From Haloarcula taiwanensis (GTDB lineage: Archaea > Halobacteriota > Halobacteria > Halobacteriales > Haloarculaceae), in contig CP019154.1 of the NCBI GenBank assembly GCA_002844335.1, positions 930,001 through 994,000 on the forward strand: 64,000 bases of DNA, given 5' to 3'. A program made the position numbers and the translations under genes. The notes beneath the pieces are model-generated. The model made no database searches and was not told the DNA's origin. It saw only the letters and a program-made list of their open reading frames with translations. Positions 1 through 64,000 of the stretch are shown here, one piece after another; within the stretch, counting starts at the first letter, position 1; the number at the start of each line of letters is the position of its first letter.

Positions 1-293
1 AGACCGAGCCAGTTGGCCCAGCCGGCGACCGAGCCAAACATCGGCCCGAGCGCGTGGTTGACGTAGTAATAGGCCCCGCCCGAACGCGGCATCGCTGTGC
101 CGAGTTCGCTAGCCGACAACGCCGTGAACATGGCGATAACGCCGCCCAGAATGAACGCCACGGACGCCAGCGACCCGGCCTTGAGGATGGCCTCGCCCGG
201 GAGGACGAAGATCCCCGCGCCGATCATCGTCCCGACGCCGATAGTCAGCGCCGCCAGCGGTCCGAGGTCCTTGGCAAGGTCTTCCTCGCTCAT
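1..293 (-). CDS. APC-family amino acid permease, N-terminal part (runs off the left edge)
   Basis: Reading leftwards from an ATG at 293, the frame stays open to the window edge and gives about 97 residues beginning MSEEDLAKDLGPL. A first membrane helix contains GTMIGAGIFVLPGEA (about residues 21-35), the unwound substrate-binding segment typical of APC superfamily helix 1, and the SGGAYYYV stretch near residue 71 is the usual helix 3 motif. It is therefore an amino acid or polyamine transporter; the substrate cannot be told. Its start overlaps the stop of the upstream UspA gene by 4 bp (ATGA), so the two are probably translated together. The C-terminal three quarters lie outside the window. 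Confidence 0.85.
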   Translation of the reverse strand, partial: MSEEDLAKDLGPLAALTIGVGTMIGAGIFVLPGEAILKAGSLASVAFILGGVIAMFTALSASELGTAMPRSGGAYYYVNHALGPMFGSVAGWANWLG

Positions 294-721
294 GTTCCAT
301 CCTCTCGGGGGAGTGCAATGACGGGCCGGTCCGAATTTGTCACCAGTTTCAGGGAGACGTCACCGGAGAGAAACTGCATGAGTCGGTTCCCGCCACGGGA
401 CCGATAGGCAATAGCGCTGGCGTCCACTTCTGCAGCGGCCTCGAATATCGTCTCCGCGACATCTCGGCCGTACGCGGTGTGTTCGCTGGCGTCAGGGAAC
501 ACTGTCCGGACGGCAGCGTACGCCTCTGTGGCCAGTTCTTCAGACTGTTCGACCGGCGTCTTGTCCGGAACGCCACCGCCCTTTTCGACGACATGCAAGG
601 CGGTCACGCTGCTCGGTTCGTACGGTTCGAGCGCCTTCGCCGTCGCCAGCGCGTCATCCTCGTCAGTGACGGGAAGAAGTACGTGGCCGAGGAGACCCTC
701 GTCCGTGGGCTCACTGGTCAT
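290..721 (-). CDS. UspA-family universal stress protein
   Basis: This 143-residue single-domain protein begins with a beta strand (HVLLPVTDEDDA), carries ALHVVEKG at the second strand, and ends with a nucleotide-loop-like region (RSRGGNRLMQFLSGDVSLKL) followed by the closing strand RPVIALP. The length is normal for the family. UspA proteins bind ATP or other ligands in the cytoplasm, and many are encoded beside transporters. Here the gene sits immediately upstream of, and overlaps by 4 bp, the permease at the window edge, so a role in controlling that transporter is a reasonable inference. The G-2x-G-9x-G(S/T) ATP motif is only partly recognisable, so ATP binding is not certain. Confidence 0.85.
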   Translation of the reverse strand: MTSEPTDEGLLGHVLLPVTDEDDALATAKALEPYEPSSVTALHVVEKGGGVPDKTPVEQSEELATEAYAAVRTVFPDASEHTAYGRDVAETIFEAAAEVDASAIAYRSRGGNRLMQFLSGDVSLKLVTNSDRPVIALPREDGT

Positions 722-822
722 AGTGGTGGGAGAACCTACTCGCTGTTAAGCGTGTGTATCCGCTTTCTCGCATACGAATAAATAATAAGAGATGCTGACT
801 ATCAGGCTGACAACTCGGCCTG

Positions 823-1476
823 TTACCCGCGCATGAGATTCAACACTTCGTCGACGACATCAGTTTCGACGGCGAGAATATACTGCTCGTCAGGCTCCAG
901 CACCGTCTCAGCGCCTGCGAGTTCCGTTCGGTCGGCCGTCGAAATCAGGAGACTGCCAGCCGGAAGCGCGATCTCGTCGAGACGACGCCCTGCAACGGGG
1001 GCCGACGGAGCAACACTCACCTCGATGATATCGAGGTCAGCGGTTGGGTAGACGAGCGTTCGGATATCCTCACCGGTCAGTATATCGGCCGCGTAGTCTC
1101 CACCGAGATATTCGGGAAGTAGCGTTGCGTCGACGACTTCACCGTACTCCTGGTCCGTCTCCGTCTCTGCTCTCGCGATGGTCCGAATCGAGGGTGCGTA
1201 CTGCTGTGCCTCCATACAGATGGCGAGATTCGTGCCCGGTTCGTCAGTGAGTGCGGCGATAGCGTCAGCCTCCGACAGGTCTGCCTGTTCCAAAATTGAC
1301 GGTCGCGTGGCGTCCCCGTGGATAACTGGGCCGATATACGCATCCGATAGCGCCTCGACGCGTTCCGCATCGGACTCGATCAGTAGGACGTCGTGCCCCT
1401 GTTCAACGAGGTTTTCGGCGGTTTGTTTCCCGACGCGGCCGCCGCCGGCGATGACGAATCGCTTTGTCCGGGCCAT
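823..1476 (-). CDS. TrkA-N/TrkA-C (RCK) nucleotide-binding protein
   Basis: The 217-residue protein has an N-terminal Rossmann fold with AGGGRVG at residues 10-16 and an acidic residue (E34) at the end of the second strand, which in this family favours NAD(H). A C-terminal TrkA-C (RCK-C) domain fills roughly residues 135-217. Classical TrkA gates Trk potassium uptake, but no TrkH/TrkG gene is seen here; the neighbours are amino acid permeases. It is the same length as the TrkA protein at 3147 and shares its last ten residues VDEVLNLMRG, so the two are paralogues. Likely role (inference): nucleotide-sensing regulator of the adjacent permease. It is co-directional with the UspA gene, about 100 bp upstream of it. 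Confidence 0.85.
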   Translation of the reverse strand: MARTKRFVIAGGGRVGKQTAENLVEQGHDVLLIESDAERVEALSDAYIGPVIHGDATRPSILEQADLSEADAIAALTDEPGTNLAICMEAQQYAPSIRTIARAETETDQEYGEVVDATLLPEYLGGDYAADILTGEDIRTLVYPTADLDIIEVSVAPSAPVAGRRLDEIALPAGSLLISTADRTELAGAETVLEPDEQYILAVETDVVDEVLNLMRG

Positions 1477-1688
1477 TGTTGTACTGTTATCGATGTGTTA
1501 TCTTCAATGCCCCGCCAGTTCTAACCGAGCGGGAACGCAACTGGCTGAATCGGCGGTCACGCGGCAGAAGGCTTAATGAAATCCCATCACAGTTCTTACA
1601 ATAGGAGAACTCCCCCCGGTACTCAAATGGACCGAGCGAAGCACATACAGCGTACGATGGACAGCGCGCCAGTTACAACCAGAACGCA

Positions 1689-3143
1689 ATGAGCAAGAGC
1701 CAGACGCGGTCGCCCGAGGCTGAACTCGGACTCCTCGACGCGACGATGATCGGGATGGGTGCGATGATTGGGGCCGGTATTTTCGTGTTAACGGGACTGG
1801 CCGCCGAAATCGCTGGCCCAGCCGCGATTCTCGTCTTCGCACTGAACGGCGTCGTGACGGCGTTCACAGGACTTTCGTACGCGGAACTCGCCGCTTCGAT
1901 TCCAAAGAGCGGCGGTGGATACGCGTTCGTGCGGGAGATATTCGACGACTTCGCCTCGTTCATCATGGGCTGGATGCTCTGGTTCGCCTACATGATTGCG
2001 GGAGCGCTGTATGCACTGGGATTTGCGCCGAACTTTCTCGAACTGTTGCACGTCTACGGCGTGGTCCCGTCACCGGACGAGGTCGGCGCCGTTGCAGTTC
2101 CGGTCATTGATACAGCGCTCCCGCCGGCCTTTTTGCTGGCGTTTATTGCAGTCCTTGGTCTCGTGGCGCTCAACGCCGTCTCGACGGCCGCCAGCGGTAG
2201 TGTCGAGACGATTTTCACAATAATCAAAGTGTCTATTCTGGTGGTGTTCGTCGCGTTCGGGTTCGCGTCACCGATGTTTTCGGGAGCCGAATTCCAGCCA
2301 CTGTTCCCGGAGGGGAGCGGAGCGGCTGCCGTCTTGCCGGCGATGGGGCTCACCTTCATCGCCTTTGAGGGGTACGACCTCATCACCACTGTCACGGAGG
2401 AAGTACAGAACCCGCGGGAAAACATCCCGAAAGCGATCTTTATTAGCCTCGCTGTGACTGTCGTCGTCTATCTGGCAGTTGTGACAGTCGCTATCGGAAC
2501 GCTCGGAGCCGAGGGACTCGCCGACGCTGGCGAAGCCGGTATCGCCGCGGCCGCGACGTCGTTCATGCCGACCGGGCTCCCGGTTATTCAGAACGGTGGG
2601 GCACTCATCGTCTTCGGGGCTGTGTTCTCGACGCTTACCGCCCTCAACGCCGTCGTCATCGCGTCGTCGCGCGTCGCGTTCTCGATGGGGCGCGAAGGGC
2701 AGTTACTCCCTTCGATTGGCCAGATACACCACCGCTACGGGACGCCCTTCGTTGCTATCCTCACCAGTGCCGTCGTGATGCTTGGCTCAGTTGCACTGCC
2801 GACACAGAGCGCCGGCAATATGTCGAGCCTGTTCTTCCTGCTCTCGTTTATCATTGTCAACGTCGCGGTCATTAGACTCCGCAGGGAGCGACCGAACATG
2901 AATCGGCCGTATGAGATGCCATACTACCCGGCACCACCGATAATCGGTATCGCACTCAATCTGATTCTGACCGGGGTGCTGATAGAGTTTCTGCTCCGGA
3001 CGGATCCACTGGCCCTGGCACTCAGCGTCGCATGGATCGTGCTCGGCGCAGTCGTGTATTTCGCCCTCAAACGGGTAAAACAGCAATCGGACCGCGAGCA
3101 GGCGACTGCCGCCAGCGAAATAACACCTGAGGCTGAAGACTAA
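1689..3143 (+). CDS. APC-family amino acid permease
   Basis: This 484-residue polytopic membrane protein has about 12 predicted helices. The first holds the substrate motif GAMIGAGIFVLTGLAAEIAG (about residues 23-42), followed by the SYAELAASIPKSGGGYAFV segment of helices 2-3. Length and motifs match the amino acid-polyamine-organocation superfamily; the substrate is unknown. It resembles the permease cut by the left edge (same GAGIFVL core). The start ATG at 1689 gives a short polar N-terminus before helix 1. The stop is only 3 bp before the TrkA gene at 3147, so the two form an operon in which the soluble TrkA partner probably regulates transport. Confidence 0.9.
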   Translation: MSKSQTRSPEAELGLLDATMIGMGAMIGAGIFVLTGLAAEIAGPAAILVFALNGVVTAFTGLSYAELAASIPKSGGGYAFVREIFDDFASFIMGWMLWFAYMIAGALYALGFAPNFLELLHVYGVVPSPDEVGAVAVPVIDTALPPAFLLAFIAVLGLVALNAVSTAASGSVETIFTIIKVSILVVFVAFGFASPMFSGAEFQPLFPEGSGAAAVLPAMGLTFIAFEGYDLITTVTEEVQNPRENIPKAIFISLAVTVVVYLAVVTVAIGTLGAEGLADAGEAGIAAAATSFMPTGLPVIQNGGALIVFGAVFSTLTALNAVVIASSRVAFSMGREGQLLPSIGQIHHRYGTPFVAILTSAVVMLGSVALPTQSAGNMSSLFFLLSFIIVNVAVIRLRRERPNMNRPYEMPYYPAPPIIGIALNLILTGVLIEFLLRTDPLALALSVAWIVLGAVVYFALKRVKQQSDREQATAASEITPEAED

Positions 3144-3146
3144 CTC

Positions 3147-3800
3147 ATGACCCGAACACTTGACATTATCATCGCAGGCGGTGGCCGCGTCGGCTTCCAG
3201 ACAGCTGAGATACTTGCCGACCGCGGGCACGACGTGACGATCATCGAACGGGACGAACGGATGGTCTCGGAAATCGCCGATCAGTGGGTCGCGACGGTTA
3301 TCCGAGGCGACGCGACGAATCCGGAGATCATCGAACAGGCAGGCATCGACCGAGCGGACGCGATTGCCGCGCTCACGGGTGAAACCGGGCTGAACCTCGC
3401 GGTGTGTTTAGCTGCGTCGGAATTGACACCAGATATTCGGACGGTCGCGCGAATCGACCGCACAGCCGGTAAGGCGTACACCCGATTTGTCGATGCGGTG
3501 GTCTTTCCCGAACGGGCTGGTGCGAGGGTGGCAGCGAACGAAATCCTTGGGAGTGATGTCCAGACGCTTGCCGACGTGACAGGCAACCTCGATATCATGC
3601 TCGTCCGCGTCGCTGACGGTGCTCCAGCCGCCGGAAAAGCACTCACAGACGTACGCTTTCCCGAGGGGACGCTGGTTGTCTCCGACGATAACGGTGAGCG
3701 GATCGCCCGTGCCGACACGACCTTGACGCCAGGAAGCCGCTACGTTATCGCGGTTGAACCTGATGTTGTCGATGAGGTCTTGAATTTGATGCGCGGCTAG
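3147..3800 (+). CDS. TrkA-N/TrkA-C (RCK) nucleotide-binding protein, paralogue of the one at 823-1476
   Basis: The protein has 217 residues, with AGGGRVG at residues 10-16, E34 as the likely NAD-selecting acid, and a TrkA-C domain in the last 80 residues. It aligns without obvious gaps to the TrkA protein at 823-1476, including RGDAT/HGDAT near residue 54 and an identical C-terminus VDEVLNLMRG. It follows the permease at 1689 by 3 bp and ends just before a short T-run (tgactttttcg, around 3800), a plausible archaeal transcription stop. No potassium-channel subunit is adjacent, so it probably serves the amino acid permease as an RCK-type regulatory subunit (inference). Confidence 0.87.
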   Translation: MTRTLDIIIAGGGRVGFQTAEILADRGHDVTIIERDERMVSEIADQWVATVIRGDATNPEIIEQAGIDRADAIAALTGETGLNLAVCLAASELTPDIRTVARIDRTAGKAYTRFVDAVVFPERAGARVAANEILGSDVQTLADVTGNLDIMLVRVADGAPAAGKALTDVRFPEGTLVVSDDNGERIARADTTLTPGSRYVIAVEPDVVDEVLNLMRG

Positions 3801-3924
3801 TGACTTTTTCGACTCGCAGACCGCTCCGCGTAATTCGCTCGTCTCCACGGACAGCCACTGTGGGACCGCTGCGGAGTAGTCTATGAAAATCCCGTCACTT
3901 GCAAGTACGGACCAGCCGCGGTGC

Positions 3925-5082
3925 CTACACCCGCCGGGACAGCGAGGCCCGTAGTTCGCCGGCAAGCTCCCGGTGTCCGTCCTCGGCGAGGCTGTCGGTG
4001 ACGACCTTCAGCGCAGCCGCGGCACCACCGACGTAGAGGCTGCCGCTGTCTTTCTCGACCACCACTACGTCAGTCACCTCGGCGACAGCCCGGATACTCG
4101 AGCGGGCGTCGTCGGTCAGGTCGCCGAGCAGGAACGTGAGCGTCGCGCCGTTGTCGGTGCCGCCGGCGACCGTCTCACCGAGGGCCTGATGGCGCGCGAC
4201 CTCACGCAGAGACACGTCTGTCAGTTCCGACACGGTGGGGCCGGAGTCGGTCTCAGCCCGCGTCGTCCGCTCGTCACCGAGCGCGTCGGCCACTTTGACC
4301 ACGTCATGTGTCTCTTGCGTATCGTGTGTTCGGATGATGTGTGCGCCGCGTTCGACTTCCATCGTCGCTGCGGCCAGCGAAACGGCGAGCTGGTTCTCCG
4401 TCTCGGGCTGGTCGGCCAGATCGCCGAGGAAGTCCTCACGGTTGGTCGCGGTGAGCATCGGCCGGTCGAAGGCACGGAACTCCCGCAGCCGACGGAACAT
4501 CTCCCAGTTGTCCTCGAACTCCTTGCCGTCGTACCAGCCGCCGAAGGCCGGGTCGATGATGGTTCTATCCGTGAACCCGTCTCGCTGAAGCGCCTCGAAG
4601 ATGTCGTCGATAGTTTTCAGTGCGCCGGGTCGCGAGAGGTCCGGCGGGCTGGCCATCTTGACGACCGGCATATCGTGGTCCTCGACGACGCCTTTCATCT
4701 CCGGGTCGGCGAAGCCACACACGTCGTTGATGAGGTCGAAACCGTGGCCGATGGCCTCTTCGGCCACCTCAGCGTAGCGCGTTTCGAGCGACAGCGGCAC
4801 ATCGGCGTCGAGTTCGTCGACCAGCGGCGCGACCTCTTCGAGCCGGTCTTTCTCCATCTCGACCGGTTTGGACTCGTATTTGGGGTTCGCCGACTGAAGG
4901 CCGACATCAATGATATCTGCCCCAGCGGGGACGAGGTTCTCCTCGATAGCGTCGGCGGCTTCGGCTGGGTCCAGATACACGCTCGGTTTGTACCCGGAGT
5001 TCGAACTCATATTCAGCACGCTCATGACGCGCGTTGGGTGGCCATCACCCACCGGGAGGCCGTCGATTTCGACCGTTCGCAT
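3925..5082 (-). CDS. folP: dihydropteroate synthase homologue with C-terminal extension
   Basis: The first 270 residues form a DHPS-type TIM barrel: RVMSVLNMSSNSG stands where bacterial DHPS has the NVTPDSF loop, GADIIDVGLQS stands where GADIIDVGGES is usual, and LINDVCGF is the ND(V/I) strand. DHPS joins p-aminobenzoate to the pterin pyrophosphate in folate synthesis. About 110 further residues form an added C-terminal domain ending in SLSRRV. Two substrate loops differ from the bacterial consensus, so activity on a modified acceptor is possible. I chose the ATG at 5082 (MRTVEIDGLPVG, 385 aa); an upstream in-frame ATG at 5109 would add only nine polar residues. It is divergent from the kinase at 5206. 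Confidence 0.75.
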   Translation of the reverse strand: MRTVEIDGLPVGDGHPTRVMSVLNMSSNSGYKPSVYLDPAEAADAIEENLVPAGADIIDVGLQSANPKYESKPVEMEKDRLEEVAPLVDELDADVPLSLETRYAEVAEEAIGHGFDLINDVCGFADPEMKGVVEDHDMPVVKMASPPDLSRPGALKTIDDIFEALQRDGFTDRTIIDPAFGGWYDGKEFEDNWEMFRRLREFRAFDRPMLTATNREDFLGDLADQPETENQLAVSLAAATMEVERGAHIIRTHDTQETHDVVKVADALGDERTTRAETDSGPTVSELTDVSLREVARHQALGETVAGGTDNGATLTFLLGDLTDDARSSIRAVAEVTDVVVVEKDSGSLYVGGAAAALKVVTDSLAEDGHRELAGELRASLSRRV

Positions 5083-5170
5083 ACTGCTTCCTGAGGGCTG
5101 TGCATACATAGGTCCCGCGACATCGGCGGACTGGCGACGCCGTGTAACGTATCACTGACACAGAATCACC

Positions 5171-5182
5171 GAGTTTTATATA
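5171..5182 (+). promoter_or_regulatory. TATA box for the histidine kinase gene
   Basis: The sequence gagttttatata lies about 28 bases before the ATG at 5206. In haloarchaea this spacing puts the transcript start at or next to the start codon, which favours a leaderless mRNA and the ATG at 5206 over the in-frame TTG at 5188. Confidence 0.55.
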
Positions 5183-5205
5183 CCGAGTTGCATGATTTGT
5201 ACGGG

Positions 5206-6393
5206 ATGGGTGGGGAGTTAACCGTTACATTCGATCTCGATTCGTTCGAGGCTGTAACACGACAGCTGATGGCTGCGGAGTCCGAGCGAGAGATCTGCGA
5301 AATCGCAATGTCGGAGATTTCGTCTGTGTTTGACCTGCCACTCGGAGCACTGTGGCTGTATGACAGCGACGCGACGGAGCTACAGCTGGCCGCGTCGACG
5401 GAGCGGGCGGACGAGGTGTTCGACTGGCCGGTTACCTACCGACCCGGCAACAGCCTCTCGTGGGAGGCGTTCGAGCAGGACGAAGTGCGGACGTACTCGG
5501 AACTCGACGACGAGCAGCGCCAGTACAACGAAAACTCCCCCGTCAGCAGCGAGATCATCCTCCCGCTTACCGAGTACGGCGTTATCAACATTGGGTCGCT
5601 AACCCCCGTTACGTTCGACGATGAAACGGTTCGACTCGCGAGGATGTACGCGACGCACGTTCAGGCGGCACTACAGAAAGCCGAGCGCGAGCATGACCTC
5701 CGCGTCCAGCGCGACCGGATGGAACAGTTCATCGGTGTCGTCTCACACGACCTCAGAAACCCGCTTCACGTTGTCGAGGGACGCATTGAACTCGTCCGAG
5801 AGAGCGGTGACCTGTCCCACCTCGACGACGCGGCGGAAGGCGTGGCTCGCATGGAATCACTCATCAATGACTTGCTAACACTTGCCAAGGAGGGGTATGC
5901 AGTCGAAGACCGCACTGCCATATCGCTTGACACCATTGTCGAACAGACATGGGAGATGGCCCGAACAGCCGACGCGACGTTGCAGATCGAAGGGTCCGCC
6001 CCGGTGTTCGGTGATCAGAACCGCCTCAAACAGGTGTTCGAGAATCTCTTTCGGAATGCGGCGGACCACGCGGGCGACGACGTGACCGTCTGGGTCGGCC
6101 CACTTGTCGACAGCGGGGCAGCCGATATCGGCAGTGCGGATGCGCGGAACGAAGGCCGAGTAATCGGCTTCTACGTCGCCGACGACGGACCAGGAATCCC
6201 GCCCGACAAACTGAACGACCTGCTCTCGGTCGACGCTCTCTCAGGCAGTGACAGCGGCCTCGGCCTGTCTATCGTCGCACAGATCACTGATGCCCACGGC
6301 TGGGACATCTCTGTGACCGAGAGCAGGGCCGGCGGCGCACGATTTGAAGTGACCGACGGGACGAAACCGGTCTCACCGTTTCACTCCTCGTAG
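5206..6393 (+). CDS. GAF-domain sensor histidine kinase
   Basis: The 395-residue soluble kinase has a GAF-like sensor over about residues 15-160 (ISSVFDLPLGALWLYD, then LPLTEYGVINIGS), a short helix, a HisKA domain with the phospho-acceptor in VVSHDLRNPLHVVEG (histidine near residue 181), and a HATPase_c domain with an N-box (NLFRNAADH), G1 box (DDGPGIP) and G2 box (GLGLSIV). There is no membrane segment, so it senses a cytoplasmic signal. Haloarchaea have many such orphan kinases; no response regulator is adjacent. The start follows from the TATA box 28 bases upstream. Confidence 0.9.
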   Translation: MGGELTVTFDLDSFEAVTRQLMAAESEREICEIAMSEISSVFDLPLGALWLYDSDATELQLAASTERADEVFDWPVTYRPGNSLSWEAFEQDEVRTYSELDDEQRQYNENSPVSSEIILPLTEYGVINIGSLTPVTFDDETVRLARMYATHVQAALQKAEREHDLRVQRDRMEQFIGVVSHDLRNPLHVVEGRIELVRESGDLSHLDDAAEGVARMESLINDLLTLAKEGYAVEDRTAISLDTIVEQTWEMARTADATLQIEGSAPVFGDQNRLKQVFENLFRNAADHAGDDVTVWVGPLVDSGAADIGSADARNEGRVIGFYVADDGPGIPPDKLNDLLSVDALSGSDSGLGLSIVAQITDAHGWDISVTESRAGGARFEVTDGTKPVSPFHSS

Positions 6394-6456
6394 CGTAGAG
6401 ATGGCCACCGACGGCGCTTGAACCGGGTGCCAGTGCTGTCCGTGGCGGGATTGACA

Positions 6457-6466
6457 GATTTATTTG
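6457..6466 (+). promoter_or_regulatory. TATA box for the phosphotransferase gene
   Basis: The sequence gatttatttg is centred about 23 bases upstream of the ATG at 6484, the spacing expected for a leaderless haloarchaeal transcript. It supports the start at 6484 rather than the upstream in-frame TTG at 6418. Confidence 0.5.
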
Positions 6467-6483
6467 CTCGCCCACTATATGGT

Positions 6484-7506
6484 ATGGCAGTGCAGACCCC
6501 GGAACAGGACATCGAAGCCGTGCTGAAAGAGTCAGGCCCGGACTACGAGGGGTTCCAGTTCGAGACTCCGGGTGGGGGCCACCAGAGCGATGTCTACATG
6601 GTAACGCTGCGCCACAACGGTGAGGCGTACGAGGTCGTCGTGAAGTTCAAGCCACAGGGCGATGTCCCGTTCGCCGTCGAACCCTGTCTCCACGATTTCG
6701 TCGCTGCCCGGACCGATGTCCCTGTTCCACGCATCCTTGTCTACGAGGACAACCCCGACGCCGATGTCCCGCCGTATTTCGTCACCGAGCGCATCCACGG
6801 CGAGAATCTCGCCGAGGAGTTCGCCGGGCTTTCCACTGACGACCGACAGCGGGTGCTGGCACAGTCCGGTCGGATCCTCGGAGATATGCACTCCGAGATC
6901 GGATTCGAGGCGTTCGGCCGACTCACGCTCCACGACGACCGGATTATCGTGAGTGACTGGATGGGCAACTGGCGGGAGTACTTCGAGAGTCTCACCAGAT
7001 CACATCTGTCGCACCTTGCCGGGACGCCCTTCGAGGACATGACAGACCGAGCGTGGGACTGTATCGAACCGGCACTGAGTATGGTGCCCGAGGACGGCGT
7101 TCCGCGACTGGTTCACGACGATTTCAGGCCGGCGAATCTGATGTTCGAGCAAACGGCGGACGCGCCGATCACGGCGGTCCTCGACTGGCAGGACGTGCTC
7201 GCGGCACTGCCGGAGTACAACCTCGCACAGACGGAGTTTCTCTTTATCGACTCGTCGTTTCAGGACCCGGAACTGCGCGACTCGCTCCGGACGGTGTTTC
7301 ACGAGGGGTATCAGGAGATGCGCCCGATGGAGTTCGACGAGGGGTACGAGCAGCGACGCCCCCTCTATCAGCTCTCGACGCTCCTGTGGCGGATGGCCGG
7401 CTTCGAGGCCGCCTTCGCTGACGAGTCCGGCCTCGCCACCGCTCGTGCCGAAGCCCAGTACCGCCAGCAGTTCGAGCGCCTCGTCGAAGAGATACAGGCG
7501 AACTAA
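6484..7506 (+). CDS. APH-type phosphotransferase family protein
   Basis: This 340-residue protein has a kinase-like fold. A lysine in VVVKFKP and the glutamate-bearing FVTERIHGENLAEEF hinge lie in the N-lobe, and the Brenner-type catalytic motif LVHDDFRPANLMF (H-x-D-x4-N) is followed by the metal-binding VLDWQD in the C-lobe. These are the hallmarks of the aminoglycoside/choline/homoserine kinase superfamily, which phosphorylates small hydroxylated molecules; the substrate cannot be inferred. Antibiotic resistance is not implied, since many haloarchaea carry several such kinases. Its stop overlaps the convergent PfkB gene by 4 bp. The start at 6484 is set by the TATA box upstream. Confidence 0.85.
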   Translation: MAVQTPEQDIEAVLKESGPDYEGFQFETPGGGHQSDVYMVTLRHNGEAYEVVVKFKPQGDVPFAVEPCLHDFVAARTDVPVPRILVYEDNPDADVPPYFVTERIHGENLAEEFAGLSTDDRQRVLAQSGRILGDMHSEIGFEAFGRLTLHDDRIIVSDWMGNWREYFESLTRSHLSHLAGTPFEDMTDRAWDCIEPALSMVPEDGVPRLVHDDFRPANLMFEQTADAPITAVLDWQDVLAALPEYNLAQTEFLFIDSSFQDPELRDSLRTVFHEGYQEMRPMEFDEGYEQRRPLYQLSTLLWRMAGFEAAFADESGLATARAEAQYRQQFERLVEEIQAN

Positions 7507-8381
7507 ACTGGGTCCGGTGAGTGCCCGCTGTCGACGAGGGCCCACACCGACTCCCAGTCGAGCGTCGTCTGTGCGCCGGGTGACTGCGCCGCGAGTGCAC
7601 CACAGGCATTGGCGACTGCGAGCGCGCGCTCTGGGCCGCTCTCCTGTGCGCTGGCGAGCAGATACCCGGCAGCGAACGCGTCGCCCGCGCCTGCAGTGTC
7701 CACAGAGTCTATCGGATACCCGGCGTTCGTGACTGTTCGGTCACCAACATATGCGGTCGCGCCGCAGTCCCCGTGTTTGACAACAACTGTCGGCACTGTT
7801 TCGAAGAGCCCGCTGTCTCTGGCGTGGTCGGCCTCCCGGTCGTTGCAAAACAGGATATCCGCATGTGAGAGCACCGACGAGTAATCGCGGTACGGGAGCC
7901 GGCGGCCGGGGTCGAAGCTTACCGGAACATCCGCGGCCGTGGCATCGCGTGCGAGCGCTGCAGCCGTCGTCGGATCCTGTCCAGTCAGGTGAAGGTGGTC
8001 CGCCTCGGCCAGGGCCTCGGCTGGGAGGTCCGACGCGCCGAACGCCTCGTTGGCCCCGTCGTTTCCAAGCACTGCAACGTCGCCGCTCTCGTCCACGATG
8101 AGGTACTTCACGGCCGTCGGCTTGTCCGATTCGATCAACACCGTCTCGACACCGGTGGCCGACAGTTCGCGCCGAGCCATGGTTCCGTGGTCGTCCCGCC
8201 CGACGCTACCGAGAACTAGCGGCTCCGCATCGAGCCCGGCCAGCGCGACGGCCGCGTTCGATGCGCTCCCCCCGCTAGACTGTGACCGGTCGGTGATACG
8301 CCCCTCGCCGTCGGGTTCCGGGAGGTGGTCGACGTGGAGCGTCACGTCCCAGTTGACGTGGCCGGCACAGATGACGCGCAT
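7503..8381 (-). CDS. PfkB/ribokinase-family carbohydrate kinase
   Basis: The 292-residue protein starts MRVICAGHVNWDVTLHVDHLP, has the PfkB signature 1 region SSGGSASNAAVALAGLDAEP near residue 35, and the C-terminal signature DTAGAGDAFAAGYLLA containing the GAGD anion hole and catalytic aspartate. The family phosphorylates ribose, fructose, adenosine or similar compounds with ATP in the cytoplasm. The substrate is not predictable. The frame is open further upstream to 8558, but the family N-terminus (beta strand then NWD) begins at the ATG at 8381; the extra 59 residues have no domain and are not used. Confidence 0.88.
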   Translation of the reverse strand: MRVICAGHVNWDVTLHVDHLPEPDGEGRITDRSQSSGGSASNAAVALAGLDAEPLVLGSVGRDDHGTMARRELSATGVETVLIESDKPTAVKYLIVDESGDVAVLGNDGANEAFGASDLPAEALAEADHLHLTGQDPTTAAALARDATAADVPVSFDPGRRLPYRDYSSVLSHADILFCNDREADHARDSGLFETVPTVVVKHGDCGATAYVGDRTVTNAGYPIDSVDTAGAGDAFAAGYLLASAQESGPERALAVANACGALAAQSPGAQTTLDWESVWALVDSGHSPDPV

Positions 8382-8535
8382 ATCCACCGCTGGGAGGGGC
8401 GCTATGATATCAGTTTCCCACTCAGATATATGCAGCATGTTTAACATTGACCGGAACGGACCGGCGCACATGGCAACGGTCCCCGATAGCGTCCTCCCGA
8501 TGAGTTGTCGGACCGGCATACGAGTACCACAGCCA

Positions 8536-8542
8536 GAGGTGA
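8536..8542 (+). promoter_or_regulatory. Shine-Dalgarno sequence deciding the start at 8550
   Basis: GAGGTGA is complementary to the 3' end of haloarchaeal 16S rRNA and ends 7 bases before the ATG at 8550. It selects that start, which places a signal peptide exactly at the N-terminus, over the in-frame ATG at 8505. Confidence 0.6.
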
Positions 8543-8549
8543 CCGCCTG

Positions 8550-10043
8550 ATGCGTCACAGTGTGGCTGTACTGGCCTGCTTAGTCGTCGTCGGCTCGCTT
8601 CCGCTGTCAGTCGCCGGCGCGAGCGTCAACGCGTCGATCTCGAACGTCGAGGTATCGCCGTCATCACCAGCACCGGGTGAAACCGTCACGTTCGACACGA
8701 CTGTCCGGAATCTCCAGAGCAGCGATTCACCGCTCGAAATCAACGACATTGCAATTCGGAAATCGGGTGGGAGAGGAATCACCGAGTACGAACGCGTTTC
8801 GAATCTGGGCTCGATTTCCCCGGGCAGCACACTGGAGGTACCCTTGACCGCCTCGTTTGATTCGTCCGGAAGCAAGGACCTCCGCGTCATCGTGTACGGC
8901 CGTGACCGTGGCACAGGCGACAACGTCGAGCTCAGATACCCGGTGAAGCTAAACGTCGAAGAGCGTCACCCGCAGATGGATATCACGGCTAACGACTCCG
9001 TCGCCGGCGTTGAATCGACCGGCGAAGTCACCGTCGCAAACGGACTCGATTCCCAGATAACGAACGTCGAAGTCGTCGTCGAGGGCGATGGCGTCGAGAT
9101 GACAAAGAGCCGGACGGTCCGGTCAAGCATCGCCCAGAACGGGTCAATAACCGCACCGTTCCGGTTCCGACCTGAATCTGCCGGCGAACACTCGCTGACC
9201 GCAACGGTCAGCTACACAGTCGCTGGCGACACCACGCGCACCACAACCCGGTCAAAAGTCATCGAGTCGGACCCGCTCCGAAACAGCGTGGAACTCGATA
9301 CGACTGCGGTCGGTAGCGGCACTGACCGCGCGTTGCGGGTCGCGGTCTCTAACGGGGCCAACGCTCCGCTTTCGGATGTCATGGTCAGTGCAACGTCGGA
9401 GAACGCGTCGTTCCAGCGCGTCCTGCTTGAGAACATCTCAGCCAGCACGACCCGGCAGGTGCGACTGAACGCCACGATGAACGAACCCCGCGCTGACGTT
9501 ACTGTCACGGCCACCTACGAACTCGGGACTGAAACGGAACAGACAACAACCGAAACGACGCTTCGATCCGTCCCGGGAACGATAGACCTCACCGGTCTTG
9601 ACGTGGTCCGACAGGGCGGGCGCCTCCAGATCTCAGGGAGCGCGAGCAACGTCGGGTCGACGGATGCGGACAGCGTCCTCGTCAGCGTCGTCGATACCGA
9701 GCGCATCACCCCGGCAACTCCGAACCGCGATTACTTTGTCGGCACGGTCCCGGCCAGTGACTTCGTCTCCTTCGACGTGTATGCCCGGACGACGGGGAAC
9801 GTCACGTCGGTGCCGCTGGAGGTGACCTACCTCGTCGACGACACGCGCAAGACACAGCGCTTCGACGTGGACATCAACCAGATGGGCAGTGCGGCACAGC
9901 AGCCGGAGCAGGACGGCGGCAGCGAGGGTGGAAACCAGAACAGTATGCTGCCGGTGTTCATCGCCGGCGGCCTGGCGCTACTGGTCGTCGTCGGTGTCCT
10001 CGTACGCCGCTACCGCCGCAGTGATGACGATATCGAGGTATGA
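8550..10043 (+). CDS. secreted, membrane-anchored CARDB-like protein of an ABC system
   Basis: The 497-residue protein starts with a Sec-type signal peptide (MRHSVAVLACLVVVGSLPLS), contains several Ig-like repeats of the CARDB/COG1361 type (for example VEVSPSSPAPGETVTFD and DVVRQGGRLQISGSASNVG), and ends with a linker rich in Q, G and E, one membrane helix (VFIAGGLALLVVVGVLV) and a basic-acidic tail. The bulk therefore lies outside the cell, anchored at its C-terminus. The stop overlaps the ABC ATPase start by 4 bp (ATGA), so the three genes form a coupled operon. By analogy with MacA-MacB pairs it may be the extracellular partner of the exporter (inference); there is no homology to MacA. Confidence 0.8.
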   Translation: MRHSVAVLACLVVVGSLPLSVAGASVNASISNVEVSPSSPAPGETVTFDTTVRNLQSSDSPLEINDIAIRKSGGRGITEYERVSNLGSISPGSTLEVPLTASFDSSGSKDLRVIVYGRDRGTGDNVELRYPVKLNVEERHPQMDITANDSVAGVESTGEVTVANGLDSQITNVEVVVEGDGVEMTKSRTVRSSIAQNGSITAPFRFRPESAGEHSLTATVSYTVAGDTTRTTTRSKVIESDPLRNSVELDTTAVGSGTDRALRVAVSNGANAPLSDVMVSATSENASFQRVLLENISASTTRQVRLNATMNEPRADVTVTATYELGTETEQTTTETTLRSVPGTIDLTGLDVVRQGGRLQISGSASNVGSTDADSVLVSVVDTERITPATPNRDYFVGTVPASDFVSFDVYARTTGNVTSVPLEVTYLVDDTRKTQRFDVDINQMGSAAQQPEQDGGSEGGNQNSMLPVFIAGGLALLVVVGVLVRRYRRSDDDIEV

Positions 10044-10723
10044 CGGTCATCGACGCACAGGGACTGGTCAAGCGCTACCGGACCGGCGGCCAGACCCTCT
10101 ACGCACTGGCGGGCATCGACTTCGCACTCGAAGCCGGTGAGTTCGTCTCGATTATGGGCCCCAGTGGCAGTGGCAAGACAACTCTGTTGAACATCCTCGG
10201 GCTGCTGGATACGCCGACGGAGGGAACCGTCTTGCTGGAGGGACAGGATGTGACCGGACTCGGCGACAGCAAGCGGACGCGCCTCCGGAAGCAAACAATC
10301 GGGTTCGTGTTCCAGCACTTCTATCTCCTGCCGACACTGACTGCTGTCGAGAACGTCGAGGTACCGCTGCTGTTGGACAGTGATCCGAAAGTCAAAAAGC
10401 GGGCCAGAGCGCTCCTGGAGCGGCTTGGGCTCGGTGACCGACTGGATCACAAGCCCGACGAACTCTCCGGCGGCCAGAAGCAGCGCGTCGCTATCGCACG
10501 CTCGCTCATCAACAGCCCGAAGGTCGTTCTCGCCGACGAGCCGACGGGCAACCTAGACAGCGAGACGGGCCGACAGATACTCGATGAGTTCCGCCGCATC
10601 GCCGACGAGGACGACGTGGCGATCGTCGCGGTCACCCACGACGACCTCGTCAACGAGTACGTCGACCGAACCGTCCATCTGGTCGACGGCACCATCGGGA
10701 GGGAGCGGAAGAATGGCGGGTAG
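10040..10723 (+). CDS. ABC transporter ATP-binding protein, MacB/LolD type
   Basis: The 227-residue ATPase carries Walker A GPSGSGKTT (near residue 41), the Q-loop in FVFQHFYLLPTLTAVENV, the signature LSGGQKQRVAIARS and Walker B VVLADEPTGNLDS. The LLPTLTAVENVEVPL segment is characteristic of the LolD/FtsE/MacB group. It powers the permease encoded next, whose start at 10713 overlaps the end of this gene by 11 bp. The operon order is secreted CARDB-like protein, ATPase, permease. Confidence 0.93.
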   Translation: MTVIDAQGLVKRYRTGGQTLYALAGIDFALEAGEFVSIMGPSGSGKTTLLNILGLLDTPTEGTVLLEGQDVTGLGDSKRTRLRKQTIGFVFQHFYLLPTLTAVENVEVPLLLDSDPKVKKRARALLERLGLGDRLDHKPDELSGGQKQRVAIARSLINSPKVVLADEPTGNLDSETGRQILDEFRRIADEDDVAIVAVTHDDLVNEYVDRTVHLVDGTIGRERKNGG

Positions 10724-11846
10724 GTTCTTCCCGGCCGCGCTGATGGCGCGGCGCAACCTCACGCGGACGAAGATGCGGTCATTGCTGGCGTCGCTGGGTA
10801 TCGTCATCGGTGTCGTTGCCATCGCTTCGCTGGGAATGTTCGGCGTCGCGCTCCAGTACTCGTTTACCCAGAACCTCGGTAACGTCGGCAACCAGCTCAC
10901 GGTATACCCGAACTCCGGCGAAAACATCACTGAACTCACCGAACGCGATATCCGTACGATTCGCAGAGAGGCAAGTCCGACAGCGACTGTGTCGCCGGTA
11001 AAGACGCGCGTAGAGCCGGTGTCGTACAACCGTGAGGACGCGGTCAGGGAAACGATCTACGGCGTGGAAGACCCTGCAGCGTTGTACGAGGCCAAGGAGG
11101 GACGGGTATCGCCGTTCCGGTCTGGTGCACTCGTCGGTTCAGATGTCGCGGAAGAGCACGAACTGCATCCCGGGAGCCAGATTACCGTCAACGGGACCAG
11201 CGTCCGCGTCCGGGCCGTCCTCGAAGAAGGCGACCCGTTCTCCTCGACAAACCCCGATAACCGAATCATCATGCCGGCTACTTCGTTCAACCAGCGCGGT
11301 TACTCAGAAGTGTACGTTATCGAGTCGACCGGGACACAGGCCAACGAAACGGCGATTGGGATCCGCGACGCGCTCAACGACCGCGAGCAGCGAGTCTTCG
11401 TTCAGGAACTCGGCTCGCTCGTCGACACTATCGAAGAGCAGTTCCAGATCATCAACACTGTCCTCGCCGGCATCGCATCGATTTCGCTGCTCGTGGCTGG
11501 CATCTCCATTCTCAACGTCATGCTGATGTCCACCGTCGAACGACGGGAGGAGATTGGCGTCCTCAGAGCGGTGGGCTACCAGAAGCGGGATGTCCTCAAA
11601 GTGATGTTGATGGAAGCGACGCTGCTCGGCTTCCTCGGTGGCATCGCTGGTGTCATTCTGAGTCTCGGTGCCGGGTTGGCGATAAACCACTACGCCGTCG
11701 GCGATGCCATGGCTGTCTTCAGGCTGCCAAACGCCTGGTACGTCGGTGCAGCGTTCTCCTTTGGGGTGCTGACGAGCATCGTCAGCGGGCTGTATCCGGC
11801 CTGGAAAGCAGCGAGCGAGGAACCGGTCGAAGCGCTGCGCGGTTAA
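10713..11846 (+). CDS. MacB/FtsX-family ABC transporter permease
   Basis: The 377-residue permease has one N-terminal helix (SLLASLGIVIGVVAIASLGMFG), a large extracellular MacB periplasmic-core domain over roughly residues 45-240, and three C-terminal helices of the FtsX domain (IASISLLVAGISILNVML and following), with the cytoplasmic REEIGVLRAVGY coupling segment. This topology defines the MacB/LolC group, which works by mechanotransmission rather than by a membrane channel. The export substrate is unknown. The ATG at 10713 lies inside the ATPase gene; starts further upstream would read through ATPase sequence. Confidence 0.92.
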   Translation: MAGRFFPAALMARRNLTRTKMRSLLASLGIVIGVVAIASLGMFGVALQYSFTQNLGNVGNQLTVYPNSGENITELTERDIRTIRREASPTATVSPVKTRVEPVSYNREDAVRETIYGVEDPAALYEAKEGRVSPFRSGALVGSDVAEEHELHPGSQITVNGTSVRVRAVLEEGDPFSSTNPDNRIIMPATSFNQRGYSEVYVIESTGTQANETAIGIRDALNDREQRVFVQELGSLVDTIEEQFQIINTVLAGIASISLLVAGISILNVMLMSTVERREEIGVLRAVGYQKRDVLKVMLMEATLLGFLGGIAGVILSLGAGLAINHYAVGDAMAVFRLPNAWYVGAAFSFGVLTSIVSGLYPAWKAASEEPVEALRG

Positions 11847-12355
11847 ATCGTCGCGTCGACGCCCGGTTCCAGCAGCGGGTCGGTCCGGTCGACCGAGAGC
11901 GAGTCGAACTGTGCAAGCCAATCCTTGTCGCCGCGCTCGAAGGCTTCTAGCGCGTCGCCAACCGTGTAAGTCCGTTCCTCGTCCGAGCACGGGAACACGC
12001 CTTCTAGGTCGTCGCCGTCGTAGATCGCCAGCGAGACGACCGGGAACACGACCACATCGTCGATGCGGTCCATCCCGACGTAGCTCCGGTTCCGTCGCTC
12101 GAATGCCGGTTCGAGCGAGTGACCGTTCCGGGCCGCCCAGCCCGTGAACTCCTCGTAGGTCTGGATGGCTTCCGACCGTTTGTCCTCCGCCATCGTCCTG
12201 ATCCGTTGCCACTCGCCAGCGACCATCGACTCGCTGAACACGCCGTTGGCCTCCAGCCGCTTCACCCGATTGAGCACCTGCTGTTGTGCATCGAACGTGC
12301 CGTAGGTATCTCCGCGAAGATACAGTTCCGCCCGAAGATGTGTGTCCCCTGTCAT
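11843..12355 (-). CDS. conserved haloarchaeal protein of unknown function
   Basis: The 170-residue acidic protein begins MTGDTHLRAELYLRGDTYGT. Its N-terminal half is predicted mostly helical (QQQVLNRVKRLEANGVFSES, then QRIRTMAEDKRSEAIQTYEEF), and the second half has strand-rich hydrophobic segments such as DDVVVFPVVSLAIYDG. I do not recognise a named domain. The charged helical N-terminus could be a DNA- or protein-binding element, but nothing proves it. It overlaps the convergent permease gene by 4 bp. I chose the ATG at 12355; upstream extension to 12472 enters AT-rich non-coding sequence. Confidence 0.7.
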   Translation of the reverse strand: MTGDTHLRAELYLRGDTYGTFDAQQQVLNRVKRLEANGVFSESMVAGEWQRIRTMAEDKRSEAIQTYEEFTGWAARNGHSLEPAFERRNRSYVGMDRIDDVVVFPVVSLAIYDGDDLEGVFPCSDEERTYTVGDALEAFERGDKDWLAQFDSLSVDRTDPLLEPGVDATI

Positions 12356-12942
12356 AGCTTTCTCATCGCTAGCTTCTCCAGAGACCCTCAAAACTCTTTC
12401 CCAGATTTGCGTGCCAACACACCACACGAATCTGGGAGCGGAAATTAGTGGTATGAGGCGCTCTATATCCATAATATAGAATATTTACCTGAATACAGCA
12501 TCCCCCAATATTATTAGTTCAATAATAATTATTTTCCCCTTAGGTCGATGTTAGGTTCGATATTTGTCGAACAAACTACTGGCAAATAGCTTCCAGTTTA
12601 GCTGATGGATTCGAGGATACATAAGAAAATTAATGACTTTATGCCGGGAGCCTTTGTGCTCAGGCAACCTCGTGATGGCCTGTTCGAGATACTGCTAGCC
12701 AGCGGTTCCACAGGTCTCGTCTGATTCCAGTTCCGGATAGCCGCTGTATCTGTCTGCGACATTTGCCGGATTCGGGTGCGGTGCGCCCGAGAGAATTCGA
12801 TAGTTGCCGAAATCGTAGCCAACTTTCGTCGAAATACGGTCAGTCATACCGCAATCCGAGAGCCCCCTTGCTGCGTTCGGATACTCGCTACTCGTCCGCT
12901 ACAAAAACGGTTGCCAACTCGTGGCCGGGTCTTCCCGCCGAT
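12356..12942. other. AT-rich intergenic island of about 590 bp
   Basis: Between 12470 and 12640 the sequence is unusually AT-rich for this genome, with long A/T tracts and a small inverted repeat GTTCGA-6-TCGAAC at 12555-12572. No intact gene above 60 codons is convincing. The minus strand holds a 50-codon reading frame (12695-12847), described separately, that continues in frame beyond a single TAG. I see no insertion-sequence ends or target duplications, so I only call the region compositionally foreign or degenerate. Confidence 0.5.
12551..12847 (-). pseudogene. possible small gene interrupted by an in-frame TAG
   Basis: From an ATG at 12847 the minus strand reads MTDRISTKVGYDFGNYRILS and on through a protein-like, mildly acidic sequence including PNPANVADRYSGYPELESDE to a TAG at 12697-12695 (50 residues). 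The same frame then continues for 47 more codons (starting QYLEQAITRLPEHKGSRHK) to a TAA at 12553-12551. The third-position GC of the first part (about 58 percent by my count) is below that of the neighbouring genes. It could be a real 50-residue protein, a decayed longer gene, or chance. It lies 95 bp downstream of metE on the same strand. I recognise no family. Confidence 0.3.
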
Positions 12943-14016
12943 TCAGTCGTCTGCGTGCGCTTGTGCACCACTCGCAACAATATCGATCTCGCCGGCGTCC
13001 AGTTCTTCCTCGATTTCGCGGGCGGCCTGCACCATGTTCTCCATCTTGCCGTAGGCAACCTCGCGCGGCAGGAGCTTCACGCCACAGTCCGGGGAGACGG
13101 TGAGTCGCTCCGGCGGGACGACCTCCAGTCCCTTCTTGATGTTCTCCTTGATTTCCTCGACAGGTTCGACTTCGGCGACGTGGGCGTCGACGACGCCCAT
13201 CGCGAAGTCCTTCGTGAACTCGTGCTCTTTGAAGACGTCGAGCTGGTCGTAGTCGCCGTTGGCGAGTTCCAGGTCGTACTCGTGGACCGGATAGTCCAGA
13301 ATCTCGGGGTAGATACGCGAGTAGTCGCCGTAACAGACGTGTAGCCCGAGGCGCACGTCGTCGGGAATCTCGTCGACGATGCGCTCCAGACACTCGCCGA
13401 CGATGGCGTGGTCGTCCGGCGTGGTGGCGAGCGCAGGCTCGTCTATCTGGATGTAGCGCGCGCCGGCCTCGACCAGCGCCTCGATTTCCTCGTTGACGAG
13501 TTCGGCCAGCTCGTAGGCCAGTTGCTCCTCGCTGTCGTAGACCTCGTTGAACGACCAGTTGGCGAGCGTGTACGGGCCGGTGATCGGGACCTTGACCGGT
13601 CGCTCGGCCACCTCGTCGGTGAACTCGAACTCCTCGACGAGCCACTGCTCGCCGTACTCGACCTCGTCGGCGACCGAGGGCTTGTCGAAGTAGTTGTGGC
13701 CCCACACCTTCACGCGGCCGTTGAACTCGTAGCCGTCGATGCGGTGGGCGAAGTACTCGACCATCTCGTTGCGGCGCATCTCGCCGTCACAGATGACGTC
13801 GAGACCCGCGCGCTCGTGCTCGTGGGTGATGAGCCGCGAGGCGTCGTCTTTCGATTCTTCCCACTCGTCCTCGCCGAAGTCGGCGTCCTCGTCCTCGAAC
13901 AGCTCGCGGGCGCGGTCGTGCCATTTGGGCTTGGGGTAGGAGCCGACGACGGTCGTCAGCAGGAAGTGGTCGTTCGGGTGATCCGCCGGTTTGAACTGGT
14001 CTCGTGGTCCTGTCAT
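12943..14016 (-). CDS. metE: methionine synthase, MetE C-terminal catalytic domain protein
   Basis: The 357-residue protein corresponds to the C-terminal, catalytic TIM barrel of cobalamin-independent methionine synthase. It keeps the zinc ligands: HVC at residues 226-228, a glutamate in YDLELAN (about 250) and a cysteine in SPDCGVK (311). TTVVGSYPKP at residues 21-30 is the usual N-terminal strand and ITGPYTLANWS a substrate loop. It transfers a methyl group to homocysteine. It lacks the N-terminal half of bacterial MetE and follows its paralogous partner gene (14021) by 4 bp, so the two products probably act together. The methyl donor in haloarchaea is not settled by the sequence. Confidence 0.92.
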   Translation of the reverse strand: MTGPRDQFKPADHPNDHFLLTTVVGSYPKPKWHDRARELFEDEDADFGEDEWEESKDDASRLITHEHERAGLDVICDGEMRRNEMVEYFAHRIDGYEFNGRVKVWGHNYFDKPSVADEVEYGEQWLVEEFEFTDEVAERPVKVPITGPYTLANWSFNEVYDSEEQLAYELAELVNEEIEALVEAGARYIQIDEPALATTPDDHAIVGECLERIVDEIPDDVRLGLHVCYGDYSRIYPEILDYPVHEYDLELANGDYDQLDVFKEHEFTKDFAMGVVDAHVAEVEPVEEIKENIKKGLEVVPPERLTVSPDCGVKLLPREVAYGKMENMVQAAREIEEELDAGEIDIVASGAQAHADD

Positions 14017-14020
14017 CGTT

Positions 14021-15019
14021 TTATGCCTCCGCCGCCTCCAGGTCTGCGGCGTTTGCGAGCGCTTCGAGCTTGTCTTCGAACTTGTTCACCGGGAGATAGA
14101 ACGTTTCCGTGTTCGCCGTCGCGTAGACGGTGTCGTAGGCGGTGTTGGTCTGCTGTTCGAACCAGTCGATGCGGTCGCGGATGGTCTCGGGCGACTCGAC
14201 GAGCGTGTTCTGGCCGTCGACGACGCCAAGTGCCACGTCGTCCTTGGTGCCGTACTCCTGTACGTTGTAGACCGTCTGATCGTGGTTCGCCACGAGGTCG
14301 AAGCCGATGGCATCCACGTCAGCGTCCATCAGATGCGCGTAGGCCTTCTCTTCGATTGCGCCCCAGTAGGTGTGGGCGACGACTTCAGCGTCGGCAGCCG
14401 AGGCGATGGCATCGATTGCCTCGGCGGCGCGTTTGTCTTCGCCGTCCTCTGGCGTGTTCTCGACCAGCGACGGTTCAAGCAGGAACAGGGTCTCTATCTC
14501 GGGGAACGACTTCACTTCCTCGACGAGGAAGTCGGCGACCGCATCGAGGAACTCGGCGTCGTCGCCGTAGTGTTCGTCCGTGGCGAGGTCCGCGAGCGAG
14601 TACGGTCCGGGGAGGACCGCCTGCAGGCCCGAGTCGACGACGTCGGCGGCGGCATCGAGGTCCGCGGCCACGTCGCCGCCGTCGGCGGAGAGGTCGCCCT
14701 GCACGACCGGCTCCCGATAGAAGTTGTTGTTGTCGTAGTAGCGGACGATGCCTTTCGTCTCCACGCTGTCGTGGACGGCCAGCGGGTGCGCGAGCATGTC
14801 GTCCCAGCGGAACTGGCCCTCGACAACGCGGTCAAGGCCGGCGTCCTGCTGGACGCCGATGACTTCCTCGCGGGCCTCGTCGTAGGCCGCAACGACCTCA
14901 CCGGACTCGTCGCCCGAGATGAGGTCGGTCTTCTGATGACCTTTCAGATCTGCCAGTTCGTCCTTGGCCCAGTCCGGGAGCGGAAAGAGCCCAGGTGTCG
15001 TGGCGATTACCTGTGTCAT
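14021..15019 (-). CDS. MetE-like partner protein without zinc ligands
   Basis: The 332-residue protein has the same TIM-barrel fold as the following metE gene (LPGPYSLADLA at about 136-146, FLLEPSLVEN at 179-188, VALGVVDGQN near 262). The zinc-binding positions are changed: HTY (216-218) replaces HVC, and NTETF near 303 replaces the DCGVK segment. It therefore cannot bind catalytic zinc in the usual way and most likely corresponds to the substrate-binding N-terminal half of bacterial MetE, supplied here as a separate protein. It is the first gene of the two-gene operon and is preceded by a TATA box framed by a palindrome. Confidence 0.85.
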   Translation of the reverse strand: MTQVIATTPGLFPLPDWAKDELADLKGHQKTDLISGDESGEVVAAYDEAREEVIGVQQDAGLDRVVEGQFRWDDMLAHPLAVHDSVETKGIVRYYDNNNFYREPVVQGDLSADGGDVAADLDAAADVVDSGLQAVLPGPYSLADLATDEHYGDDAEFLDAVADFLVEEVKSFPEIETLFLLEPSLVENTPEDGEDKRAAEAIDAIASAADAEVVAHTYWGAIEEKAYAHLMDADVDAIGFDLVANHDQTVYNVQEYGTKDDVALGVVDGQNTLVESPETIRDRIDWFEQQTNTAYDTVYATANTETFYLPVNKFEDKLEALANAADLEAAEA

Positions 15020-15029
15020 TGGCGTGGAG

Positions 15030-15058
15030 TAGGAAATGACGGGCTTTAATATTTCCTA
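15030..15058 (-). promoter_or_regulatory. metE operon promoter with an overlapping inverted repeat
   Basis: On the minus strand a TATA-like AAATATTAAAG (15055-15045) sits about 30 bases before the ATG at 15019. Perfect 8-bp arms TAGGAAAT (15030-15037) and ATTTCCTA (15051-15058) flank it with a 13-base spacer. One arm overlaps the upstream edge of the TATA box and the other lies near the expected transcript start, which is where a repressor would block TBP/TFB or the polymerase. The binding protein is unknown. Confidence 0.5.
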
Positions 15059-15081
15059 TTCGATTAAATGCCCAACGGTAA

Positions 15082-15702
15082 TTACTCGGCGGAGAACCGC
15101 AGGACGACGAGCACTTCATACGGATGTTTCTCACTCGCCACGCGTTCGCTTGCCAGTCCGTGGTCGCTCGCGTACGCTCGCACCGCATCCGGGTCCGTGA
15201 GGCTGCTAACGAGCACGAGCGCCTCGCCGCCCGGGGCCAGCACGCGCTCGACGGTTTCGAGGAACGGGTCGACCAGCCGGCGACCGTCCTCGCCGCCCGA
15301 GAGCGCGTGTTCCATCCAGTCGTCCCACTCCTTCTCGGGCGGCGTCGGCAGATACGGGGGATTGAACGCCACGAGGTCGAAGGCGTCCGCCCGGAACGGT
15401 TCGACGAGGTCCCCGCGGACGACCGGGACGCCGTTGCCGGCGGCCTCCCGACACGCGAGCGGGCTCACGTCGACCCCGACCGCCCGCGCGCCGGCCTCGG
15501 CGAGCCTCGCGGCGACGTAGCCCGACCCCGTCCCCACGTCGAGGACGGTATCGCCCGCCCCGACTCGCTCGCGGGCCGTCCGGGCCAGCAGGTCCGAGTC
15601 CTCCGCGGGCTGGTACACCGATTCCACGCCGCGCTGGTCGGCCAGCGAGGGGCGGTCGCCGTCCCCGCCAGCGTCGGCCGCGTCGCTCGGCTCCTCGCCC
15701 AT
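15082..15702 (-). CDS. HemK/PrmC-like (Mtq2-type) class I methyltransferase
   Basis: The 206-residue SAM-dependent methyltransferase has motif I VLDVGTGSGYVA, an acidic strand VGVDVS, and the NPPY active-site motif in VAFNPPYLPTPP that marks glutamine/asparagine or base N-methylation. Archaeal members of this group (Mtq2 type) methylate the GGQ glutamine of release factor aRF1, usually with a Trm112 partner. It is the last gene of the information-processing cluster, 1 bp after ksgA. The first 25 residues are low-complexity and acidic, so the true start may lie further in. Confidence 0.85.
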   Translation of the reverse strand: MGEEPSDAADAGGDGDRPSLADQRGVESVYQPAEDSDLLARTARERVGAGDTVLDVGTGSGYVAARLAEAGARAVGVDVSPLACREAAGNGVPVVRGDLVEPFRADAFDLVAFNPPYLPTPPEKEWDDWMEHALSGGEDGRRLVDPFLETVERVLAPGGEALVLVSSLTDPDAVRAYASDHGLASERVASEKHPYEVLVVLRFSAE

Positions 15703-15703
15703 C

Positions 15704-16561
15704 TCAGACCTCCGGCTGGCCGACCTCGTAGGCGAGCGTCGCCAGCGTGGCGAAGTCGGCCGGCGTGAGCTTCCCGGCGCGGGCGCGCATCAGGTCCTCG
15801 TCGGCCGCCTCGACCACCGCGTCGGGGTCGCCCAGCCCGGAGATGTGGGCCGTGTTGCGGACGGCGTTTCGCATCGTCTTCCGACGCTGTGTGAACACTG
15901 CCTTCAGGAAGTCCATGAAGAAGTCGTCGCTGGGGACGGTGTAGTCCGGCGTCCGCGGCGTCGTCCGGACGAGCGCGCTGGTGACCCGTGGCTGGGGGTC
16001 GAACGCTTCCGGCGGGACCGTCTCGACGACTTCCACGTCCGCGTAGTGGCCCGCTGTCACCGAGAGCCGCCCGTAGTCGTCGGTTCCCGGGTCGGCGGCC
16101 ATCCGCTCGGCGAACTCCCGCTGGAACATCAACAGGAGCGGCCGTCCTTCGGGCAGCAGTCGGAACGCGATTTCCGAGGACGCGCCGTAGGGCAGATTCG
16201 AGATGCTGGCGGTGAACTCGGGGAGGTCGACGTCGAGCGCGTCGCCCTCGACGACAGTGAGCCGGTCCGCCGCGACCTCCTCGGCGAACTCCTCGCGGAG
16301 ATGCGCCGCGAAGTCCGGGTCGCGCTCGACTGCGGTCACACGCTCGGCCGCCGCGAGCAGGCGGTCCGTCAGCGCCCCTGGGCCCGCGCCGATCTCCAGC
16401 ACGTGCGCGGTGTCGATATCGGCCTCGGTCGCGTACTCGGGAATCCGGTCCAGCACCCGGTCGTCGACGAGAAAGTGCTGGTCCTGTCGGGTGTCGGCCC
16501 GTTTGCCGGCCCGCCGGACGAGTGCGTCGGGGTCCCGACTCCCTGTCTCGATCGTAGTCAT
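15704..16561 (-). CDS. rsmA: 16S rRNA dimethyladenosine transferase (KsgA/RsmA/Dim1)
   Basis: The 285-residue enzyme contains QDQHFLVDDRVLDRI at its N-terminus, SAM motif I LEIGAGPGALTD, the acidic ERDPDF strand, SISNLPYGASSEI with the catalytic NLPY, and the C-terminal helical domain (FTQRRKTMRNAV). It dimethylates two adjacent adenines near the 3' end of 16S rRNA, a universal late step in small-subunit assembly. Its place downstream of DUF655, rpo4 and rpl21e is a conserved archaeal arrangement. It is co-directional with the HemK-like gene, 1 bp apart. Confidence 0.95.
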   Translation of the reverse strand: MTTIETGSRDPDALVRRAGKRADTRQDQHFLVDDRVLDRIPEYATEADIDTAHVLEIGAGPGALTDRLLAAAERVTAVERDPDFAAHLREEFAEEVAADRLTVVEGDALDVDLPEFTASISNLPYGASSEIAFRLLPEGRPLLLMFQREFAERMAADPGTDDYGRLSVTAGHYADVEVVETVPPEAFDPQPRVTSALVRTTPRTPDYTVPSDDFFMDFLKAVFTQRRKTMRNAVRNTAHISGLGDPDAVVEAADEDLMRARAGKLTPADFATLATLAYEVGQPEV

Positions 16562-16642
16562 TAGCGAGCCGTAGCGGGTCGCGGTAGAAAAGGGTCGCCT
16601 TATACTGTCGGCTGTCGGGTTCGCTGCTTGCAGCTGACAGGC

Positions 16643-17215
16643 TTAGGAGGACTGTTCTTCACGCCGGACGAACAGCCGGTACTTCAGGTCGTCGTCCTGT
16701 AGCTCTTCGAGTATCCGCTCGACAAGCGTCTCTTTTGGACTGTGGAGGCCGTTGACGCGCTCTTCGAGGTCGTCGAAGCTCTCGAAGGGCTTTCGCTTTC
16801 GCTCGTCGAGAATCGTATTGCGGAGCTTCTTGCCGATTCCCGGCAGGAGGTTCAGCTGGTGGAGCCGCAGCGTGATCGGCTGGGCGTCGTTGTAGAAGTC
16901 GACGAACCGCTGCTCGTTTGCCTCGACGACTTCCTCGACGGCGTAGTCGAGCTCCGAACGGGCGCCGCTCGGAATATCTTCGAACTCGACTTCCGTCACG
17001 CGGCCGAACTCCGTCAAGTCAACGCGGTCGCCAAAGGCGATGTCAGCGTCCTTGTCCGCAAGCTGCAACTCGTAAATATAGAACTCATCGATGTCGAGCG
17101 CGTACGCGAGCGGCTCCTTCTGGTGCTGCGGCCGGTCGTCGCCGGGCCGTCCGTGCGGGAGCACATCGAGGACAGCTGCCATCATAGTGTCGCCGCCGCT
17201 CTCCGATTCAGTCAT
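16643..17215 (-). CDS. DUF655 family protein (predicted nucleic-acid binding)
   Basis: The 190-residue protein starts MTESESGGDTMMAAVLDVL. Its N-terminal part is strand-rich (YALDIDEFYIYELQLAD, then FGDRVDLTEFGRV), consistent with an OB-like fold, and the C-terminal part contains a helix-hairpin-helix (LNLLPGIGKKLRNTILDERK). DUF655 is nearly universal in archaea and sits beside rpo4, rpl21e and ksgA, so an RNA-related role is likely but unproven. The ATG at 17215 is preferred over 17272: a possible TATA element (cattaagtatgc on the minus strand, about 17245) lies about 28 bases before it. Confidence 0.88.
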   Translation of the reverse strand: MTESESGGDTMMAAVLDVLPHGRPGDDRPQHQKEPLAYALDIDEFYIYELQLADKDADIAFGDRVDLTEFGRVTEVEFEDIPSGARSELDYAVEEVVEANEQRFVDFYNDAQPITLRLHQLNLLPGIGKKLRNTILDERKRKPFESFDDLEERVNGLHSPKETLVERILEELQDDDLKYRLFVRREEQSS

Positions 17216-17389
17216 GTCAGGCAGTACGAGCACAGCATACTTAATGCCGGTGGATGCCCCGAACCGCTTCACGGGACGCCGGCGCTCCCTTCGTGTCCGT
17301 TTGGCGGCAACTGGAACGAATCTGTTCGCGTGGCTGCTCGTCTGTAAACGTAGAGAGAGCGGCCGAGAACCGAGCTGACGAGTTCCTCG

Positions 17390-17746
17390 TTATGCGTACT
17401 GCTTGACGATGTTGAGTATCTCGTCGAGTTCGCCACCGTCAAGCGTGTACCGCTCCTGAGCGAACACGGCCCGGAGCTCGTCGCGGTCTAGCGGCCGCAG
17501 GTTCGCGATCTTGTAGGCCGTCGGCGTGTCGACTTTCTCGAGTTCTTCGAGGTCTTCGACCAGTTGTAGCGACTCCTCGGGGTCGAGAACGGCAAAGCGG
17601 TTGACGTGCTCGATGGCCCGCTTGAGCTCGTAGCGCATCTCGCGGTCCTCCTCGGCCGCCCGCTCCATCTCGAGGTCTTCGAGTATCTCCTTGGTCTCTG
17701 CGACCGTCAGGAACTCCTCGCTGACTTTCTCTTTGAATATCGTCAT
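17390..17746 (-). CDS. rpo4: RNA polymerase subunit Rpo4 (RpoF)
   Basis: The 118-residue protein begins [21 protein letters not shown] and ends with the HRDC-like helical domain [20 protein letters not shown] followed by [10 protein letters not shown], characteristic of archaeal Rpo4, the counterpart of eukaryotic Rpb4. It forms the stalk of RNA polymerase with Rpo7 and binds emerging RNA. Its start overlaps the end of rpl21e by 4 bp, so the two are coupled. The 174 bp to the next gene, DUF655, may contain a separate promoter. Confidence 0.95.
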
Positions 17747-18033
17747 TCTTGCCGGCGCAGGTGCGCAGCGGTGACAATGATGGTTTTCGCCTTGCCACCG
17801 TCGACGATGTCGACCTTGTACGCGTCACCCTGCTTCCCTTTGACGGTCCCGGTCTGACCGTCGAACCGTGGGTGGAAGCGCCCATTGGGCACGGACGGGT
17901 CGATCTTGAGGTGAACCTTCTCGCCGTCGTCGAACTCTTCGACGGCGCGCTGTGGCGGCGAGGTGCCGCGGTCGCGGGGCTTGTTCTTGAGCTTGTCTCG
18001 TGTTCCTTCGAGGGGTCCGTTTGAACTAGGCAT
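17743..18033 (-). CDS. rpl21e: 50S ribosomal protein L21e
   Basis: The 96-residue protein begins [19 protein letters not shown] and has the SH3-like [17 protein letters not shown] core. From memory it matches Haloarcula marismortui L21e except at a few positions, which supports assignment of the organism to Haloarcula. It binds 5S/23S rRNA in the large subunit. It is the first gene of the L21e-Rpo4 pair (4 bp overlap). Confidence 0.97.
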
Positions 18034-18146
18034 TCTTGCTCCTCGCTAATCCGGTCGCCCTAATAAAACGTGCGTTCCGCGACTGTCGCTGGTTGTGCTC
18101 TTGCAGTCGCTACAGACTCAACTAGAAAACGACGGCGGCGAGTCGA

Positions 18147-18413
18147 TTACAGGCGACCGGTGCTCTCGACGGAGACCGACTCGACATCATCGACGTTCGC
18201 GAAGGCCTCTTCGACGGCTTCCGTGCCGCCAGTGTCGTCGGGGACGATGACCGTCGGCGTCAGCGCGACGAGACCGAAGGCGACGTCCTCGCGCTCGAAC
18301 CCGTTGATCTTCGTTCCTTCGGGAAGCACGCCCTCGAGACGCTCCTGCAGGTCGTCGAGGTCGACTTCGGGACTTTCCGGCATGACCTTGATCTTGGCTG
18401 CTACTTTCCCCAT
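18147..18413 (-). CDS. ef1b: translation elongation factor 1 beta (aEF-1 beta)
   Basis: The 88-residue protein starts [20 protein letters not shown] and carries [19 protein letters not shown], the conserved strand of the EF-1 beta nucleotide-exchange domain. It reloads aEF-1A with GTP. It follows the zinc micro-protein gene by 2 bp, and this pairing is conserved in haloarchaea. Longer starts (to 18563) read antisense-like sequence through the zinc gene and are rejected. Confidence 0.94.
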
Positions 18414-18415
18414 TG

Positions 18416-18595
18416 TTATGGCCCCATGAAGCCGCAGTCCGGGCATTTGTAGAGGTTGCTCTGCTTCCGGCAGGTGGCACAGCGGTAGATCTGCTGGCCA
18501 CAGTCCGGGCACTTGAACGCGGCGGCGTTCGTGCCGGCGATGTTGATGCCACACGAGACGCACTTGCGCGCCTGTTTCTGTTGGCTCTCGCTCAT
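18416..18595 (-). CDS. 59-residue double zinc-finger micro-protein (HVO_2753 type)
   Basis: The 59-residue protein has four CxxC motifs: CVSC, CPDC, CATC and CPDC, giving two treble or ribbon zinc sites. Length, motif order and linkage to aEF-1 beta match Haloferax volcanii HVO_2753, a zinc micro-protein for which a structure and roles in swarming and biofilm formation have been reported. The molecular partner is unknown; the operon with an elongation factor hints at translation (inference). The ATG at 18595 removes 13 unlikely upstream residues. Confidence 0.9.
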
Positions 18596-18667
18596 ACCTC
18601 TCCGTATCCGACCGCGGCTTTTAACGATTGCCAAACGCGACCGCCACCGCGAGAGACTGCCATGGCC

Positions 18668-19267
18668 CTAGTTCCCGGGCAGAATGTCCCCGAGCGCAGC
18701 GCCGATCGCCATCGGAACGAACGCCACGGCACAGATGCAGGCCGATTCGTAGACGACTGCGGTGTCCGCCGACCACTCGACCAGCCCCCACCCCGTGAGC
18801 AGGGCCACGGAGACGACTAGCGCTGTTCCGGTGACGCCGACGAGTCGCCGGGGAATCAGCCCGAAAATCGGGTTCGCCACCCGCACATCCTGAAAGTCGG
18901 CCACGTACAGAATCGAGATGACCAGCCCGATGGCGATGACGACCGTCGCCGCGAGATACAGCGGATGCTGGGCGATGTGACGGCCGGCGTCGACTGTCCC
19001 GCCCTCGACGGCCATCGGTATCCCGAACAGCAGCGAGCCCAGCAGCGCCTCGGCGAGGTCGGACCGGCCGAAGCCCCAGACGACCCGGCCGAAGGTCGCA
19101 GGCTCGTGGTCCTGTGAATCGGCGGCCGCGCGCATCGCATCTCGGACCTGCTGGCGCTCGTGTTCGGAGTCAACAAGCTGTTCTAACTCCTGCAGCTCGT
19201 CGAACAGGGTCGCGAACTCATCGTCCTCTCTCTCCGGTTCGGCCGGGGTGTCCTCCTGCGTGCTCAT
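18668..19267 (-). CDS. DUF2391-type integral membrane protein
   Basis: The 199-residue protein has an acidic cytoplasmic N-terminus with a coiled stretch (FDELQELEQLVDSEHERQQV) followed by about four membrane helices, including LYLAATVVIAIGLVISILYV and VTGTALVVSVALLTGWGLV. The segment ALLGSLLFGIPMAVEGGTVD is typical of the DUF2391 family of predicted integral membrane proteins. The function is unknown. Its start overlaps the stop of the next gene upstream by 4 bp (ATGA at 19267-19264), so the two are translated together. Confidence 0.75.
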   Translation of the reverse strand: MSTQEDTPAEPEREDDEFATLFDELQELEQLVDSEHERQQVRDAMRAAADSQDHEPATFGRVVWGFGRSDLAEALLGSLLFGIPMAVEGGTVDAGRHIAQHPLYLAATVVIAIGLVISILYVADFQDVRVANPIFGLIPRRLVGVTGTALVVSVALLTGWGLVEWSADTAVVYESACICAVAFVPMAIGAALGDILPGN

Positions 19268-20136
19268 CTGAGATCTGGGTCGCTGTCTCGCGTTGGTACC
19301 TCCGGGTCCGGGGCGGCTCCGGTCGTCGGCTCGCCGTCTTCCCAGACGTAGAACCCCTCGCCGGAGACTGCACCGCGTTGTCCATCCGCGAGCTTTTGAC
19401 GGAGCAGCGCCGGCGGCTCGAACCGCTCGTCGAGCCGCTCGGCGAGGTCTTCTAGGGCCGTCAACACCGTTTCCAGTCCGTGCTGGTCAGCGCGAACGAG
19501 CGGCCCGTCACGGTCCGAGCCGCCACGCTCGAACGTCCGGTCGATATCACGAACGCCGGCGACGCCGTCCTCGAGCATCCGGATCGCTTCGGCGATGGTA
19601 GCGAGCTCGAGTCGGAGCGCGGCAAACCCCGGCGTGTCGCGGACGACGACCGGTGAGGCGTCCAGACTCTCGACGAAGTCAGTGACTCTGTCGCGGGTCG
19701 CCGCTGTCGTTTGTTCGGCGATGACGACCTCGACGATAGCGCCGTCCGGCGGGTCGACAAGGTTGAGACCGACGGCCCGGTCCGGGCTCCGCAGGCCGGT
19801 CGCGACCGCAGTCACCGACAGCGACGTGTCGCTGACGGCGATGAGCGTCTCATCTTCGACCATGGTCTCCGTTTCGGCGACCACTTCTCGGTGGCTGTCC
19901 GTCCCGCCGTCGGTTACGTCGATGCTGATGTCGCTGCCGCTGACGGCGCTTTCGAGCCCGGTGGTTCCGTCGATACTGGCCGAGACGTCATCGTTTAGCG
20001 CCCGCCGAATCTCGTCGACTCGGTCCATCACGTCCGTCGCATCTGTTCCCCGAAGACGCACTTCGTGGCCCGCACGGACACACCGCTGTGCGATATCCCG
20101 CCCCCGCTGTCCGGTTCCGAGTACGGCCACAATCAT
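19264..20136 (-). CDS. 3-hydroxyacyl-CoA dehydrogenase family protein with altered active site
   Basis: The 290-residue protein has an N-terminal NAD fold (VLGTGQRGRDIA, G-x-G-x-x-G at residues 7-12) and a C-terminal helical domain with DTPGFAALRLELATIAEAIRM, as in 3HCDH enzymes. The catalytic histidine of the AGLHFFNP motif is replaced: the aligned segment is VGLNLVDPP, with N125 at the histidine position, while the partner glutamate (E136) remains. The protein may therefore act on another substrate or be regulatory. It is first in a coupled pair with the DUF2391 membrane protein, an unusual partner for fatty-acid oxidation. Confidence 0.8.
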   Translation of the reverse strand: MIVAVLGTGQRGRDIAQRCVRAGHEVRLRGTDATDVMDRVDEIRRALNDDVSASIDGTTGLESAVSGSDISIDVTDGGTDSHREVVAETETMVEDETLIAVSDTSLSVTAVATGLRSPDRAVGLNLVDPPDGAIVEVVIAEQTTAATRDRVTDFVESLDASPVVVRDTPGFAALRLELATIAEAIRMLEDGVAGVRDIDRTFERGGSDRDGPLVRADQHGLETVLTALEDLAERLDERFEPPALLRQKLADGQRGAVSGEGFYVWEDGEPTTGAAPDPEVPTRDSDPDLR

Positions 20137-20254
20137 GACAGAACCACCGCACTCCCGGCGTTAATCCTTTACGCCGACCTGTCCCCTCGGTGTTCTCTTT
20201 CCGGTCTGTATCGCTTGCTGGCCGGACAGCGAGACCAGCGCGTCGGCAGTACGC

Positions 20255-20263
20255 TTTTTTTAA
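20255..20263 (+). promoter_or_regulatory. TATA-like element before the sugar isomerase gene
   Basis: The tract ttttttaac lies about 25 bases before the ATG at 20284, the spacing for a leaderless haloarchaeal transcript. It supports 20284 as the start, although the frame is open back to 20065. Confidence 0.45.
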
Positions 20264-20283
20264 CACCGGCTGTATCGCTGGGT

Positions 20284-21252
20284 ATGGATATCGGCGTACT
20301 GACGGTCCCTCTGGGCGGACAGTCCCTCGACGAGGCGCTGGCGTATCTCAGCGACCTGGGCGTCGACGCGGTCGAACTGGCCTGTGGCGGCTTCCCCGGC
20401 GACGACCACCTCGACCGGCAGGCGTACCTCGACGACGAGGACAAGCAGGCCGAACTGGCGGCGCTGCTCGACGACTACGACCTCCGCGTGAGCGCGCTGG
20501 CGACACACAACAACCCACTCCATCCCGACGACGACCGCGCTGCCGAGGCAGACCGGGAACTCCGGGAGGCGATTCGGCTGGCCGACCAGCTCGACGTCAA
20601 CACCGTCACTGGATTCTCGGGCCTGCCGGCCGGCGGCCCCGACGACGAGGTGCCGAACTGGATTACCGCCCCCTGGCCGACCGAACACGCCGACGCCCAC
20701 GAGTACCAGTGGCGCGTCGCCGACGAGTACTGGTCGGACCTCGCGGCCCACGCCGGCGCACACGACGTGGACGTCGCCATCGAGATGCATCCCAACATGC
20801 TCGTCTACGAGCCCCGCGGCCTGCTCGAACTGCGCCGCCGGACGAACGACCGCATCGGCGCGAACTTCGACCCGTCGCACCTGTACTGGCAGGGCATCGA
20901 CGTGACCGAGGCGATCCGCCTGCTCGGTGAGCACGACGCCATCCACCACGTCCACGCCAAGGACACGAAAGTGTACGAGTCAAACGCCCGCGAGAAGGGC
21001 GTACTGGACACTGCGCCGTACACGGACGAGGCAGACCGGTCGTGGCTGTTCCGCTCTATCGGCTACGGGCACGACGAGTCCCACTGGAAAGACGTGGTGT
21101 CGACACTGCGGATGGTCGGCTACGACGGCGCGCTTTCTATCGAACACGAGGACTCGCTGACCAGCGCACGTGAGGGGCTGGAGAAAGCGGTCGACGTACT
21201 CGACCGCGCTGTCTTCGAGACTCGGCCCGGCGACGCTTACTGGGCTGAGTGA
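20284..21252 (+). CDS. sugar phosphate isomerase/epimerase family protein (AP endonuclease 2-like TIM barrel)
   Basis: The 322-residue protein begins MDIGVLTVPLGGQSLDEAL and follows the TIM-barrel pattern of IolE/hydroxypyruvate-isomerase enzymes: VELACGGFPG, VAIEMHPNMLVYE (metal-binding glutamate), ANFDPSHLYWQG (aspartate and histidine), HVHAKDTKV and LSIEHEDSL (last metal glutamate). All metal ligands appear to be present, so it is probably an active isomerase or epimerase. The substrate is unknown; the Gfo/Idh dehydrogenase at 22574 may act in the same sugar pathway. Confidence 0.88.
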   Translation: MDIGVLTVPLGGQSLDEALAYLSDLGVDAVELACGGFPGDDHLDRQAYLDDEDKQAELAALLDDYDLRVSALATHNNPLHPDDDRAAEADRELREAIRLADQLDVNTVTGFSGLPAGGPDDEVPNWITAPWPTEHADAHEYQWRVADEYWSDLAAHAGAHDVDVAIEMHPNMLVYEPRGLLELRRRTNDRIGANFDPSHLYWQGIDVTEAIRLLGEHDAIHHVHAKDTKVYESNAREKGVLDTAPYTDEADRSWLFRSIGYGHDESHWKDVVSTLRMVGYDGALSIEHEDSLTSAREGLEKAVDVLDRAVFETRPGDAYWAE

Positions 21253-21290
21253 CCGGTACAACGAGCGACGCGGCTTTCTCGGCACGTAGG

Positions 21291-21299
21291 CTTATATAG
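21291..21299 (+). promoter_or_regulatory. TATA box for the AIM24-family gene
   Basis: The sequence cttatatag lies about 50 bases before the ATG at 21346, so a leader of about 25 bases is expected. It is one of the clearer TATA boxes in the window. Confidence 0.45.
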
Positions 21300-21345
21300 T
21301 GTCTGTGAGATAATACGACCGGATTCCCGTATCCAGTGACACTCT

Positions 21346-22059
21346 ATGGATATCGAACTTACACACAAGCCCTCGTACACGCACGTCCGCGCCGCCCTCG
21401 ACAGCGGCGAGTCGATACTCGCCGAACCCGGCGCGATGGTCAGCCACTCGCCGACTATCGACATCGAAACCACAACCAGCCGGGACGGCCTTCTTAGCTC
21501 CGCGAAGTCGATGCTTGGCGGTGAATCGCTGCTCGCAAACGAGTTCACTGCCACGGGCGGTCCCGGCACCGTCACCCTTGCCCCGCCGACGCCCGGCGAT
21601 GTCCATCACCACGAACTCACCGGCGAGACGCTGTACGCCGTCGACGGGGCGTTTCTCGCGGCCGACCCCAACATTGATATCGACTCGGAGTTCGGCGGCA
21701 TCCAGTCGCTGCTGGCCGGCGCGAGCATCACGCCGCTGGCGCTGAAAGGGACCGGGAACGTCCTTATCGAGGCCTTCGGCGGGCTGGAGACCGTCGAACT
21801 CGACGCTGGCGAGTCCTACACCATCGACAACGACCACGTCGTCGCCTGGGAGGAGTCGGTCGACTTCGACGCCCACCGCGTCGGCGGGCTGAAGTCGACG
21901 CTGCTCAGCGGCGAGGGGCTGGTGATGGACTTCACCGGGCCGGGGACGGTCTGGTACCAGACCCGCGGCCTCGACTCGTTCACCTCGGCCATCGCCGACG
22001 CGCTGCCCGGCACGGGCGACAACGGCGGTGACGCGGCCGGGCTGGACGATTTCATATAG
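21346..22059 (+). CDS. AIM24 / TIGR00266 family protein
   Basis: The 237-residue protein starts MDIELTHKPSYTHVRAALDS and has the beta-rich pattern of the family: ESILAEPGAMVSHS, GPGTVTLAPPTPGDV, ALKGTGNVLIEAFGGLE and MDFTGPGTVWYQTR. The repeated G-x-G turns are typical. In yeast, AIM24 is a mitochondrial protein needed for respiratory-complex organisation; prokaryotic members are uncharacterised. No membrane segment or signal peptide is seen. A low-complexity glycine/aspartate tail ends the protein. Confidence 0.85.
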   Translation: MDIELTHKPSYTHVRAALDSGESILAEPGAMVSHSPTIDIETTTSRDGLLSSAKSMLGGESLLANEFTATGGPGTVTLAPPTPGDVHHHELTGETLYAVDGAFLAADPNIDIDSEFGGIQSLLAGASITPLALKGTGNVLIEAFGGLETVELDAGESYTIDNDHVVAWEESVDFDAHRVGGLKSTLLSGEGLVMDFTGPGTVWYQTRGLDSFTSAIADALPGTGDNGGDAAGLDDFI

Positions 22060-22090
22060 CCGGCGACGCGGCGCCGAAAAGAGCCGCAAT

Positions 22091-22471
22091 TCAGGACAGC
22101 GCCTGCGTGATGTCCGTCGAGGACACCATGCCGACGTAGTCCTGGTGTTCGTCGATGACCGGGAGGTGCTTGATGTCGTAGGTCGTCATCATGGCGGCGG
22201 CCTCGCCCAGTTCCAGCGAGGTCGTCACCCGCTCGACCGGCGAGGTCATCACGTCGCCCACGGTCGCCGTCGAGAGGTCCTTGCCGGCCGCGACGGCGTC
22301 GACGATGTCGGTGGTCGTGATGATGCCCGCTTGCGCCCCCGGGACGAAGATGCCGTTGATGTTCTGGGCCTGCATCTGCGTCGCGGCCGCTTTGACGGTC
22401 TCGTCGGCGGAAATCGTCTCTAGCGGCGTCGACATGATGTCCTCGATGCGGACAGTCGTTTCAGTGGCCAT
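22091..22471 (-). CDS. CBS domain pair protein
   Basis: The 126-residue protein consists of two CBS motifs: IEDIMSTPLETISADETVKA (residues 9-28) with GIITTTDIVDAV, and VGDVMTSPVERVTTS with MVSSTDITQALS. Such stand-alone Bateman modules bind adenine nucleotides and act as energy or ionic sensors. The partner is not evident. It is convergent with the AIM24 gene, with about 30 bp between stops. Confidence 0.9.
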   Translation of the reverse strand: MATETTVRIEDIMSTPLETISADETVKAAATQMQAQNINGIFVPGAQAGIITTTDIVDAVAAGKDLSTATVGDVMTSPVERVTTSLELGEAAAMMTTYDIKHLPVIDEHQDYVGMVSSTDITQALS

Positions 22472-22573
22472 GCAGGGTCAACGCGCGCATCCGGTTTTGG
22501 CTTTTCCCTCGCGGCGGTCCGCCGCCCTGCCGTCACCCTGAGCGTTATTTCGGCCCCGGGTGAACAGCCGTGT

Positions 22574-23683
22574 ATGACCCTCGATATCGGCATGCTCGGC
22601 TACAAGTTCATGGGCAAGGCCCACGCCAACGCGCTGGACCGCCTGCCCATGTTCTTCCCCGAAGCGCCCGCCGTCAACAAGGACGTGCTCGTCGGCCGCA
22701 ACGAGGACGCACTGGCCGACGCGGCCGACCAGTTCGGCTTCGACCGGACTGCAACGGACTGGCGGGATATCGTTGACGAGGTAGACGTGTTCTACAACCT
22801 CGGCCCGAACCACGTCCACGCCGAGCCGTCCATCGCCGCGCTGGAGGCCGGGACGCCGACGTTCTGTGAGAAACCGCTCGCGCCCACGCTCGACACCGCC
22901 GAGGAGATGGCCGAAACGGCCGCTGACGCCGACGTCCCCGCGGGTGCGGCGTTCAACTACCGGTTCGTCCCGGCTATCCAGTACGCGAAGGGACTCATCG
23001 ACGACGGCCAACTCGGCGAGATTCACCACTTCCGCGGCCAGTACCTCCAGGACTGGCTGGTCGACCCCGACGCGCCGTGGTCCTGGCGCAACGACGAGGA
23101 GATGGCCGGCAGCGGGGCGCTGGGCGACCTCGGCTCCCACACGGTCGACCTGGCCCGGTTCCTGCTCGGCGACGCCGCCGGCGAGATAACGGACGTGAGC
23201 GGGCACCTCCGGACGTTCACGGACGAACGCCCCGTCGAAGGCAGCGACGAGACCCGTCCGGTGACCGTCGACGACGCCTACAGCGCCCAGATTGCCTTCG
23301 AGAACGGGGCGATGGGCACGCTGGAAGCGTCCCGGGTCGCCAACGGCCACAAGAACGCCCACACCATCGAAATCGAGGGGTCGAAGGGCGCAATCAAGTT
23401 CGACCTCGAACGGCTGAACGAACTGCAGGTGCTCACGGAGGGCGACCGCGGCTTCCAGCAGGTGCTGGTCACGGACGCCGACGACCCCTACGTCGACCAC
23501 TGGTGGCCCCCCGGCCACGTCATCGGCTGGGAACACACGTTCGTCCACGAGAACTACGAGTTCCTCACGGCCGTCGCCGAGGGCGGGACGCAGGAGCCCT
23601 CTTTCGCCGACGGGCTCGCGGCACAGCGGGTCCTCGACGCCGTAGCGCGCAGCGACGAGCGCGGCGAGTGGGTCAGCCCGTAA
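22574..23683 (+). CDS. Gfo/Idh/MocA family oxidoreductase
   Basis: The 369-residue protein starts MTLDIGMLGYKFMGKAHANA, a Rossmann fold with G-x-x-F-M-G-x-A-H, and has the family EKP motif in FCEKPLAPTLDTAEEM, where the lysine is catalytic. The C-terminal alpha/beta domain includes GDLGSHTVDLARFLLGD. It oxidises or reduces a sugar or inositol-type substrate with NAD(P). Together with the TIM-barrel isomerase at 20284 it suggests a small carbohydrate pathway (inference). Confidence 0.9.
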   Translation: MTLDIGMLGYKFMGKAHANALDRLPMFFPEAPAVNKDVLVGRNEDALADAADQFGFDRTATDWRDIVDEVDVFYNLGPNHVHAEPSIAALEAGTPTFCEKPLAPTLDTAEEMAETAADADVPAGAAFNYRFVPAIQYAKGLIDDGQLGEIHHFRGQYLQDWLVDPDAPWSWRNDEEMAGSGALGDLGSHTVDLARFLLGDAAGEITDVSGHLRTFTDERPVEGSDETRPVTVDDAYSAQIAFENGAMGTLEASRVANGHKNAHTIEIEGSKGAIKFDLERLNELQVLTEGDRGFQQVLVTDADDPYVDHWWPPGHVIGWEHTFVHENYEFLTAVAEGGTQEPSFADGLAAQRVLDAVARSDERGEWVSP

Positions 23684-23728
23684 GGCCGAACCGAAACCCC
23701 CTTTCGACGGCCACTGGTAGGGGCTGAC

Positions 23729-24910
23729 ATGCTCTCTATCGCGCTGGCCGGCAAACCGAACGCCGGCAAGTCTACCTTCTATAAGGCGGCGACGATGGCC
23801 GACGTGGACGTTGGGAACTACCCGTTCACGACCATCGACGCCAACCGCGGGGTCAGCCACGTCCGCACGGACTGTCCCTGTCTCGACCGGGAGGAGCGCT
23901 GTGGCGACGACAACTGCCGGGCGGGCAAGCGGTACGTCCCGGTAGAACTCATCGACGTGGCCGGCCTCGTCCCCGGGGCTCACGAGGGCCGTGGCCTCGG
24001 GAACCAGTTCCTCGACGAACTGTCGACCGCCGACGTAATTCTCAACGTCGTCGACGCCTCCGGCGGCACCGACGCCGAGGGCGAACCCGTCGAGGTCGGC
24101 GAGCACGACCCCGTCGAGGACGTTCACTTCGTCGAGGAGGAGATGGATCTGTGGCTCGCCAGCATCGTCGAACGCAACTGGGAGTCAATCGAGCGCCAGT
24201 CCCGTTCGCCGGATTTCAAACTCGACGAGTCGCTCGTGGATATGCTGGCCGGTGTCGGAGCCTCTGAACTCGACGTGGCCCGCACCCTGCGGGACCTGGA
24301 GTACCCCGAGGACCCCATCGCCTGGACCGACGAACACCGCGAGGCGCTGGCGACGGAGATCCGCCAGCGGACGAAGCCGCTCGTCGTCGTCGCGAACAAG
24401 GCCGACATCGCCCCCGAAGGGAACATCGAGGCCCTGCAGGCGGCCGCCGACGTGGTCGTGCCGGCGACGGCCGACGGCGAACTCGCGCTGCGTAACGCCG
24501 CGCAGGCCGGCGTCGTCGACTACGACCCCGGCGACCCGGACTTCGACATCGTCGGCGACGTGAGCGACCAGCAGCGGGAGGGGCTGAACCGCATCCGCGG
24601 CGTCATGGAGGAGTGGGATGGCACCGGCGTTCAGGGCGCGCTCGACACTGCCGTCTACGACCTGCTGGACCATCTGACCGCCTACCCCGTCCAGAACGAG
24701 ACTCACTGGACCGACGGCCAGGGGAACGTCCTCCCCGACGCGTTCCTGCTGCGCAGCGGGTCGACGCCGAAGGACCTCGCCTACGCCGTCCACTCGGACA
24801 TCGGCGACGGCTACATCCACGCCGTCGACGCCCGCGAGAACCGGCGCATCAGCGACGAGACGGAACTCGAAGAGGGAACGGTCGTCAAAATCGTCAGCGA
24901 CGCGAACTGA
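23729..24910 (+). CDS. YchF/OBG-family (Ygr210-like) GTPase with cysteine insert
   Basis: The 393-residue P-loop NTPase has G1 GKPNAGKST (residues 8-16), G3 DVAGL (76-80), G4-like VVANKADIAP and a C-terminal TGS-like domain (GDGYIHAVDARENRR). Between G1 and G3 lies a four-cysteine insert (C49, C51, C58, C63) that could bind zinc. That insert and the archaeal distribution fit the Ygr210 branch rather than bacterial YchF. The family associates with ribosomes and hydrolyses ATP and/or GTP. The gene follows the Gfo/Idh gene by 45 bp. Confidence 0.9.
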   Translation: MLSIALAGKPNAGKSTFYKAATMADVDVGNYPFTTIDANRGVSHVRTDCPCLDREERCGDDNCRAGKRYVPVELIDVAGLVPGAHEGRGLGNQFLDELSTADVILNVVDASGGTDAEGEPVEVGEHDPVEDVHFVEEEMDLWLASIVERNWESIERQSRSPDFKLDESLVDMLAGVGASELDVARTLRDLEYPEDPIAWTDEHREALATEIRQRTKPLVVVANKADIAPEGNIEALQAAADVVVPATADGELALRNAAQAGVVDYDPGDPDFDIVGDVSDQQREGLNRIRGVMEEWDGTGVQGALDTAVYDLLDHLTAYPVQNETHWTDGQGNVLPDAFLLRSGSTPKDLAYAVHSDIGDGYIHAVDARENRRISDETELEEGTVVKIVSDAN

Positions 24911-24926
24911 GCGCCGTCGCCCGCAC

Positions 24927-25853
24927 TCACTCCGGCAGCAGGTCCCGCAGCGTCGCCCGAACCCCCTCGCTCCCGGGGCTCTGTGGCACTTGTCCGAGTA
25001 CGTCCCGGCCGAGTCGTTCCGTCGCCGCACCGACCGAGAGTTCCTCAAGGAGCGCCCCGTACTTCAGCGCCAGCCGCGGCGACACGTCGAACAGCAGGTC
25101 GCGCTTCCCGATGAGCGAGTGGGTTATCGACAGGATTTCGACGGCGTTGTCGACGTACTGCTGTCTGGCGTCGTCGCTACCGCGTTCAGCCAGCGCAGCC
25201 AGCAGGAACTGCTCAAGTTCGGCCTCGCGGTCGTGGAGCGCTGGCGGGTCCGGAAGCACAGTCGTTCCGTCGGGTCGTTCCGGGAGCATACTCCAGCGAG
25301 GCGCATATGAGAGGACCGCGCCGGTGGTGGGCGTCGTCGCGGCGGGCAGCGGCACGGATAGCCGCTTCGAGGGGTTGGTGTCAGTGAAGACGACGTGGAG
25401 GTTCGCCGGGTCGCCGCGAACCGGCTCGTCCCAGCTGTCAGGGGTATGCGTGTAGTCACGGCGGAGCGCCTCCCGAAGCGTGCGTACAATCCGCCCGCCC
25501 TCGCCCTGCAGTTCCAGGTGGAGCACGACGGGGCCGCGCCCGCTCTCGTCGACGACGGACCACAGGGCCGGAAGCGCGTCCGCGGCCCCGGCCGAGAGTT
25601 CGTAGCAGGGTGCGCCCGCCTCCGCGGCCAGCAGGCGGGCGAGCGTACTGCCGCGCCAGCCGGTCAAGTCGGCCACGTAGAACCACGGGAGGGCGTGTAT
25701 CGGGCCGACGGCGGCGTCCCCGGCCGCCGCGTCGATGGTCGCCGGCACCGTGTCGAGATAGCTGTCGAGAGCGTCCAGTTCGGGCGCGAAGTAGTCGGTC
25801 GCCGCCGCTGGCAGGTCGGTCGTCCGGCGACGATGGTCGTCGGCTGAAGCCAT
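24927..25853 (-). CDS. haloarchaeal protein of unknown function
   Basis: The 308-residue protein starts MASADDHRRRTTDLPAAATD. It contains ADLTGWRGSTLARLLAAEAG and GRGPVVLHLELQGEGGRIVR, which look like an alpha/beta core, and a helical C-terminus with LLFDVSPRLALKYGALLEEL. The strand and loop pattern faintly recalls a P-loop or RecA-like fold, but no Walker A motif is visible. I do not recognise the family. It is convergent with the YchF-like gene (16 bp apart) and divergent from hisD. Confidence 0.6.
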   Translation of the reverse strand: MASADDHRRRTTDLPAAATDYFAPELDALDSYLDTVPATIDAAAGDAAVGPIHALPWFYVADLTGWRGSTLARLLAAEAGAPCYELSAGAADALPALWSVVDESGRGPVVLHLELQGEGGRIVRTLREALRRDYTHTPDSWDEPVRGDPANLHVVFTDTNPSKRLSVPLPAATTPTTGAVLSYAPRWSMLPERPDGTTVLPDPPALHDREAELEQFLLAALAERGSDDARQQYVDNAVEILSITHSLIGKRDLLFDVSPRLALKYGALLEELSVGAATERLGRDVLGQVPQSPGSEGVRATLRDLLPE

Positions 25854-25990
25854 ACCGCCCGTAGGCCCGAGTGTCGGAAAACGGTGACGAGAGGTCGACG
25901 GGACGCGGCGCGTCTCCCCCACGCCGCGCTCGCGGCCGCCCCCGGCCGACGAAGGGAAACCCGTTTTTTGCCCCGTCCCGAACCAGGCGT

Positions 25991-27262
25991 ATGAACGTAC
26001 GGCCGATAGCCGACTTAGGTCCCGACGAACGGGCCGCTTTCTTCGACCGCGACGCCGGTGTCGACGCCGTTAGAGACGATGTCAGGGATATTGTCTCGCA
26101 GGTCCACGAGGAGGGTGACGTGGCGTTGCGGCGCTTCGCCGAGGAGTTCGACGATGTCTCGGTGGGCAATATCGACGTCACGGACGCCGCCGAGCGAGCC
26201 TACGAGGAGGTCGACGACGACGTGCGCGCGGCCATCGAGGACGCCGCGGCGAACATCCGCGCGTTCCACGAGCGACAGGTCCCCGAAGACTGGCGCGACG
26301 ACTTCGACGGACGGGAACTCGGCCGTCGGTACCGGCCGCTCGATAGCGCTGGTGTGTATGCGCCCGGCGGCACAGCGGCCTACCCTTCGAGCGTGCTGAT
26401 GGGTGTCATCCCGGCGAAAGTCGCCGGCGTCGAGCACGTCGCCGTCGCCACCCCGCCGGCCGAGGAGGTCAATCCCGTCACGCTGGCGGCTATCCACGTC
26501 GCCGGAGCCGACGCCGTCTATCAGGTCGGCGGCGCACAGGCCATCGCGGCGCTCGCCTACGGGACTGAAACCGTCAGCGCGACCGACATTGTCGTTGGCC
26601 CCGGCAACCGCTGGGTCACGGCGGCGAAGGCCGAGGTCCGTGGCGACGTTGCCATCGACTTCCTTGCCGGCCCCTCCGAGGTTATGGTCGTCGCCGACGG
26701 CGACGCGGACCCGGAACTGGTCGCAGCGGACCTCGTCGCACAGGCCGAACACGACGAGAACGCCTCCGTCGTCGCCGTCACCGACGACGAGACCCTCGCC
26801 GAGCAAGTCGTCGAGGCCGTTGACGAGCAGGCCGACGGCCGGGAGCGCGAGGCGGTCATCCGCGCCGCGCTGGACAACGACGCGTCCGGCGTCCTCCTCG
26901 CTCGCTCGATGAGCGAGGCTGTCCTCTTCGCCGAGGAGTACGCCGCCGAGCACCTCTCGATTCAGGCCGCCGACGACGAATCGCTCCTCGAACGGATTCC
27001 CTCCGCCGGGTCCGTGTTCCTCGGCCCGTACAGCCCTGTTGCGGCCGGCGATTACGCGACCGGGACGAACCACGTCCTGCCGACCGGCGGCAGCGCACGA
27101 GTCTCCGGCGGCCTCTCCGTGGACACGTTCGTCCGGTCGACGACGGTCCAGCGACTCTCGAAGGACTCGCTGGACGATATTTCGGACACGATTACAACCC
27201 TCGCCGAAGCCGAAGGGCTGGAAGCCCACGCCCAGAGCGTCCGCAAACGGTTCGAGGAGTAA
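25991..27262 (+). CDS. hisD: histidinol dehydrogenase
   Basis: The 423-residue enzyme carries DSAGVYAPGGTAAYPSSVLM, AGADAVYQVGGAQAIAALAY, the VVGPGNRWVTAAK signature and FLAGPSEVMVVAD, all diagnostic of HisD. It converts histidinol to histidine in two NAD-dependent steps with zinc. The length is normal. The first ATG of the family-like N-terminus (MNVRPIADLGPDERAAFFDR) at 25991 is used, because the open frame upstream encodes arginine-rich non-family sequence. It stands alone, not in a his operon. Confidence 0.96.
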   Translation: MNVRPIADLGPDERAAFFDRDAGVDAVRDDVRDIVSQVHEEGDVALRRFAEEFDDVSVGNIDVTDAAERAYEEVDDDVRAAIEDAAANIRAFHERQVPEDWRDDFDGRELGRRYRPLDSAGVYAPGGTAAYPSSVLMGVIPAKVAGVEHVAVATPPAEEVNPVTLAAIHVAGADAVYQVGGAQAIAALAYGTETVSATDIVVGPGNRWVTAAKAEVRGDVAIDFLAGPSEVMVVADGDADPELVAADLVAQAEHDENASVVAVTDDETLAEQVVEAVDEQADGREREAVIRAALDNDASGVLLARSMSEAVLFAEEYAAEHLSIQAADDESLLERIPSAGSVFLGPYSPVAAGDYATGTNHVLPTGGSARVSGGLSVDTFVRSTTVQRLSKDSLDDISDTITTLAEAEGLEAHAQSVRKRFEE

Positions 27263-27350
27263 CGCGGTTCCCGGTGCCGTCCGTCTCTGACGCTTGCCAC
27301 AGTGTTCCACCGGCGTCACTGTTAACACGTTCGGGCGTGGATACTTGTGT

Positions 27351-27725
27351 ATGAGCAGCACAGCGGACGACGGCGACCCGAACCTCGGGGGCGAGGACGT
27401 AGCCGTCACCGAGCAGGCAGCGGGAGAGGCACTGGACCTTCTCGAAAGCGAAGGCATGGACGTCGAGGAGTCCGGGCTCCGCCTGTACGTCCAACAGGGC
27501 GGTTGCGCCGGCCTCTCATACGGGATGCGGTTCGAACACGAACCGGAAGACGACGACGAAGTGTTCGAGCGCAACGGGCTTCGCGTGTTCGTCGACGACG
27601 CCAGTATCGACTACATCGAAGGGTCAGTACTCGACTATGAGGGCGGCCTGCAAGGGGCCGGGTTCCACGTCCAGAACCCGAACGTGGTCAGCGAATGCGG
27701 CTGTGGCGAGTCCTTCCGGACGTAG
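27351..27725 (+). CDS. HesB/IscA-family A-type iron-sulfur carrier
   Basis: The 124-residue protein has the three cysteines of A-type carriers: C52 in QQGGCAGLSYG and C116 and C118 in SECGCGESF near the C-terminus. These hold a transient Fe-S cluster or iron for transfer to apo-enzymes. An acidic extension of about 20 residues precedes the domain, a common haloarchaeal addition. Its stop codon is immediately followed by the convergent stop of the dodecin gene, with no base between them. Confidence 0.93.
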   Translation: MSSTADDGDPNLGGEDVAVTEQAAGEALDLLESEGMDVEESGLRLYVQQGGCAGLSYGMRFEHEPEDDDEVFERNGLRVFVDDASIDYIEGSVLDYEGGLQGAGFHVQNPNVVSECGCGESFRT

Positions 27726-27926
27726 CTACTCTTCGAGTTCGAACGCTACGACGACCTCGGCCTGATACTCGCGACCTTCGACGCTGGCGATTTCGACGCC
27801 GAGTTCTTCCACTTCGACCCATTTGAGATTGTCCAGTGTCGCCTCCGCGCGCTCGATGGCGTCGTCGGCGGCTTTATCGAAGCTTTCCGAACTGGTTCCG
27901 ATGAGTGTGATCTTTTTGAAAACCAT
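27726..27926 (-). CDS. dodecin (flavin-binding)
   Basis: The 66-residue protein [20 protein letters not shown] shows the beta-alpha-beta-beta dodecin fold with the conserved tryptophan in [13 protein letters not shown], which stacks on flavin. Halophilic dodecin forms a hollow dodecamer that stores riboflavin or lumichrome and limits flavin photochemistry. Length and sequence are typical. A possible TATA (CTTTTATC on the minus strand, 27956-27963) lies about 30 bases upstream. The gene ends exactly where the HesB gene ends. Confidence 0.95.
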
Positions 27927-27973
27927 CTGCGTGACATTTGTTCACACACCGATGTGATAAAAGTACGGACAGG

Positions 27974-28633
27974 TCACTGCGACTGGCGGTTCAACAGTGC
28001 CTCGACGTGACCGACAGCGTCGGTGAGATGTGCGGTCCCCCAGATAGCCACAATAATGGCGCCGATACCATCGAAAACGAGATCGAGCATCGTGTCGCTG
28101 AGCCCGAACTGTGTCAGAATCGTGTCGTTCCCGGTCGCCGACGCGGCGAGGCTGATCGAGAACTCGATAACCTCCCAGAAGACGCCGAATGCCATCACGA
28201 ACAGGAGGAGGAACACGAACATGAACCGCGGGGGAATCGAGATCTCATCGGTGTGTTCGTCGAGCGCGCGAACCGTCGTGTACCCGACCGCGGCGACGAC
28301 CGACGACGAGAGAGCGTGGGTGAAGTGGTCCCACCACCAGATGGTGACATAGAAGTTCTCCTCGGCCCCCGGGAGACCAACGGTTCCGAGTGCATGGAAG
28401 AACGCCGCTGAGGTGATCCACAGAGTCAATGCTGGGTCGAGCGCGATGCCGTAGTCCCGTTCCAGCAGCGCCGGGAGTTGCGTGACGAGGATGGCGACGC
28501 CCGAATTGACGATGATACCGACGTTGCCTCGCTCGATCCCAACCGCAAGCAGGCCGATGAGTGCGAGTGACAGGGCTCGCGAAAGCCGTTGCTGTGTCGC
28601 TGTGCTGATGCTGAAGCGGTCACGGACCCTCAT
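27974..28633 (-). CDS. integral membrane protein, DUF2238/YjdF-like
   Basis: The 219-residue protein has about six helices. The segment TIWWWDHFTHALSSSVVAAV followed later by MAFGVFWEVIEFS contains the acidic and histidine positions (W-D-H-x-x-H ... W-E-x-x-E) characteristic of the DUF2238/YjdF group. These polar residues within membrane segments suggest metal or lipid chemistry, but no function is established. The start ATG at 28633 overlaps the stop of the upstream membrane-protein gene by 4 bp. Confidence 0.75.
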   Translation of the reverse strand: MRVRDRFSISTATQQRLSRALSLALIGLLAVGIERGNVGIIVNSGVAILVTQLPALLERDYGIALDPALTLWITSAAFFHALGTVGLPGAEENFYVTIWWWDHFTHALSSSVVAAVGYTTVRALDEHTDEISIPPRFMFVFLLLFVMAFGVFWEVIEFSISLAASATGNDTILTQFGLSDTMLDLVFDGIGAIIVAIWGTAHLTDAVGHVEALLNRQSQ

Positions 28634-29250
28634 ACGTCCGACTGGACCTCCTCGGGGACGCGGCTGATCCCGGCCTGCCGGCGGACGTAGTACGCGAAAA
28701 CCACGCCGGCACCGATGCCGGCGATAGTCGACGCGACGAACTCCCACATCACCGCTTCCTCGATGACGTGTTCGGACACCGTCGGATCGAGGATGAAGGT
28801 GGTCCCGAGAAACTGGTCGGCTACCCAGCGGACGACGGCCCAGACGCCGGCGGTAGCCATCGTGGTTATGGCGACGAAGACGACGGCGAACCGGGGCGTC
28901 ATCCGGACGGGCGTAAAGAGCTGGAGTTCGACGGCGAGGATGAGCGCGATGGCGGCAACCGAGAGGTAGGTCGCGAGATTGCCGGTCATCGAGAGCGTTG
29001 CAAACAGACGGCCAACGACGGGCGACGCCGCAAGCAAGAGGATTTCCCAGGGGAGCATGGCGTCCCGGTTGCGCAATAGAACCGGCGGAAACAGCGCCAG
29101 CGCCGCAACGGCCGCCGCGAATCCGGCCCACAACAGGTCGGCCTGAACGGCACTTGTCACCGAAACGGCCGCCAGCATAGCGACGATGCACCACGCCGCG
29201 AGGGCGTTGACGCGCCTGTCCCGGAGCAACCGCGCCACGTCTCGGCTCAT
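28630..29250 (-). CDS. integral membrane protein of unknown function
   Basis: The 206-residue protein has about six hydrophobic helices (for example NALAAWCIVAMLAAVSVTSA, then LSVAAIALILAVELQLF) and a short charged C-terminus. I do not recognise a family. It is translationally coupled (4 bp overlap) with the DUF2238/YjdF-like gene downstream, so the two may form a membrane complex (inference). Confidence 0.7.
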   Translation of the reverse strand: MSRDVARLLRDRRVNALAAWCIVAMLAAVSVTSAVQADLLWAGFAAAVAALALFPPVLLRNRDAMLPWEILLLAASPVVGRLFATLSMTGNLATYLSVAAIALILAVELQLFTPVRMTPRFAVVFVAITTMATAGVWAVVRWVADQFLGTTFILDPTVSEHVIEEAVMWEFVASTIAGIGAGVVFAYYVRRQAGISRVPEEVQSDV

Positions 29251-29308
29251 ATTGTCTGGTGAGCCCGGACTGGAAAAACCCTATCGACCGATATCGGCGG
29301 GGACTGTT

Positions 29309-30223
29309 TCAGACAGCCCCATATGCCATGGCGTACGCGAGTGCGGCGATGGTCACCGCTGCCAGCCCCGTCACGACTGTCTCCAGCCAGTCGACACCGT
29401 CACTGAAGGGCCGAGTCGGTGCACCGACGACGCCCAGCGCGAGGACGCTGAACACGAAGTGTGCCGACTTTTCGAGCGTCGGTGCGGGCAAGAACAGGAC
29501 AGCTGCCCCGTAGCCAATTCCCAGCGCTGCCCGGGGACGGACGAGTTCGGTCAGCACGTATCCGCGGAGGTGGGCGTACGTCCACACGGCGAGCCACACC
29601 GTCGCGAGTTCGATGGCGAACGCCGCCAGGAGGTGCGTCGTCGGGTCGGGGTGGAGTATCACCCGCTCGGCGACGAGGCTCACGTCGAAGGGGTAGAAGA
29701 ACGGGGGCGGGCCGCCAGTAAAGAGGTCACCGAACGGGTGGGTAAGCAGTCCCAGTAGGGCCAGCCCGGCCACCGTCCGGGAACTGATGTCGCGTGACTG
29801 TGCGACTGTGGCGACACCAAGCACGGCTACGATGAATACGAGCGTCACGAGTCCTGCGACGGGACCGCTAAGTGTGCCCGTGAGAACAGTCAGTGCGACG
29901 CCGATGGCCAGCACGAGGGCTCGGCCAGTCCGAGAGTTACTTGCCCAGAGGCCGGCCGCGGCGGCGAGTACGACCCCCAGCACGAGCGAGTGTGTCGGCC
30001 CGCGGTGGACGACGTTCGCTGTCTCCCAGAAGCCGTCCGCTGTCAGGTTCTCGGCAGCCCCGACGAGGAGTCCGAAGGGGGCGTAGACGATGTCAACGTC
30101 GGGAGTTGCGGCGAACAGGCCGGCCACGACGCCCAACTGGACCGCTCGCTCGCGCGAGAGTCCAAGCCACCACGCGGCGAGGGCTCCGAGGGCGAACGCA
30201 AACAGCGCATGCCCGACGAACAT
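29309..30223 (-). CDS. YdjM/DUF457-type membrane-bound metal-dependent hydrolase
   Basis: The 304-residue polytopic protein starts MFVGHALFAFALGALAAWWL with a histidine in the first helix, contains ATPDVDIVYAPFG and NVVHRGPTHSLVLG (histidine/aspartate cluster), and LTHPFGDLFTGGPPPFFYPF. These H and D positions in membrane segments are the hallmarks of the YdjM (DUF457) family of predicted inner-membrane metal-dependent hydrolases; the substrate is unknown. It is transcribed from its own TATA box just upstream. Confidence 0.85.
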   Translation of the reverse strand: MFVGHALFAFALGALAAWWLGLSRERAVQLGVVAGLFAATPDVDIVYAPFGLLVGAAENLTADGFWETANVVHRGPTHSLVLGVVLAAAAGLWASNSRTGRALVLAIGVALTVLTGTLSGPVAGLVTLVFIVAVLGVATVAQSRDISSRTVAGLALLGLLTHPFGDLFTGGPPPFFYPFDVSLVAERVILHPDPTTHLLAAFAIELATVWLAVWTYAHLRGYVLTELVRPRAALGIGYGAAVLFLPAPTLEKSAHFVFSVLALGVVGAPTRPFSDGVDWLETVVTGLAAVTIAALAYAMAYGAV

Positions 30224-30245
30224 ACACCGAATATGATGGCGAGAG

Positions 30246-30254
30246 GCTTAAACA
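30246..30254 (-). promoter_or_regulatory. TATA box for the YdjM-type gene
   Basis: On the minus strand GTTTAAGCC lies about 27 bases before the ATG at 30223, as expected for a leaderless transcript. Confidence 0.45.
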
Positions 30255-30290
30255 CCTCGTGTGAACGGGTAGCGCGGGACTCGCCCTCGT

Positions 30291-30824
30291 TCAGGACTCG
30301 GCGCTGACTTTCGTCCAGCGTTCTTCGATGGCCGCGTTAGCTCTGACGACGGTGTCACCGTCGACACGGAACCGCGTCTTCCGGAGTTCGATGGCGGCCA
30401 CCTCGCCGGTGGTGTCGCCGGCTTTGACCGTGTCACCGGGGTTGAAGTCGGGGTCGCGGAGGAGATAGACGCCCGCGACGGCGTCCTTTATCATCTCCGA
30501 GAGCGCGTACGAGACGCCAAGTGCGAGGAATCCGGTCGCCGTTCCGAGAGATGCGGCGATGGCGGTCAGGCCGACGATAGAGAGGAACGAGAGCGCCACG
30601 CCGAACCACAGAAACACGAGTACGATCACCGACAGAAACTGTCGGTACACGGGTGATTCGCCGGGCAGCGACCGCTTCAGAACGGCCTGGACGACGAACA
30701 TGATTGCCTTGATGCCGACTGCAGCGATGGCGAGAAAGACGAACGCGGTTATAAGCCGCGGGAGTGCGTCGACGACGTTCGTGACTAGCTGTTCGAGTGC
30801 TCGATTGATGACACCGACTTGCAC
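30291..30824 (-). CDS. short MscS-like mechanosensitive channel protein
   Basis: The 177-residue protein has three hydrophobic helices followed by a glycine/alanine-rich helix (SLGTATGFLALGVSYALSEM) resembling the MscS pore helix TM3, then the beta-domain start LLRDPDFNPGDTVKAGDTTG. It ends after VRANAAIEERWTKV, so the large C-terminal vestibule domain of full-length MscS is absent. It could be a minimal channel or a lipid-scaffold relative. A conventional MscS is encoded at 33489. Confidence 0.75.
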   Translation of the reverse strand: MQVGVINRALEQLVTNVVDALPRLITAFVFLAIAAVGIKAIMFVVQAVLKRSLPGESPVYRQFLSVIVLVFLWFGVALSFLSIVGLTAIAASLGTATGFLALGVSYALSEMIKDAVAGVYLLRDPDFNPGDTVKAGDTTGEVAAIELRKTRFRVDGDTVVRANAAIEERWTKVSAES

Positions 30825-30848
30825 GCCGGATGGTGAACGGAGAGACTC

Positions 30849-31181
30849 CTAAGTGTTGGCGTCAGCCGACATGGCTGTGTCGTCGGGGTGACGAACCACC
30901 TCGTAGTCGCCATCTTCGGTGATTTCAATGACGGCCCAGTCATATGATACGTCTAGCCGATTGAGACGGCGGCTGAGGTGTGTTGCCTCGCCAGTGCGTG
31001 TGACGAAACAGCGCAGATTGCCGCTCTCTGGTATTGGGTCCTGCGAGTCGAGCACTGAGACCGTGACGACCCGCCAGTCGTGTTCCGCTCGCAGTTCGGT
31101 GCCAGTGCGCGACACGGTGTATCCGAGGTCGTCGAATATCGACCGGGCCTGCTCGTCGAGTGATGTGGTAACGGCCCCCAT
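30849..31181 (-). CDS. small conserved haloarchaeal protein
   Basis: The 110-residue protein starts MGAVTTSLDEQARSIFDDLG and consists of alternating strands and helices (RVVTVSVLDSQDP, NLRCFVTRTGEATHLSRRLN, YDWAVIEITEDGDYEV). It looks like a small alpha/beta domain of unknown role that I cannot place in a functionally characterised family. It lies 25 bp upstream of the short MscS-like gene on the same strand, so they are probably co-transcribed. The ATG at 31181 is chosen; an in-frame start at 31229 adds only polar residues. Confidence 0.7.
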   Translation of the reverse strand: MGAVTTSLDEQARSIFDDLGYTVSRTGTELRAEHDWRVVTVSVLDSQDPIPESGNLRCFVTRTGEATHLSRRLNRLDVSYDWAVIEITEDGDYEVVRHPDDTAMSADANT

Positions 31182-31369
31182 CTGAGAGTTAGTATCATTG
31201 GCTATCGCATAAACGTTCCCACTAGCCACCTAGCTGACAGTTCACTGGGACAGACGGCGGCTGCGCTGAGCGGGTGGATCGGTACTGGCAGGGGACCGGT
31301 TCTCTGAGCGACTGTCCGACTCACCGAGGCGGTCAGAAGGGAAAACAGTCCGGTCGCCCGGGTCCGCTG

Positions 31370-31609
31370 TCACTCGTGGGCGGCGTCCCACTCCTCGGCC
31401 TTGCGGAGGTTCGAGCAGTCGTTACAGCGGATGCGCCCCATCGAATCCATCGCGTTGTTGAACGTCTCGCAGTTGCTACAGAAATAGCCCCAGCGCCGCT
31501 CGCGGTCGGCGTCGCGGTAGACGACGTAAAACGCGCCTTTCGTGCCGATGTCGCCGTCGCTGCGGTCGACATACAGTGTCTCCCCGTCAGGACCGTCGAG
31601 TGCGTCCAT
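31370..31609 (-). CDS. small zinc-finger protein (DUF5816-like)
   Basis: The 79-residue protein has a strand-rich N-terminus (GAFYVVYRDADRERRWGYF) and one zinc site made by FCSNC and RCNDC. The pattern fits a widespread haloarchaeal small zinc protein, probably DUF5816; the function is unknown. It is one of several zinc micro-proteins in this window. Confidence 0.75.
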   Translation of the reverse strand: MDALDGPDGETLYVDRSDGDIGTKGAFYVVYRDADRERRWGYFCSNCETFNNAMDSMGRIRCNDCSNLRKAEEWDAAHE

Positions 31610-31675
31610 ACGTGATCATGACAGGCCAGCGGCTAAATCACTGCGGAAACCATTAGTGACTGGTTCCCCTGCACT

Positions 31676-33040
31676 GTGGGTGTGAGTCCCCGGCTGATTC
31701 AATACTCTGACGTGGAGAAAGCGTACGACACACCCGAGCGAATCGGTCGATTCGCGGGGACAGTGGCCGCCGCTGATGGCTCGGATGCGCTGGTGGTCGG
31801 CACCGGGGACAACACCGGTCCGGGGGTGCTGTCGCTGGTCACCGACGGCGAGCAGTCGCTCGACCTCTTTACCGCGCTGACGCCCGCGTTCGAGACGCTG
31901 GGCAACCACGATTTTGACCACGGACTCGATGCGACGCGGGCGATTATGGCACGGTCGCCACAGACGTGGCTGACTGCGAACGTCGAACAGGACGGCGAGC
32001 GGTTCGCTCGACGGGTGACCCGACCGTGGGCGAGTCGGGCCGTCGACGGAGTGCAGGTCGGTTTCGTCGGCGTCACCAGCCCGGACACGGCCTCGGCTAA
32101 TCCACAGGCGACGACGCTGACGTTCACCGACCCTGTCGAGGCCGTCAGCGAAGCGGCCACAGCGCTTCGGAACGACGGGGCGGCCGTCGTCGTCGTGCTC
32201 TCACACCTGGGGCGGGCTGACGAGAAACTGGCCCGCGCTTGCGACGTAGACGTAATCCTCGGCGGGCACGTCCACGAGCGCCGTATCGACCGCGTCGCCG
32301 GGACGTTGCTCACCAGACCCGGAGCCAACGGCCAGGCCGTTGTCGAGGTGGACCTCACCGGGCCGAAACCGACTGCGCAGTTCCGCGAGGCCGCCGACGG
32401 CCCTGTCGACGCCCGACTCGCGGCAGCTATCGAGGACAGACTCTCCGCAGCTGGACTGGACGAAGTCGTTGGGCATGTCGCCGAGCCTCTCGACCGACGG
32501 CAGGCGACGACCTACGGCGGCGAGTGTCGGCTCGGCAACCTCGTCGCGGACGCGTACCGGTGGGCGACGGGCGCAGATGTGGCCCTCCAGAACAGCGGCG
32601 GTCTCCGGAACGACACGGTTCCGCTCGATGGGGCGCTGACGGTCGCCGATATGATTTCTGTCGTTCCGTTCGAGGAACCGCTGACTGTCGCCGAACTGAC
32701 GGGCGCGGAGCTCCGGACGCTGTGTCGACAGGGAAGCGGACAACAGGTCGCGTTCGGCGACCAGAGCTGGTGGCACGCTCATTTCAGCGGCGTCGAACTG
32801 ATCTGGAACGATGAGACACAAACCATCGAGCGACTGCGGGTCGACGGAGAGCCGGTCCGCGACGACGAGACCTACACGCTCGCGACGAGTAACTACCTCT
32901 ACTACACCGAGCTGGAGTTTCCGGTCCTCACCGAGTCCCACCGGGTCAGCGTCGCCGACGTACAGTACGAAGCGCTGGCCGACTACGTCCGCGAGACGGA
33001 CATCGACCCGGCGGTCGATGGGAGACTCACTCGCCGCTAG
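31676..33040 (+). CDS. 5'-nucleotidase / UDP-sugar hydrolase family metallophosphatase
   Basis: The 454-residue protein contains the calcineurin-type metal motifs ALVVGTGDNTG, FETLGNHDFDHG (GNHD), VVLSHLG and ILGGHVHERR (GGHxH), followed by a C-terminal 5'-nucleotidase substrate domain (LGNLVADAYRWATG, LQNSGGLRND, VVPFEEPLTV). It hydrolyses nucleotides or related phosphoesters. Most bacterial relatives are secreted, but no signal peptide is seen, so this one is probably cytoplasmic. Two in-frame GTG codons, at 31676 and 31682, could start it; 31682 gives a more family-like N-terminus (SPRLIQYSD). Confidence 0.9.
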   Translation: MGVSPRLIQYSDVEKAYDTPERIGRFAGTVAAADGSDALVVGTGDNTGPGVLSLVTDGEQSLDLFTALTPAFETLGNHDFDHGLDATRAIMARSPQTWLTANVEQDGERFARRVTRPWASRAVDGVQVGFVGVTSPDTASANPQATTLTFTDPVEAVSEAATALRNDGAAVVVVLSHLGRADEKLARACDVDVILGGHVHERRIDRVAGTLLTRPGANGQAVVEVDLTGPKPTAQFREAADGPVDARLAAAIEDRLSAAGLDEVVGHVAEPLDRRQATTYGGECRLGNLVADAYRWATGADVALQNSGGLRNDTVPLDGALTVADMISVVPFEEPLTVAELTGAELRTLCRQGSGQQVAFGDQSWWHAHFSGVELIWNDETQTIERLRVDGEPVRDDETYTLATSNYLYYTELEFPVLTESHRVSVADVQYEALADYVRETDIDPAVDGRLTRR

Positions 33041-33042
33041 CG

Positions 33043-33049
33043 ATTTAAA
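33043..33049 (+). promoter_or_regulatory. TATA box for the UspA gene at 33073
   Basis: The sequence atttaaa starts 3 bp after the nucleotidase stop and lies about 27 bases before the ATG at 33073, suggesting an independent leaderless transcript for this gene. Confidence 0.45.
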
Positions 33050-33072
33050 CCTCGGCACGGTACGTTCGGCCG

Positions 33073-33519
33073 ATGCCACAGGTCGTCGTCCCGGTCAGAT
33101 ACCCGCTCTCGGAGAACTCCCGAGCCACGCTCGCGGAGGCCATTCAGATCGCCGACGAGGAAGACGCGGACCTCACCGTCCTGCATGTAAACCTATACCA
33201 GAACAGCCACCGTGTCGACCGGACAGAACTCAAACGTGCCGTCGAGCAGTCGTTCGGCCACGTCCCGCGGACGCGGTACGTCGTCCGGTCGGGGATGCTC
33301 GTCGAAGAGACTATTCTCGACGAGGTCGCCGCACAGGACGCCGACATCGTCGTCATCGGGAGCAAACAGGCGAGTCGCTGGCGACAGATGATCCGCCGGC
33401 TGGTCGACGACCCCGATGTCGAACAGTTCCTCCGCGAGGAACTCGACTGCGAAATCGTCACCGTCGAGCCGGATGCCCAGTCTAGCCGTCACTCGTCGGC
33501 GAGGTCATCAGGGTCCTGA
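33073..33519 (+). CDS. UspA-family universal stress protein
   Basis: The 148-residue protein begins MPQVVVPVRYPLSENSRATL, carries DLTVLHVNLYQNSHRVDR at the second strand and DIVVIGSKQASRWRQMIRRL in place of the nucleotide loop. The usual G-x2-G-x9-G-S/T motif is not evident, so it probably belongs to the non-ATP-binding branch. The last 20 residues (rich in serine and arginine) overlap the convergent MscS gene by 31 bp. Confidence 0.82.
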   Translation: MPQVVVPVRYPLSENSRATLAEAIQIADEEDADLTVLHVNLYQNSHRVDRTELKRAVEQSFGHVPRTRYVVRSGMLVEETILDEVAAQDADIVVIGSKQASRWRQMIRRLVDDPDVEQFLREELDCEIVTVEPDAQSSRHSSARSSGS

Positions 33520-34550
33520 TGGGGTGGGACGGGTGAGTCACCGGTGGCCGTACGGGTCCGGTCAATGCCGTTTATGGCATCAAACCCGTTATTGAGTGAG
33601 ACGTTCATTTCACCGCTGGTGTCGTCGAAGTACAGGTGCGAGTGGGGATAGGCGATCTCGACGTCTGCATCTTCGAGCCGCTGCCAGACGTTTGTCTGGA
33701 CCTTCGAACGGACAGCGAGCAGTTTGTACGGTTCGGTCACCCAGTACCGGAGTGTCAGCAACACGCCGTGGTCAGCGAAATTGTTGATATACACTGTCGG
33801 CGAGGCGGGATATCGGGCCGCACCGACGCGGATGTCCGGCCCGCCGGAGATGACGTTGTCCACTTCCCGGGCCGCCGCTTCGATAAGAGTCCGCGCGACA
33901 GCGATGTCGCTTTCGTAGGTGACCAGCACATCGAGGGACAGCCGCGTCCGTGAGTCCTCCGCGGAGTAGTTGACGACATCCCGCTGGCGGATCTCCCCGT
34001 TGGGGATGACGAGAAACGTGTTGTCGAGGGTGAACACCTTCGTGTGTCTGAGCGTGATGTCCTCGACGAACCCTTGCTGGCCAGTGTCGGCGAGTTCGAT
34101 CATATCACCGATTTCGTAGGGCTGGTCGGCCAGCAGGAACACCCCAGAGATATAGCTGCCAAGGATCGGGGCGAGCACGACACCGACCACGGCCGTGAAC
34201 ACGGTGACCGAGAGGGCGATGTCACCCAGTTGGAGGCCGTAGATGTTCAGAATAGTCAGCAACGCGAAGACGTACACGCTGACACGGATGCCGCGCAGAA
34301 CCGTCCGGGTGAGGCTCGGCCGCCGGAACTGCCGAGCGACGCGTCGACCGAGAAGACGGACGAGAAGACGGGAGACAACGATTGCCAGCCCGATGACAAT
34401 CAGAGACCGCCCGATGTTCGCCACCCACACCGGAATCGAGAACGGGAGCAACCCACCGATGTCAGTCGCCACTTCTGTCGCCACTTCCGTCGCGGCTTCG
34501 GTCGGCGTCGGAGTGGGCGTCTGCAACGGCCAGACAGGGCCAAAACGCAT
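33489..34550 (-). CDS. MscS-family mechanosensitive ion channel
   Basis: The 353-residue protein has an N-terminal stretch rich in TP/TE repeats, about three membrane helices, the pore-lining helix with small residues (TVFTAVVGVVLAPILGSYIS), the beta domain (LADQPYEIGDMIELADTGQQ, LDNTFLVIPNGEIRQ) and the C-terminal alpha/beta vestibule. It releases osmolytes on hypo-osmotic shock. The small UspA gene is convergent with it and overlaps it. Confidence 0.92.
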   Translation of the reverse strand: MRFGPVWPLQTPTPTPTEAATEVATEVATDIGGLLPFSIPVWVANIGRSLIVIGLAIVVSRLLVRLLGRRVARQFRRPSLTRTVLRGIRVSVYVFALLTILNIYGLQLGDIALSVTVFTAVVGVVLAPILGSYISGVFLLADQPYEIGDMIELADTGQQGFVEDITLRHTKVFTLDNTFLVIPNGEIRQRDVVNYSAEDSRTRLSLDVLVTYESDIAVARTLIEAAAREVDNVISGGPDIRVGAARYPASPTVYINNFADHGVLLTLRYWVTEPYKLLAVRSKVQTNVWQRLEDADVEIAYPHSHLYFDDTSGEMNVSLNNGFDAINGIDRTRTATGDSPVPPHQDPDDLADE

Positions 34551-34627
34551 GCCAGGGATTCAACCCCGCCACGAGAAAAGGATTCCCCTCCCGAACTACT
34601 TAGCCCTCGCACTCCGACTGACCGACT

Positions 34628-35362
34628 ATGTCTTCCGATGACATTTCGGTGGTCCTCTCAGATGACCGGCAACCGGTCGATACGCTGGTAATCGGTGTCT
34701 CTGAGTACGGGCTGGCTGGCCTCACCGCCGTCGATTATCTCGCCGACCAAGACTCGATGCACAAGGTCGGCCACCTGCGGACGACGGAACCGCCGTTCAT
34801 CACGCCCTTCGAGAACGGGACCCCGAGACACCACACGCGGCTGTACGCGGACGAGGCAGCGTCGTTTGCCGTCGTCGTGGGTGAGCGGTTCGTACCGCCG
34901 GCCCAGGCTGGAGCGCTCGCCGCGGCAATCACGACTGCTGGGAGAAAACTAGATGCTTCGAACATGACGATGCTCACCGGCGCTCCCGTCGCACACGGCC
35001 CGGAAGACCACGTTCCGTTCTACATCGCAACGCCAGCGTACCGGGACTCGTATCTCGACGACACCGACATCAGGCCGATGGGGAACGGATTTCTCGATGG
35101 ACTGAGTGCGGAGCTAGTCGCGCGAGGCATTGATGAGTCGTTTCCGACCGGCGTGTTTACGACGCCGACTCACCCGCAAGCGCCCGACGCGGCCGCCGCA
35201 ATCAGACTGCTCACCGCGCTGGGAGCGGCCCACGCAATCGACATCGACACCGGGCCGCTGGAAGCCTTCGCCGCGAACATCGAAGCCCACTACCAGGCGC
35301 TCGCAGAGCGGATGGAGGCGGCCGATTCCGAGCAGCTCCTAGATGACCGAATGTACATGTAA
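34628..35362 (+). CDS. PAC2 family protein (proteasome assembly chaperone-like)
   Basis: The 244-residue protein has the PAC2 pattern: a nucleoside-phosphorylase-like fold with LVIGVSEYGLAGLTAVDYL, FAVVVGERFVPPAQAGALA, MTMLTGAPVAHG and MGNGFLDGLSAELVARG, and the SFPTGVFTTPTHPQAPDAAA segment. Archaeal PAC2 members include the proteasome-assembly factor PbaB/PbaA group and uncharacterised relatives. No proteasome gene is nearby. Confidence 0.82.
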   Translation: MSSDDISVVLSDDRQPVDTLVIGVSEYGLAGLTAVDYLADQDSMHKVGHLRTTEPPFITPFENGTPRHHTRLYADEAASFAVVVGERFVPPAQAGALAAAITTAGRKLDASNMTMLTGAPVAHGPEDHVPFYIATPAYRDSYLDDTDIRPMGNGFLDGLSAELVARGIDESFPTGVFTTPTHPQAPDAAAAIRLLTALGAAHAIDIDTGPLEAFAANIEAHYQALAERMEAADSEQLLDDRMYM

Positions 35363-35487
35363 AAGGCAATATCTGGAACAAATATCCACAATTCGGGGAA
35401 TTTAAACTATGGTAATTCCACATCGTGCGTGAACAATCAAACATTCTGCCGACACATTTTTCAGCCTACAGCGCATTCTTTTCCTTG

Positions 35488-35682
35488 ATGACCTCCACCG
35501 AAATCTACACGACCAGCGCGGTCGATTCAGACCCCCCACCACAGACACGGTCCAAGACATCGCTGTTCTGTCCCGACTGTGGGCACGAGAGCGCAGTGAC
35601 TGGCGACTGGACAGCCAAAGCAACCGAGAACAGTTTGGAGCTCCGGTGTCCGGACTGTGACGCCGTCGTCCAGCAGCGGTAG
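35488..35682 (+). CDS. 64-residue zinc-ribbon protein
   Basis: The protein starts MTSTEIYTTSAVDSDPPPQT and has CPDCGHESAVTGDW and RCPDCDAVVQQR, a single four-cysteine zinc ribbon of the type seen in many haloarchaeal micro-proteins. The function is unknown. A T-rich element near 35455 may be its TATA box. The ATG at 35488 is preferred; the open frame back to 35425 gives non-conserved sequence. Confidence 0.65.
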   Translation: MTSTEIYTTSAVDSDPPPQTRSKTSLFCPDCGHESAVTGDWTAKATENSLELRCPDCDAVVQQR

Positions 35683-35691
35683 ACTACGTAC

Positions 35692-35913
35692 TTACCTCTC
35701 GTCATCTGTAGACGAGGAACGACTGGCGTTCTCAGCAGTCGGATTCACCCTGATGAACTCAGCAGCGAGATACACCACTGCGCCAGTGGCCAGTATGAGC
35801 AAGTAGCTCGCTTCTGAGGCACTCTGCAGGCTCACTCCAACAGTGGCAAGCGTTACAACAAGTACCGCGGTACACCGACGGATCGTCTGGCGGAGGAGGG
35901 CAGTGTCGTCCAT
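35692..35913 (-). CDS. small membrane protein, two helices
   Basis: The 73-residue protein starts MDDTALLRQTIRRCTAVLVV and has two hydrophobic segments (TAVLVVTLATVGVSLQ and YLLILATGAVVYLAAEFI) with a polar tail rich in serine. It is convergent with the zinc-ribbon gene, 9 bp apart. No family is recognised. Confidence 0.5.
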   Translation of the reverse strand: MDDTALLRQTIRRCTAVLVVTLATVGVSLQSASEASYLLILATGAVVYLAAEFIRVNPTAENASRSSSTDDER

Positions 35914-36012
35914 ACGTGGCTTCTTCACTGCCAGCAACAAGAATCTTCGACCTCGCTTTTCGGTACTAGAACCCGCCCTGCTGGCTCTCGAACGAACGTA
36001 CAGCGCCCCGTC

Positions 36013-36864
36013 TCAGTACTCGTGGATCCCGTCGTCAGTGACGACCGTATCCAGCAGCTGCGTCGGCGTCGCGTCGTAGGCCGGGTTTGCGACCTCGAAT
36101 CCGTCTGCGGGCTCCCGGAGTACTTCCGACGGCGACCGAATCTCGTTCTCGAAGGCGAAGGCCCCGTCGACGTATTTCGCGGCAGCCCCGACCACCGTTA
36201 CCGGAACGTCGTTGTCCGCCGCCGCTGTCGCAATCGGATACGTGCCGATGCGGTTGTACAGCGTGTCGTCGACGATGCAGTCCATGCCGACGAGCACGCG
36301 GTCGACCTCTGACATGAAGTGGCCGGCGGCGCTGTCGACGATGAGCGTCACGTCGACCCCGTCCCGGTCGGAGAGGTGGCGCGTCATCTTTCGGCCGAGG
36401 AAGCGCGGTCGTGACTCCGTAACGTACACCTCGAAGCTGTGGCCGGCTTCGATAGCGTCGTCGATGGCCGCAAGGACCGTCGAGGAGAAGTCATGTGTCA
36501 ACAGCACGTCGTCATCGGCAATCTCCGACACGGCGCGTGCCGCGGCGCGGTCTTTCGACGACTCTACAGAGTCGATAACGTCGTCGATAGCCTCGTTCGT
36601 CAGTTCCTTGGCGGCCGCCACGTCGTCGGGCTCCGCATCTGAGACGGTGTTCACGATCCGGTGCTGGGTCGTATGGAGGGAGGCATGCGAGGGGTTCGCT
36701 CGTCGGAGGGCGCTGCTGTTCCGGTCGAGCGAGCGGAGGTAATCCTCGACCGTCGGGTACTCCCTGTCAGTCAGGTCCCGGAGTGCCTGGGCAGCTTTGA
36801 CTGCGACCACGGAGGAACTGTGGGTCTGCATCTCCGAGATCTCCTCGACAGTCTCGTCTATCAT
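36013..36864 (-). CDS. eIF2B-alpha/beta/delta-like protein
   Basis: The 283-residue protein has a helical N-terminus and a Rossmann-like C-terminal domain with VYVTESRPRFLGRKM, DVTLIVDSAAGHFM, VLVGMDCIVDDTLYNRIGT and VPVTVVGAAAKY, the pattern of the eIF2B/methylthioribose-phosphate isomerase/ribose-1,5-bisphosphate isomerase family. D195 (in GMDC) matches the conserved catalytic aspartate, but the THC segment that carries the isomerase cysteine reads THDFSS here (D125). It may therefore not be an isomerase. Haloarchaeal genomes usually label such genes as eIF2B-like. Confidence 0.82.
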   Translation of the reverse strand: MIDETVEEISEMQTHSSSVVAVKAAQALRDLTDREYPTVEDYLRSLDRNSSALRRANPSHASLHTTQHRIVNTVSDAEPDDVAAAKELTNEAIDDVIDSVESSKDRAAARAVSEIADDDVLLTHDFSSTVLAAIDDAIEAGHSFEVYVTESRPRFLGRKMTRHLSDRDGVDVTLIVDSAAGHFMSEVDRVLVGMDCIVDDTLYNRIGTYPIATAAADNDVPVTVVGAAAKYVDGAFAFENEIRSPSEVLREPADGFEVANPAYDATPTQLLDTVVTDDGIHEY

Positions 36865-36938
36865 ACCGGTGGCTGTGAGTTGGACCGATATGTGTCTTCC
36901 CCTCGCCGTCGAACAGCATTTAACGCCGTCTCACATTA

Positions 36939-36946
36939 GGGGTGAT
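36939..36946 (+). promoter_or_regulatory. Shine-Dalgarno for the pilin-like gene
   Basis: GGGGTGAT ends 8 bases before the ATG at 36955 and pairs well with the 16S 3' end. A TATA-like atttaac (36918-36924) lies further upstream, so this gene has a short leader, unlike many neighbours. Confidence 0.5.
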
Positions 36947-36954
36947 AGACGCCT

Positions 36955-37386
36955 ATGGGACGGCTCAGCACTGACACGGTCGGGATGACAGAGGGCATCG
37001 GCGTCGCCGTACTCGTCGGGATGACGCTACTCGTGACGGCGATTGTCGGGCTGAACGTCCTCGTCATCGAGGACGATGACGGCGGCGGCCCGCAGGCGAA
37101 CTTCAGCTACGACTACGTCGAGGACAACGAACTGCTCATCGTCACACACGAACGCGGCGACGAGTTCGAAGCCGGGAACGTCGAATTCGAAGGGCCGAGC
37201 CAGACAGTCACCTGGGCCCAAGTGGCGAGCCGCGAGCCCGACGCGATGATCGGCCCGGGCGATATCGCACAGTTGAGCAGCGGCAACGCCTATGGGCGGC
37301 GCGTTGGCGCTCGTGACACGATCACGATATACCACAACGCGAGCGGGAATCGGACTCAGTTGGACCAGTGGGACGGCGCGAACTGA
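36955..37386 (+). CDS. archaeal type IV pilin-like protein (DUF1628 type)
   Basis: The 143-residue protein begins MGRLSTDTVGMTEGIGVAVL and has one N-terminal hydrophobic helix (IGVAVLVGMTLLVTAIVGL) followed by an extracellular domain of alternating strands. The pre-helix TEGIGVAVLVGM resembles the archaeal Pilin_N region, although the canonical class III cleavage motif is not certain. DUF1628-type proteins are surface pilin-like or adhesion-related subunits. No pilus machinery is adjacent. Confidence 0.75.
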   Translation: MGRLSTDTVGMTEGIGVAVLVGMTLLVTAIVGLNVLVIEDDDGGGPQANFSYDYVEDNELLIVTHERGDEFEAGNVEFEGPSQTVTWAQVASREPDAMIGPGDIAQLSSGNAYGRRVGARDTITIYHNASGNRTQLDQWDGAN

Positions 37387-37409
37387 CCTGCGGGACTGCT
37401 GTGGCCTGC

Positions 37410-38504
37410 TCAGTCAGCCGACACGACGGTCTCCCGGTCGCTCTGTGCCGGTCGACCGAACCAGTCATCGAACGAGAGCGGCCCAGCACCCATCGTGAAC
37501 ACCGCCGAGGCCATCCCGAACAGCGTGATGTGCGCGAGTACCGGGTCGTCCGGGAGTCCGAACAGCGTCGTGGTAAACAGGACAAAGGACACGGCCGCGG
37601 CCCCGCGAGTCATGAAGCCGAGTATCAACACCAGTCCGACCAGCATCTCGGTCAGGCCGGCCCCGAGCACCCACATCCCGGGGTCGACGGGGACGACGGC
37701 AGTGAGGTCGTACTTTTCTACGACCAGAAGCGCCTGACCGGGTTCGGCGAGCTTCTGGAACAGTCCGAGATAGATGAACGTCACACCCATGCCGATCCGG
37801 ACGATGACCGGGACGTACTCGCGGTACGGTGTTGTTACCGAGTCCAGAAAGCCCTTCAGATGGTGAACCGGGTCGATGCGGCCGTAATAGGTCCCGTCAG
37901 TGCTGGCGACCTGCTGGAGCATGTGGTCAGCGCTCGGGCGACCACCGCCAAGAATCAATAGCGCCAGAAACGCCGGCACGTACTCCATAGCGAGAATGAC
38001 GCCGAGGTCGACGCTCAGCGCCCAGCCGTAGGTCACTAGCCCGACCGCCGTGACGATACGGGTCGCGAGTCCGAACAAGAGCGTGAAACCCAACCCGATG
38101 AACAGGATGCGGACAGCCGGGCTCGTGGCGGGGTCAAACGTCACTGTCGGGGCGAACAGATACCCCTGAAAACCGGCACCGACGAGTGGCAGTCCAACGC
38201 TGAGTCGGAGCATCCACGGGACGAGGTCCGCGTAGCCGACGAGTACGTCCCGGAGGATGACGATGTCCGCAATCGTCGGCCGGACCCGGAGATACGCTAC
38301 GAGGCCGACAGTCACGGCCACGCCCGAGACGCCGAAAACCGCCGCGTTCACCGGATTAGACAGCACGGATATCGCAAACGCTACCGCGTCAAGGGCCTCG
38401 CCCGGCCCGTCCGTCACGTAGTCGACGTGTGCCGCCGCGGGTCGCGACAGGAGAGCGAGCGTGAGGACGGCGGTGCCGATAAAACTCGGTACGCGTGTGT
38501 CCAT
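37410..38504 (-). CDS. DoxX-family membrane protein with two DoxX-like halves
   Basis: The 364-residue protein starts MDTRVPSFIGTAVLTLALLS with a signal-like helix ending AAAHVDYV, so a small extracytoplasmic segment is likely. About nine more helices follow in two similar sets: WMLRLSVGLPLVGAGFQGYL and VIVRIGMGVTFIYLGLFQKL both match the opening helix of DoxX domains. DoxX proteins are linked to terminal oxidases and sulfur/redox homeostasis. The start is the ATG at 38504; the much longer open frame to 39629 is antisense to the next two genes. Confidence 0.83.
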   Translation of the reverse strand: MDTRVPSFIGTAVLTLALLSRPAAAHVDYVTDGPGEALDAVAFAISVLSNPVNAAVFGVSGVAVTVGLVAYLRVRPTIADIVILRDVLVGYADLVPWMLRLSVGLPLVGAGFQGYLFAPTVTFDPATSPAVRILFIGLGFTLLFGLATRIVTAVGLVTYGWALSVDLGVILAMEYVPAFLALLILGGGRPSADHMLQQVASTDGTYYGRIDPVHHLKGFLDSVTTPYREYVPVIVRIGMGVTFIYLGLFQKLAEPGQALLVVEKYDLTAVVPVDPGMWVLGAGLTEMLVGLVLILGFMTRGAAAVSFVLFTTTLFGLPDDPVLAHITLFGMASAVFTMGAGPLSFDDWFGRPAQSDRETVVSAD

Positions 38505-38591
38505 ACCTGAGAATTCGTGTGCTATCCACCTAACCCTGTTCGTCCGGTTCGCGGCGCTGGGCGTTGAGATACCCCTCTCTGTAGGCGGTGG

Positions 38592-38600
38592 AATTATATC
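38592..38600 (+). promoter_or_regulatory. TATA box for the GNAT gene
   Basis: The sequence aattatatc lies about 29 bases before the GTG at 38625, consistent with a leaderless transcript that starts at a GTG codon. Confidence 0.45.
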
Positions 38601-38624
38601 CACGCCTCTACTACTTATACGGCA

Positions 38625-39104
38625 GTGAGCGTCAATATCGAGACACAGATCGTCGAACGCGGGGACGACGAACACGTCGACGCGGCGTGGCGGCTCAAGG
38701 AGGACATCCGCGAGGCTGACGGCGTCCTCCGGCAGCGACGGGGGTTCTTTCGTGACGCCTACCGACGGTCGACCACCTATCTCTACATCGACCGCTCCAG
38801 AGACCGCCTCATCGGCTTCGCCGCAGTTCGACGCGACGGCTACATTCTCTTTCTCGCAGTCGACGACGAGTACAGGGGCCACGGCTTCGGCAAGCGACTC
38901 GTCGCTCGCGTCGCCGAGGACTACGGCAGCGTGACCTGCCACGCCCGGGCGACGAATCGGGAGGCACTCGGCTTCTACAAACACATCGGCTTCGAGATTA
39001 CACGGCGCATCGACAACTACTACGAGGACGGCGGCGACGCATACTACCTCAAACTTGGAGAGGACTCGATTACGGACAAACTGTCGAAGTTCCTGCGCGG
39101 TTAA
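38625..39104 (+). CDS. GNAT-family N-acetyltransferase (RimI-like)
   Basis: The 159-residue protein has the GNAT core: YLYIDRSRDRLIGFAAVRRD, the acetyl-CoA binding VDDEYRGHGFGKRLV (R/Q-x-x-G-x-G/A), and ATNREALGFYKHIGFEITRR. The target may be a protein N-terminus or a small molecule. It starts with GTG at 38625, directly upstream of priS (40 bp). Confidence 0.9.
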   Translation: MSVNIETQIVERGDDEHVDAAWRLKEDIREADGVLRQRRGFFRDAYRRSTTYLYIDRSRDRLIGFAAVRRDGYILFLAVDDEYRGHGFGKRLVARVAEDYGSVTCHARATNREALGFYKHIGFEITRRIDNYYEDGGDAYYLKLGEDSITDKLSKFLRG

Positions 39105-39143
39105 GCGAACGCTTTTCAAGGGACCTCCCCAAGCAGGTAGCCG

Positions 39144-40322
39144 ATGGAAGAGCGGACCCGCGCGTACCTCCGTGGCCGGTTCGGCGACCACTACCGCCAG
39201 GCATCCGTAACGCCGCCGCCGGCCGCAAACGAACGCGAATGGGGGTTCATCCCGTGGACTGAGGGCCCCGGCGAGACGATGGTCCGCCATCGCTCGCTGC
39301 TGGACCTCGGCGAAATTGAGGACTTCCTCGGCCGGCGGAAGCCCCGCCACGTCTACTTCTCCGCGGGCCGCTACGACGAACCGAGCGCCTCCACCATGTC
39401 CGAGAAGGGCTGGCGCTCCTCGGACCTCGTGTTCGACCTCGACGCCGACCACCTGCCCAGCGTCGTGCTGGGCGAGGACAGCTACGCCGAGATGCTCGAA
39501 AAGTGCAAGGACGCGCTGTTGCGGCTGCTCGACTTCCTGGAGGACGACTTCGGCTTCGAGGACCTGACGGTCGTCTTCTCCGGCGGTCGCGGCTACCACG
39601 TCCACGTCCGCGACGAGCGCATCCGCCACCTCGAACGGGACGCGCGCCGGGAAATCGTCGACTACGTCCGCGGCATCGGGCTGGAGTTCGACGAACTCGT
39701 CGACGAGGAGGCCGTCGCCGGCACGGCTGGCCGGTCCAGCCCGGCCCAGAAGCGGACGCTCTCAACGGAAGGCGGCTGGAGCGCTCGCGCCCACCGCCAC
39801 ATGCTCGCCGTCGTCGACGACCTGCTAGCGATGGAGGAGGCCGACGCGCTGGACCGACTGCAGGAGTACGACGGCATCGGCGAGGGGAAGGCGACGGCGG
39901 CGCTGAACGCCGCCCGGTCGAACTACGAGCAACTGGAGGCCGGCAACATCGACGTGCATCCGGCGTTCTACCAGTTGGCGAAGATTCTGCTCCACGAGGT
40001 CGTCGCGGCGGACAACGCGCCGATAGACGAGCCGGTGACAACGGACACGAACCGACTCATCCGCCTGCCTGGCTCGCTACACGGCGGCAGCGGGCTGGAA
40101 GTCCAGCGTATCGACCGCGAGGACCTCGACGCGTTCGACCCGCTGGTCGACCCCGTCCCGGAGACGTTCCGAGGTCACGACATCACCGTCGAGGTGACCG
40201 ACGGCGGGCTTGTCGAACTGGATGGCGATAGCTTTACACTGGAGGCGGGTAATCAGACTGTACCAGAGCACGTGGGCGTGTTTCTCATGGCCCGCGGGCG
40301 TGCCGAGAAGGGGAAGGAATGA
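39144..40322 (+). CDS. priS: DNA primase small (catalytic) subunit PriS
   Basis: The 392-residue protein has the archaeo-eukaryotic primase core: RHVYFSAGRYDEPS, DLVFDLDADH with the catalytic aspartates D98 and D100, and FSGGRGYHVHVRD with the SGGRGxH nucleotide motif. It makes RNA/DNA primers for replication with the large subunit PriL, encoded elsewhere. Its stop overlaps the GINS gene by 4 bp (ATGA), a replication operon also seen in other archaea. Confidence 0.96.
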   Translation: MEERTRAYLRGRFGDHYRQASVTPPPAANEREWGFIPWTEGPGETMVRHRSLLDLGEIEDFLGRRKPRHVYFSAGRYDEPSASTMSEKGWRSSDLVFDLDADHLPSVVLGEDSYAEMLEKCKDALLRLLDFLEDDFGFEDLTVVFSGGRGYHVHVRDERIRHLERDARREIVDYVRGIGLEFDELVDEEAVAGTAGRSSPAQKRTLSTEGGWSARAHRHMLAVVDDLLAMEEADALDRLQEYDGIGEGKATAALNAARSNYEQLEAGNIDVHPAFYQLAKILLHEVVAADNAPIDEPVTTDTNRLIRLPGSLHGGSGLEVQRIDREDLDAFDPLVDPVPETFRGHDITVEVTDGGLVELDGDSFTLEAGNQTVPEHVGVFLMARGRAEKGKE

Positions 40323-41263
40323 ACGTAGACGAGCTCCAGTCCGTCCAATCGCGCGAACGCCAGACAGATCAGCTTCAGCAGCTGCGCGAGACGTTCTACG
40401 AGGACGCCGGACAGTTCATTCAACAGCTCCGGACCGAGCGCGAGCGCGCGGCCGAGCGCGCCGAGGACCCGTTCGACTCCCCCGAGGTCAACCGCCTGAC
40501 CGACGACATCAAGACCGCAGAACAGACTGTCGAGGCCGTCTACGAGCGCCGCGTCGGCAAGATAGTCAAGATGGCGTCACTGGCCGCGGCGGACATGCCG
40601 ACCGAGGACGACGGCCTCACGCGGGAGGAGCGGGACCTGTTCGAAACGATGGTCGATGCTATCGAATCCAATCGGGGTCACGTCCTTGACGTGATCGCCG
40701 GCGAGGCCCCGACCGGCGCGGTCGGCGACGAGCCGAAATCCGATGAGCGACAGGCCTCCGATCCGGAGCCACACCAGACGGCGAACGAACCGGCAGCCAA
40801 TGAGTCCGAGCCGGTATCGACACCGGACTCGGGCGTCGACGCGGCTGACATGATGGGCAGCGGCGGAGACCAGTCGCCGCCAGCGGCGGACTCCGACCCA
40901 CCGACGCCGCCGCCCGAGCTAGACACGGACAGCAATCCCACTGCCGCCGGACAGTCCAACCCGGCGGACGTGCCGGCCGAAGACGACGTTCCGGTCCCAC
41001 CGGCCGAAGCCGGCGCTGAGTCCGACCCCGAACCGGGAACGGACCCGACACAGGCCGACGGCGGCCGGCAGTCACCAGGCGGTTCTGATACGTCCGGGGC
41101 CGCCGACGTGGACCGACGAATGGTGCGCATTACGGACGACGTGGGCGAGATATTCGGCGTCGACCAGCGCGAGTACGACCTCTCGACCGACGACGTGGTG
41201 ACGCTGCCAGCCGACAACGCTGACCCGCTGGTCGAACAGGACGCTGCCGAGCCGTTAGAGTAA
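40319..41263 (+). CDS. gins51: GINS complex subunit (Gins51/Gins15 type) with long acidic linker
   Basis: The 314-residue protein has an N-terminal helical A domain (about 1-125, LQQLRETFYEDAGQFIQQLR and ERDLFETMVDAIESNRG) and a short beta B domain at about 265-305 (MVRITDDVGEIFGVDQREYD). Between them lies an acidic, proline-rich, low-complexity linker of about 135 residues. A before B is the Sld5/Psf1 order of the Gins51 family. It bridges MCM helicase and primase/polymerase at the fork. It overlaps priS by 4 bp. Confidence 0.85.
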   Translation: MNVDELQSVQSRERQTDQLQQLRETFYEDAGQFIQQLRTERERAAERAEDPFDSPEVNRLTDDIKTAEQTVEAVYERRVGKIVKMASLAAADMPTEDDGLTREERDLFETMVDAIESNRGHVLDVIAGEAPTGAVGDEPKSDERQASDPEPHQTANEPAANESEPVSTPDSGVDAADMMGSGGDQSPPAADSDPPTPPPELDTDSNPTAAGQSNPADVPAEDDVPVPPAEAGAESDPEPGTDPTQADGGRQSPGGSDTSGAADVDRRMVRITDDVGEIFGVDQREYDLSTDDVVTLPADNADPLVEQDAAEPLE

Positions 41264-41333
41264 GCCGGCCGGTGGAAGGAACTGGCCGCTGTACGAAGCG
41301 CCGCCCGACGAACTGCTTCGTGGCGGCGATGGG

Positions 41334-41343
41334 CTATTTATAT
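41334..41343 (+). promoter_or_regulatory. TATA box for the membrane protein at 41365
   Basis: The sequence ctatttatat lies about 26 bases before the ATG at 41365, suggesting a leaderless transcript. Confidence 0.5.
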
Positions 41344-41364
41344 TGAGTCGTCAAGCTGATACGT

Positions 41365-41793
41365 ATGAACACGCACGTCCGAATCGTCGTTGCCTTGCTT
41401 CTCGGTGCACTCGTGTTCGCAGTCACAACCGTCGCAGTGACCGCCGGCTTCGAACCGGGGATAGAGTTCTCGCTGCTCATCGGGTTCCCTGTGGGCGTTT
41501 CAGCCGGTCTGACGGCGCTGTTTGCCGGCTACGTCCTGCTGTGGTACCGCGACCTGGCGGCCGCGGGTACGGTCTCCGAGCGCGCGGTTCGCCTTCGACT
41601 GGCCGCGCTGGCGACCGTCGCTGACTTATTCGTCGTTACTGCGGCCGGCGTTACCATCTACACACTCGCGGATGGCAGTACAGGTATCGGACTGCTGGTC
41701 GCGGGACTCCCGGTGACACTTCCGCTGGCTGCCGTCGTCGGGTATCTCACCGCCGGTCGCAGGCGTCGCGGACAGGGTTGGTTCCGAACGTAG
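41365..41793 (+). CDS. small integral membrane protein
   Basis: The 142-residue protein has four hydrophobic helices (VALLLGALVFAVTTVAVTAG, VGVSAGLTALFAGYVLLW, ATVADLFVVTAAGVTIYTL, GLLVAGLPVTLPLAAVVGYL) and a basic C-terminus (GRRRRGQGWFR) that would face the cytoplasm. No family is recognised. It may be a haloarchaeal-specific membrane protein. Confidence 0.7.
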   Translation: MNTHVRIVVALLLGALVFAVTTVAVTAGFEPGIEFSLLIGFPVGVSAGLTALFAGYVLLWYRDLAAAGTVSERAVRLRLAALATVADLFVVTAAGVTIYTLADGSTGIGLLVAGLPVTLPLAAVVGYLTAGRRRRGQGWFRT

Positions 41794-41824
41794 TGACGCG
41801 CGCTGCCACAACCGCTGAACCGGC

Positions 41825-42910
41825 CTACGGCTCTGGTCTGGTTCCGAGCGTGAGTGCGACTGTCTCCTGTGCCCCGTCGCGCTCGACCAGAACGTCGACC
41901 GTCTCGCCGGGACTGGTCTCCAGTGCGAGGAAGCTTCCGAGCGCCTGTCGCGTCGGCGTCGGGGTGTCGCCCATCTGCCTGACCACGTCACCGCCAGTGG
42001 GAATCGCCGCCCCCGAAATCATCGTCTCCCCGTCACTTCCCTGCAGAACGCCCGCCGCCGGGCCGCCCTCAAGGATGCTGTCGATGTACACGCCAGAGGC
42101 CGGGTCTAGGTCGTTTGCCTCGGCGAGTCGGGGCGACACGCCCCGGAGGCCAACACCCATATACGAGTGATCGTAGTCGCCGGTCTGGATGAGCGACGGC
42201 ACGACACGCTGAGTCAGCGGGGCCGAGATGGCGAATGCGACGTTGTCGCCGCCGCCCGAATTGATGACGCCGAGTACGTCGCCGTCTAGCGTGACCAATG
42301 GTCCGCCGCTGTTGCCTGGGTTGACGGGGGCGTCGGTCTGGACCGCGTCTGCGATGGAGAAGTTGTTCGCGCTCTGGAGCGTGCGGTCGACGCCGCTGAC
42401 GATACCCGCAGACACTGACCCGGACAGCCCGAACGGGTTCCCGATAGCGACGACTTCGGTCCCGACGGTGGGTTCAGTCTCGGCAAACGAGAGCGGTGTC
42501 ACGTCCGGCGTCGCACCGACACGGAGGACCGCAAGGTCGCTGTACACGTCCGCACCGACCACGGAGGCGGAGCGCCAGCCGGTGTCTGCGAAGCGGACGT
42601 AGTATTCGTCTCCGCCCGCGACGACGTGTTCGTTCGTGACGATATGCTCATCGTCGATGAGGAACCCGCTCCCCTGCCCACCACGGGCGTCTTCGGCGTA
42701 CACCCTGATTGAGACGACGGCATCGGCTACCGCCCGGTACACGTCGGTGTAGACACTGTCTGACTGTGCGAGTGCGTCGGCCGACCCTGACTGATCCCCG
42801 GTGTCACCGCCAGAGGTGCTGTCTGTCCCGGGACTCTGACAGCCAGCCGTGGCCGCGACAGCTGTCCCGAGGGCTCCCAGCATCGCCCGGCGAGTGAGAG
42901 ACTGTTTCAT
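41825..42910 (-). CDS. HtrA/DegP-like serine protease, Tat lipoprotein
   Basis: The 361-residue protein starts with a twin-arginine signal (TRRAMLGALGTAVAATAGC) whose lipobox cysteine is C24, so it is anchored outside the membrane. The trypsin-like domain has H95 (TNEHVV), D125 (SDLAVLRV) and S201 (PGNSGGPL), a complete triad. A PDZ domain follows at about 250-355 (GVYIDSILEGGPAAGVL). It is an extracellular quality-control protease; Tat secretion in folded form is usual for haloarchaeal lipoproteins. Confidence 0.95.
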   Translation of the reverse strand: MKQSLTRRAMLGALGTAVAATAGCQSPGTDSTSGGDTGDQSGSADALAQSDSVYTDVYRAVADAVVSIRVYAEDARGGQGSGFLIDDEHIVTNEHVVAGGDEYYVRFADTGWRSASVVGADVYSDLAVLRVGATPDVTPLSFAETEPTVGTEVVAIGNPFGLSGSVSAGIVSGVDRTLQSANNFSIADAVQTDAPVNPGNSGGPLVTLDGDVLGVINSGGGDNVAFAISAPLTQRVVPSLIQTGDYDHSYMGVGLRGVSPRLAEANDLDPASGVYIDSILEGGPAAGVLQGSDGETMISGAAIPTGGDVVRQMGDTPTPTRQALGSFLALETSPGETVDVLVERDGAQETVALTLGTRPEP

Positions 42911-43056
42911 ACTGGAGCGTGGGTCTGGGCTGCGAAAAAGGCACGGTCAGGGCAATTTATCGTGGCCAGGTTGCTTGATTGCTGTTGACTGGGGCTTTCA
43001 GTTCGACCCGGAGAGCGGGCACAAACTACAATCGTCCCGATAGCATACGGGGGCGC

Positions 43057-43320
43057 ATGGCAGAGGATTCATCGGGAACGAACACGCCGACACCGGGGTT
43101 CCTGTTGCCCGGACTGCGATGCGGTGTCGAGATGGCACTTGTCGGGACAATCGTGTTGCTCATCGGCCTCCCGACTGAGGAACCGATACGGCTTGGAATC
43201 GTCTTCCTGTCGGCGCTACTGGCGATGACTGTCGTACTGTTCTGGGCCGTCGGTCGACACATGCGGCGCTGGATCCGGTACGCACAGGGGAAACCGACGC
43301 GGACGACACCGTTCGAGTGA
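43057..43320 (+). CDS. small membrane protein, two helices
   Basis: The 87-residue protein starts MAEDSSGTNTPTPGFLLPGL and has two hydrophobic segments (MALVGTIVLLIGL and LGIVFLSALLAMTVVLFWAV) with a basic tail (RHMRRWIRYAQGKPTRT). It lies upstream of the metal P-type ATPase on the same strand, but the palindrome between them argues for separate control. No family is recognised. Confidence 0.6.
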   Translation: MAEDSSGTNTPTPGFLLPGLRCGVEMALVGTIVLLIGLPTEEPIRLGIVFLSALLAMTVVLFWAVGRHMRRWIRYAQGKPTRTTPFE

Positions 43321-43362
43321 GTGACGGCTGGCAATGCCAGCTACACGGTCGATACTGGCTGG

Positions 43363-43393
43363 GTTAATAATAAGCCCGCACTTATTTATTAAC
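43363..43393 (+). promoter_or_regulatory. large AT-rich inverted repeat upstream of the metal P-type ATPase
   Basis: GTTAATAATAAG (43363-43374) and CTTATTTATTAAC (43381-43393) are near-perfect inverted arms separated by six bases; a third copy of TTAATAAG lies at 43429-43436, about 23 bases before the ATG at 43459. The third copy resembles a TATA box at the right distance for a leaderless transcript. The palindrome is a good candidate operator for a metal-responsive repressor such as an ArsR/SmtB- or DtxR-type protein (inference). Confidence 0.55.
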
Positions 43394-43458
43394 TAATCCC
43401 AGTTTGTGGGCCATATTTAGCAGCTGGATTAATAAGACCGGGTAGCCTAGCACCGGTA

Positions 43459-45831
43459 ATGACGGAGTCCGACAGCTGTTCGGATGGTGGTGCGTGTGTC
43501 GGCGCGGGTGACGACGGCCCTCCGACAGTGACAGACGGAGAACGGACGCCGCAGGTCGCACAGCTGTCCGTCCCGGAGATGGACTGTGCCTCCTGTGCCG
43601 GGAAGGTCGAGAATGCGCTCGGGGCGGTCGACGGTATCAGAGCCGTCGAGACGCGCCCGACCACAGGAACGGCCGTCGTCACGTACGACCGGACGGCAGT
43701 GACAGAGCGGGACCTCGTGACGGCCATCGAGAGCGCCGGCTACGAGGTCACGGAGACGGCTGGGGAAGACGAGACGGCGACGGGAGGGCCCGACGAGAGT
43801 GAGTCGCCCTGGACCAGCCCGCGGGCGCTGAAAACCTGGGTCAGCGGCGTGTTCGTCGCCTTCGGCCTCCTCTTCGAGTTCCTGCTTCGCGGCGCGAACG
43901 CGCAGGTCGGGGCCGTGCTTGGGTTGCCGCTGCACGTCGCCGATATCCTTTTTATCGTCGCCGTGGCGACCGGCGGCCAGGAAATCTTGCGTGGCGGCTA
44001 CTACTCCCTGAAAAACCGGAATCTGGACATCGACCTGCTGATGTCCATCGCCATTCTGGGCGCGCTTACTGCCAGCTTGGCTTTCGGCGAGGCGCTGTAC
44101 TTTGAAGCCGCGACGCTCGCGTTCCTGTTCAGCGTCGCGGAACTGCTGGAACGCTACTCAATGGACCGCGCGCGGAACTCGCTGGAAGAACTGATGGACC
44201 TCTCGCCCGACGAGGCGACAGTTCTGCAGGACGGCGAGGAGACGACAGTCCCCGTCGACGAGGTACAGGTCGGCGATGTCGTCGTCATCAGGCCCGGCGA
44301 AAAGATTCCGATGGACGGCGAGGTCGTCGATGGGACCAGCGCAGTCAATCAGGCTCCGATCACCGGCGAGAGCGTCCCGGTCGACAAGACCGACGGTGAC
44401 GAGGTGTACGCCGGGACCATCAACGAGGAGGGGTATCTGGAAGTGCAGGTCACAGCGGCGGCCAGCGACAACACCCTCTCGCGCATCGTCAAGATGGTCG
44501 AGGACGCCCAGTCGAACAAGACCGAGCGCGAGCAGTTCGTCGAGCGCTTCTCGGCGTACTACACGCCGGTCGTCGTCGCCTTCGCCGTCCTCGTGACGCT
44601 GGCGTCCCCTACCGTATTCGGCGTAGCGTGGTCGACCGCCGTCGTGCACGGGCTGACGCTGCTGGTGCTGGCCTGTCCCTGCGCGTTCGTCATCTCGACG
44701 CCTGTCTCAGTCGTCTCCGGCATCACCAGCGCCGCGAAGAACGGCGTTCTCATCAAGGGCGGGAACCACCTCGAAGCGATGGGCGCGGTCGACGTGGTCG
44801 CCTTCGACAAGACCGGCACGCTGACGAAAGGCGAACTGACCGTCACCGACGTGATTCCGCTGAACGGGAACACCGAGGACGAGGTCCTTCGGTGTGCCCG
44901 TGGGCTCGAACAGCGGAGCGAACACCCCATTGGCGAGGCCATCGTCGCAGAGGCGGGAACGACCGGCGTCGAGAGCGCCGACGTCGATGACTTCGAGAGC
45001 ATCACTGGGAAAGGCGTCCGTGCAGACCTCGACGGGACGCCCCACTACGCCGGGAAACCGGGCCTGTTCGAGGAGCTCGGCTTCGACCTCTCGCATGTCC
45101 ACGCGACCACCGATGGCGGTGTTGTCACCAAAACGACCCAGCAGCTCTGTGAGCGCAACAACTGTCTGGACTTGCTGGAAGATGCCGTGCCTGAACTTCA
45201 GGCCGAAGGAAAGACGGTCGTCATCGTCGGGACAGAAGACGAGATCGAGGGTATCATCGCCGTCGCCGACGAGGTGCGCCCGGAGGCAAGAGCCGCCATC
45301 GCCCGGCTCCGTGACCTCGGCGTCGAGCGGACGGTGATGCTCACCGGCGACAACGAGCGAACGGCGGGGGCTATCGCACGGGAAGTCGGCGTCGACGAAT
45401 ACCAGGCCGAACTCTTGCCTGACGAGAAAGTCGCCGCTATCGAGGACCTCGTCGAGGAGCACGACGGCGTGGCGATGGTCGGCGACGGCATCAACGACGC
45501 GCCGGCGCTGGCGAGCGCGACTGTGGGAGTCGCCATGGGAGCAGCCGGCACGGACACGGCGCTTGAAACGGCTGATATCGCCCTCATGAGCGACGACCTC
45601 TCGAAACTCCCGTACCTGTACGAACTGGCGAACGACGCCAACGGCGTCATCCGGCAGAACATCTGGGCCAGCCTGGCGGTCAAAGCTGGCCTCGCCGTCG
45701 CTGTTCCGTTCGGTCTCGTTCCCATCTGGGCGGCCGTGCTCGCGGGCGACGCCGGGATGACGACGGCCGTGACCGGGAACGCGATGCGGCTCTCACGGGT
45801 CCGGCCGGAAAGCGGTGTCGACGAGCCGTAA
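43459..45831 (+). CDS. heavy-metal-transporting P1B-type ATPase (Zn/Cd/Cu class)
   Basis: The 790-residue pump has a cysteine-rich start (SCSDGGACVG), one HMA domain with MDCASC (C43 and C46), a CPC motif in the sixth helix (C406-P-C408), the phosphorylation site FDKTGTLTKG (D450) and the hinge MVGDGINDAPAL. The CPC motif is shared by Cu- and Zn-type pumps; the length and layout are closest to ZntA/CadA. Another cysteine pair lies in QQLCERNNCLDLL. It exports soft metal ions. The upstream palindrome suggests metal-induced expression. Confidence 0.93.
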   Translation: MTESDSCSDGGACVGAGDDGPPTVTDGERTPQVAQLSVPEMDCASCAGKVENALGAVDGIRAVETRPTTGTAVVTYDRTAVTERDLVTAIESAGYEVTETAGEDETATGGPDESESPWTSPRALKTWVSGVFVAFGLLFEFLLRGANAQVGAVLGLPLHVADILFIVAVATGGQEILRGGYYSLKNRNLDIDLLMSIAILGALTASLAFGEALYFEAATLAFLFSVAELLERYSMDRARNSLEELMDLSPDEATVLQDGEETTVPVDEVQVGDVVVIRPGEKIPMDGEVVDGTSAVNQAPITGESVPVDKTDGDEVYAGTINEEGYLEVQVTAAASDNTLSRIVKMVEDAQSNKTEREQFVERFSAYYTPVVVAFAVLVTLASPTVFGVAWSTAVVHGLTLLVLACPCAFVISTPVSVVSGITSAAKNGVLIKGGNHLEAMGAVDVVAFDKTGTLTKGELTVTDVIPLNGNTEDEVLRCARGLEQRSEHPIGEAIVAEAGTTGVESADVDDFESITGKGVRADLDGTPHYAGKPGLFEELGFDLSHVHATTDGGVVTKTTQQLCERNNCLDLLEDAVPELQAEGKTVVIVGTEDEIEGIIAVADEVRPEARAAIARLRDLGVERTVMLTGDNERTAGAIAREVGVDEYQAELLPDEKVAAIEDLVEEHDGVAMVGDGINDAPALASATVGVAMGAAGTDTALETADIALMSDDLSKLPYLYELANDANGVIRQNIWASLAVKAGLAVAVPFGLVPIWAAVLAGDAGMTTAVTGNAMRLSRVRPESGVDEP

Positions 45832-45867
45832 GTTCGTTCGGCTCTGCCGTTTGGCGCCCACTCACTG

Positions 45868-45875
45868 TAATATTA
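45868..45875 (+). promoter_or_regulatory. TATA box for the UPF0173 gene
   Basis: The sequence taatatta lies about 35 bases before the ATG at 45906, giving a leader of only a few bases. Confidence 0.45.
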
Positions 45876-45905
45876 AGTAGACGCCGCGAGTAGCGTGCAT
45901 CCGGT

Positions 45906-46625
45906 ATGGAACTCACATGGTACGGCCATTCGACGTGGCACGTGACAGTCGACGACACCGAGTTGCTCATCGATCCGTTCTTCGATAACCCCAAGACGGA
46001 TACGGACCCCGAGGAACTGGACCCCGATTACGTGCTGTTGACCCACGGCCACGCGGACCACATTGGCGACGTGGACCGCTACGAGGGCAGTGGGCTCGTG
46101 GCGACGCCGGAAGTCGTCGAGTACTGCGAGGACAACTTCGGCGACTTCGACGCCGTCGGCGGCATGGGGATGAACCTCGGCGGCACCGTCGAAATCGGCG
46201 ACGCCTTCGTCACGATGCACCGGGCCGACCACACCAACGGGATGGACACCAGCTACGGCACCAGCGGCGGGATGCCCGGCGGGTTCATCATCTCCGATAC
46301 GAAGCCGACGCAGGTCAGCGACGCGGAGTCGACGACGTTCTACCACGCCGGCGACACCGGCCTCATGACGGAGATGCGCGACGTCATCGGGCCGTTCCTC
46401 GAACCCGACGCCGCGGCGGTCCCGGTCGGAGACCACTTCACGATGGGACCCATGCAGGCCGCCGTCGCCGTCGACTGGCTCGACGTCGACCACGCGTTCC
46501 CGATGCACTACGACACGTTCCCGCCCATCGAAATCGACACGCAGGACTTCGTCAACGAGGTGGCGGGCACCGGCAGCGACGCCGAGGTCCACGTCCTCGA
46601 CGGCGACGAGACTTTCGAACTCTAG
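45906..46625 (+). CDS. UPF0173 metallo-beta-lactamase-fold hydrolase
   Basis: The 239-residue protein starts [20 protein letters not shown] and has [12 protein letters not shown] (HxHxDH), HAGDTGLM (metal aspartate) and GDHFTMG, plus [12 protein letters not shown] with the last histidine. This is the UPF0173 group of metal-dependent hydrolases; the natural substrate is unknown. Its stop overlaps the convergent histidine kinase stop in a CTAG palindrome. Confidence 0.92.
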
Positions 46626-47974
46626 TCCGGTCGTTCCACGTCGGTCACGGTGAACCGCGCGCCGCCCGCCTCGCTGTCATCGACGGACAGCGACCAGCCG
46701 TGTTCTTTTGCGATCCGGTTGGCGATGTAGAGTCCGAACCCACTGTTTTGCTTCTCTGATGCGTATCCCGCCTCGAACACCCGCTCCGGCGGCGAGACGT
46801 CGACGCCGGGCCCATCGTCCGCGACGAAGAACCCCGAAGACGTGGCACCGACCCGAATCGCCACGTCCGGCCCGCCGTGTTCGACGGCGTTCGAGAGCAG
46901 GATTTCGAGAAACAGGCGCATTGATTCCGGGTCCGCCAACAGCCGCCTGTCTGATGTTACTTCGAGCGACGCGGCTTCGAGCGACAGCGAACTCCATACG
47001 TCCCAGGCGACCGTCGAGAGCCACTGTTGCTCGGGTTCGAACTCCGGCGAGTCGCTCGACGCCAGCGAGACGACTTTATCGACGATACTGGAGAGTCGGT
47101 CGATGGACTCCTCCACAGCGCCAATGTGCTCGTCGTCGGCCTCAATCTGCGAGAGGTGGCCGGTCGACACCTGGAGTTCGTTTCGGAGTTCGTGTGCGGC
47201 CAGCAGTGCCACCTTCCGGAGACGTTCGTTCTGCTGTCTGAGAAGACGTTCGCGTTCCTTCTGGTCGGTGATGTCCTGTGTGATCCCAATAAGGCCGGCC
47301 AGCTCGTCAGTTTCGTCGTACCATGGGACCTTCGATGTCCGGAGGTGCTTTCCCATCGACGGCGAGAACTCGTGGATGTCGAGGATGTCGGTCTCGTCGT
47401 TGATGACCTGTAAGTCGTCACCGCGCGCCGCATCCAGATACGTCGCCCCCGCGGGGAGCCCATCTTCGTCCCGCCGGCCGAGCAGTTCCGGGGGCGCGTA
47501 CGAGGAATCGTTGAGCAGCAAATACTGCCTGTCAGTGTCTTTTACGTACAGGTGTTCGGAGTTCCGTTCGAACATCGTGGCGAGAATCGTCTCCGGCCGG
47601 GAAGCCGGCCGTGCGGCCATTGTCTCACTGTTTTCGAGCGCCTCACCGACTGCGGCTGCCAGTTCCGGCGACCCAAGGTCGTCGTCGGCGACCGCCTGAA
47701 TGTGCTCTCCACGGTCTGCCTCAGAGCCGTACATGATTACTGGGAGGGTCGGGTAGAGACCGGTAGCCGCCTCCGCCAGATGTCCGCCGGCCATACCCTC
47801 ACACGTCACCGGAACGACGAGGCAGTCAACCGCAGTACGTAGCAGTGTCGTATCGACGCATTCGGGCTCGGTCGTCTCAACCGTGGCGTCGATTGCTGCC
47901 TGTTCAAGTGCCGCCTGTAACCGCTTCCCGGCAGCAGTCTCGGCGGTGATGAGGAGGACGGTCGGCGGGGACAT
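46622..47974 (-). CDS. PAS-domain sensor histidine kinase with receiver-like N-terminus
   Basis: The 450-residue soluble kinase begins with a response-regulator-like fold ([20 protein letters not shown]) that lacks an obvious phospho-aspartate pocket, then a PAS domain (about 125-240, [20 protein letters not shown] and [18 protein letters not shown]), a HisKA domain with [16 protein letters not shown] and a HATPase_c domain ([26 protein letters not shown]). There is no membrane helix, so the signal is intracellular. The ATG at 47974 is preferred to the GTG at 47986. Confidence 0.88.
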
Positions 47975-48295
47975 CAACACGCCCACGGTTTGTACTGGGA
48001 TTGTAAATAGGTTTAGTAGTCATGATGAAAATAAAATATGACGTAGTAGCGGGATGCGCTCCCACGACTTATATCGGACACTGCCGTCCGCAGCGACCGG
48101 CCGCCGTCTGAATCGTCCCGGCAACTGCGCTCAGTGGCCGCTATACGGCAATAACACATCACGGGGGCTATTTCCCGCCCAGAGAACTGTACGGTAGTCG
48201 ACGAGTGCCGTCGATAGAAACAGTCCATAGCCAGTCATGACGCCCAGATGAAATGTTTCACAACACCCGAGTATCCGGACGGCGTATAGTCAGGT
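47975..48295. other. intergenic region of about 320 bp with divergent promoter signals
   Basis: Near 48002-48009 the minus strand reads CTATTTAC, about 30 bases before the kinase start at 47974, and a more AT-rich tract lies at 48022-48036. Nothing else resembling a gene, RNA or repeat is visible between here and the zinc-protein gene at 48296. Confidence 0.4.
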
Positions 48296-48538
48296 GTGTC
48301 CGAAACGTACGTGTGTGCCCGATGCCAGGCCGGCGTCGAGCGGGACTTCGAGGTTCGGTCGATAATCAAGACCTGCGATGACTGTGGCGAGAACGGACGG
48401 TTCCTCCACAGGTCGCTGGTCGAGTCGCTCGCTGAGATTGCCGCGGAGAATCGGCCAGACGGCTGGGAGCAGATGACGCTTGACGAGCGGTTCGAAGCGG
48501 CACTGAAAGAAGGGCTTATCACGGTCACGCGGACGTGA
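48296..48538 (+). CDS. small zinc-finger protein
   Basis: The 80-residue protein starts at a GTG codon: MSETYVCARCQAGVERDFEV, followed by CDDCGENGRF, so CxxC-x17-CxxC forms one zinc site. The rest (LVESLAEIAAENRPDGWEQM) is helical and acidic. No named family is recognised, but the pattern recurs in haloarchaea. The function is unknown. Confidence 0.7.
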   Translation: MSETYVCARCQAGVERDFEVRSIIKTCDDCGENGRFLHRSLVESLAEIAAENRPDGWEQMTLDERFEAALKEGLITVTRT

Positions 48539-48607
48539 ATCTTCGGGGCGGGTCCAGCGGGGCCGTCGCGGGCGGTTCGTTCCGCGCGCCGAAGCTGTGA
48601 TCCGGTC

Positions 48608-50335
48608 TCAGTCCCACTTCGCGCCGGGGTTTGTCACCGCACCGTTGGCGGCGGAGCCGAAATCGCTGTGGTACTTCGCCAGCACGCCGCTGTCGTACGT
48701 CGGCTCGGGGTCGTAGTCTTCGAGGCGCTGTTGCATCTCCTCGTCAGTGAGATCGACCGACAGTTCGTGGTTGTCGATGTCGATAGTGACGGTGTCGCCG
48801 TCCTCTAGGGCGGCGATTGGGCCGCCGACGAACGCTTCGGGCGCGACGTGGCCGATGGAGAAGCCGCGGGTCGCGCCGGAGAAGCGGCCGTCGGTAAACA
48901 GCGCCACGTCCTCGGCGTGGCCTTGCCCGGCGACGGCCGAGGTGACGCCGAGCATCTCGCGCATGCCGGGCCCGCCTTGGGGACCCTCGTTGCGGATGCA
49001 GATGACGTCGCCCGACTCGACGTGCCCCTCTTGCACGTACTCCATGGCTCCTTCTTCCTGCTCGAAGACGCGGACCGGCCCCTCGTGGTGGAGGTGGTCC
49101 TCGCCGGTGATTTTGATGACTGCGCCGTCGGGCGCGAGGTTGCCCGAGAGGATGCGGATAGCCCCGCGCTCGTGGATCGGGTCTTCGACCGGGTACAGGT
49201 AATCTGCGTCGAGGTCCTCGATGGCCGGCGGGTCGATGCGGTCGAGTTCCTCTGCGATGGTGTTGCCAGTGACAGTGAGTTCGTCGCCGTGGAGCAGGCC
49301 GGCGTCGTTCAGCGCTTTCAGGACGACCGGGACGCCGCCGACCTCGTGGAGGTCGTTCATGACCTTCTCGCCGCCGGGCTGGAGGTCGGCAATCTTGGGC
49401 GTCCGGGCGCTGATGTCGTTGAACGTCTCGATGTCGAGGTCGATGCCGGCCTCCGCCGCGAGCGCGAGCAGGTGGAGGACGGCGTTGGTCGAGCCCCCGA
49501 CCGCGACCTGCAGGGCGATGGCGTTCTCGAAGGACTCGCGGGTGAGGAAATCCGAGGGGCGGCGCCGTTCTTGGACCACCTCAACGGCGAGTTCGCCGGC
49601 CCGGCGGGCCTCCTCGTAACGGGACTCGTGTTCGGCCGGCGGGGAGGCCGACCCAAGCGGCGCGAAGCCGAGCGCCTCGGAGATGGAGGCCATCGTGTTG
49701 GCGGTGAACATCCCGCCACAGGAGCCCGCGCCGGGGCAGGCGTGGCGTTCCATCTCGTCGAGTTCGCCCTCGGTCATCTCGCCGTCGGCGACCGCGCCGA
49801 CGCCCTCGAAGACGTTCTGGATGGTGACCTCGCGGCCGTCGTGCTCGCCGGGCATGATGGAGCCGCCGTACAGGAAGACGCTCGGCAGGTCCGTTCGGAT
49901 AGCGGCCATCATCATGCCGGGCATGTTCTTGTCGCAGCCGCCGATGGTGACGATGCCGTCCATCCGCTCGCCGAAGGTGACGAGTTCGACCGAGTCGGCG
50001 ATGATTTCGCGGGAGATGAGCGACGCCTTCATTCCCTCGGTCCCCATCGAGATAGCGTCGGAGATGGTGATGGTCCCGAACTCGATTGGCATCCCTTCGG
50101 TATCGTCGATACCGTCGTAGGCAGCATCGGCCACGTCGTCCAGATGGACGTTACACGGGGTGATGTCGGCGGCCGGGTTCGCGATGCCGATCATCGGCGA
50201 GGAGAGGTCCTCGTCGTCGTAGCCCATCGCGCGGAACATCGCGCGGTGGGGGGCTTTCTCGTATCCCTCCGTCACCTCGGTACTCCGCAGGTCCGGGTCT
50301 TTTTCCGGACGTTCTTGCCGCTCCTGATTGCTCAT
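48608..50335 (-). CDS. ilvD: dihydroxy-acid dehydratase
   Basis: The 575-residue enzyme shows [52 protein letters not shown] and [19 protein letters not shown], the IlvD/Edd signatures with cysteine ligands for the Fe-S cluster. It removes water from dihydroxy-isovalerate and dihydroxy-methylvalerate in branched-chain amino acid synthesis. It stands alone with a TATA box (about 50360-50369) and a GGTGAA ribosome site just before its ATG. Confidence 0.97.
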
Positions 50336-50359
50336 ATTTCACCGAGGCCATGGGCAACC

Positions 50360-50369
50360 TTAAATAACT
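50360..50369 (-). promoter_or_regulatory. TATA box for ilvD
   Basis: On the minus strand AGTTATTTAAGG (about 50371-50360) precedes the ATG at 50335 by roughly 30 bases, with CGGTGAAAT immediately before the start codon. Confidence 0.45.
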
Positions 50370-50455
50370 TGTACTCGCGGTACCGTCTCACACGGAGCAC
50401 GGCGAAACCGACCGGTGACAGTACCTTCTTTTCCGTCGGGGACTTCCGCCGCCGT

Positions 50456-51421
50456 ATGCCGACGGTCACGACCGCCGCGCGACTCCACTTCGGCTTTCAG
50501 AACCTCTCGCTCGCCCACGAGCGCCTCTACGGCGGCGTCGGGCTCGCGCTCGACAAGCCGCGGCTGACCGTCGAGGCGTCCCGGGCCGAGACGGTCCGGT
50601 GTGACGACGCGGCGACTGAGCCGTACGTTCGGCGCGTCGTCGACGCGCTCGACGTACCCGGCGCGTCCGTCTCCGTCGACGAGCGGTTCCCGCGACACGT
50701 CGGCCTCGGGAGCGGCACCCAGCTCTCGCTGGCGACGCTCATCGCCGTCGTCCGGGCGTACGACCGGACTGCCGACGCACGGACCTACGCGCCGCAACTG
50801 GGCCGGGGCGGCCGGAGCGGCGTCGGCGTGGCCGCGTTCGAGTCGGGCGGGTTCGTCGTCGACGGCGGCCACCCGACGGAGCGGTTCACTGCCGAACCGC
50901 CAGCCGAAGGTGACTGGGACGTGCCGCCGGTGCTGGCCCGTCATGACGTCCCCGCACACTGGCGGTTTGTCATCGTCGTCCCGGACACCGACCCCGGACA
51001 GAGCGGGAGCGCAGAAGACCAGAGCATGCGGCAAGCCGTCGAGCGCGCCGACCCCGGTATCGCTGACGAGATCTCGACGTTACTGACCCGCCGGGTCCTC
51101 CCCGCGATTGCGACCAGAGACCACAGCGACTTCGGGCAGGCCGCGGCGCGGCTGGGCCGGCTCAACGGCGCGTGGTACGCCGACGAGCAGGGTGGCGTCT
51201 ACCGCCCACCCGCTGGCGAACTCGTCGACTCGCTGTCGAGCGCCCCGGTAATTTCGGGGGCCGGCCAGAGCTCGTGGGGGCCGACCGTCTGGGGGCTGAC
51301 GACGGCGGCCCACCAGTCCGAGGCCAGGGAGGCTGGCGTCCTAGCTCTCGACGAGGCCGGCGTCGAGGGCACAGTCACCGTCGTCGCTCCCCGGAACACC
51401 GGTGCCTCGCTGACCGAGTAG
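50456..51421 (+). CDS. beta-ribofuranosylaminobenzene 5'-phosphate synthase family protein
   Basis: The 321-residue protein is a GHMP-superfamily member: ARLHFGFQNLSLAHERLYGG at the N-terminus, RHVGLGSGTQLSLATLIAVV (the glycine-rich phosphate loop) and GRGGRSGVGVAAFESGGFVV. These match beta-RFAP synthase, the enzyme that condenses a hydroxybenzoate or p-aminobenzoate with PRPP in methanopterin synthesis. In a haloarchaeon, which is expected to use folate-type carriers, its role is open. The ATG at 50456 is chosen because longer frames run antisense into ilvD. Confidence 0.82.
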   Translation: MPTVTTAARLHFGFQNLSLAHERLYGGVGLALDKPRLTVEASRAETVRCDDAATEPYVRRVVDALDVPGASVSVDERFPRHVGLGSGTQLSLATLIAVVRAYDRTADARTYAPQLGRGGRSGVGVAAFESGGFVVDGGHPTERFTAEPPAEGDWDVPPVLARHDVPAHWRFVIVVPDTDPGQSGSAEDQSMRQAVERADPGIADEISTLLTRRVLPAIATRDHSDFGQAAARLGRLNGAWYADEQGGVYRPPAGELVDSLSSAPVISGAGQSSWGPTVWGLTTAAHQSEAREAGVLALDEAGVEGTVTVVAPRNTGASLTE

Positions 51422-51526
51422 GGCGCTGGCGGCGAGACGCCCAGGTGACGACGGAAACCGCCGGAACTAACCACGACTCTTGCAGCCGCCAGTGCGGTTA
51501 TCCGTCTCGACGGCAAACTCCCGTCG

Positions 51527-52630
51527 ATGACTGCACTGTTCTCACCGCTGGAACTCCGTGAGACGACAGTCCCGAATCGCGTCATGGTGTCTCCGATGTG
51601 CCAGTACTCCTGCGAGGCTCGTGACGGCCTCGCCACCGACTGGCACCGCACGCACCTCGGTTCGCGTGCCGTTGGCCGCGCAGGCCTGGTCATGACCGAG
51701 GCGACTGCTGTCGAAGCCCGTGGCCGTATCTCTCCGGAGGATCTGGGTATCTGGAGCGACGAGCACGCGGCAGCGCTGGAACCGATTACGGAGTTCATCA
51801 CCGAACAGGGAAGCGTGCCGGGCATCCAGTTAGCCCATGCTGGGCGGAAAGCCTCCATCGAACGACCGTGGGATGGCCACGACCCGCTCCAGCCCGACGA
51901 CGGCGGCTGGGAAGTCGTCGGCCCGAGTGACGACCCCTGGCCATACGAAGGCGGCGAGGCACCGCCGACAACGGCGCTCGATCAGGGCGGCATCGAGGCT
52001 GTCATCGGCTCGTTCCGCACCGCCGCTGAGCGCGCGCTCGACGCCGGATTCGAAGTCGCAGAGGTCCACGCCGCCCACGGCTACCTCTTGCATCAGTTCC
52101 TTTCACCGGTGACGAACCACCGCGAAGACGACTACGGCGGCGACTTCGAGGGCCGCACGCGGCTGGTCCGCGAAATCACGACCGCCGTCCGCGAGGTCTG
52201 GCCCGACGACAAGCCGGTGTTCGTCCGTATCTCTGCGACGGACTGGTTCCCCGACCGCAATTCCTGGACCGTCGAGGATTCCGTGCGACTGTCGGACCGG
52301 CTCGCCGACATCGGCGTGGACCTCATCGACGTAAGCGGCGGCGGCATCCACCCCGAGTCCCGCCCCGACTACGCCGGGCCGAACTACCAGCTCCGGTACG
52401 CCGAGCGGATCCGAGAGGAAACGGAGTCGGACATCGCCGTCGGCGCTGTCGGCGGCATCACGACGCCCGAACAGGCCGAAGCCGTCGTCGCCAACGACCG
52501 GGCAGACATGGCCATCGTCGGCCGCGAACACCTCCGGGACCCGTACTTCACGATGAATGCCGCGAAGGAACTCGACGCGACCGACGAGATAGAGGGACCG
52601 CCGCAGTACCGCCGTGCCTGGGGCTTCTGA
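51527..52630 (+). CDS. NADH:flavin oxidoreductase, YqjM-type old yellow enzyme
   Basis: The 367-residue FMN enzyme has VSPMCQYSCEARDGLATDWH (the redox-tuning cysteine of the YqjM class), QLAHAGRKAS, HAAHGYLLHQFLSPVTNHRE with the substrate-binding histidines, and RISATDWFPD. It reduces activated alkenes using NAD(P)H. The length and motifs are standard. The physiological substrate is unknown. Confidence 0.93.
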   Translation: MTALFSPLELRETTVPNRVMVSPMCQYSCEARDGLATDWHRTHLGSRAVGRAGLVMTEATAVEARGRISPEDLGIWSDEHAAALEPITEFITEQGSVPGIQLAHAGRKASIERPWDGHDPLQPDDGGWEVVGPSDDPWPYEGGEAPPTTALDQGGIEAVIGSFRTAAERALDAGFEVAEVHAAHGYLLHQFLSPVTNHREDDYGGDFEGRTRLVREITTAVREVWPDDKPVFVRISATDWFPDRNSWTVEDSVRLSDRLADIGVDLIDVSGGGIHPESRPDYAGPNYQLRYAERIREETESDIAVGAVGGITTPEQAEAVVANDRADMAIVGREHLRDPYFTMNAAKELDATDEIEGPPQYRRAWGF

Positions 52631-52636
52631 ACCTGT

Positions 52637-53641
52637 TTAGATCTTATCCAGGTCGAGGTCGACGGCGTACCAGTCGAGCGCGAGCAGGAAGGCCGCGCCG
52701 ATAGCGGCGGCAGCGACGAACGCGATGAGAACGTCCGTCGAGAAGCCGACTTCACTCCGGACCTTCACGACCGGAGCGCGGAGTGCGCCGACGACGAGCG
52801 CGACGAGGAAGGCCAGCGTTGCCCGACGGTTGTACTCCAGTGCCCGACGGACGACGCGTGCGATGGTGAACAGGCCGACCAGCCCGCCGACGATGAACGT
52901 CACGACCGGCACGGCGGTCGTTGTCACGTCTTCGGCTGGCCCGCCGGTGACGAGCGCAATGAGCGCGTCTACGAAGTCGGCGAGCGCCATTGACATCCTG
53001 TCGTACTGCCCGAGGATGACGAGCAACAGCGATCCCGAGATGCCGGGCAGAATCATCGCGCTGACGCCGATCATGCCGGCGATGAAGACGAGTGCGAGAC
53101 TGCCGCCGTCGGCGGCGGTGTTCGAGACGCCGGACACGTAGAACGCAAGCAGAAACCCGAGGACGCCGGCCCCTATCTGGAACGGCGACTCGACCGTGAG
53201 ACTGCGCAGCAACACCACCGCGGAGGCGGCGATGAGGCCGAAGAAGAAGCCGAAAAGCAACGCCGGCGTCTCCTGGCTGGCGACGGTGACGATGTGTGTT
53301 ACGATGACGACGGCGGTACCGACGCCGGCGACCAGCGCGAGGAGGAACCAGATGTCGAGTTCGAGGAGTTCGGCAAACGCACCGCGCAAATCAACACCGC
53401 CGTCTAGCGGCGTGAGAGCGCGAACGAACCGTATTACGCGGCCCGGCGTAACGGCGGTAATCGCGGCGATGAGTCGCTCGTAGACCCCGGCGATGAGCGC
53501 GATTGTGCCCCCGGAAACACCGGGGACCCCGTCCGCGCTGCCCATACAGAGGCCGATGAGAAACGTTCGAATCCACGCACGAAGCGGTGGCACCGAGCCC
53601 AGAACCGTCGGCGGGTCCTGGTCGGGAGGGGTGGTCATCAC
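52637..53641 (-). CDS. DUF368 family polytopic membrane protein (polyprenyl-phosphate translocase type)
   Basis: The 334-residue protein has about nine helices and the family motifs GSADGVPGVSGGTIALIAGV, LFGFFFGLIAASAVVLLR and MILPGISGSLLLVILGQYD. DUF368 proteins are known as PopT-type undecaprenyl-phosphate recyclers in bacteria; here the lipid would be dolichyl phosphate used for protein glycosylation (inference). It is convergent with the OYE gene, 6 bp apart. Confidence 0.9.
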   Translation of the reverse strand: MMTTPPDQDPPTVLGSVPPLRAWIRTFLIGLCMGSADGVPGVSGGTIALIAGVYERLIAAITAVTPGRVIRFVRALTPLDGGVDLRGAFAELLELDIWFLLALVAGVGTAVVIVTHIVTVASQETPALLFGFFFGLIAASAVVLLRSLTVESPFQIGAGVLGFLLAFYVSGVSNTAADGGSLALVFIAGMIGVSAMILPGISGSLLLVILGQYDRMSMALADFVDALIALVTGGPAEDVTTTAVPVVTFIVGGLVGLFTIARVVRRALEYNRRATLAFLVALVVGALRAPVVKVRSEVGFSTDVLIAFVAAAAIGAAFLLALDWYAVDLDLDKI

Positions 53642-53742
53642 TGAACGCTTCCAGCATCACGCTCAAATCCCTTGTGGAGTCGTATCGTGTTGCTGGACTG
53701 TCACAAAGGCAGGGTATGGCTAAAAAGTAGCCCGCGACAGCG

Positions 53743-53994
53743 CTAACTTCGCTGCGAGAGCGTGAGCACGCCGTTTCTGAGTGTCTGGACTGCCCCGGCA
53801 GCCGGTAGATCGATGTCGAACTCCGTCTGGAGGTGCGGGGCGTCGACGGCAACGATGGCTTCTGTTCCAATGACGTCGACTGTGACGTGGTCGTCGCTAA
53901 CCTGAAGCGAGTCGAGGTCGACGGCGACCGTCCAGCCGTCGTCGTGGTCGGTGTGCGAGACGTGTAGCGGCGACCGCTCAGTTTGTGCGTCCAT
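53743..53994 (-). CDS. Hsp20/alpha-crystallin-like mini-protein
   Basis: The 83-residue protein has the strand order of an alpha-crystallin domain: VAVDLDSLQVSDDHVTVDVI, then FDIDLPAAGAVQTLRNGVLT, where the last part matches the conserved LPxxV...NGVLT ending of small heat-shock proteins. The domain is shorter than standard Hsp20 (about 140 residues) and the N-terminal arm is missing. It may be a chaperone fragment or a regulator. Confidence 0.65.
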   Translation of the reverse strand: MDAQTERSPLHVSHTDHDDGWTVAVDLDSLQVSDDHVTVDVIGTEAIVAVDAPHLQTEFDIDLPAAGAVQTLRNGVLTLSQRS

Positions 53995-54085
53995 TCGTCA
54001 ATCATGGGTACGTGTTACACACATAAAGGTCCGCGTTCGGCGCGTGCCAAAGCTCGGTCACACGGGAACGCTATCCTGCACGTCG

Positions 54086-55453
54086 CTAGACGGCAGGGCC
54101 GAGATAGCCCCACGCCTGCAGGCGGTCCCCGTCGCCGTCGATCCAGCGCTCGCCGATGTCGTCGCGGTAGTAACAGTTCGGGATGAGGATATCGTCGATT
54201 CGCTCGTAGGCCTGCTCCCGTGCCGCCTGCATCGTTTCGCCTTTCCCCGTGACGACTAGCGGCATCCCGCTTTCACCAGCCACACGCCACTGCCCGTCAA
54301 CAGCCGCTTCCGGCTCGCTTCTCTCGCCAGCCGAGCGTTCCGCACCCTCAACGGGTACACGCTTCGCGTCCTCGATGTGGATGCCATCGCGGCTGTCGGA
54401 TTCGAAGACGACTGCGGCGTTGCGGGAGTTCTCGTCGTACGTCTCTTGGTCGTCGAACGGGAACGGCGGGAGGACGACTCGAACCGCGATCTGATACCCC
54501 CGGTGGACCTCCAGCCCGGGGTCGCGCCCGTTCGCCAGATCGAGGAAGAACTGCCCTGTCCCCGACTCAAACGACTCCTCCTGCAGCGTGACTGTGGGGT
54601 ACCCGAACCGCGGTGTAAATTCCAGCGGATAGATACCGTCCTCGTTGACGATGCAGTTGATGTCGATGCTGCCGACGTACTCCTCGCCGGCGAGCCAGCC
54701 CTCCAGTTTGCCGAGCGTCTCGGTGAACAGTTCGTTGCGCCCCGCCCAGAACATCGAGGTCCCCATCTCGCCGGTCGAAGGACCGATGTTGCCCGGGAAC
54801 AGTTTCTTGTGCTCGAAGTTGAAGTTGATCGGTTCGACGAACGACTCGCCGTTGAAGAAGCCACAGACGGCGACTTCGACGCCCTCGACCTTCCGCTGGA
54901 GCTGGAAGCCTTTCATCCGGTGCCCCCACGCTTTTTTGTAGGCACGAAGGACGTCAACGACGTCGCTGCCGTCGTCCTCATTTCCGACGTAGAGGAGTCG
55001 CTTGACGTTCTGGACCTCGCCCAGCGGCTTGATTACATAGGGTGCGGAGTCCTTCTGGACGTGCCGGATGCCGGCGTCGAAGTCCTCGAAGACGTGATGT
55101 TCGATAGTGTTGACACCGTGTTCTTCGAGGATCGCCATCGCGTAGCCGCGGTCCTCTTCGAGCCGGTCCGTGTTCGGAGTGCCTCCGACGACGGCGTGGC
55201 CCTCGGCCCGGAGTTCCCGCGCGAGTTCGCCGGTGCCGACATCGCTGCCGACCCAGATGTCGTCGAATATAATGACGTCGGCCCACTCGACTTCGGTGCG
55301 CCAGTCGTCGGTCTTCGGCACGAACCCGTCGGCGATTTCCCTGTCGCTGTCGGCCTCGATGTAGTACTTCACGTCGTGGCCCTCTCGAGCGACCTGCCAG
55401 GCGATGTCGCCGACGAGTGCCGCATCTAGCGAACAGAAGAGGAAGGTTGCCAT
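54086..55453 (-). CDS. PurD-like ATP-grasp protein of uncertain substrate
   Basis: The 455-residue protein has an ATP-grasp core: YVIKPLGEVQNVKRLLYVG (ATP-binding lysine), RKVEGVEVAVCGFFNGESFV, and DINCIVNEDGIYPLEFTPRF (metal-binding E/N-x-R). The layout resembles phosphoribosylamine-glycine ligase, but the N-terminal PurD motif GxGGREHA is absent; the start reads MATFLFCSLDAALVGDIAWQ. It therefore probably ligates other substrates. It stands alone next to the Hsp20-like gene. Confidence 0.8.
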   Translation of the reverse strand: MATFLFCSLDAALVGDIAWQVAREGHDVKYYIEADSDREIADGFVPKTDDWRTEVEWADVIIFDDIWVGSDVGTGELARELRAEGHAVVGGTPNTDRLEEDRGYAMAILEEHGVNTIEHHVFEDFDAGIRHVQKDSAPYVIKPLGEVQNVKRLLYVGNEDDGSDVVDVLRAYKKAWGHRMKGFQLQRKVEGVEVAVCGFFNGESFVEPINFNFEHKKLFPGNIGPSTGEMGTSMFWAGRNELFTETLGKLEGWLAGEEYVGSIDINCIVNEDGIYPLEFTPRFGYPTVTLQEESFESGTGQFFLDLANGRDPGLEVHRGYQIAVRVVLPPFPFDDQETYDENSRNAAVVFESDSRDGIHIEDAKRVPVEGAERSAGERSEPEAAVDGQWRVAGESGMPLVVTGKGETMQAAREQAYERIDDILIPNCYYRDDIGERWIDGDGDRLQAWGYLGPAV

Positions 55454-55571
55454 GCCCGGTCTGGGAGCGGGGACTGGGTAAGCGTTGCGCGGCCTCCGGC
55501 CGCTGTTTATTTATAACAATCCTGCTCGCGTAAGCCGAACCGTTTTAGTCCCCATCTGTAAACTTCCACGT

Positions 55572-55844
55572 ATGACACGCGACGAACTCGCATCCGCAAG
55601 CGAACTGCTCGAATCGGCGTCCGAAGACACTAGCAGCGACGAAGCGAGCGAGCGCCTCGCCGAACTCGCCGACCAGCTCGACACCCTCGCGACCGCCGAA
55701 CGCGGCCCGGACCACGGTCGGCTCGCCCGCATCCAGTCGGCGCTCAACGACCTGAGTAGCGGTGACGCGGGAGACGTAGCCGGTGTCATCGAAGACGCCG
55801 ACGACGCGATCAACGAGTACCGGTCCGACCTGGAAGGGGTCTGA
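55572..55844 (+). CDS. small acidic haloarchaeal protein (DUF7553-like)
   Basis: The 90-residue protein starts MTRDELASASELLESASEDT and is almost entirely helical and acidic (SSDEASERLAELADQLDTLA, VIEDADDAINEYRSDL). It is likely a soluble helical bundle; the function is unknown. A TATA-like tttatttata (55506-55515) lies upstream. The ATG at 55572 excludes 29 basic residues of an upstream extension. Confidence 0.75.
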   Translation: MTRDELASASELLESASEDTSSDEASERLAELADQLDTLATAERGPDHGRLARIQSALNDLSSGDAGDVAGVIEDADDAINEYRSDLEGV

Positions 55845-55922
55845 GGCGGCGCTCCTGTGCCAGCGTCTGACTGTTTGCTGTCGTCTCGATGCGCACAGGC
55901 GGCTCTCGAATGCGATGGATTT

Positions 55923-56750
55923 CTATGATTCGGTCGTAGCTTCCTCATCGACCGGTTTGATTCGGTGTGTCGCGTCGTTGTGGTCTTCCGAGGCTCGCAG
56001 GTGATACGTGACTTCGCGCGGTTCCGTCTCGTCGACGTAGGGACTCTTGCCATCGCGTGTAATGCTCTCTGTTTCACCCGGCGCCAGCTCACCGTCAAAC
56101 CGTCCGACGGGCGTGTAAGCGACGCGTGGACCGGTTCGGTTGAGTGCGAGGACGTACCGACCTGCGGTGTCGCCCGTGTTCGTGACTGTTATCTCAAGCG
56201 TCGGCACGGCTGGCTCAGTGACGCGCCCCGGTCCGTCGAGAGTGACATCGAATGACGGCAGCGGCGCTTTGAGCCTGTTCTGGACAGTCTCTGGCGGTGT
56301 CCACTCCCCGCCGGGCCAGGAGAGTCGGGCGTCGCTGGCTGTGCCGGTTTCAGGGAGATCAAAGACCAGTGGTCCACCGGCCTCGGTGAACTGTTGGCCC
56401 CACTCACCGTCGCGATACAGCCCGTTCCTGAAGGTCTGTGGGCTGTACGTCGACCCGTTGAATCTGAGCGAGAACGCGGCGCGGTCTACTCCGGAGCCTT
56501 CGACAGTCACTGTGAGCACGAGGTACTGCCCATCGGCTGACTGGACATTGATAGAGTCAGTTCCCGGGACCACGACGCCGGGCATCACTACTGAGTCCGT
56601 AATCGTCACCGCGGGCAGCGGCCCGGTGTCAGTTTCGCTGATGGCCGGCGACGGGACCGGCGTCACTGTTTCGGTGTCAGCAGTCTCACCCTGACATCCT
56701 GCACCGGTGAGAGCCAGTCCACAGAGTGCCAGAACACGACGACGGTACAT
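55923..56750 (-). CDS. secreted lipoprotein, predicted Ig-like fold
   Basis: The 275-residue protein starts MYRRRVLALCGLALTGAGCQ, a short signal with RR and a lipobox ending at C19. The mature part is beta-rich, with VTVEGSGVDRAAFSLRFNG and TVTNTGDTAGRYVLALNRTG, the latter typical of CARDB-like domains. It is anchored outside the membrane. Function unknown. Confidence 0.78.
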   Translation of the reverse strand: MYRRRVLALCGLALTGAGCQGETADTETVTPVPSPAISETDTGPLPAVTITDSVVMPGVVVPGTDSINVQSADGQYLVLTVTVEGSGVDRAAFSLRFNGSTYSPQTFRNGLYRDGEWGQQFTEAGGPLVFDLPETGTASDARLSWPGGEWTPPETVQNRLKAPLPSFDVTLDGPGRVTEPAVPTLEITVTNTGDTAGRYVLALNRTGPRVAYTPVGRFDGELAPGETESITRDGKSPYVDETEPREVTYHLRASEDHNDATHRIKPVDEEATTES

Positions 56751-56899
56751 GGCTTTGCGTTGCCCTGCCCTGAATAAATGCCTTCAGAAGGCTCAGGTTC
56801 TGTTTTGACCAACGGTGCCCTGTCCGGCCCATAGATCGGTCCCCCCGCTCTGCATAGTTTGTATCATTAGCATTCAGGCGCTGGCTGCGTAAATAACAT

Positions 56900-56934
56900 A
56901 TTAATTAATGTTTGTGTCTAACCAAAAGCTTTTG
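56900..56934 (+). promoter_or_regulatory. two palindromes upstream of the wHTH gene
   Basis: ATTAATTAAT (56900-56909) and the perfect 12-bp palindrome CAAAAGCTTTTG (56923-56934) lie in an AT-rich stretch 80-110 bases before the ATG at 57013. They may be operators for autoregulation. The start itself is set by a GGTG ribosome site at 57003-57006. Confidence 0.4.
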
Positions 56935-57012
56935 ACAATTCCATTGGTTTCAGTCAAACGTATATCAGGTCGGGGGATTGGGTGGCGGTACCATCCCTAT
57001 GTGGTGATATCA

Positions 57013-57825
57013 ATGAGCAAATCAACGAACGGCCGAACGGCCCCCAAATCGATGCGTCACAAACAAATACTCGACGTAGCGGCCGAGAACCCTGAGGCGT
57101 CCATCGCAGAGCTTGCGTCCGAAGTGCCGAGCGCGACAGCGGAACTGGTCGAGCGGGTCCTCGAAGAACACGGCGACCCAGCCGAGGCCGACGAGACCGA
57201 CGAGTCTCCGAGTGAATCGTCCGCGGAGACGCAGTCGCATCCGGCCCCGGAGGACCTCTCCTCGACAGAACGAGAGACGCTCCGGGCGATTCGGCAACAC
57301 CCCACCGCGTCCCAGCGAGACCTCGCAGAGAAGCTCGATGTGACTGCCTCGACTGTGAGCAATCGTGTCAACGGTATCGACGGGTTCGACTGGGCGAACC
57401 GCGAAACGTTCGCAAACGCTGTGTTTAGCGACGAACAGACCGATTCAATGTCCTCTGACGAGACTGAAACACTGGCATCCGAGAGCGAACCCCCGGAGTC
57501 ACCGGACGCCCCCGACACCGGGGACGAACAAGTGTCAGAGACCGATACCGAGCCCGACGACGGCGACCGCTCGGCAGCGGTGGTCGAGACAGCGGCCGGC
57601 GAGGTGAATACCACGCTGACTACGTTCCAGTCGACTGTCGAGGACCTCTCCGCACAGCTGGCCGAGCTTGAAGGGCAGGTCGAAACCATCGCGGACGGTG
57701 GCGGCTCGCTGCAATCCAATCCGTTTCAGGATCCCGAGCTCGTCCATAAAGTCGTCCACGCGTGTATGAACTCCGAGCAGATATCCGAGGAGGAAGAGCT
57801 CCAGATTCTGGAGTCGCTGCTCTAG
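57013..57825 (+). CDS. winged-helix protein with acidic linker and coiled C-terminus
   Basis: The 270-residue protein starts MSKSTNGRTAPKSMRHKQIL and has two HTH-like segments: ILDVAAENPEASIAELASEV and LRAIRQHPTASQRDLAEKLD, the latter a MarR/Lrp-type winged helix (TASTVSNRVNGIDGFDW). A long acidic, low-complexity region (about 150-200) precedes a coiled coil (TFQSTVEDLSAQLAELEGQV) and a C-terminal helical domain. It is likely a transcriptional regulator or chromosome-associated protein. It is convergent with tfs (4 bp overlap). Confidence 0.8.
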   Translation: MSKSTNGRTAPKSMRHKQILDVAAENPEASIAELASEVPSATAELVERVLEEHGDPAEADETDESPSESSAETQSHPAPEDLSSTERETLRAIRQHPTASQRDLAEKLDVTASTVSNRVNGIDGFDWANRETFANAVFSDEQTDSMSSDETETLASESEPPESPDAPDTGDEQVSETDTEPDDGDRSAAVVETAAGEVNTTLTTFQSTVEDLSAQLAELEGQVETIADGGGSLQSNPFQDPELVHKVVHACMNSEQISEEEELQILESLL

Positions 57826-58145
57826 TTGTACTCACGCCACCGGTGGCCACACTCCTGGCACTTGAAAAACCGCGTCGGCGGTTCGTCGGCTGACCCGGTC
57901 TGTTTGATCGTGTACCACGCTTTTCCGTGCCCGCATTCTTCACAGGTCACGTCGTCGGCCGTCGGCTTGCCCTCGAAGTTCGAGCCCTCTTCGGTCTCTA
58001 TCAGTTCGTCGCCGCTCTGTTCGTCCGTGGTGACGAACTCAGCCGCCCGGTCCTCGTCTTTCGCGACCCGCGCGCCACAGGACTGACAGACCATCTCGTC
58101 ACCGTCGGCGTGCATCATCGAACCACAGTCGTCGCAGAACTGCAT
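57822..58145 (-). CDS. tfs: transcription factor S (TFS, TFIIS/Rpb9-like)
   Basis: The 107-residue protein has an N-terminal zinc ribbon (MQFCDDCGSMMHADGDEMVC) and a C-terminal TFIIS-type ribbon (VTCEECGHGKAWYTIKQTGS, FKCQECGHRWREYN). The acidic pair of the TFIIS hairpin (usually DE) is represented by SADEPPTRFF. TFS stimulates RNA cleavage by stalled RNA polymerase. It is the last gene of a four-gene minus-strand run (59.8-57.8 kb). Confidence 0.95.
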   Translation of the reverse strand: MQFCDDCGSMMHADGDEMVCQSCGARVAKDEDRAAEFVTTDEQSGDELIETEEGSNFEGKPTADDVTCEECGHGKAWYTIKQTGSADEPPTRFFKCQECGHRWREYN

Positions 58146-58177
58146 ACACGCCCGTCCGACACCGAGGCAAAAAGCCG

Positions 58178-58813
58178 TTACTGCTCGTCCTCGATTTCGT
58201 GTTGCTCGGCGACGACCGGACAGTTCAGGAGCCGGACCGTCTCCATGTCGAGGAACTCCACGATTTCAGTCCCCTCGTTCGTGCAGTGTGCGTTCGGCGG
58301 TTCGGAGAAGTGTTCACACTGCTCGCAGTAGCGATGTTTCGACACCTCCGCGTAACGGCTCTCTGGCGCGGTCTCGCTATCGTCGTCGTCAGCGATTTCT
58401 GCCCACACCTTGTCGGCGTCGATGTGGTCGACATCGACCCGCTCGAATGCGCTGTCACCGCTGCCGAAGGGGTCTTCGCCGCGGTCGTCCATCCCCGAGA
58501 ACGGGTCGTTCGGGCTAGGTGCCGACTCTGAAACAGGGCTGTCCGATTCAGCCGCCGAATCCGAACGGAACTCCGCCGTGTCGACAGCCGAGAGCAGGTC
58601 GTCAGCATCGGTTGCAGCGGGTTCACCGTTGGACCCGCTGTCGGCCGGTACGTCGCTCGATTCGCTGCCCGGCCAACCGTCGTCGGACGGCTGGCGTGTG
58701 TCTGTCGAGGTGTCCGCGTCGTCAGGTCCCGACCCGAGTCGCTCGAACGGGTCGCCCTCGCGGTCGTCACCGGAGTCGAGCGCTTCGAAGGGGTCTGGCT
58801 CGTCGTCACTCAT
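58178..58813 (-). CDS. acidic protein with DPFE-type repeats and a C-terminal zinc site
   Basis: The 211-residue protein starts MSDDEPDPFEALDSGDDREG. The first 110 residues are acidic and low-complexity with repeated DPF motifs (DPFEAL, DPFERL, DPFSGM, DPFGSG). The C-terminal part has YCEQCEHFSEPPNAHCTNEG and LLNCPVV, a likely zinc-binding site. DPF repeats may bind a partner protein. It overlaps the next upstream gene by 8 bp and ends 32 bp before tfs. No named function is known to me. Confidence 0.72.
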   Translation of the reverse strand: MSDDEPDPFEALDSGDDREGDPFERLGSGPDDADTSTDTRQPSDDGWPGSESSDVPADSGSNGEPAATDADDLLSAVDTAEFRSDSAAESDSPVSESAPSPNDPFSGMDDRGEDPFGSGDSAFERVDVDHIDADKVWAEIADDDDSETAPESRYAEVSKHRYCEQCEHFSEPPNAHCTNEGTEIVEFLDMETVRLLNCPVVAEQHEIEDEQ

Positions 58814-59678
58814 TGTTCTCGCCCGGTTCAAGCTGTGCTGCGGCCACCAGCCGCGCCTTCGAGCGGATGATACCGCCCTCAGGCCGCACGTCCGACACCG
58901 TCGTGTTGCAGTGCGGACACTGGGGTTCGGTCAGGAGCCCGATCTCGACCTGCTCGTCACAGTTCGAACACCGTGCCGCTGAGATGTTCTCCTGTGCCGC
59001 GGCGCGTTTCAGGCGGTCGACCGCTTTTTGATTCTGGTCCCGGCCACCCTGGTCGTCGCGAAGGTCGCTGACGACCCAGGCGACGCGGGTGAGCTTGTCT
59101 TCGACATCATCGAGACGGTCGTCGATGTCGGCGATGCGCTCGTCCTGCGTTTCGAGCGAGTCAGTCACGTCACTTCGAAGCGCGGCGAGTTCCGTCTCTA
59201 TCTGTTCAATCTCCTGTGTGAGTGCATCGATGCGGTCGAACTCCTCGTGGCTGTGGTCGGCAGGCGCTTTGGCGTCGGCCTCCCGTTTGACCTGTACGAC
59301 GCGCTCGCGGACGTCTTCGATCTTCGTCTGGAAGTCTGCTTCCAGCGCCTCGAACCGATCAGCAAGCTGGCGTTCTACCGTGTCGACGATGTCCGGGACA
59401 CGAGCGTTGACGGCGCTCTCGGTCGCCGCTTCGACTGAGCCGTTCAGCTTCTCGTCCACGGTCGCGGCGACGACGGCATCCAGTTCGTCCGACGACGGCT
59501 GGATGTGATCGCCCATCTCGCTGTCCGAATCGACCGTCGTCATGTATGCGGCCAGCAGTTGCTCCATGACGGCATCGCGAGACACGTCGAGTGTCTCGGC
59601 CTGCTCAGTCAGCCACTCGTCTAGATCTGCAGATAGCTCGACGTACACTCCCCCGTCATCAGTCGACTCGGAGGACAT
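58806..59678 (-). CDS. RHH-like, coiled-coil, zinc-ribbon protein
   Basis: The 290-residue protein starts MSSESTDDGGVYVELSADLD. Residues about 10-45 resemble a ribbon-helix-helix (VYVELSADLDEWLTEQAETL), the middle (about 75-225) is a long coiled coil (FEALEADFQTKIEDVRERVV, IDALTQEIEQIETELAALRS), and the C-terminus has a zinc ribbon (RCSNCDEQVEIGLL, CPHCNTTVSD). This domain set suggests a nucleic-acid- or protein-tethering factor. The function is unknown. It overlaps the DPF-repeat gene by 8 bp. Confidence 0.78.
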   Translation of the reverse strand: MSSESTDDGGVYVELSADLDEWLTEQAETLDVSRDAVMEQLLAAYMTTVDSDSEMGDHIQPSSDELDAVVAATVDEKLNGSVEAATESAVNARVPDIVDTVERQLADRFEALEADFQTKIEDVRERVVQVKREADAKAPADHSHEEFDRIDALTQEIEQIETELAALRSDVTDSLETQDERIADIDDRLDDVEDKLTRVAWVVSDLRDDQGGRDQNQKAVDRLKRAAAQENISAARCSNCDEQVEIGLLTEPQCPHCNTTVSDVRPEGGIIRSKARLVAAAQLEPGENNE

Positions 59679-59811
59679 TACGACACCCTTGACGAACAAG
59701 ACTGATAAGGGTTTACCGCCGATTTCAGATACCGAGAGTTGAAGCGATTCCGAAGCGCCGTTCTCGTTGTTCCCTGCCGACAGCTACTGCCGGCTGTCCC
59801 GCCGACTATCG

Positions 59812-60648
59812 CTATCGAATCTTGCGGACGTCGCTGATATCGAAGCCGGCATCGCCCAGTTCCGTCTCGAACTGAACGATGTCCTCGTCCTCGATCTGTG
59901 AGAGGACGCCACGGAACTGTTGAACGACGAGGGTTCGAGCCCGGGTGGAGCCGCCGGACTCCCACGCGAACTCCATCGTTCCGTGGGATGCGTCGACGAG
60001 TTGCCCGTATCGAACCGCCGACAGCGTCTCGGGATTGATGTGCAAGAGGAGCAGACAGCGCCACTGATGGGCCGCCTTCTGGAGCCCCTGGACGAGCGAG
60101 CTGATGTCCGCCCAGTCGATCTCCTCACCCATGGCGCTGACGAGGTCCGAAAGCGAGTCGATGATGACGAGGTTGTTCGCCGCCACCTCGTTCAGAACCA
60201 TCCCGAGTGTGCCGAGCAGGTCCTCTCGCTCGTGGCGCGCCCGGAGGTCGGTAATCGACGCGGTTTCGTCTGCGTACCAGTCCCGAGGGACGGGGCTGAT
60301 ATGGAAATACCGCTCCGAGAGGTCGTGGAACTCGACCGCTTTGCTCCCTTTTTCGACTACGTTGTCGTCCATCGCCAGCCGCATCTCGCTGACCAGCTGT
60401 GTCTCGCTTGCGGTAAAGGAGATGTAATGGACTTCCTCCGGCGCGACGGCGTCGGTCGAGCGGTCGCCGTAGTAGAGGTCATGTAGCTCCCCGTCGACCT
60501 GCTCGAGCCCGTTGATGAGCGCGCTCGTGTGCATGAACTCCCGGGAGCCAGCACCGGCCTCGCCGGAGAGCAAGACGACGCTCCCGGCGGGTGCCCCACC
60601 GTTGATGATGGAGTCGAGCTGGCGGATTCCGAACGGGATTCGCTCCAT
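59812..60648 (-). CDS. KaiC/RadA-like protein with degenerate Walker A (HTR-like)
   Basis: The 278-residue protein has the KaiC-like fold: PFGIRQLDSIINGGAPAGSV, a P-loop position GEAGAGSREF (29-38) where the lysine is replaced (S35), and a Walker B strand NNLVIIDSLSDL. Without the lysine, normal ATP hydrolysis is unlikely. Such proteins occur in haloarchaea under the old name HTR-like. It may be a regulatory or structural member of the RecA superfamily. It lies 133 bp upstream of the coiled-coil gene. Confidence 0.82.
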   Translation of the reverse strand: MERIPFGIRQLDSIINGGAPAGSVVLLSGEAGAGSREFMHTSALINGLEQVDGELHDLYYGDRSTDAVAPEEVHYISFTASETQLVSEMRLAMDDNVVEKGSKAVEFHDLSERYFHISPVPRDWYADETASITDLRARHEREDLLGTLGMVLNEVAANNLVIIDSLSDLVSAMGEEIDWADISSLVQGLQKAAHQWRCLLLLHINPETLSAVRYGQLVDASHGTMEFAWESGGSTRARTLVVQQFRGVLSQIEDEDIVQFETELGDAGFDISDVRKIR

Positions 60649-60728
60649 ACGTCCTCCTACCTACGCGGTCGCTTAAACGCTTGGCTGTCGCAGCGTCGTC
60701 GGCAGCGCGGCAGCGAGCCTGCAGACCG

Positions 60729-61610
60729 TCACCGCCAGACGGCACGGCCGACCCGAGTCTCCGAGAGGTCGAAGTCAAAGCGGTCCGTCCAGAGAAGGCC
60801 CGCTCCCAGCAGCGCGGCGATACCGACCGGCACCCAGTTCGCGTAAAAGAGGTTGATACCGCCCCACAGCAGGACAAAGCTCACCAGGTCATCGAGCATG
60901 AACGGACACGCTTCGAGCCGCTGTCGGAGCCCCGCACGGTCGAACCCGAGGTCGAACAGCAGGACGGCAACCGAGCCCGACAGGAGCCAGCCAGCGTAGT
61001 TCTGCCACGGAACGCCGTAGAACTGGGGCACCTCGTAGGTCCAGAACCCGATGGCCACGGCACCCGGATCAAGTACGAGATCGATAAGCATGACCGTCGA
61101 AAGCGTCGCCAGCAGCCGAACCGCGGTTGACGCCGCTCTGTTGCCGAGCAACAGCAAGACGAGCAGGTAAGCGTTCAGGACCAGCGGGAAGAAGAAGACC
61201 GGGAGGCCGAACGGTACCTCACCGAGCAACATTGGACCGAGGTCGACACCGTAGGTAAATTCGCCGTAGGGCCACCCGGTCCTGACACCGACAAGCTCGA
61301 TGCCGTAGGAATACAGCGTCAGCGCGACCAGCGCCAGCCCGGCCCGGCGGTCCACGAGCGGGAAGACGCCGGCCACGAGGGGTAATCGCATCACGAACGT
61401 GCCAAAGAGGACGAAGTAGGGATTGAACGCGAGCGGATCGGGCAGGACTCCCTCAGCGCTGGCAAGCAGGGTGACCGCGCCGACGAGCGGAAAGACGACG
61501 GCGATGGTAAACCGGTTCTCGGTGACGAACTGGTCGAACTGCGCGGTCGCGTCGGTCTTTGTCTCCGGGAGCGTCCAGCCCGGTCGCGTCCGGTCTTTGC
61601 CGCTACCCAT
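60729..61610 (-). CDS. cruF: bisanhydrobacterioruberin hydratase CruF
   Basis: The 293-residue polytopic protein contains TLYSYGIELVGVRTGWPYGE and LIDLVLDPGAVAIGFWTYEV, segments of the CruF/DUF422 carotenoid 1,2-hydratase family. In Haloarcula japonica, CruF adds water to the end groups in the last step to bacterioruberin. It overlaps lyeJ by 8 bp as the third gene of the crtD-lyeJ-cruF operon. Confidence 0.92.
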   Translation of the reverse strand: MGSGKDRTRPGWTLPETKTDATAQFDQFVTENRFTIAVVFPLVGAVTLLASAEGVLPDPLAFNPYFVLFGTFVMRLPLVAGVFPLVDRRAGLALVALTLYSYGIELVGVRTGWPYGEFTYGVDLGPMLLGEVPFGLPVFFFPLVLNAYLLVLLLLGNRAASTAVRLLATLSTVMLIDLVLDPGAVAIGFWTYEVPQFYGVPWQNYAGWLLSGSVAVLLFDLGFDRAGLRQRLEACPFMLDDLVSFVLLWGGINLFYANWVPVGIAALLGAGLLWTDRFDFDLSETRVGRAVWR

Positions 61611-62487
61611 ACAGCATCACCCACAGCGCGATGAGCGTGAACACCATGCCGACGATGGTGTTGATCGCGGGGTACCACCAGTAGGCCTCGTCGATGTCGA
61701 CGCCGACGCCGAGAATCCCGAAGACGAGGCCGGGGTAGACGAGCAGTAGCAGGCCGAAGACCCAGTGCGTGAAGTTGAACGCGAACGACGCCATGAGCCA
61801 GCACATCACGCAGTAGTAGTAGGTGTTTGACTCGCCTAGGAACGTCGCCGTCGTCTGAATACCGGCCTCGCGGTCGGGTTCGATATCGGGAATCGCCGAG
61901 AAGGTGTGCATCCCCATCGCCCAGAGCCACGCGCCAACCACCGCCGTCGCCGGTGGGGCGACGCCTTCGATAGCGGTGTAGCCGATGACGCCGGGCAGGA
62001 TGTACAGGCCGTTCGAGATGGAGTCGAGGAAGGGCGTCGTTTTGAACCGCAGTGGCGGGGCCGAGTACTCGACAGAGAGCGCAATCCAAGCGAGCAGGGC
62101 TACGACCCCGAGCGTCGGCAGCCCGAGCATAAACAGCAACGCGAGCGCGCCGCTGACAACGACGATGGCCGTGACAGCGCTGTCCCCGCGGTAGCTGACC
62201 TCGCGGCCCTCGTCTTTCTTGGGATTGTGTTCGTCGATGTCGGCGTCGAAGATGTCGTTGACGCCGTACAGGAACACGTTCCCGGGGATGGTGAAGTACA
62301 GAAACAGCGCGATAGCCAGCGGCGAGAACAGTTCGCCCGGGCCGTCGGCCGCATAACTGACGCCGACGATGACCGGGCCACCGAGGTACAGCCAGAACCG
62401 CGGCCGGGAGAGGCGCAACAGGTAGCCCACGAGCGTCTCTTCCGGCGGGATAACGGCGGTAATGCGGTCGGTCGGAAGTTCGGGCAT
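61603..62487 (-). CDS. lyeJ: lycopene elongase/hydratase LyeJ (UbiA family)
   Basis: The 294-residue membrane prenyltransferase has the first aspartate motif NDIFDADID (77-85) and the second in IPDIEPDREAG, as in UbiA-family enzymes. It adds C5 units to lycopene to build the C50 skeleton of bacterioruberin, with hydration at C-1. It lies between crtD (3 bp apart) and cruF (8 bp overlap). Confidence 0.93.
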   Translation of the reverse strand: MPELPTDRITAVIPPEETLVGYLLRLSRPRFWLYLGGPVIVGVSYAADGPGELFSPLAIALFLYFTIPGNVFLYGVNDIFDADIDEHNPKKDEGREVSYRGDSAVTAIVVVSGALALLFMLGLPTLGVVALLAWIALSVEYSAPPLRFKTTPFLDSISNGLYILPGVIGYTAIEGVAPPATAVVGAWLWAMGMHTFSAIPDIEPDREAGIQTTATFLGESNTYYYCVMCWLMASFAFNFTHWVFGLLLLVYPGLVFGILGVGVDIDEAYWWYPAINTIVGMVFTLIALWVMLYG

Positions 62488-62490
62488 TAC

Positions 62491-63978
62491 TCAGGCGATA
62501 TCCTCGATGAGCGCCTCTGCAGTGTGTTCACCGCTGATGAGACACATCGGCACGCCGATGCCGGGCGTCGTGAACGACCCCGTGAAGTAGAGGCCGTCGA
62601 CGGCCGACGAGCGGTTGTTGGGCCGCAGCAGGGCCGTCTGGCGGAGCGTGTGGGCCAGACCGAGGGCCGTTCCCTCCGTGGCGTTGTACCGCTCACCGAA
62701 GTCGGAGACGGCGAACTGCTTCTCGTAGACGATGCGGTCGCGCAGGTCGACGCCGGTGTTGTCGGCGATGTCGGCCAGCACCTTCTCGCGGTACTCCTCA
62801 CGTATCTCGTCGCCGTCGTGCAGTCCCGGCGCAATCGGGACCAGCACGAACAGGTTCGAGTGCCCGTCTGGGGCGACGCTGTCGTCGGTCTTCGAGGGCA
62901 CACAGAGGTAGTAGGCCGGGTCGTCGGGCCAGGCCGGTTCCTCGAAGATGTCGTCGAAGTGAGGGTCCCAGTCCGTCGGCAGAACGAGTGTGTGGTGTTC
63001 CAGCGGCTCCACGTCACCCTCGACGCCCATGTACATGAGGAAGGCAGACGGCGCGTACGTCTTGTCGTCCCAGTAATCGTCGTCGTACTGGCGTTCGTGG
63101 TCCGGGAGGAGTTCACGCTCGGCGTGGGCGTAATCGGCGTTGACGACCACTTCGTCGGGGTGGGTCGTCTCGCCATGAACCGTCTCGACGAGGAATCCCT
63201 CCTTCCGTCGGGAAATCTCCGCGACCTCGGCGTCGGTCTCGTAGGTGACGCCGAGTTCTTCGCCGAGTTCGACCAGACCGTCGACGACTGCACCGACGCC
63301 GCCGTCGGGGTAGTACACGCCGAGGTTGAAATCGACGTGGCTCATCATGTTGTACAGCGCTGGCGTCGTTCGAGGTGAGCCGCCGAGGAAGACAAGCGTG
63401 TACTGCATTATCTGCTGGAGCTTCGGGTGCTCGAAGTAGTCCTCGACGTGGCTCTGCATCGAGCCGACGAGCTGGAGGCCGACCGGGGCGGCGGTCATCA
63501 CGTCGAGGTCGACCCAGTCACGGAGCTTCGAGCGGTCCTTGTAGACGAACTTGTTCATCGCCGTCTCGTAGTGGCGTTCGCTGGTCGACAGATATTCTTC
63601 GAACGCCTCGCCCGCGCCAGGTTCGTACGCCTCGAACTTCTCGCGCATCTCGTCGTTGTTACCGGTCACGTCGATCTGGTCGCCGTCCTTGAAGAAGATA
63701 CGGTAGTGCGGGTCGAGCCGCTGGAGGTCGTAGTAGTCGCGTGGCTCCTTGCCGAAGTACGCAAAGAAGCGCTCGAACACGTCGGGCATCAGATACCACG
63801 ACGGCCCCATGTCGAACCGGAATCCATCCACCTCCAGCCGGGAGGCGCGGCCCCCGAGTTGCTCGTTTTTCTCCAGTAGCGAGACGTCCGCGCCTGCGTC
63901 CGCCAGGTAGCACGCGGCGGAGAGCCCACCGATGCCGCCACCGACAACGGTCACGTCTTCACCGGACAAGTCACTCAT
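62491..63978 (-). CDS. crtD: carotenoid 3,4-desaturase CrtD
   Basis: The 495-residue flavoprotein begins with the dinucleotide fold VTVVGGGIGGLSAACYLADA and has the family signature GRASRLEVDGFRFDMGPSWY; the C-terminal FTGSFTTPGIGVPMCLISGE closes the FAD site. In the bacterioruberin pathway it introduces the 3,4 double bonds after LyeJ. It is the first gene of the operon; its promoter lies to the right of the window. Confidence 0.94.
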   Translation of the reverse strand: MSDLSGEDVTVVGGGIGGLSAACYLADAGADVSLLEKNEQLGGRASRLEVDGFRFDMGPSWYLMPDVFERFFAYFGKEPRDYYDLQRLDPHYRIFFKDGDQIDVTGNNDEMREKFEAYEPGAGEAFEEYLSTSERHYETAMNKFVYKDRSKLRDWVDLDVMTAAPVGLQLVGSMQSHVEDYFEHPKLQQIMQYTLVFLGGSPRTTPALYNMMSHVDFNLGVYYPDGGVGAVVDGLVELGEELGVTYETDAEVAEISRRKEGFLVETVHGETTHPDEVVVNADYAHAERELLPDHERQYDDDYWDDKTYAPSAFLMYMGVEGDVEPLEHHTLVLPTDWDPHFDDIFEEPAWPDDPAYYLCVPSKTDDSVAPDGHSNLFVLVPIAPGLHDGDEIREEYREKVLADIADNTGVDLRDRIVYEKQFAVSDFGERYNATEGTALGLAHTLRQTALLRPNNRSSAVDGLYFTGSFTTPGIGVPMCLISGEHTAEALIEDIA

Positions 63979-64000
63979 TACTAGAACTGAGGGGCTGGAA

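Follow-up and report, generated by a model that had tools for sequence, protein, structure and literature searches.

The closest described systems are those of the nickel regulator NikR. In Escherichia coli, a protein with RHH and NikR_C domains and the ligands H, H, H and C represses nickel uptake (nikABCDE). Its operator, GTATGA-N16-TCATAC (PMC7055735), has half-sites that lie 22 bp apart, centre to centre. The NikR protein of Helicobacter pylori recognizes AT-rich pentamers (TRTTA / TAWTA) in hemi-operators that are two helical turns, or 20 bp, apart, and binds its own promoter (PMC5385501). Where sites in that species overlap the start site or core promoter, the genes are repressed; locations further than 50 bp upstream are verified for ureA (induced) and phbA alone, and direct activation of ureA was left open (PMC5385501). 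The targets named in the available part of that paper are uptake, urease and other genes, with no P1B exporter among them. For δ-proteobacteria, the NikR signals GTGTTAC-N13/14-GTAACAC and its reversed form were described, which are inverted repeats of 27-28 bp whose half-site sequence drifts between lineages, and the targets are nikMNQO nickel uptake and hydrogenase genes (PMC545781). Among haloarchaea, the trans-acting regulator CopR (VNG1179C) of Halobacterium salinarum, a copper-related member of the Lrp family with a TRASH domain, controls a copper P1-type ATPase (PMC5605881; review PMC3600143).

Here we describe an AT-rich palindrome upstream of a heavy-metal ATPase gene of Haloarcula taiwanensis. 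The window is a stretch of 64,000 nucleotides (C1:930001-994000 of G000, a genome of 3.72 Mb). In our judgement, the palindrome is probably the operator of a diverged NikR protein encoded in trans (RHH and NikR_C domains, named NikR2 below), which would activate exporter genes when metal-loaded and repress its own gene. The candidate system resembles that of E. coli in the domains and ligands of the regulator and in the 22-bp distance between half-sites, but differs in the half-site sequence and in the targets, which are exporters and the regulator's own gene instead of nickel uptake. With H. pylori it shares AT-rich half-sites two helical turns apart and a predicted site at the regulator's own promoter, the distance being 22 rather than 20 bp. 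The δ-proteobacterial signals are likewise inverted repeats, whereas the targets here are exporters. CopR and the proposed NikR2 would both be trans-acting haloarchaeal regulators of metal P-type ATPases, but they belong to different protein families.

The following features were identified in the window:

43363-43370, forward strand: half-site 1, GTTAATAA, with the core TTAATAA at -95 to -89 from the ATPase ATG; conserved columns at a fixed position in Haloarcula and other Halobacteria.

43386-43393, forward strand: half-site 2, TTATTAAC, with the core TTATTAA at -73 to -67; conserved in the alignments, and the same 22-bp pair occurs in the nikR promoter.

43418-43423, forward strand: TAGCAG element at the BRE position (-41 to -36), class-wide TARCAG; strongly conserved in the 66-row alignment.

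43429-43435, forward strand: TTAATAA where a leaderless promoter has its TATA box (-30 to -24), earlier noted as a third half-site; conserved in the alignment.

43447-43450, forward strand: CTAG word (-12 to -9), often conserved in the alignments of the module.

43459-45831, forward strand: P1B-type heavy-metal ATPase of the Zn/Cd/Pb (ZntA/CadA) kind, 790 aa, with an N-terminal HMA domain; above the cut-offs of TIGR01525 and TIGR01512.

The ATPase contains the Pfam domains HMA, E1-E2_ATPase and Hydrolase, and scores 520.2 bits against the cadmium-family model TIGR01512 (cut-off 313.5). It aligns with the structure 4umv at the CPC-x4-S-x-P motif and at the membrane Lys and Asp of ZntA, three places that have a role in ATPases of this kind. 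An ordinary HtrA/DegP-type serine protease gene with a PDZ domain lies upstream on the opposite strand (41825-42910, reverse strand).

The palindrome at 43363-43393 (GTTAATAATAAGCCCGCACTTATTTATTAAC, as read from the window) is real and far from chance. The predicted inverted repeat was confirmed as two exact 8-base arms, GTTAATAA and TTATTAAC, with 15 bases between them and 22 bp from centre to centre; the longer arms of the 31-bp repeat pair only through a one-base bulge (CTTAT-T-TATTAAC), and conservation of the inner arms was not found in the alignment of 66 ATPase upstream regions. The pattern GTTAATAAN{5,25}TTATTAAC has a single match in the genome, and the reversed control pattern has none. 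When up to two mismatches were allowed, TTAATAA-N15-TTATTAA was found at two places genome-wide, the ATPase palindrome and the start of a nikR-like gene (one place for the reversed control pattern).

The word TTAATAAG at 43429-43436 occurs only once in the window (0.07 copies on average in shuffled sequences), and its predicted location 36 bases further on is correct when counted from the end of the palindrome at 43393. A strict 16-base pattern for this site recovered the ATPase alone in the own genome. Leaderless mRNAs make up 72% of the protein-coding transcripts of Haloferax volcanii, and TTWT is reported as the TATA motif of haloarchaea (PMC4983044). Counted from the ATG as +1, the final TTAATAA occupies the TATA place of a leaderless transcript, and the third half-site is therefore first of all a TATA box; any role beyond that would be putative. 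The original prediction of three half-sites thus holds in that all three are real, conserved and fixed in spacing, but the third lies at the leaderless TATA position and is not callable as a protein half-site on present evidence. It is an unusual TATA box: with crudely placed control starts, TTAATAA was present at -32 to -21 in none of 789 control upstream regions and TTWWWW in 33 of them. TARCAG-type elements also precede CDF and other genes with the module. In the window and its relatives, TARCAG differs from the haloarchaeal BRE consensus CGAAA (PMC4983044), and it may recruit a special TFB.

Counted from the ATPase ATG, the complete promoter module consists of TTAATAA at -95, TTATTAA at -73, TARCAG at -41, TTAATAA at -30 and often CTAG at -12. 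In the upstream regions of ATPase orthologues these sites keep fixed positions, nearly all without indels. We collected 99 such regions, 26 from the genus (two duplicates, L030/L031 dropped) and 73 named ones (L033-L037, L052 and L102 unused). The core-promoter part was found with at most four mismatches in 93 of the 99, beginning 41-42 bases before the start codon in 90 of these 93. Removal of redundancy left 69 regions, and in alignment A1 of 66 rows (L095, L097 and L109 left out) the conserved elements are TARCAG, TTAATAA and a pair of TTANTAA cores whose centres lie 22 bp from each other.

A sequence-only model of the module trained on the ATPase promoters (R1) has matches in 30 of 32 genomes of the genus, and in 208 of 292 genomes and 52 of 76 genera of the class (E at most 0.01). 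Within the family (86 genomes), R1 has a match on the same strand, at most 700 bp upstream, for 72 of 124 ATPase matches (E at most 1e-200), and the 52 without the module are mostly less similar paralogues. Conversely, 75 of the 89 R1 matches in the family are near an ATPase start. Twelve of the 14 located elsewhere were fetched, and the families of five products were assigned by domain search and the rest by resemblance: two precede CDF genes (L244, L245), two SpoIIAA-like genes and three ABC-transporter ATPases (L242, L243, L248, L250, L251), one each a DUF7541 membrane protein, a metallo-beta-lactamase fold protein and another P1B ATPase, and two are without a clear gene (L247, L249). We know of no metal-related role of the SpoIIAA-like and ABC-transporter ATPase genes. 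Other CDF genes with the module are at L145, L146 and L086; the weaker matches L148, L149 and L152, inspected by eye, had no convincing gene. Since the matches fall mostly at ATPase starts and also at CDF genes, the module marks mainly a metal-export gene set rather than a single gene.

No regulator gene is adjacent to the ATPase in the window, as the original prediction stated, and clustering of the neighbour genes of 79 ATPase loci gave no consistent adjacent regulator. DtxR-like, small HTH and TFB genes were rejected as candidates, being located several kb off in plasmid islands and inconsistent in occurrence. In relatives, however, a NikR-family gene adjoins the ATPase: the two stand side by side in divergent orientation, separated by the module, in G150, G048 and G053, and lie 2.5 kb apart in G056. 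These cases come from coordinate lists compared by eye rather than from a full count, and the close ones represent three genomes of one genus. In the own genome, a NikR-family gene is found 770 kb from the palindrome:

L151:555-974, reverse strand (G000:C1:1743954-1744373): nikR2, 139 codons; its start is the second palindrome place (at most two mismatches) in the own genome.

The N-terminal domain of NikR2 matches PF01402 (RHH) with 26.5 bits (cut-off 20.5) and the C-terminal domain PF08753 (NikR_C) with 74.9 bits (cut-off 22), and the protein is similar to the NikR structures 2bj1 and 1q5v (E about 4e-14). Orthologs of NikR2 were identified in 290 of 292 genomes of the class. The residues that, by alignment to 1q5v, we take to be the four nickel ligands (H, H, H, C) are kept in all 67 of 67 orthologs. 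At the same time, NikR2 scores below all NCBIfam equivalog cut-offs (82.2 vs 83 for PRK02967, 78.2 vs 105 for PRK04460 and 70.4 vs 175.45 for TIGR02793), and no nickel uptake system was found among the ORFs around its gene in L237. The canonical NikR of the same genome (G000:C1:2629231-2629641, L236) has the same two Pfam domains but, unlike NikR2, is above the PRK04460 cut-off, and the two proteins are ~25% identical. The canonical gene is divergent from a cbiM-like gene, and the GTATTAC-type repeats between them (L236:920-1032) resemble an operator of canonical NikR. The non-canonical NikR2 on one side and the canonical NikR next to cbiM on the other suggest a division of labour between export and uptake. 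Since NikR2 occurs in 290 of 292 genomes and the module in 208 of 292, NikR2 must have other work and further targets. As a side observation, two to four genes of the NikR family are clustered within ~10 kb on secondary contigs of five genomes (G006:C3, G012:C10, G015:C2, G017:C2, G023:C5).

The promoters of nikR2 and of the ATPase share their main signal. Class-wide, the nikR2 upstream region contains TTAATA at about -29 and, 22 bp from it and immediately before the ATG, a GTTAATAC-type site; this pair, which spans about -30 to -1, overlies the TATA box and start codon. TTANTA pairs at this distance occur in 37 of 57 nikR and 32 of 69 ATPase upstream regions, and in none of the 789 controls, a set rebuilt by dropping 105 entries because its first version held ATPase promoters. 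Among the 12 genus-wide R1 matches with E of 0.1-1 outside the ATPase modules, five are at nikR2 starts (G000, G012, G015, G022, G031), one is a module that precedes the gene of a small membrane protein, and six have no assigned gene. In the opposite direction, a model built from 57 nikR promoters alone (R2) finds nikR starts, and its best two other matches (E of 0.0074 and 0.0094) are sites 1 and 2 of the ATPase promoters of G009 and G019, on the opposite strand. Half of the 18 R2 matches that are not at nikR-family genes lie on ATPase promoters (the G026 match, with an unidentified gene, excluded). With a matrix trained on nikR, 57 of 69 ATPase regions exceed the 99th percentile of the controls, and 43 of the 69 score higher than any control. 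The reverse test, with the ATPase-trained matrix on nikR promoters, performs moderately (AUC 0.88), and only 3 of 57 exceed that percentile. One of the nikR half-sites is also the TATA box, and part of its conservation therefore needs no regulator. The original prediction expected sites in front of further metal genes and of the gene for the regulator itself, and this was borne out at nikR2, CDF genes and ATPases.

These similarities point to NikR2 as the best candidate regulator of the ATPase operator, although as a binding protein it is predicted from sequence. One NikR tetramer would grip both TTANTAA half-sites, which share one face of the double helix at a distance of two helical turns. 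The pair precedes the core promoter of the exporter genes, at -95 to -67, and the most likely prediction is therefore that NikR2, loaded with a metal, activates them; it would help TBP and TFB to load on the TARCAG/TTAATAA core promoter and thus switch export on. At nikR2 itself, the location of the pair over TATA box and start codon suggests autorepression. Metal export may thus be under the control of a family of sensors that is known chiefly for its role in nickel uptake. The notion that NikR2 represents a second, efflux-dedicated NikR branch, near-universal in Halobacteria and working as a metal-loaded activator of ATPase and CDF genes and an autorepressor beside the canonical uptake NikR, stands in our view at about even odds. 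Besides the moderate reverse matrix test, the double use of one nikR half-site as TATA box, the scores below the equivalog cut-offs, the wider occurrence of NikR2 and the narrow range of the close-neighbour cases, two considerations weigh against the NikR2 model: the known NikR proteins of E. coli, δ-proteobacteria and H. pylori act mainly on uptake according to the available sources, and a third factor could bind both promoters.

The same protein could instead act as a repressor, with metal-free NikR2 bridging half-sites 1 and 2 and the TATA-box TTAATAA by looping or co-operative binding until metal releases it. This is unlikely in our opinion, even though all three sites share TTANTAA, their distances of 22, 43 and 65 bp are close to whole helical turns, and the last of them is so unusual at the TATA position (0/789 controls). 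Against these points, the NikR proteins of E. coli and H. pylori are described in the available sources as binding DNA when metal-loaded, the TTAATAA at -30 is accounted for as a TATA box, and its TARCAG surroundings are unlike those of sites 1 and 2. A metal-sensing repressor was also the idea of the original prediction; the upstream position of the pair fits an activator better than a repressor.

We give a still smaller chance to another factor that would read the TTANTAA pairs and regulate the ATPase as well as nikR2; an Lrp/AsnC-TRASH protein similar to CopR would be an example. In its favour, proteins of the Lrp type bind to phased sites. The control of the copper ATPase by CopR in Halobacterium (PMC5605881; PMC3600143) also lends it some weight, but among regulator genes nikR2 alone has the site recurrently, it adjoins the ATPase in relatives, and the NikR operator of E. 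coli has the same 22-bp spacing (PMC7055735).

It is very improbable that the sites are merely basal promoter elements (TATA, BRE and upstream AT-rich sequence) kept for strength with no specific regulator: one of the three sites is indeed the TATA box and TARCAG could be a TFB recognition element, but sites 1 and 2 lie 67-95 bp upstream, occur mainly at metal-export genes and nikR2, and form a 22-bp pair that is absent from all 789 control regions. A chance AT-rich island, for which low complexity alone would speak, is refuted by the class-wide conservation at fixed spacing and can be dismissed.

The preferred reading, with NikR2 as activator of exporters and repressor of its own gene, provides a metal exporter found throughout an archaeal class with a concrete candidate regulator, an operator and a regulon. 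In our literature search, which covered few subscription papers, neither the control of this exporter nor a haloarchaeal NikR regulon was found, and a search for NikR with efflux or P-type ATPases, judged from the listing, gave no NikR-controlled exporters. If the reading is true, NikR splits into uptake and export branches within one cell, and the two promoters would present a clean archaeal case of one operator pair activating or repressing by position alone.

Two further observations concern the ATPase loci. A ZntA-CDF island (L045-L049) has identical promoter regions in Haloarcula amylovorans, Haloarcula japonica, Halorussus halobius, Halorussus marinus and Halosegnis rubeus, which points to recent transfer. 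Small HTH genes and a TFB gene of the island itself lie 6-8 kb downstream of the start of the ATPase. The module is absent from the ATPase paralogues in G005 (L031) and G006 (L030), from the named loci L085, L098, L108, L110 and L112, and from L069, which has no clear promoter. Several of the paralogues without the module have other palindromes, of the TTGGAATATTCCAA or TTTGGCGCACGCCAAA type, and an unrelated regulator-like gene family recurs upstream at five named loci of this kind; perhaps these paralogues answer to a second system that controls the same family of exporters.
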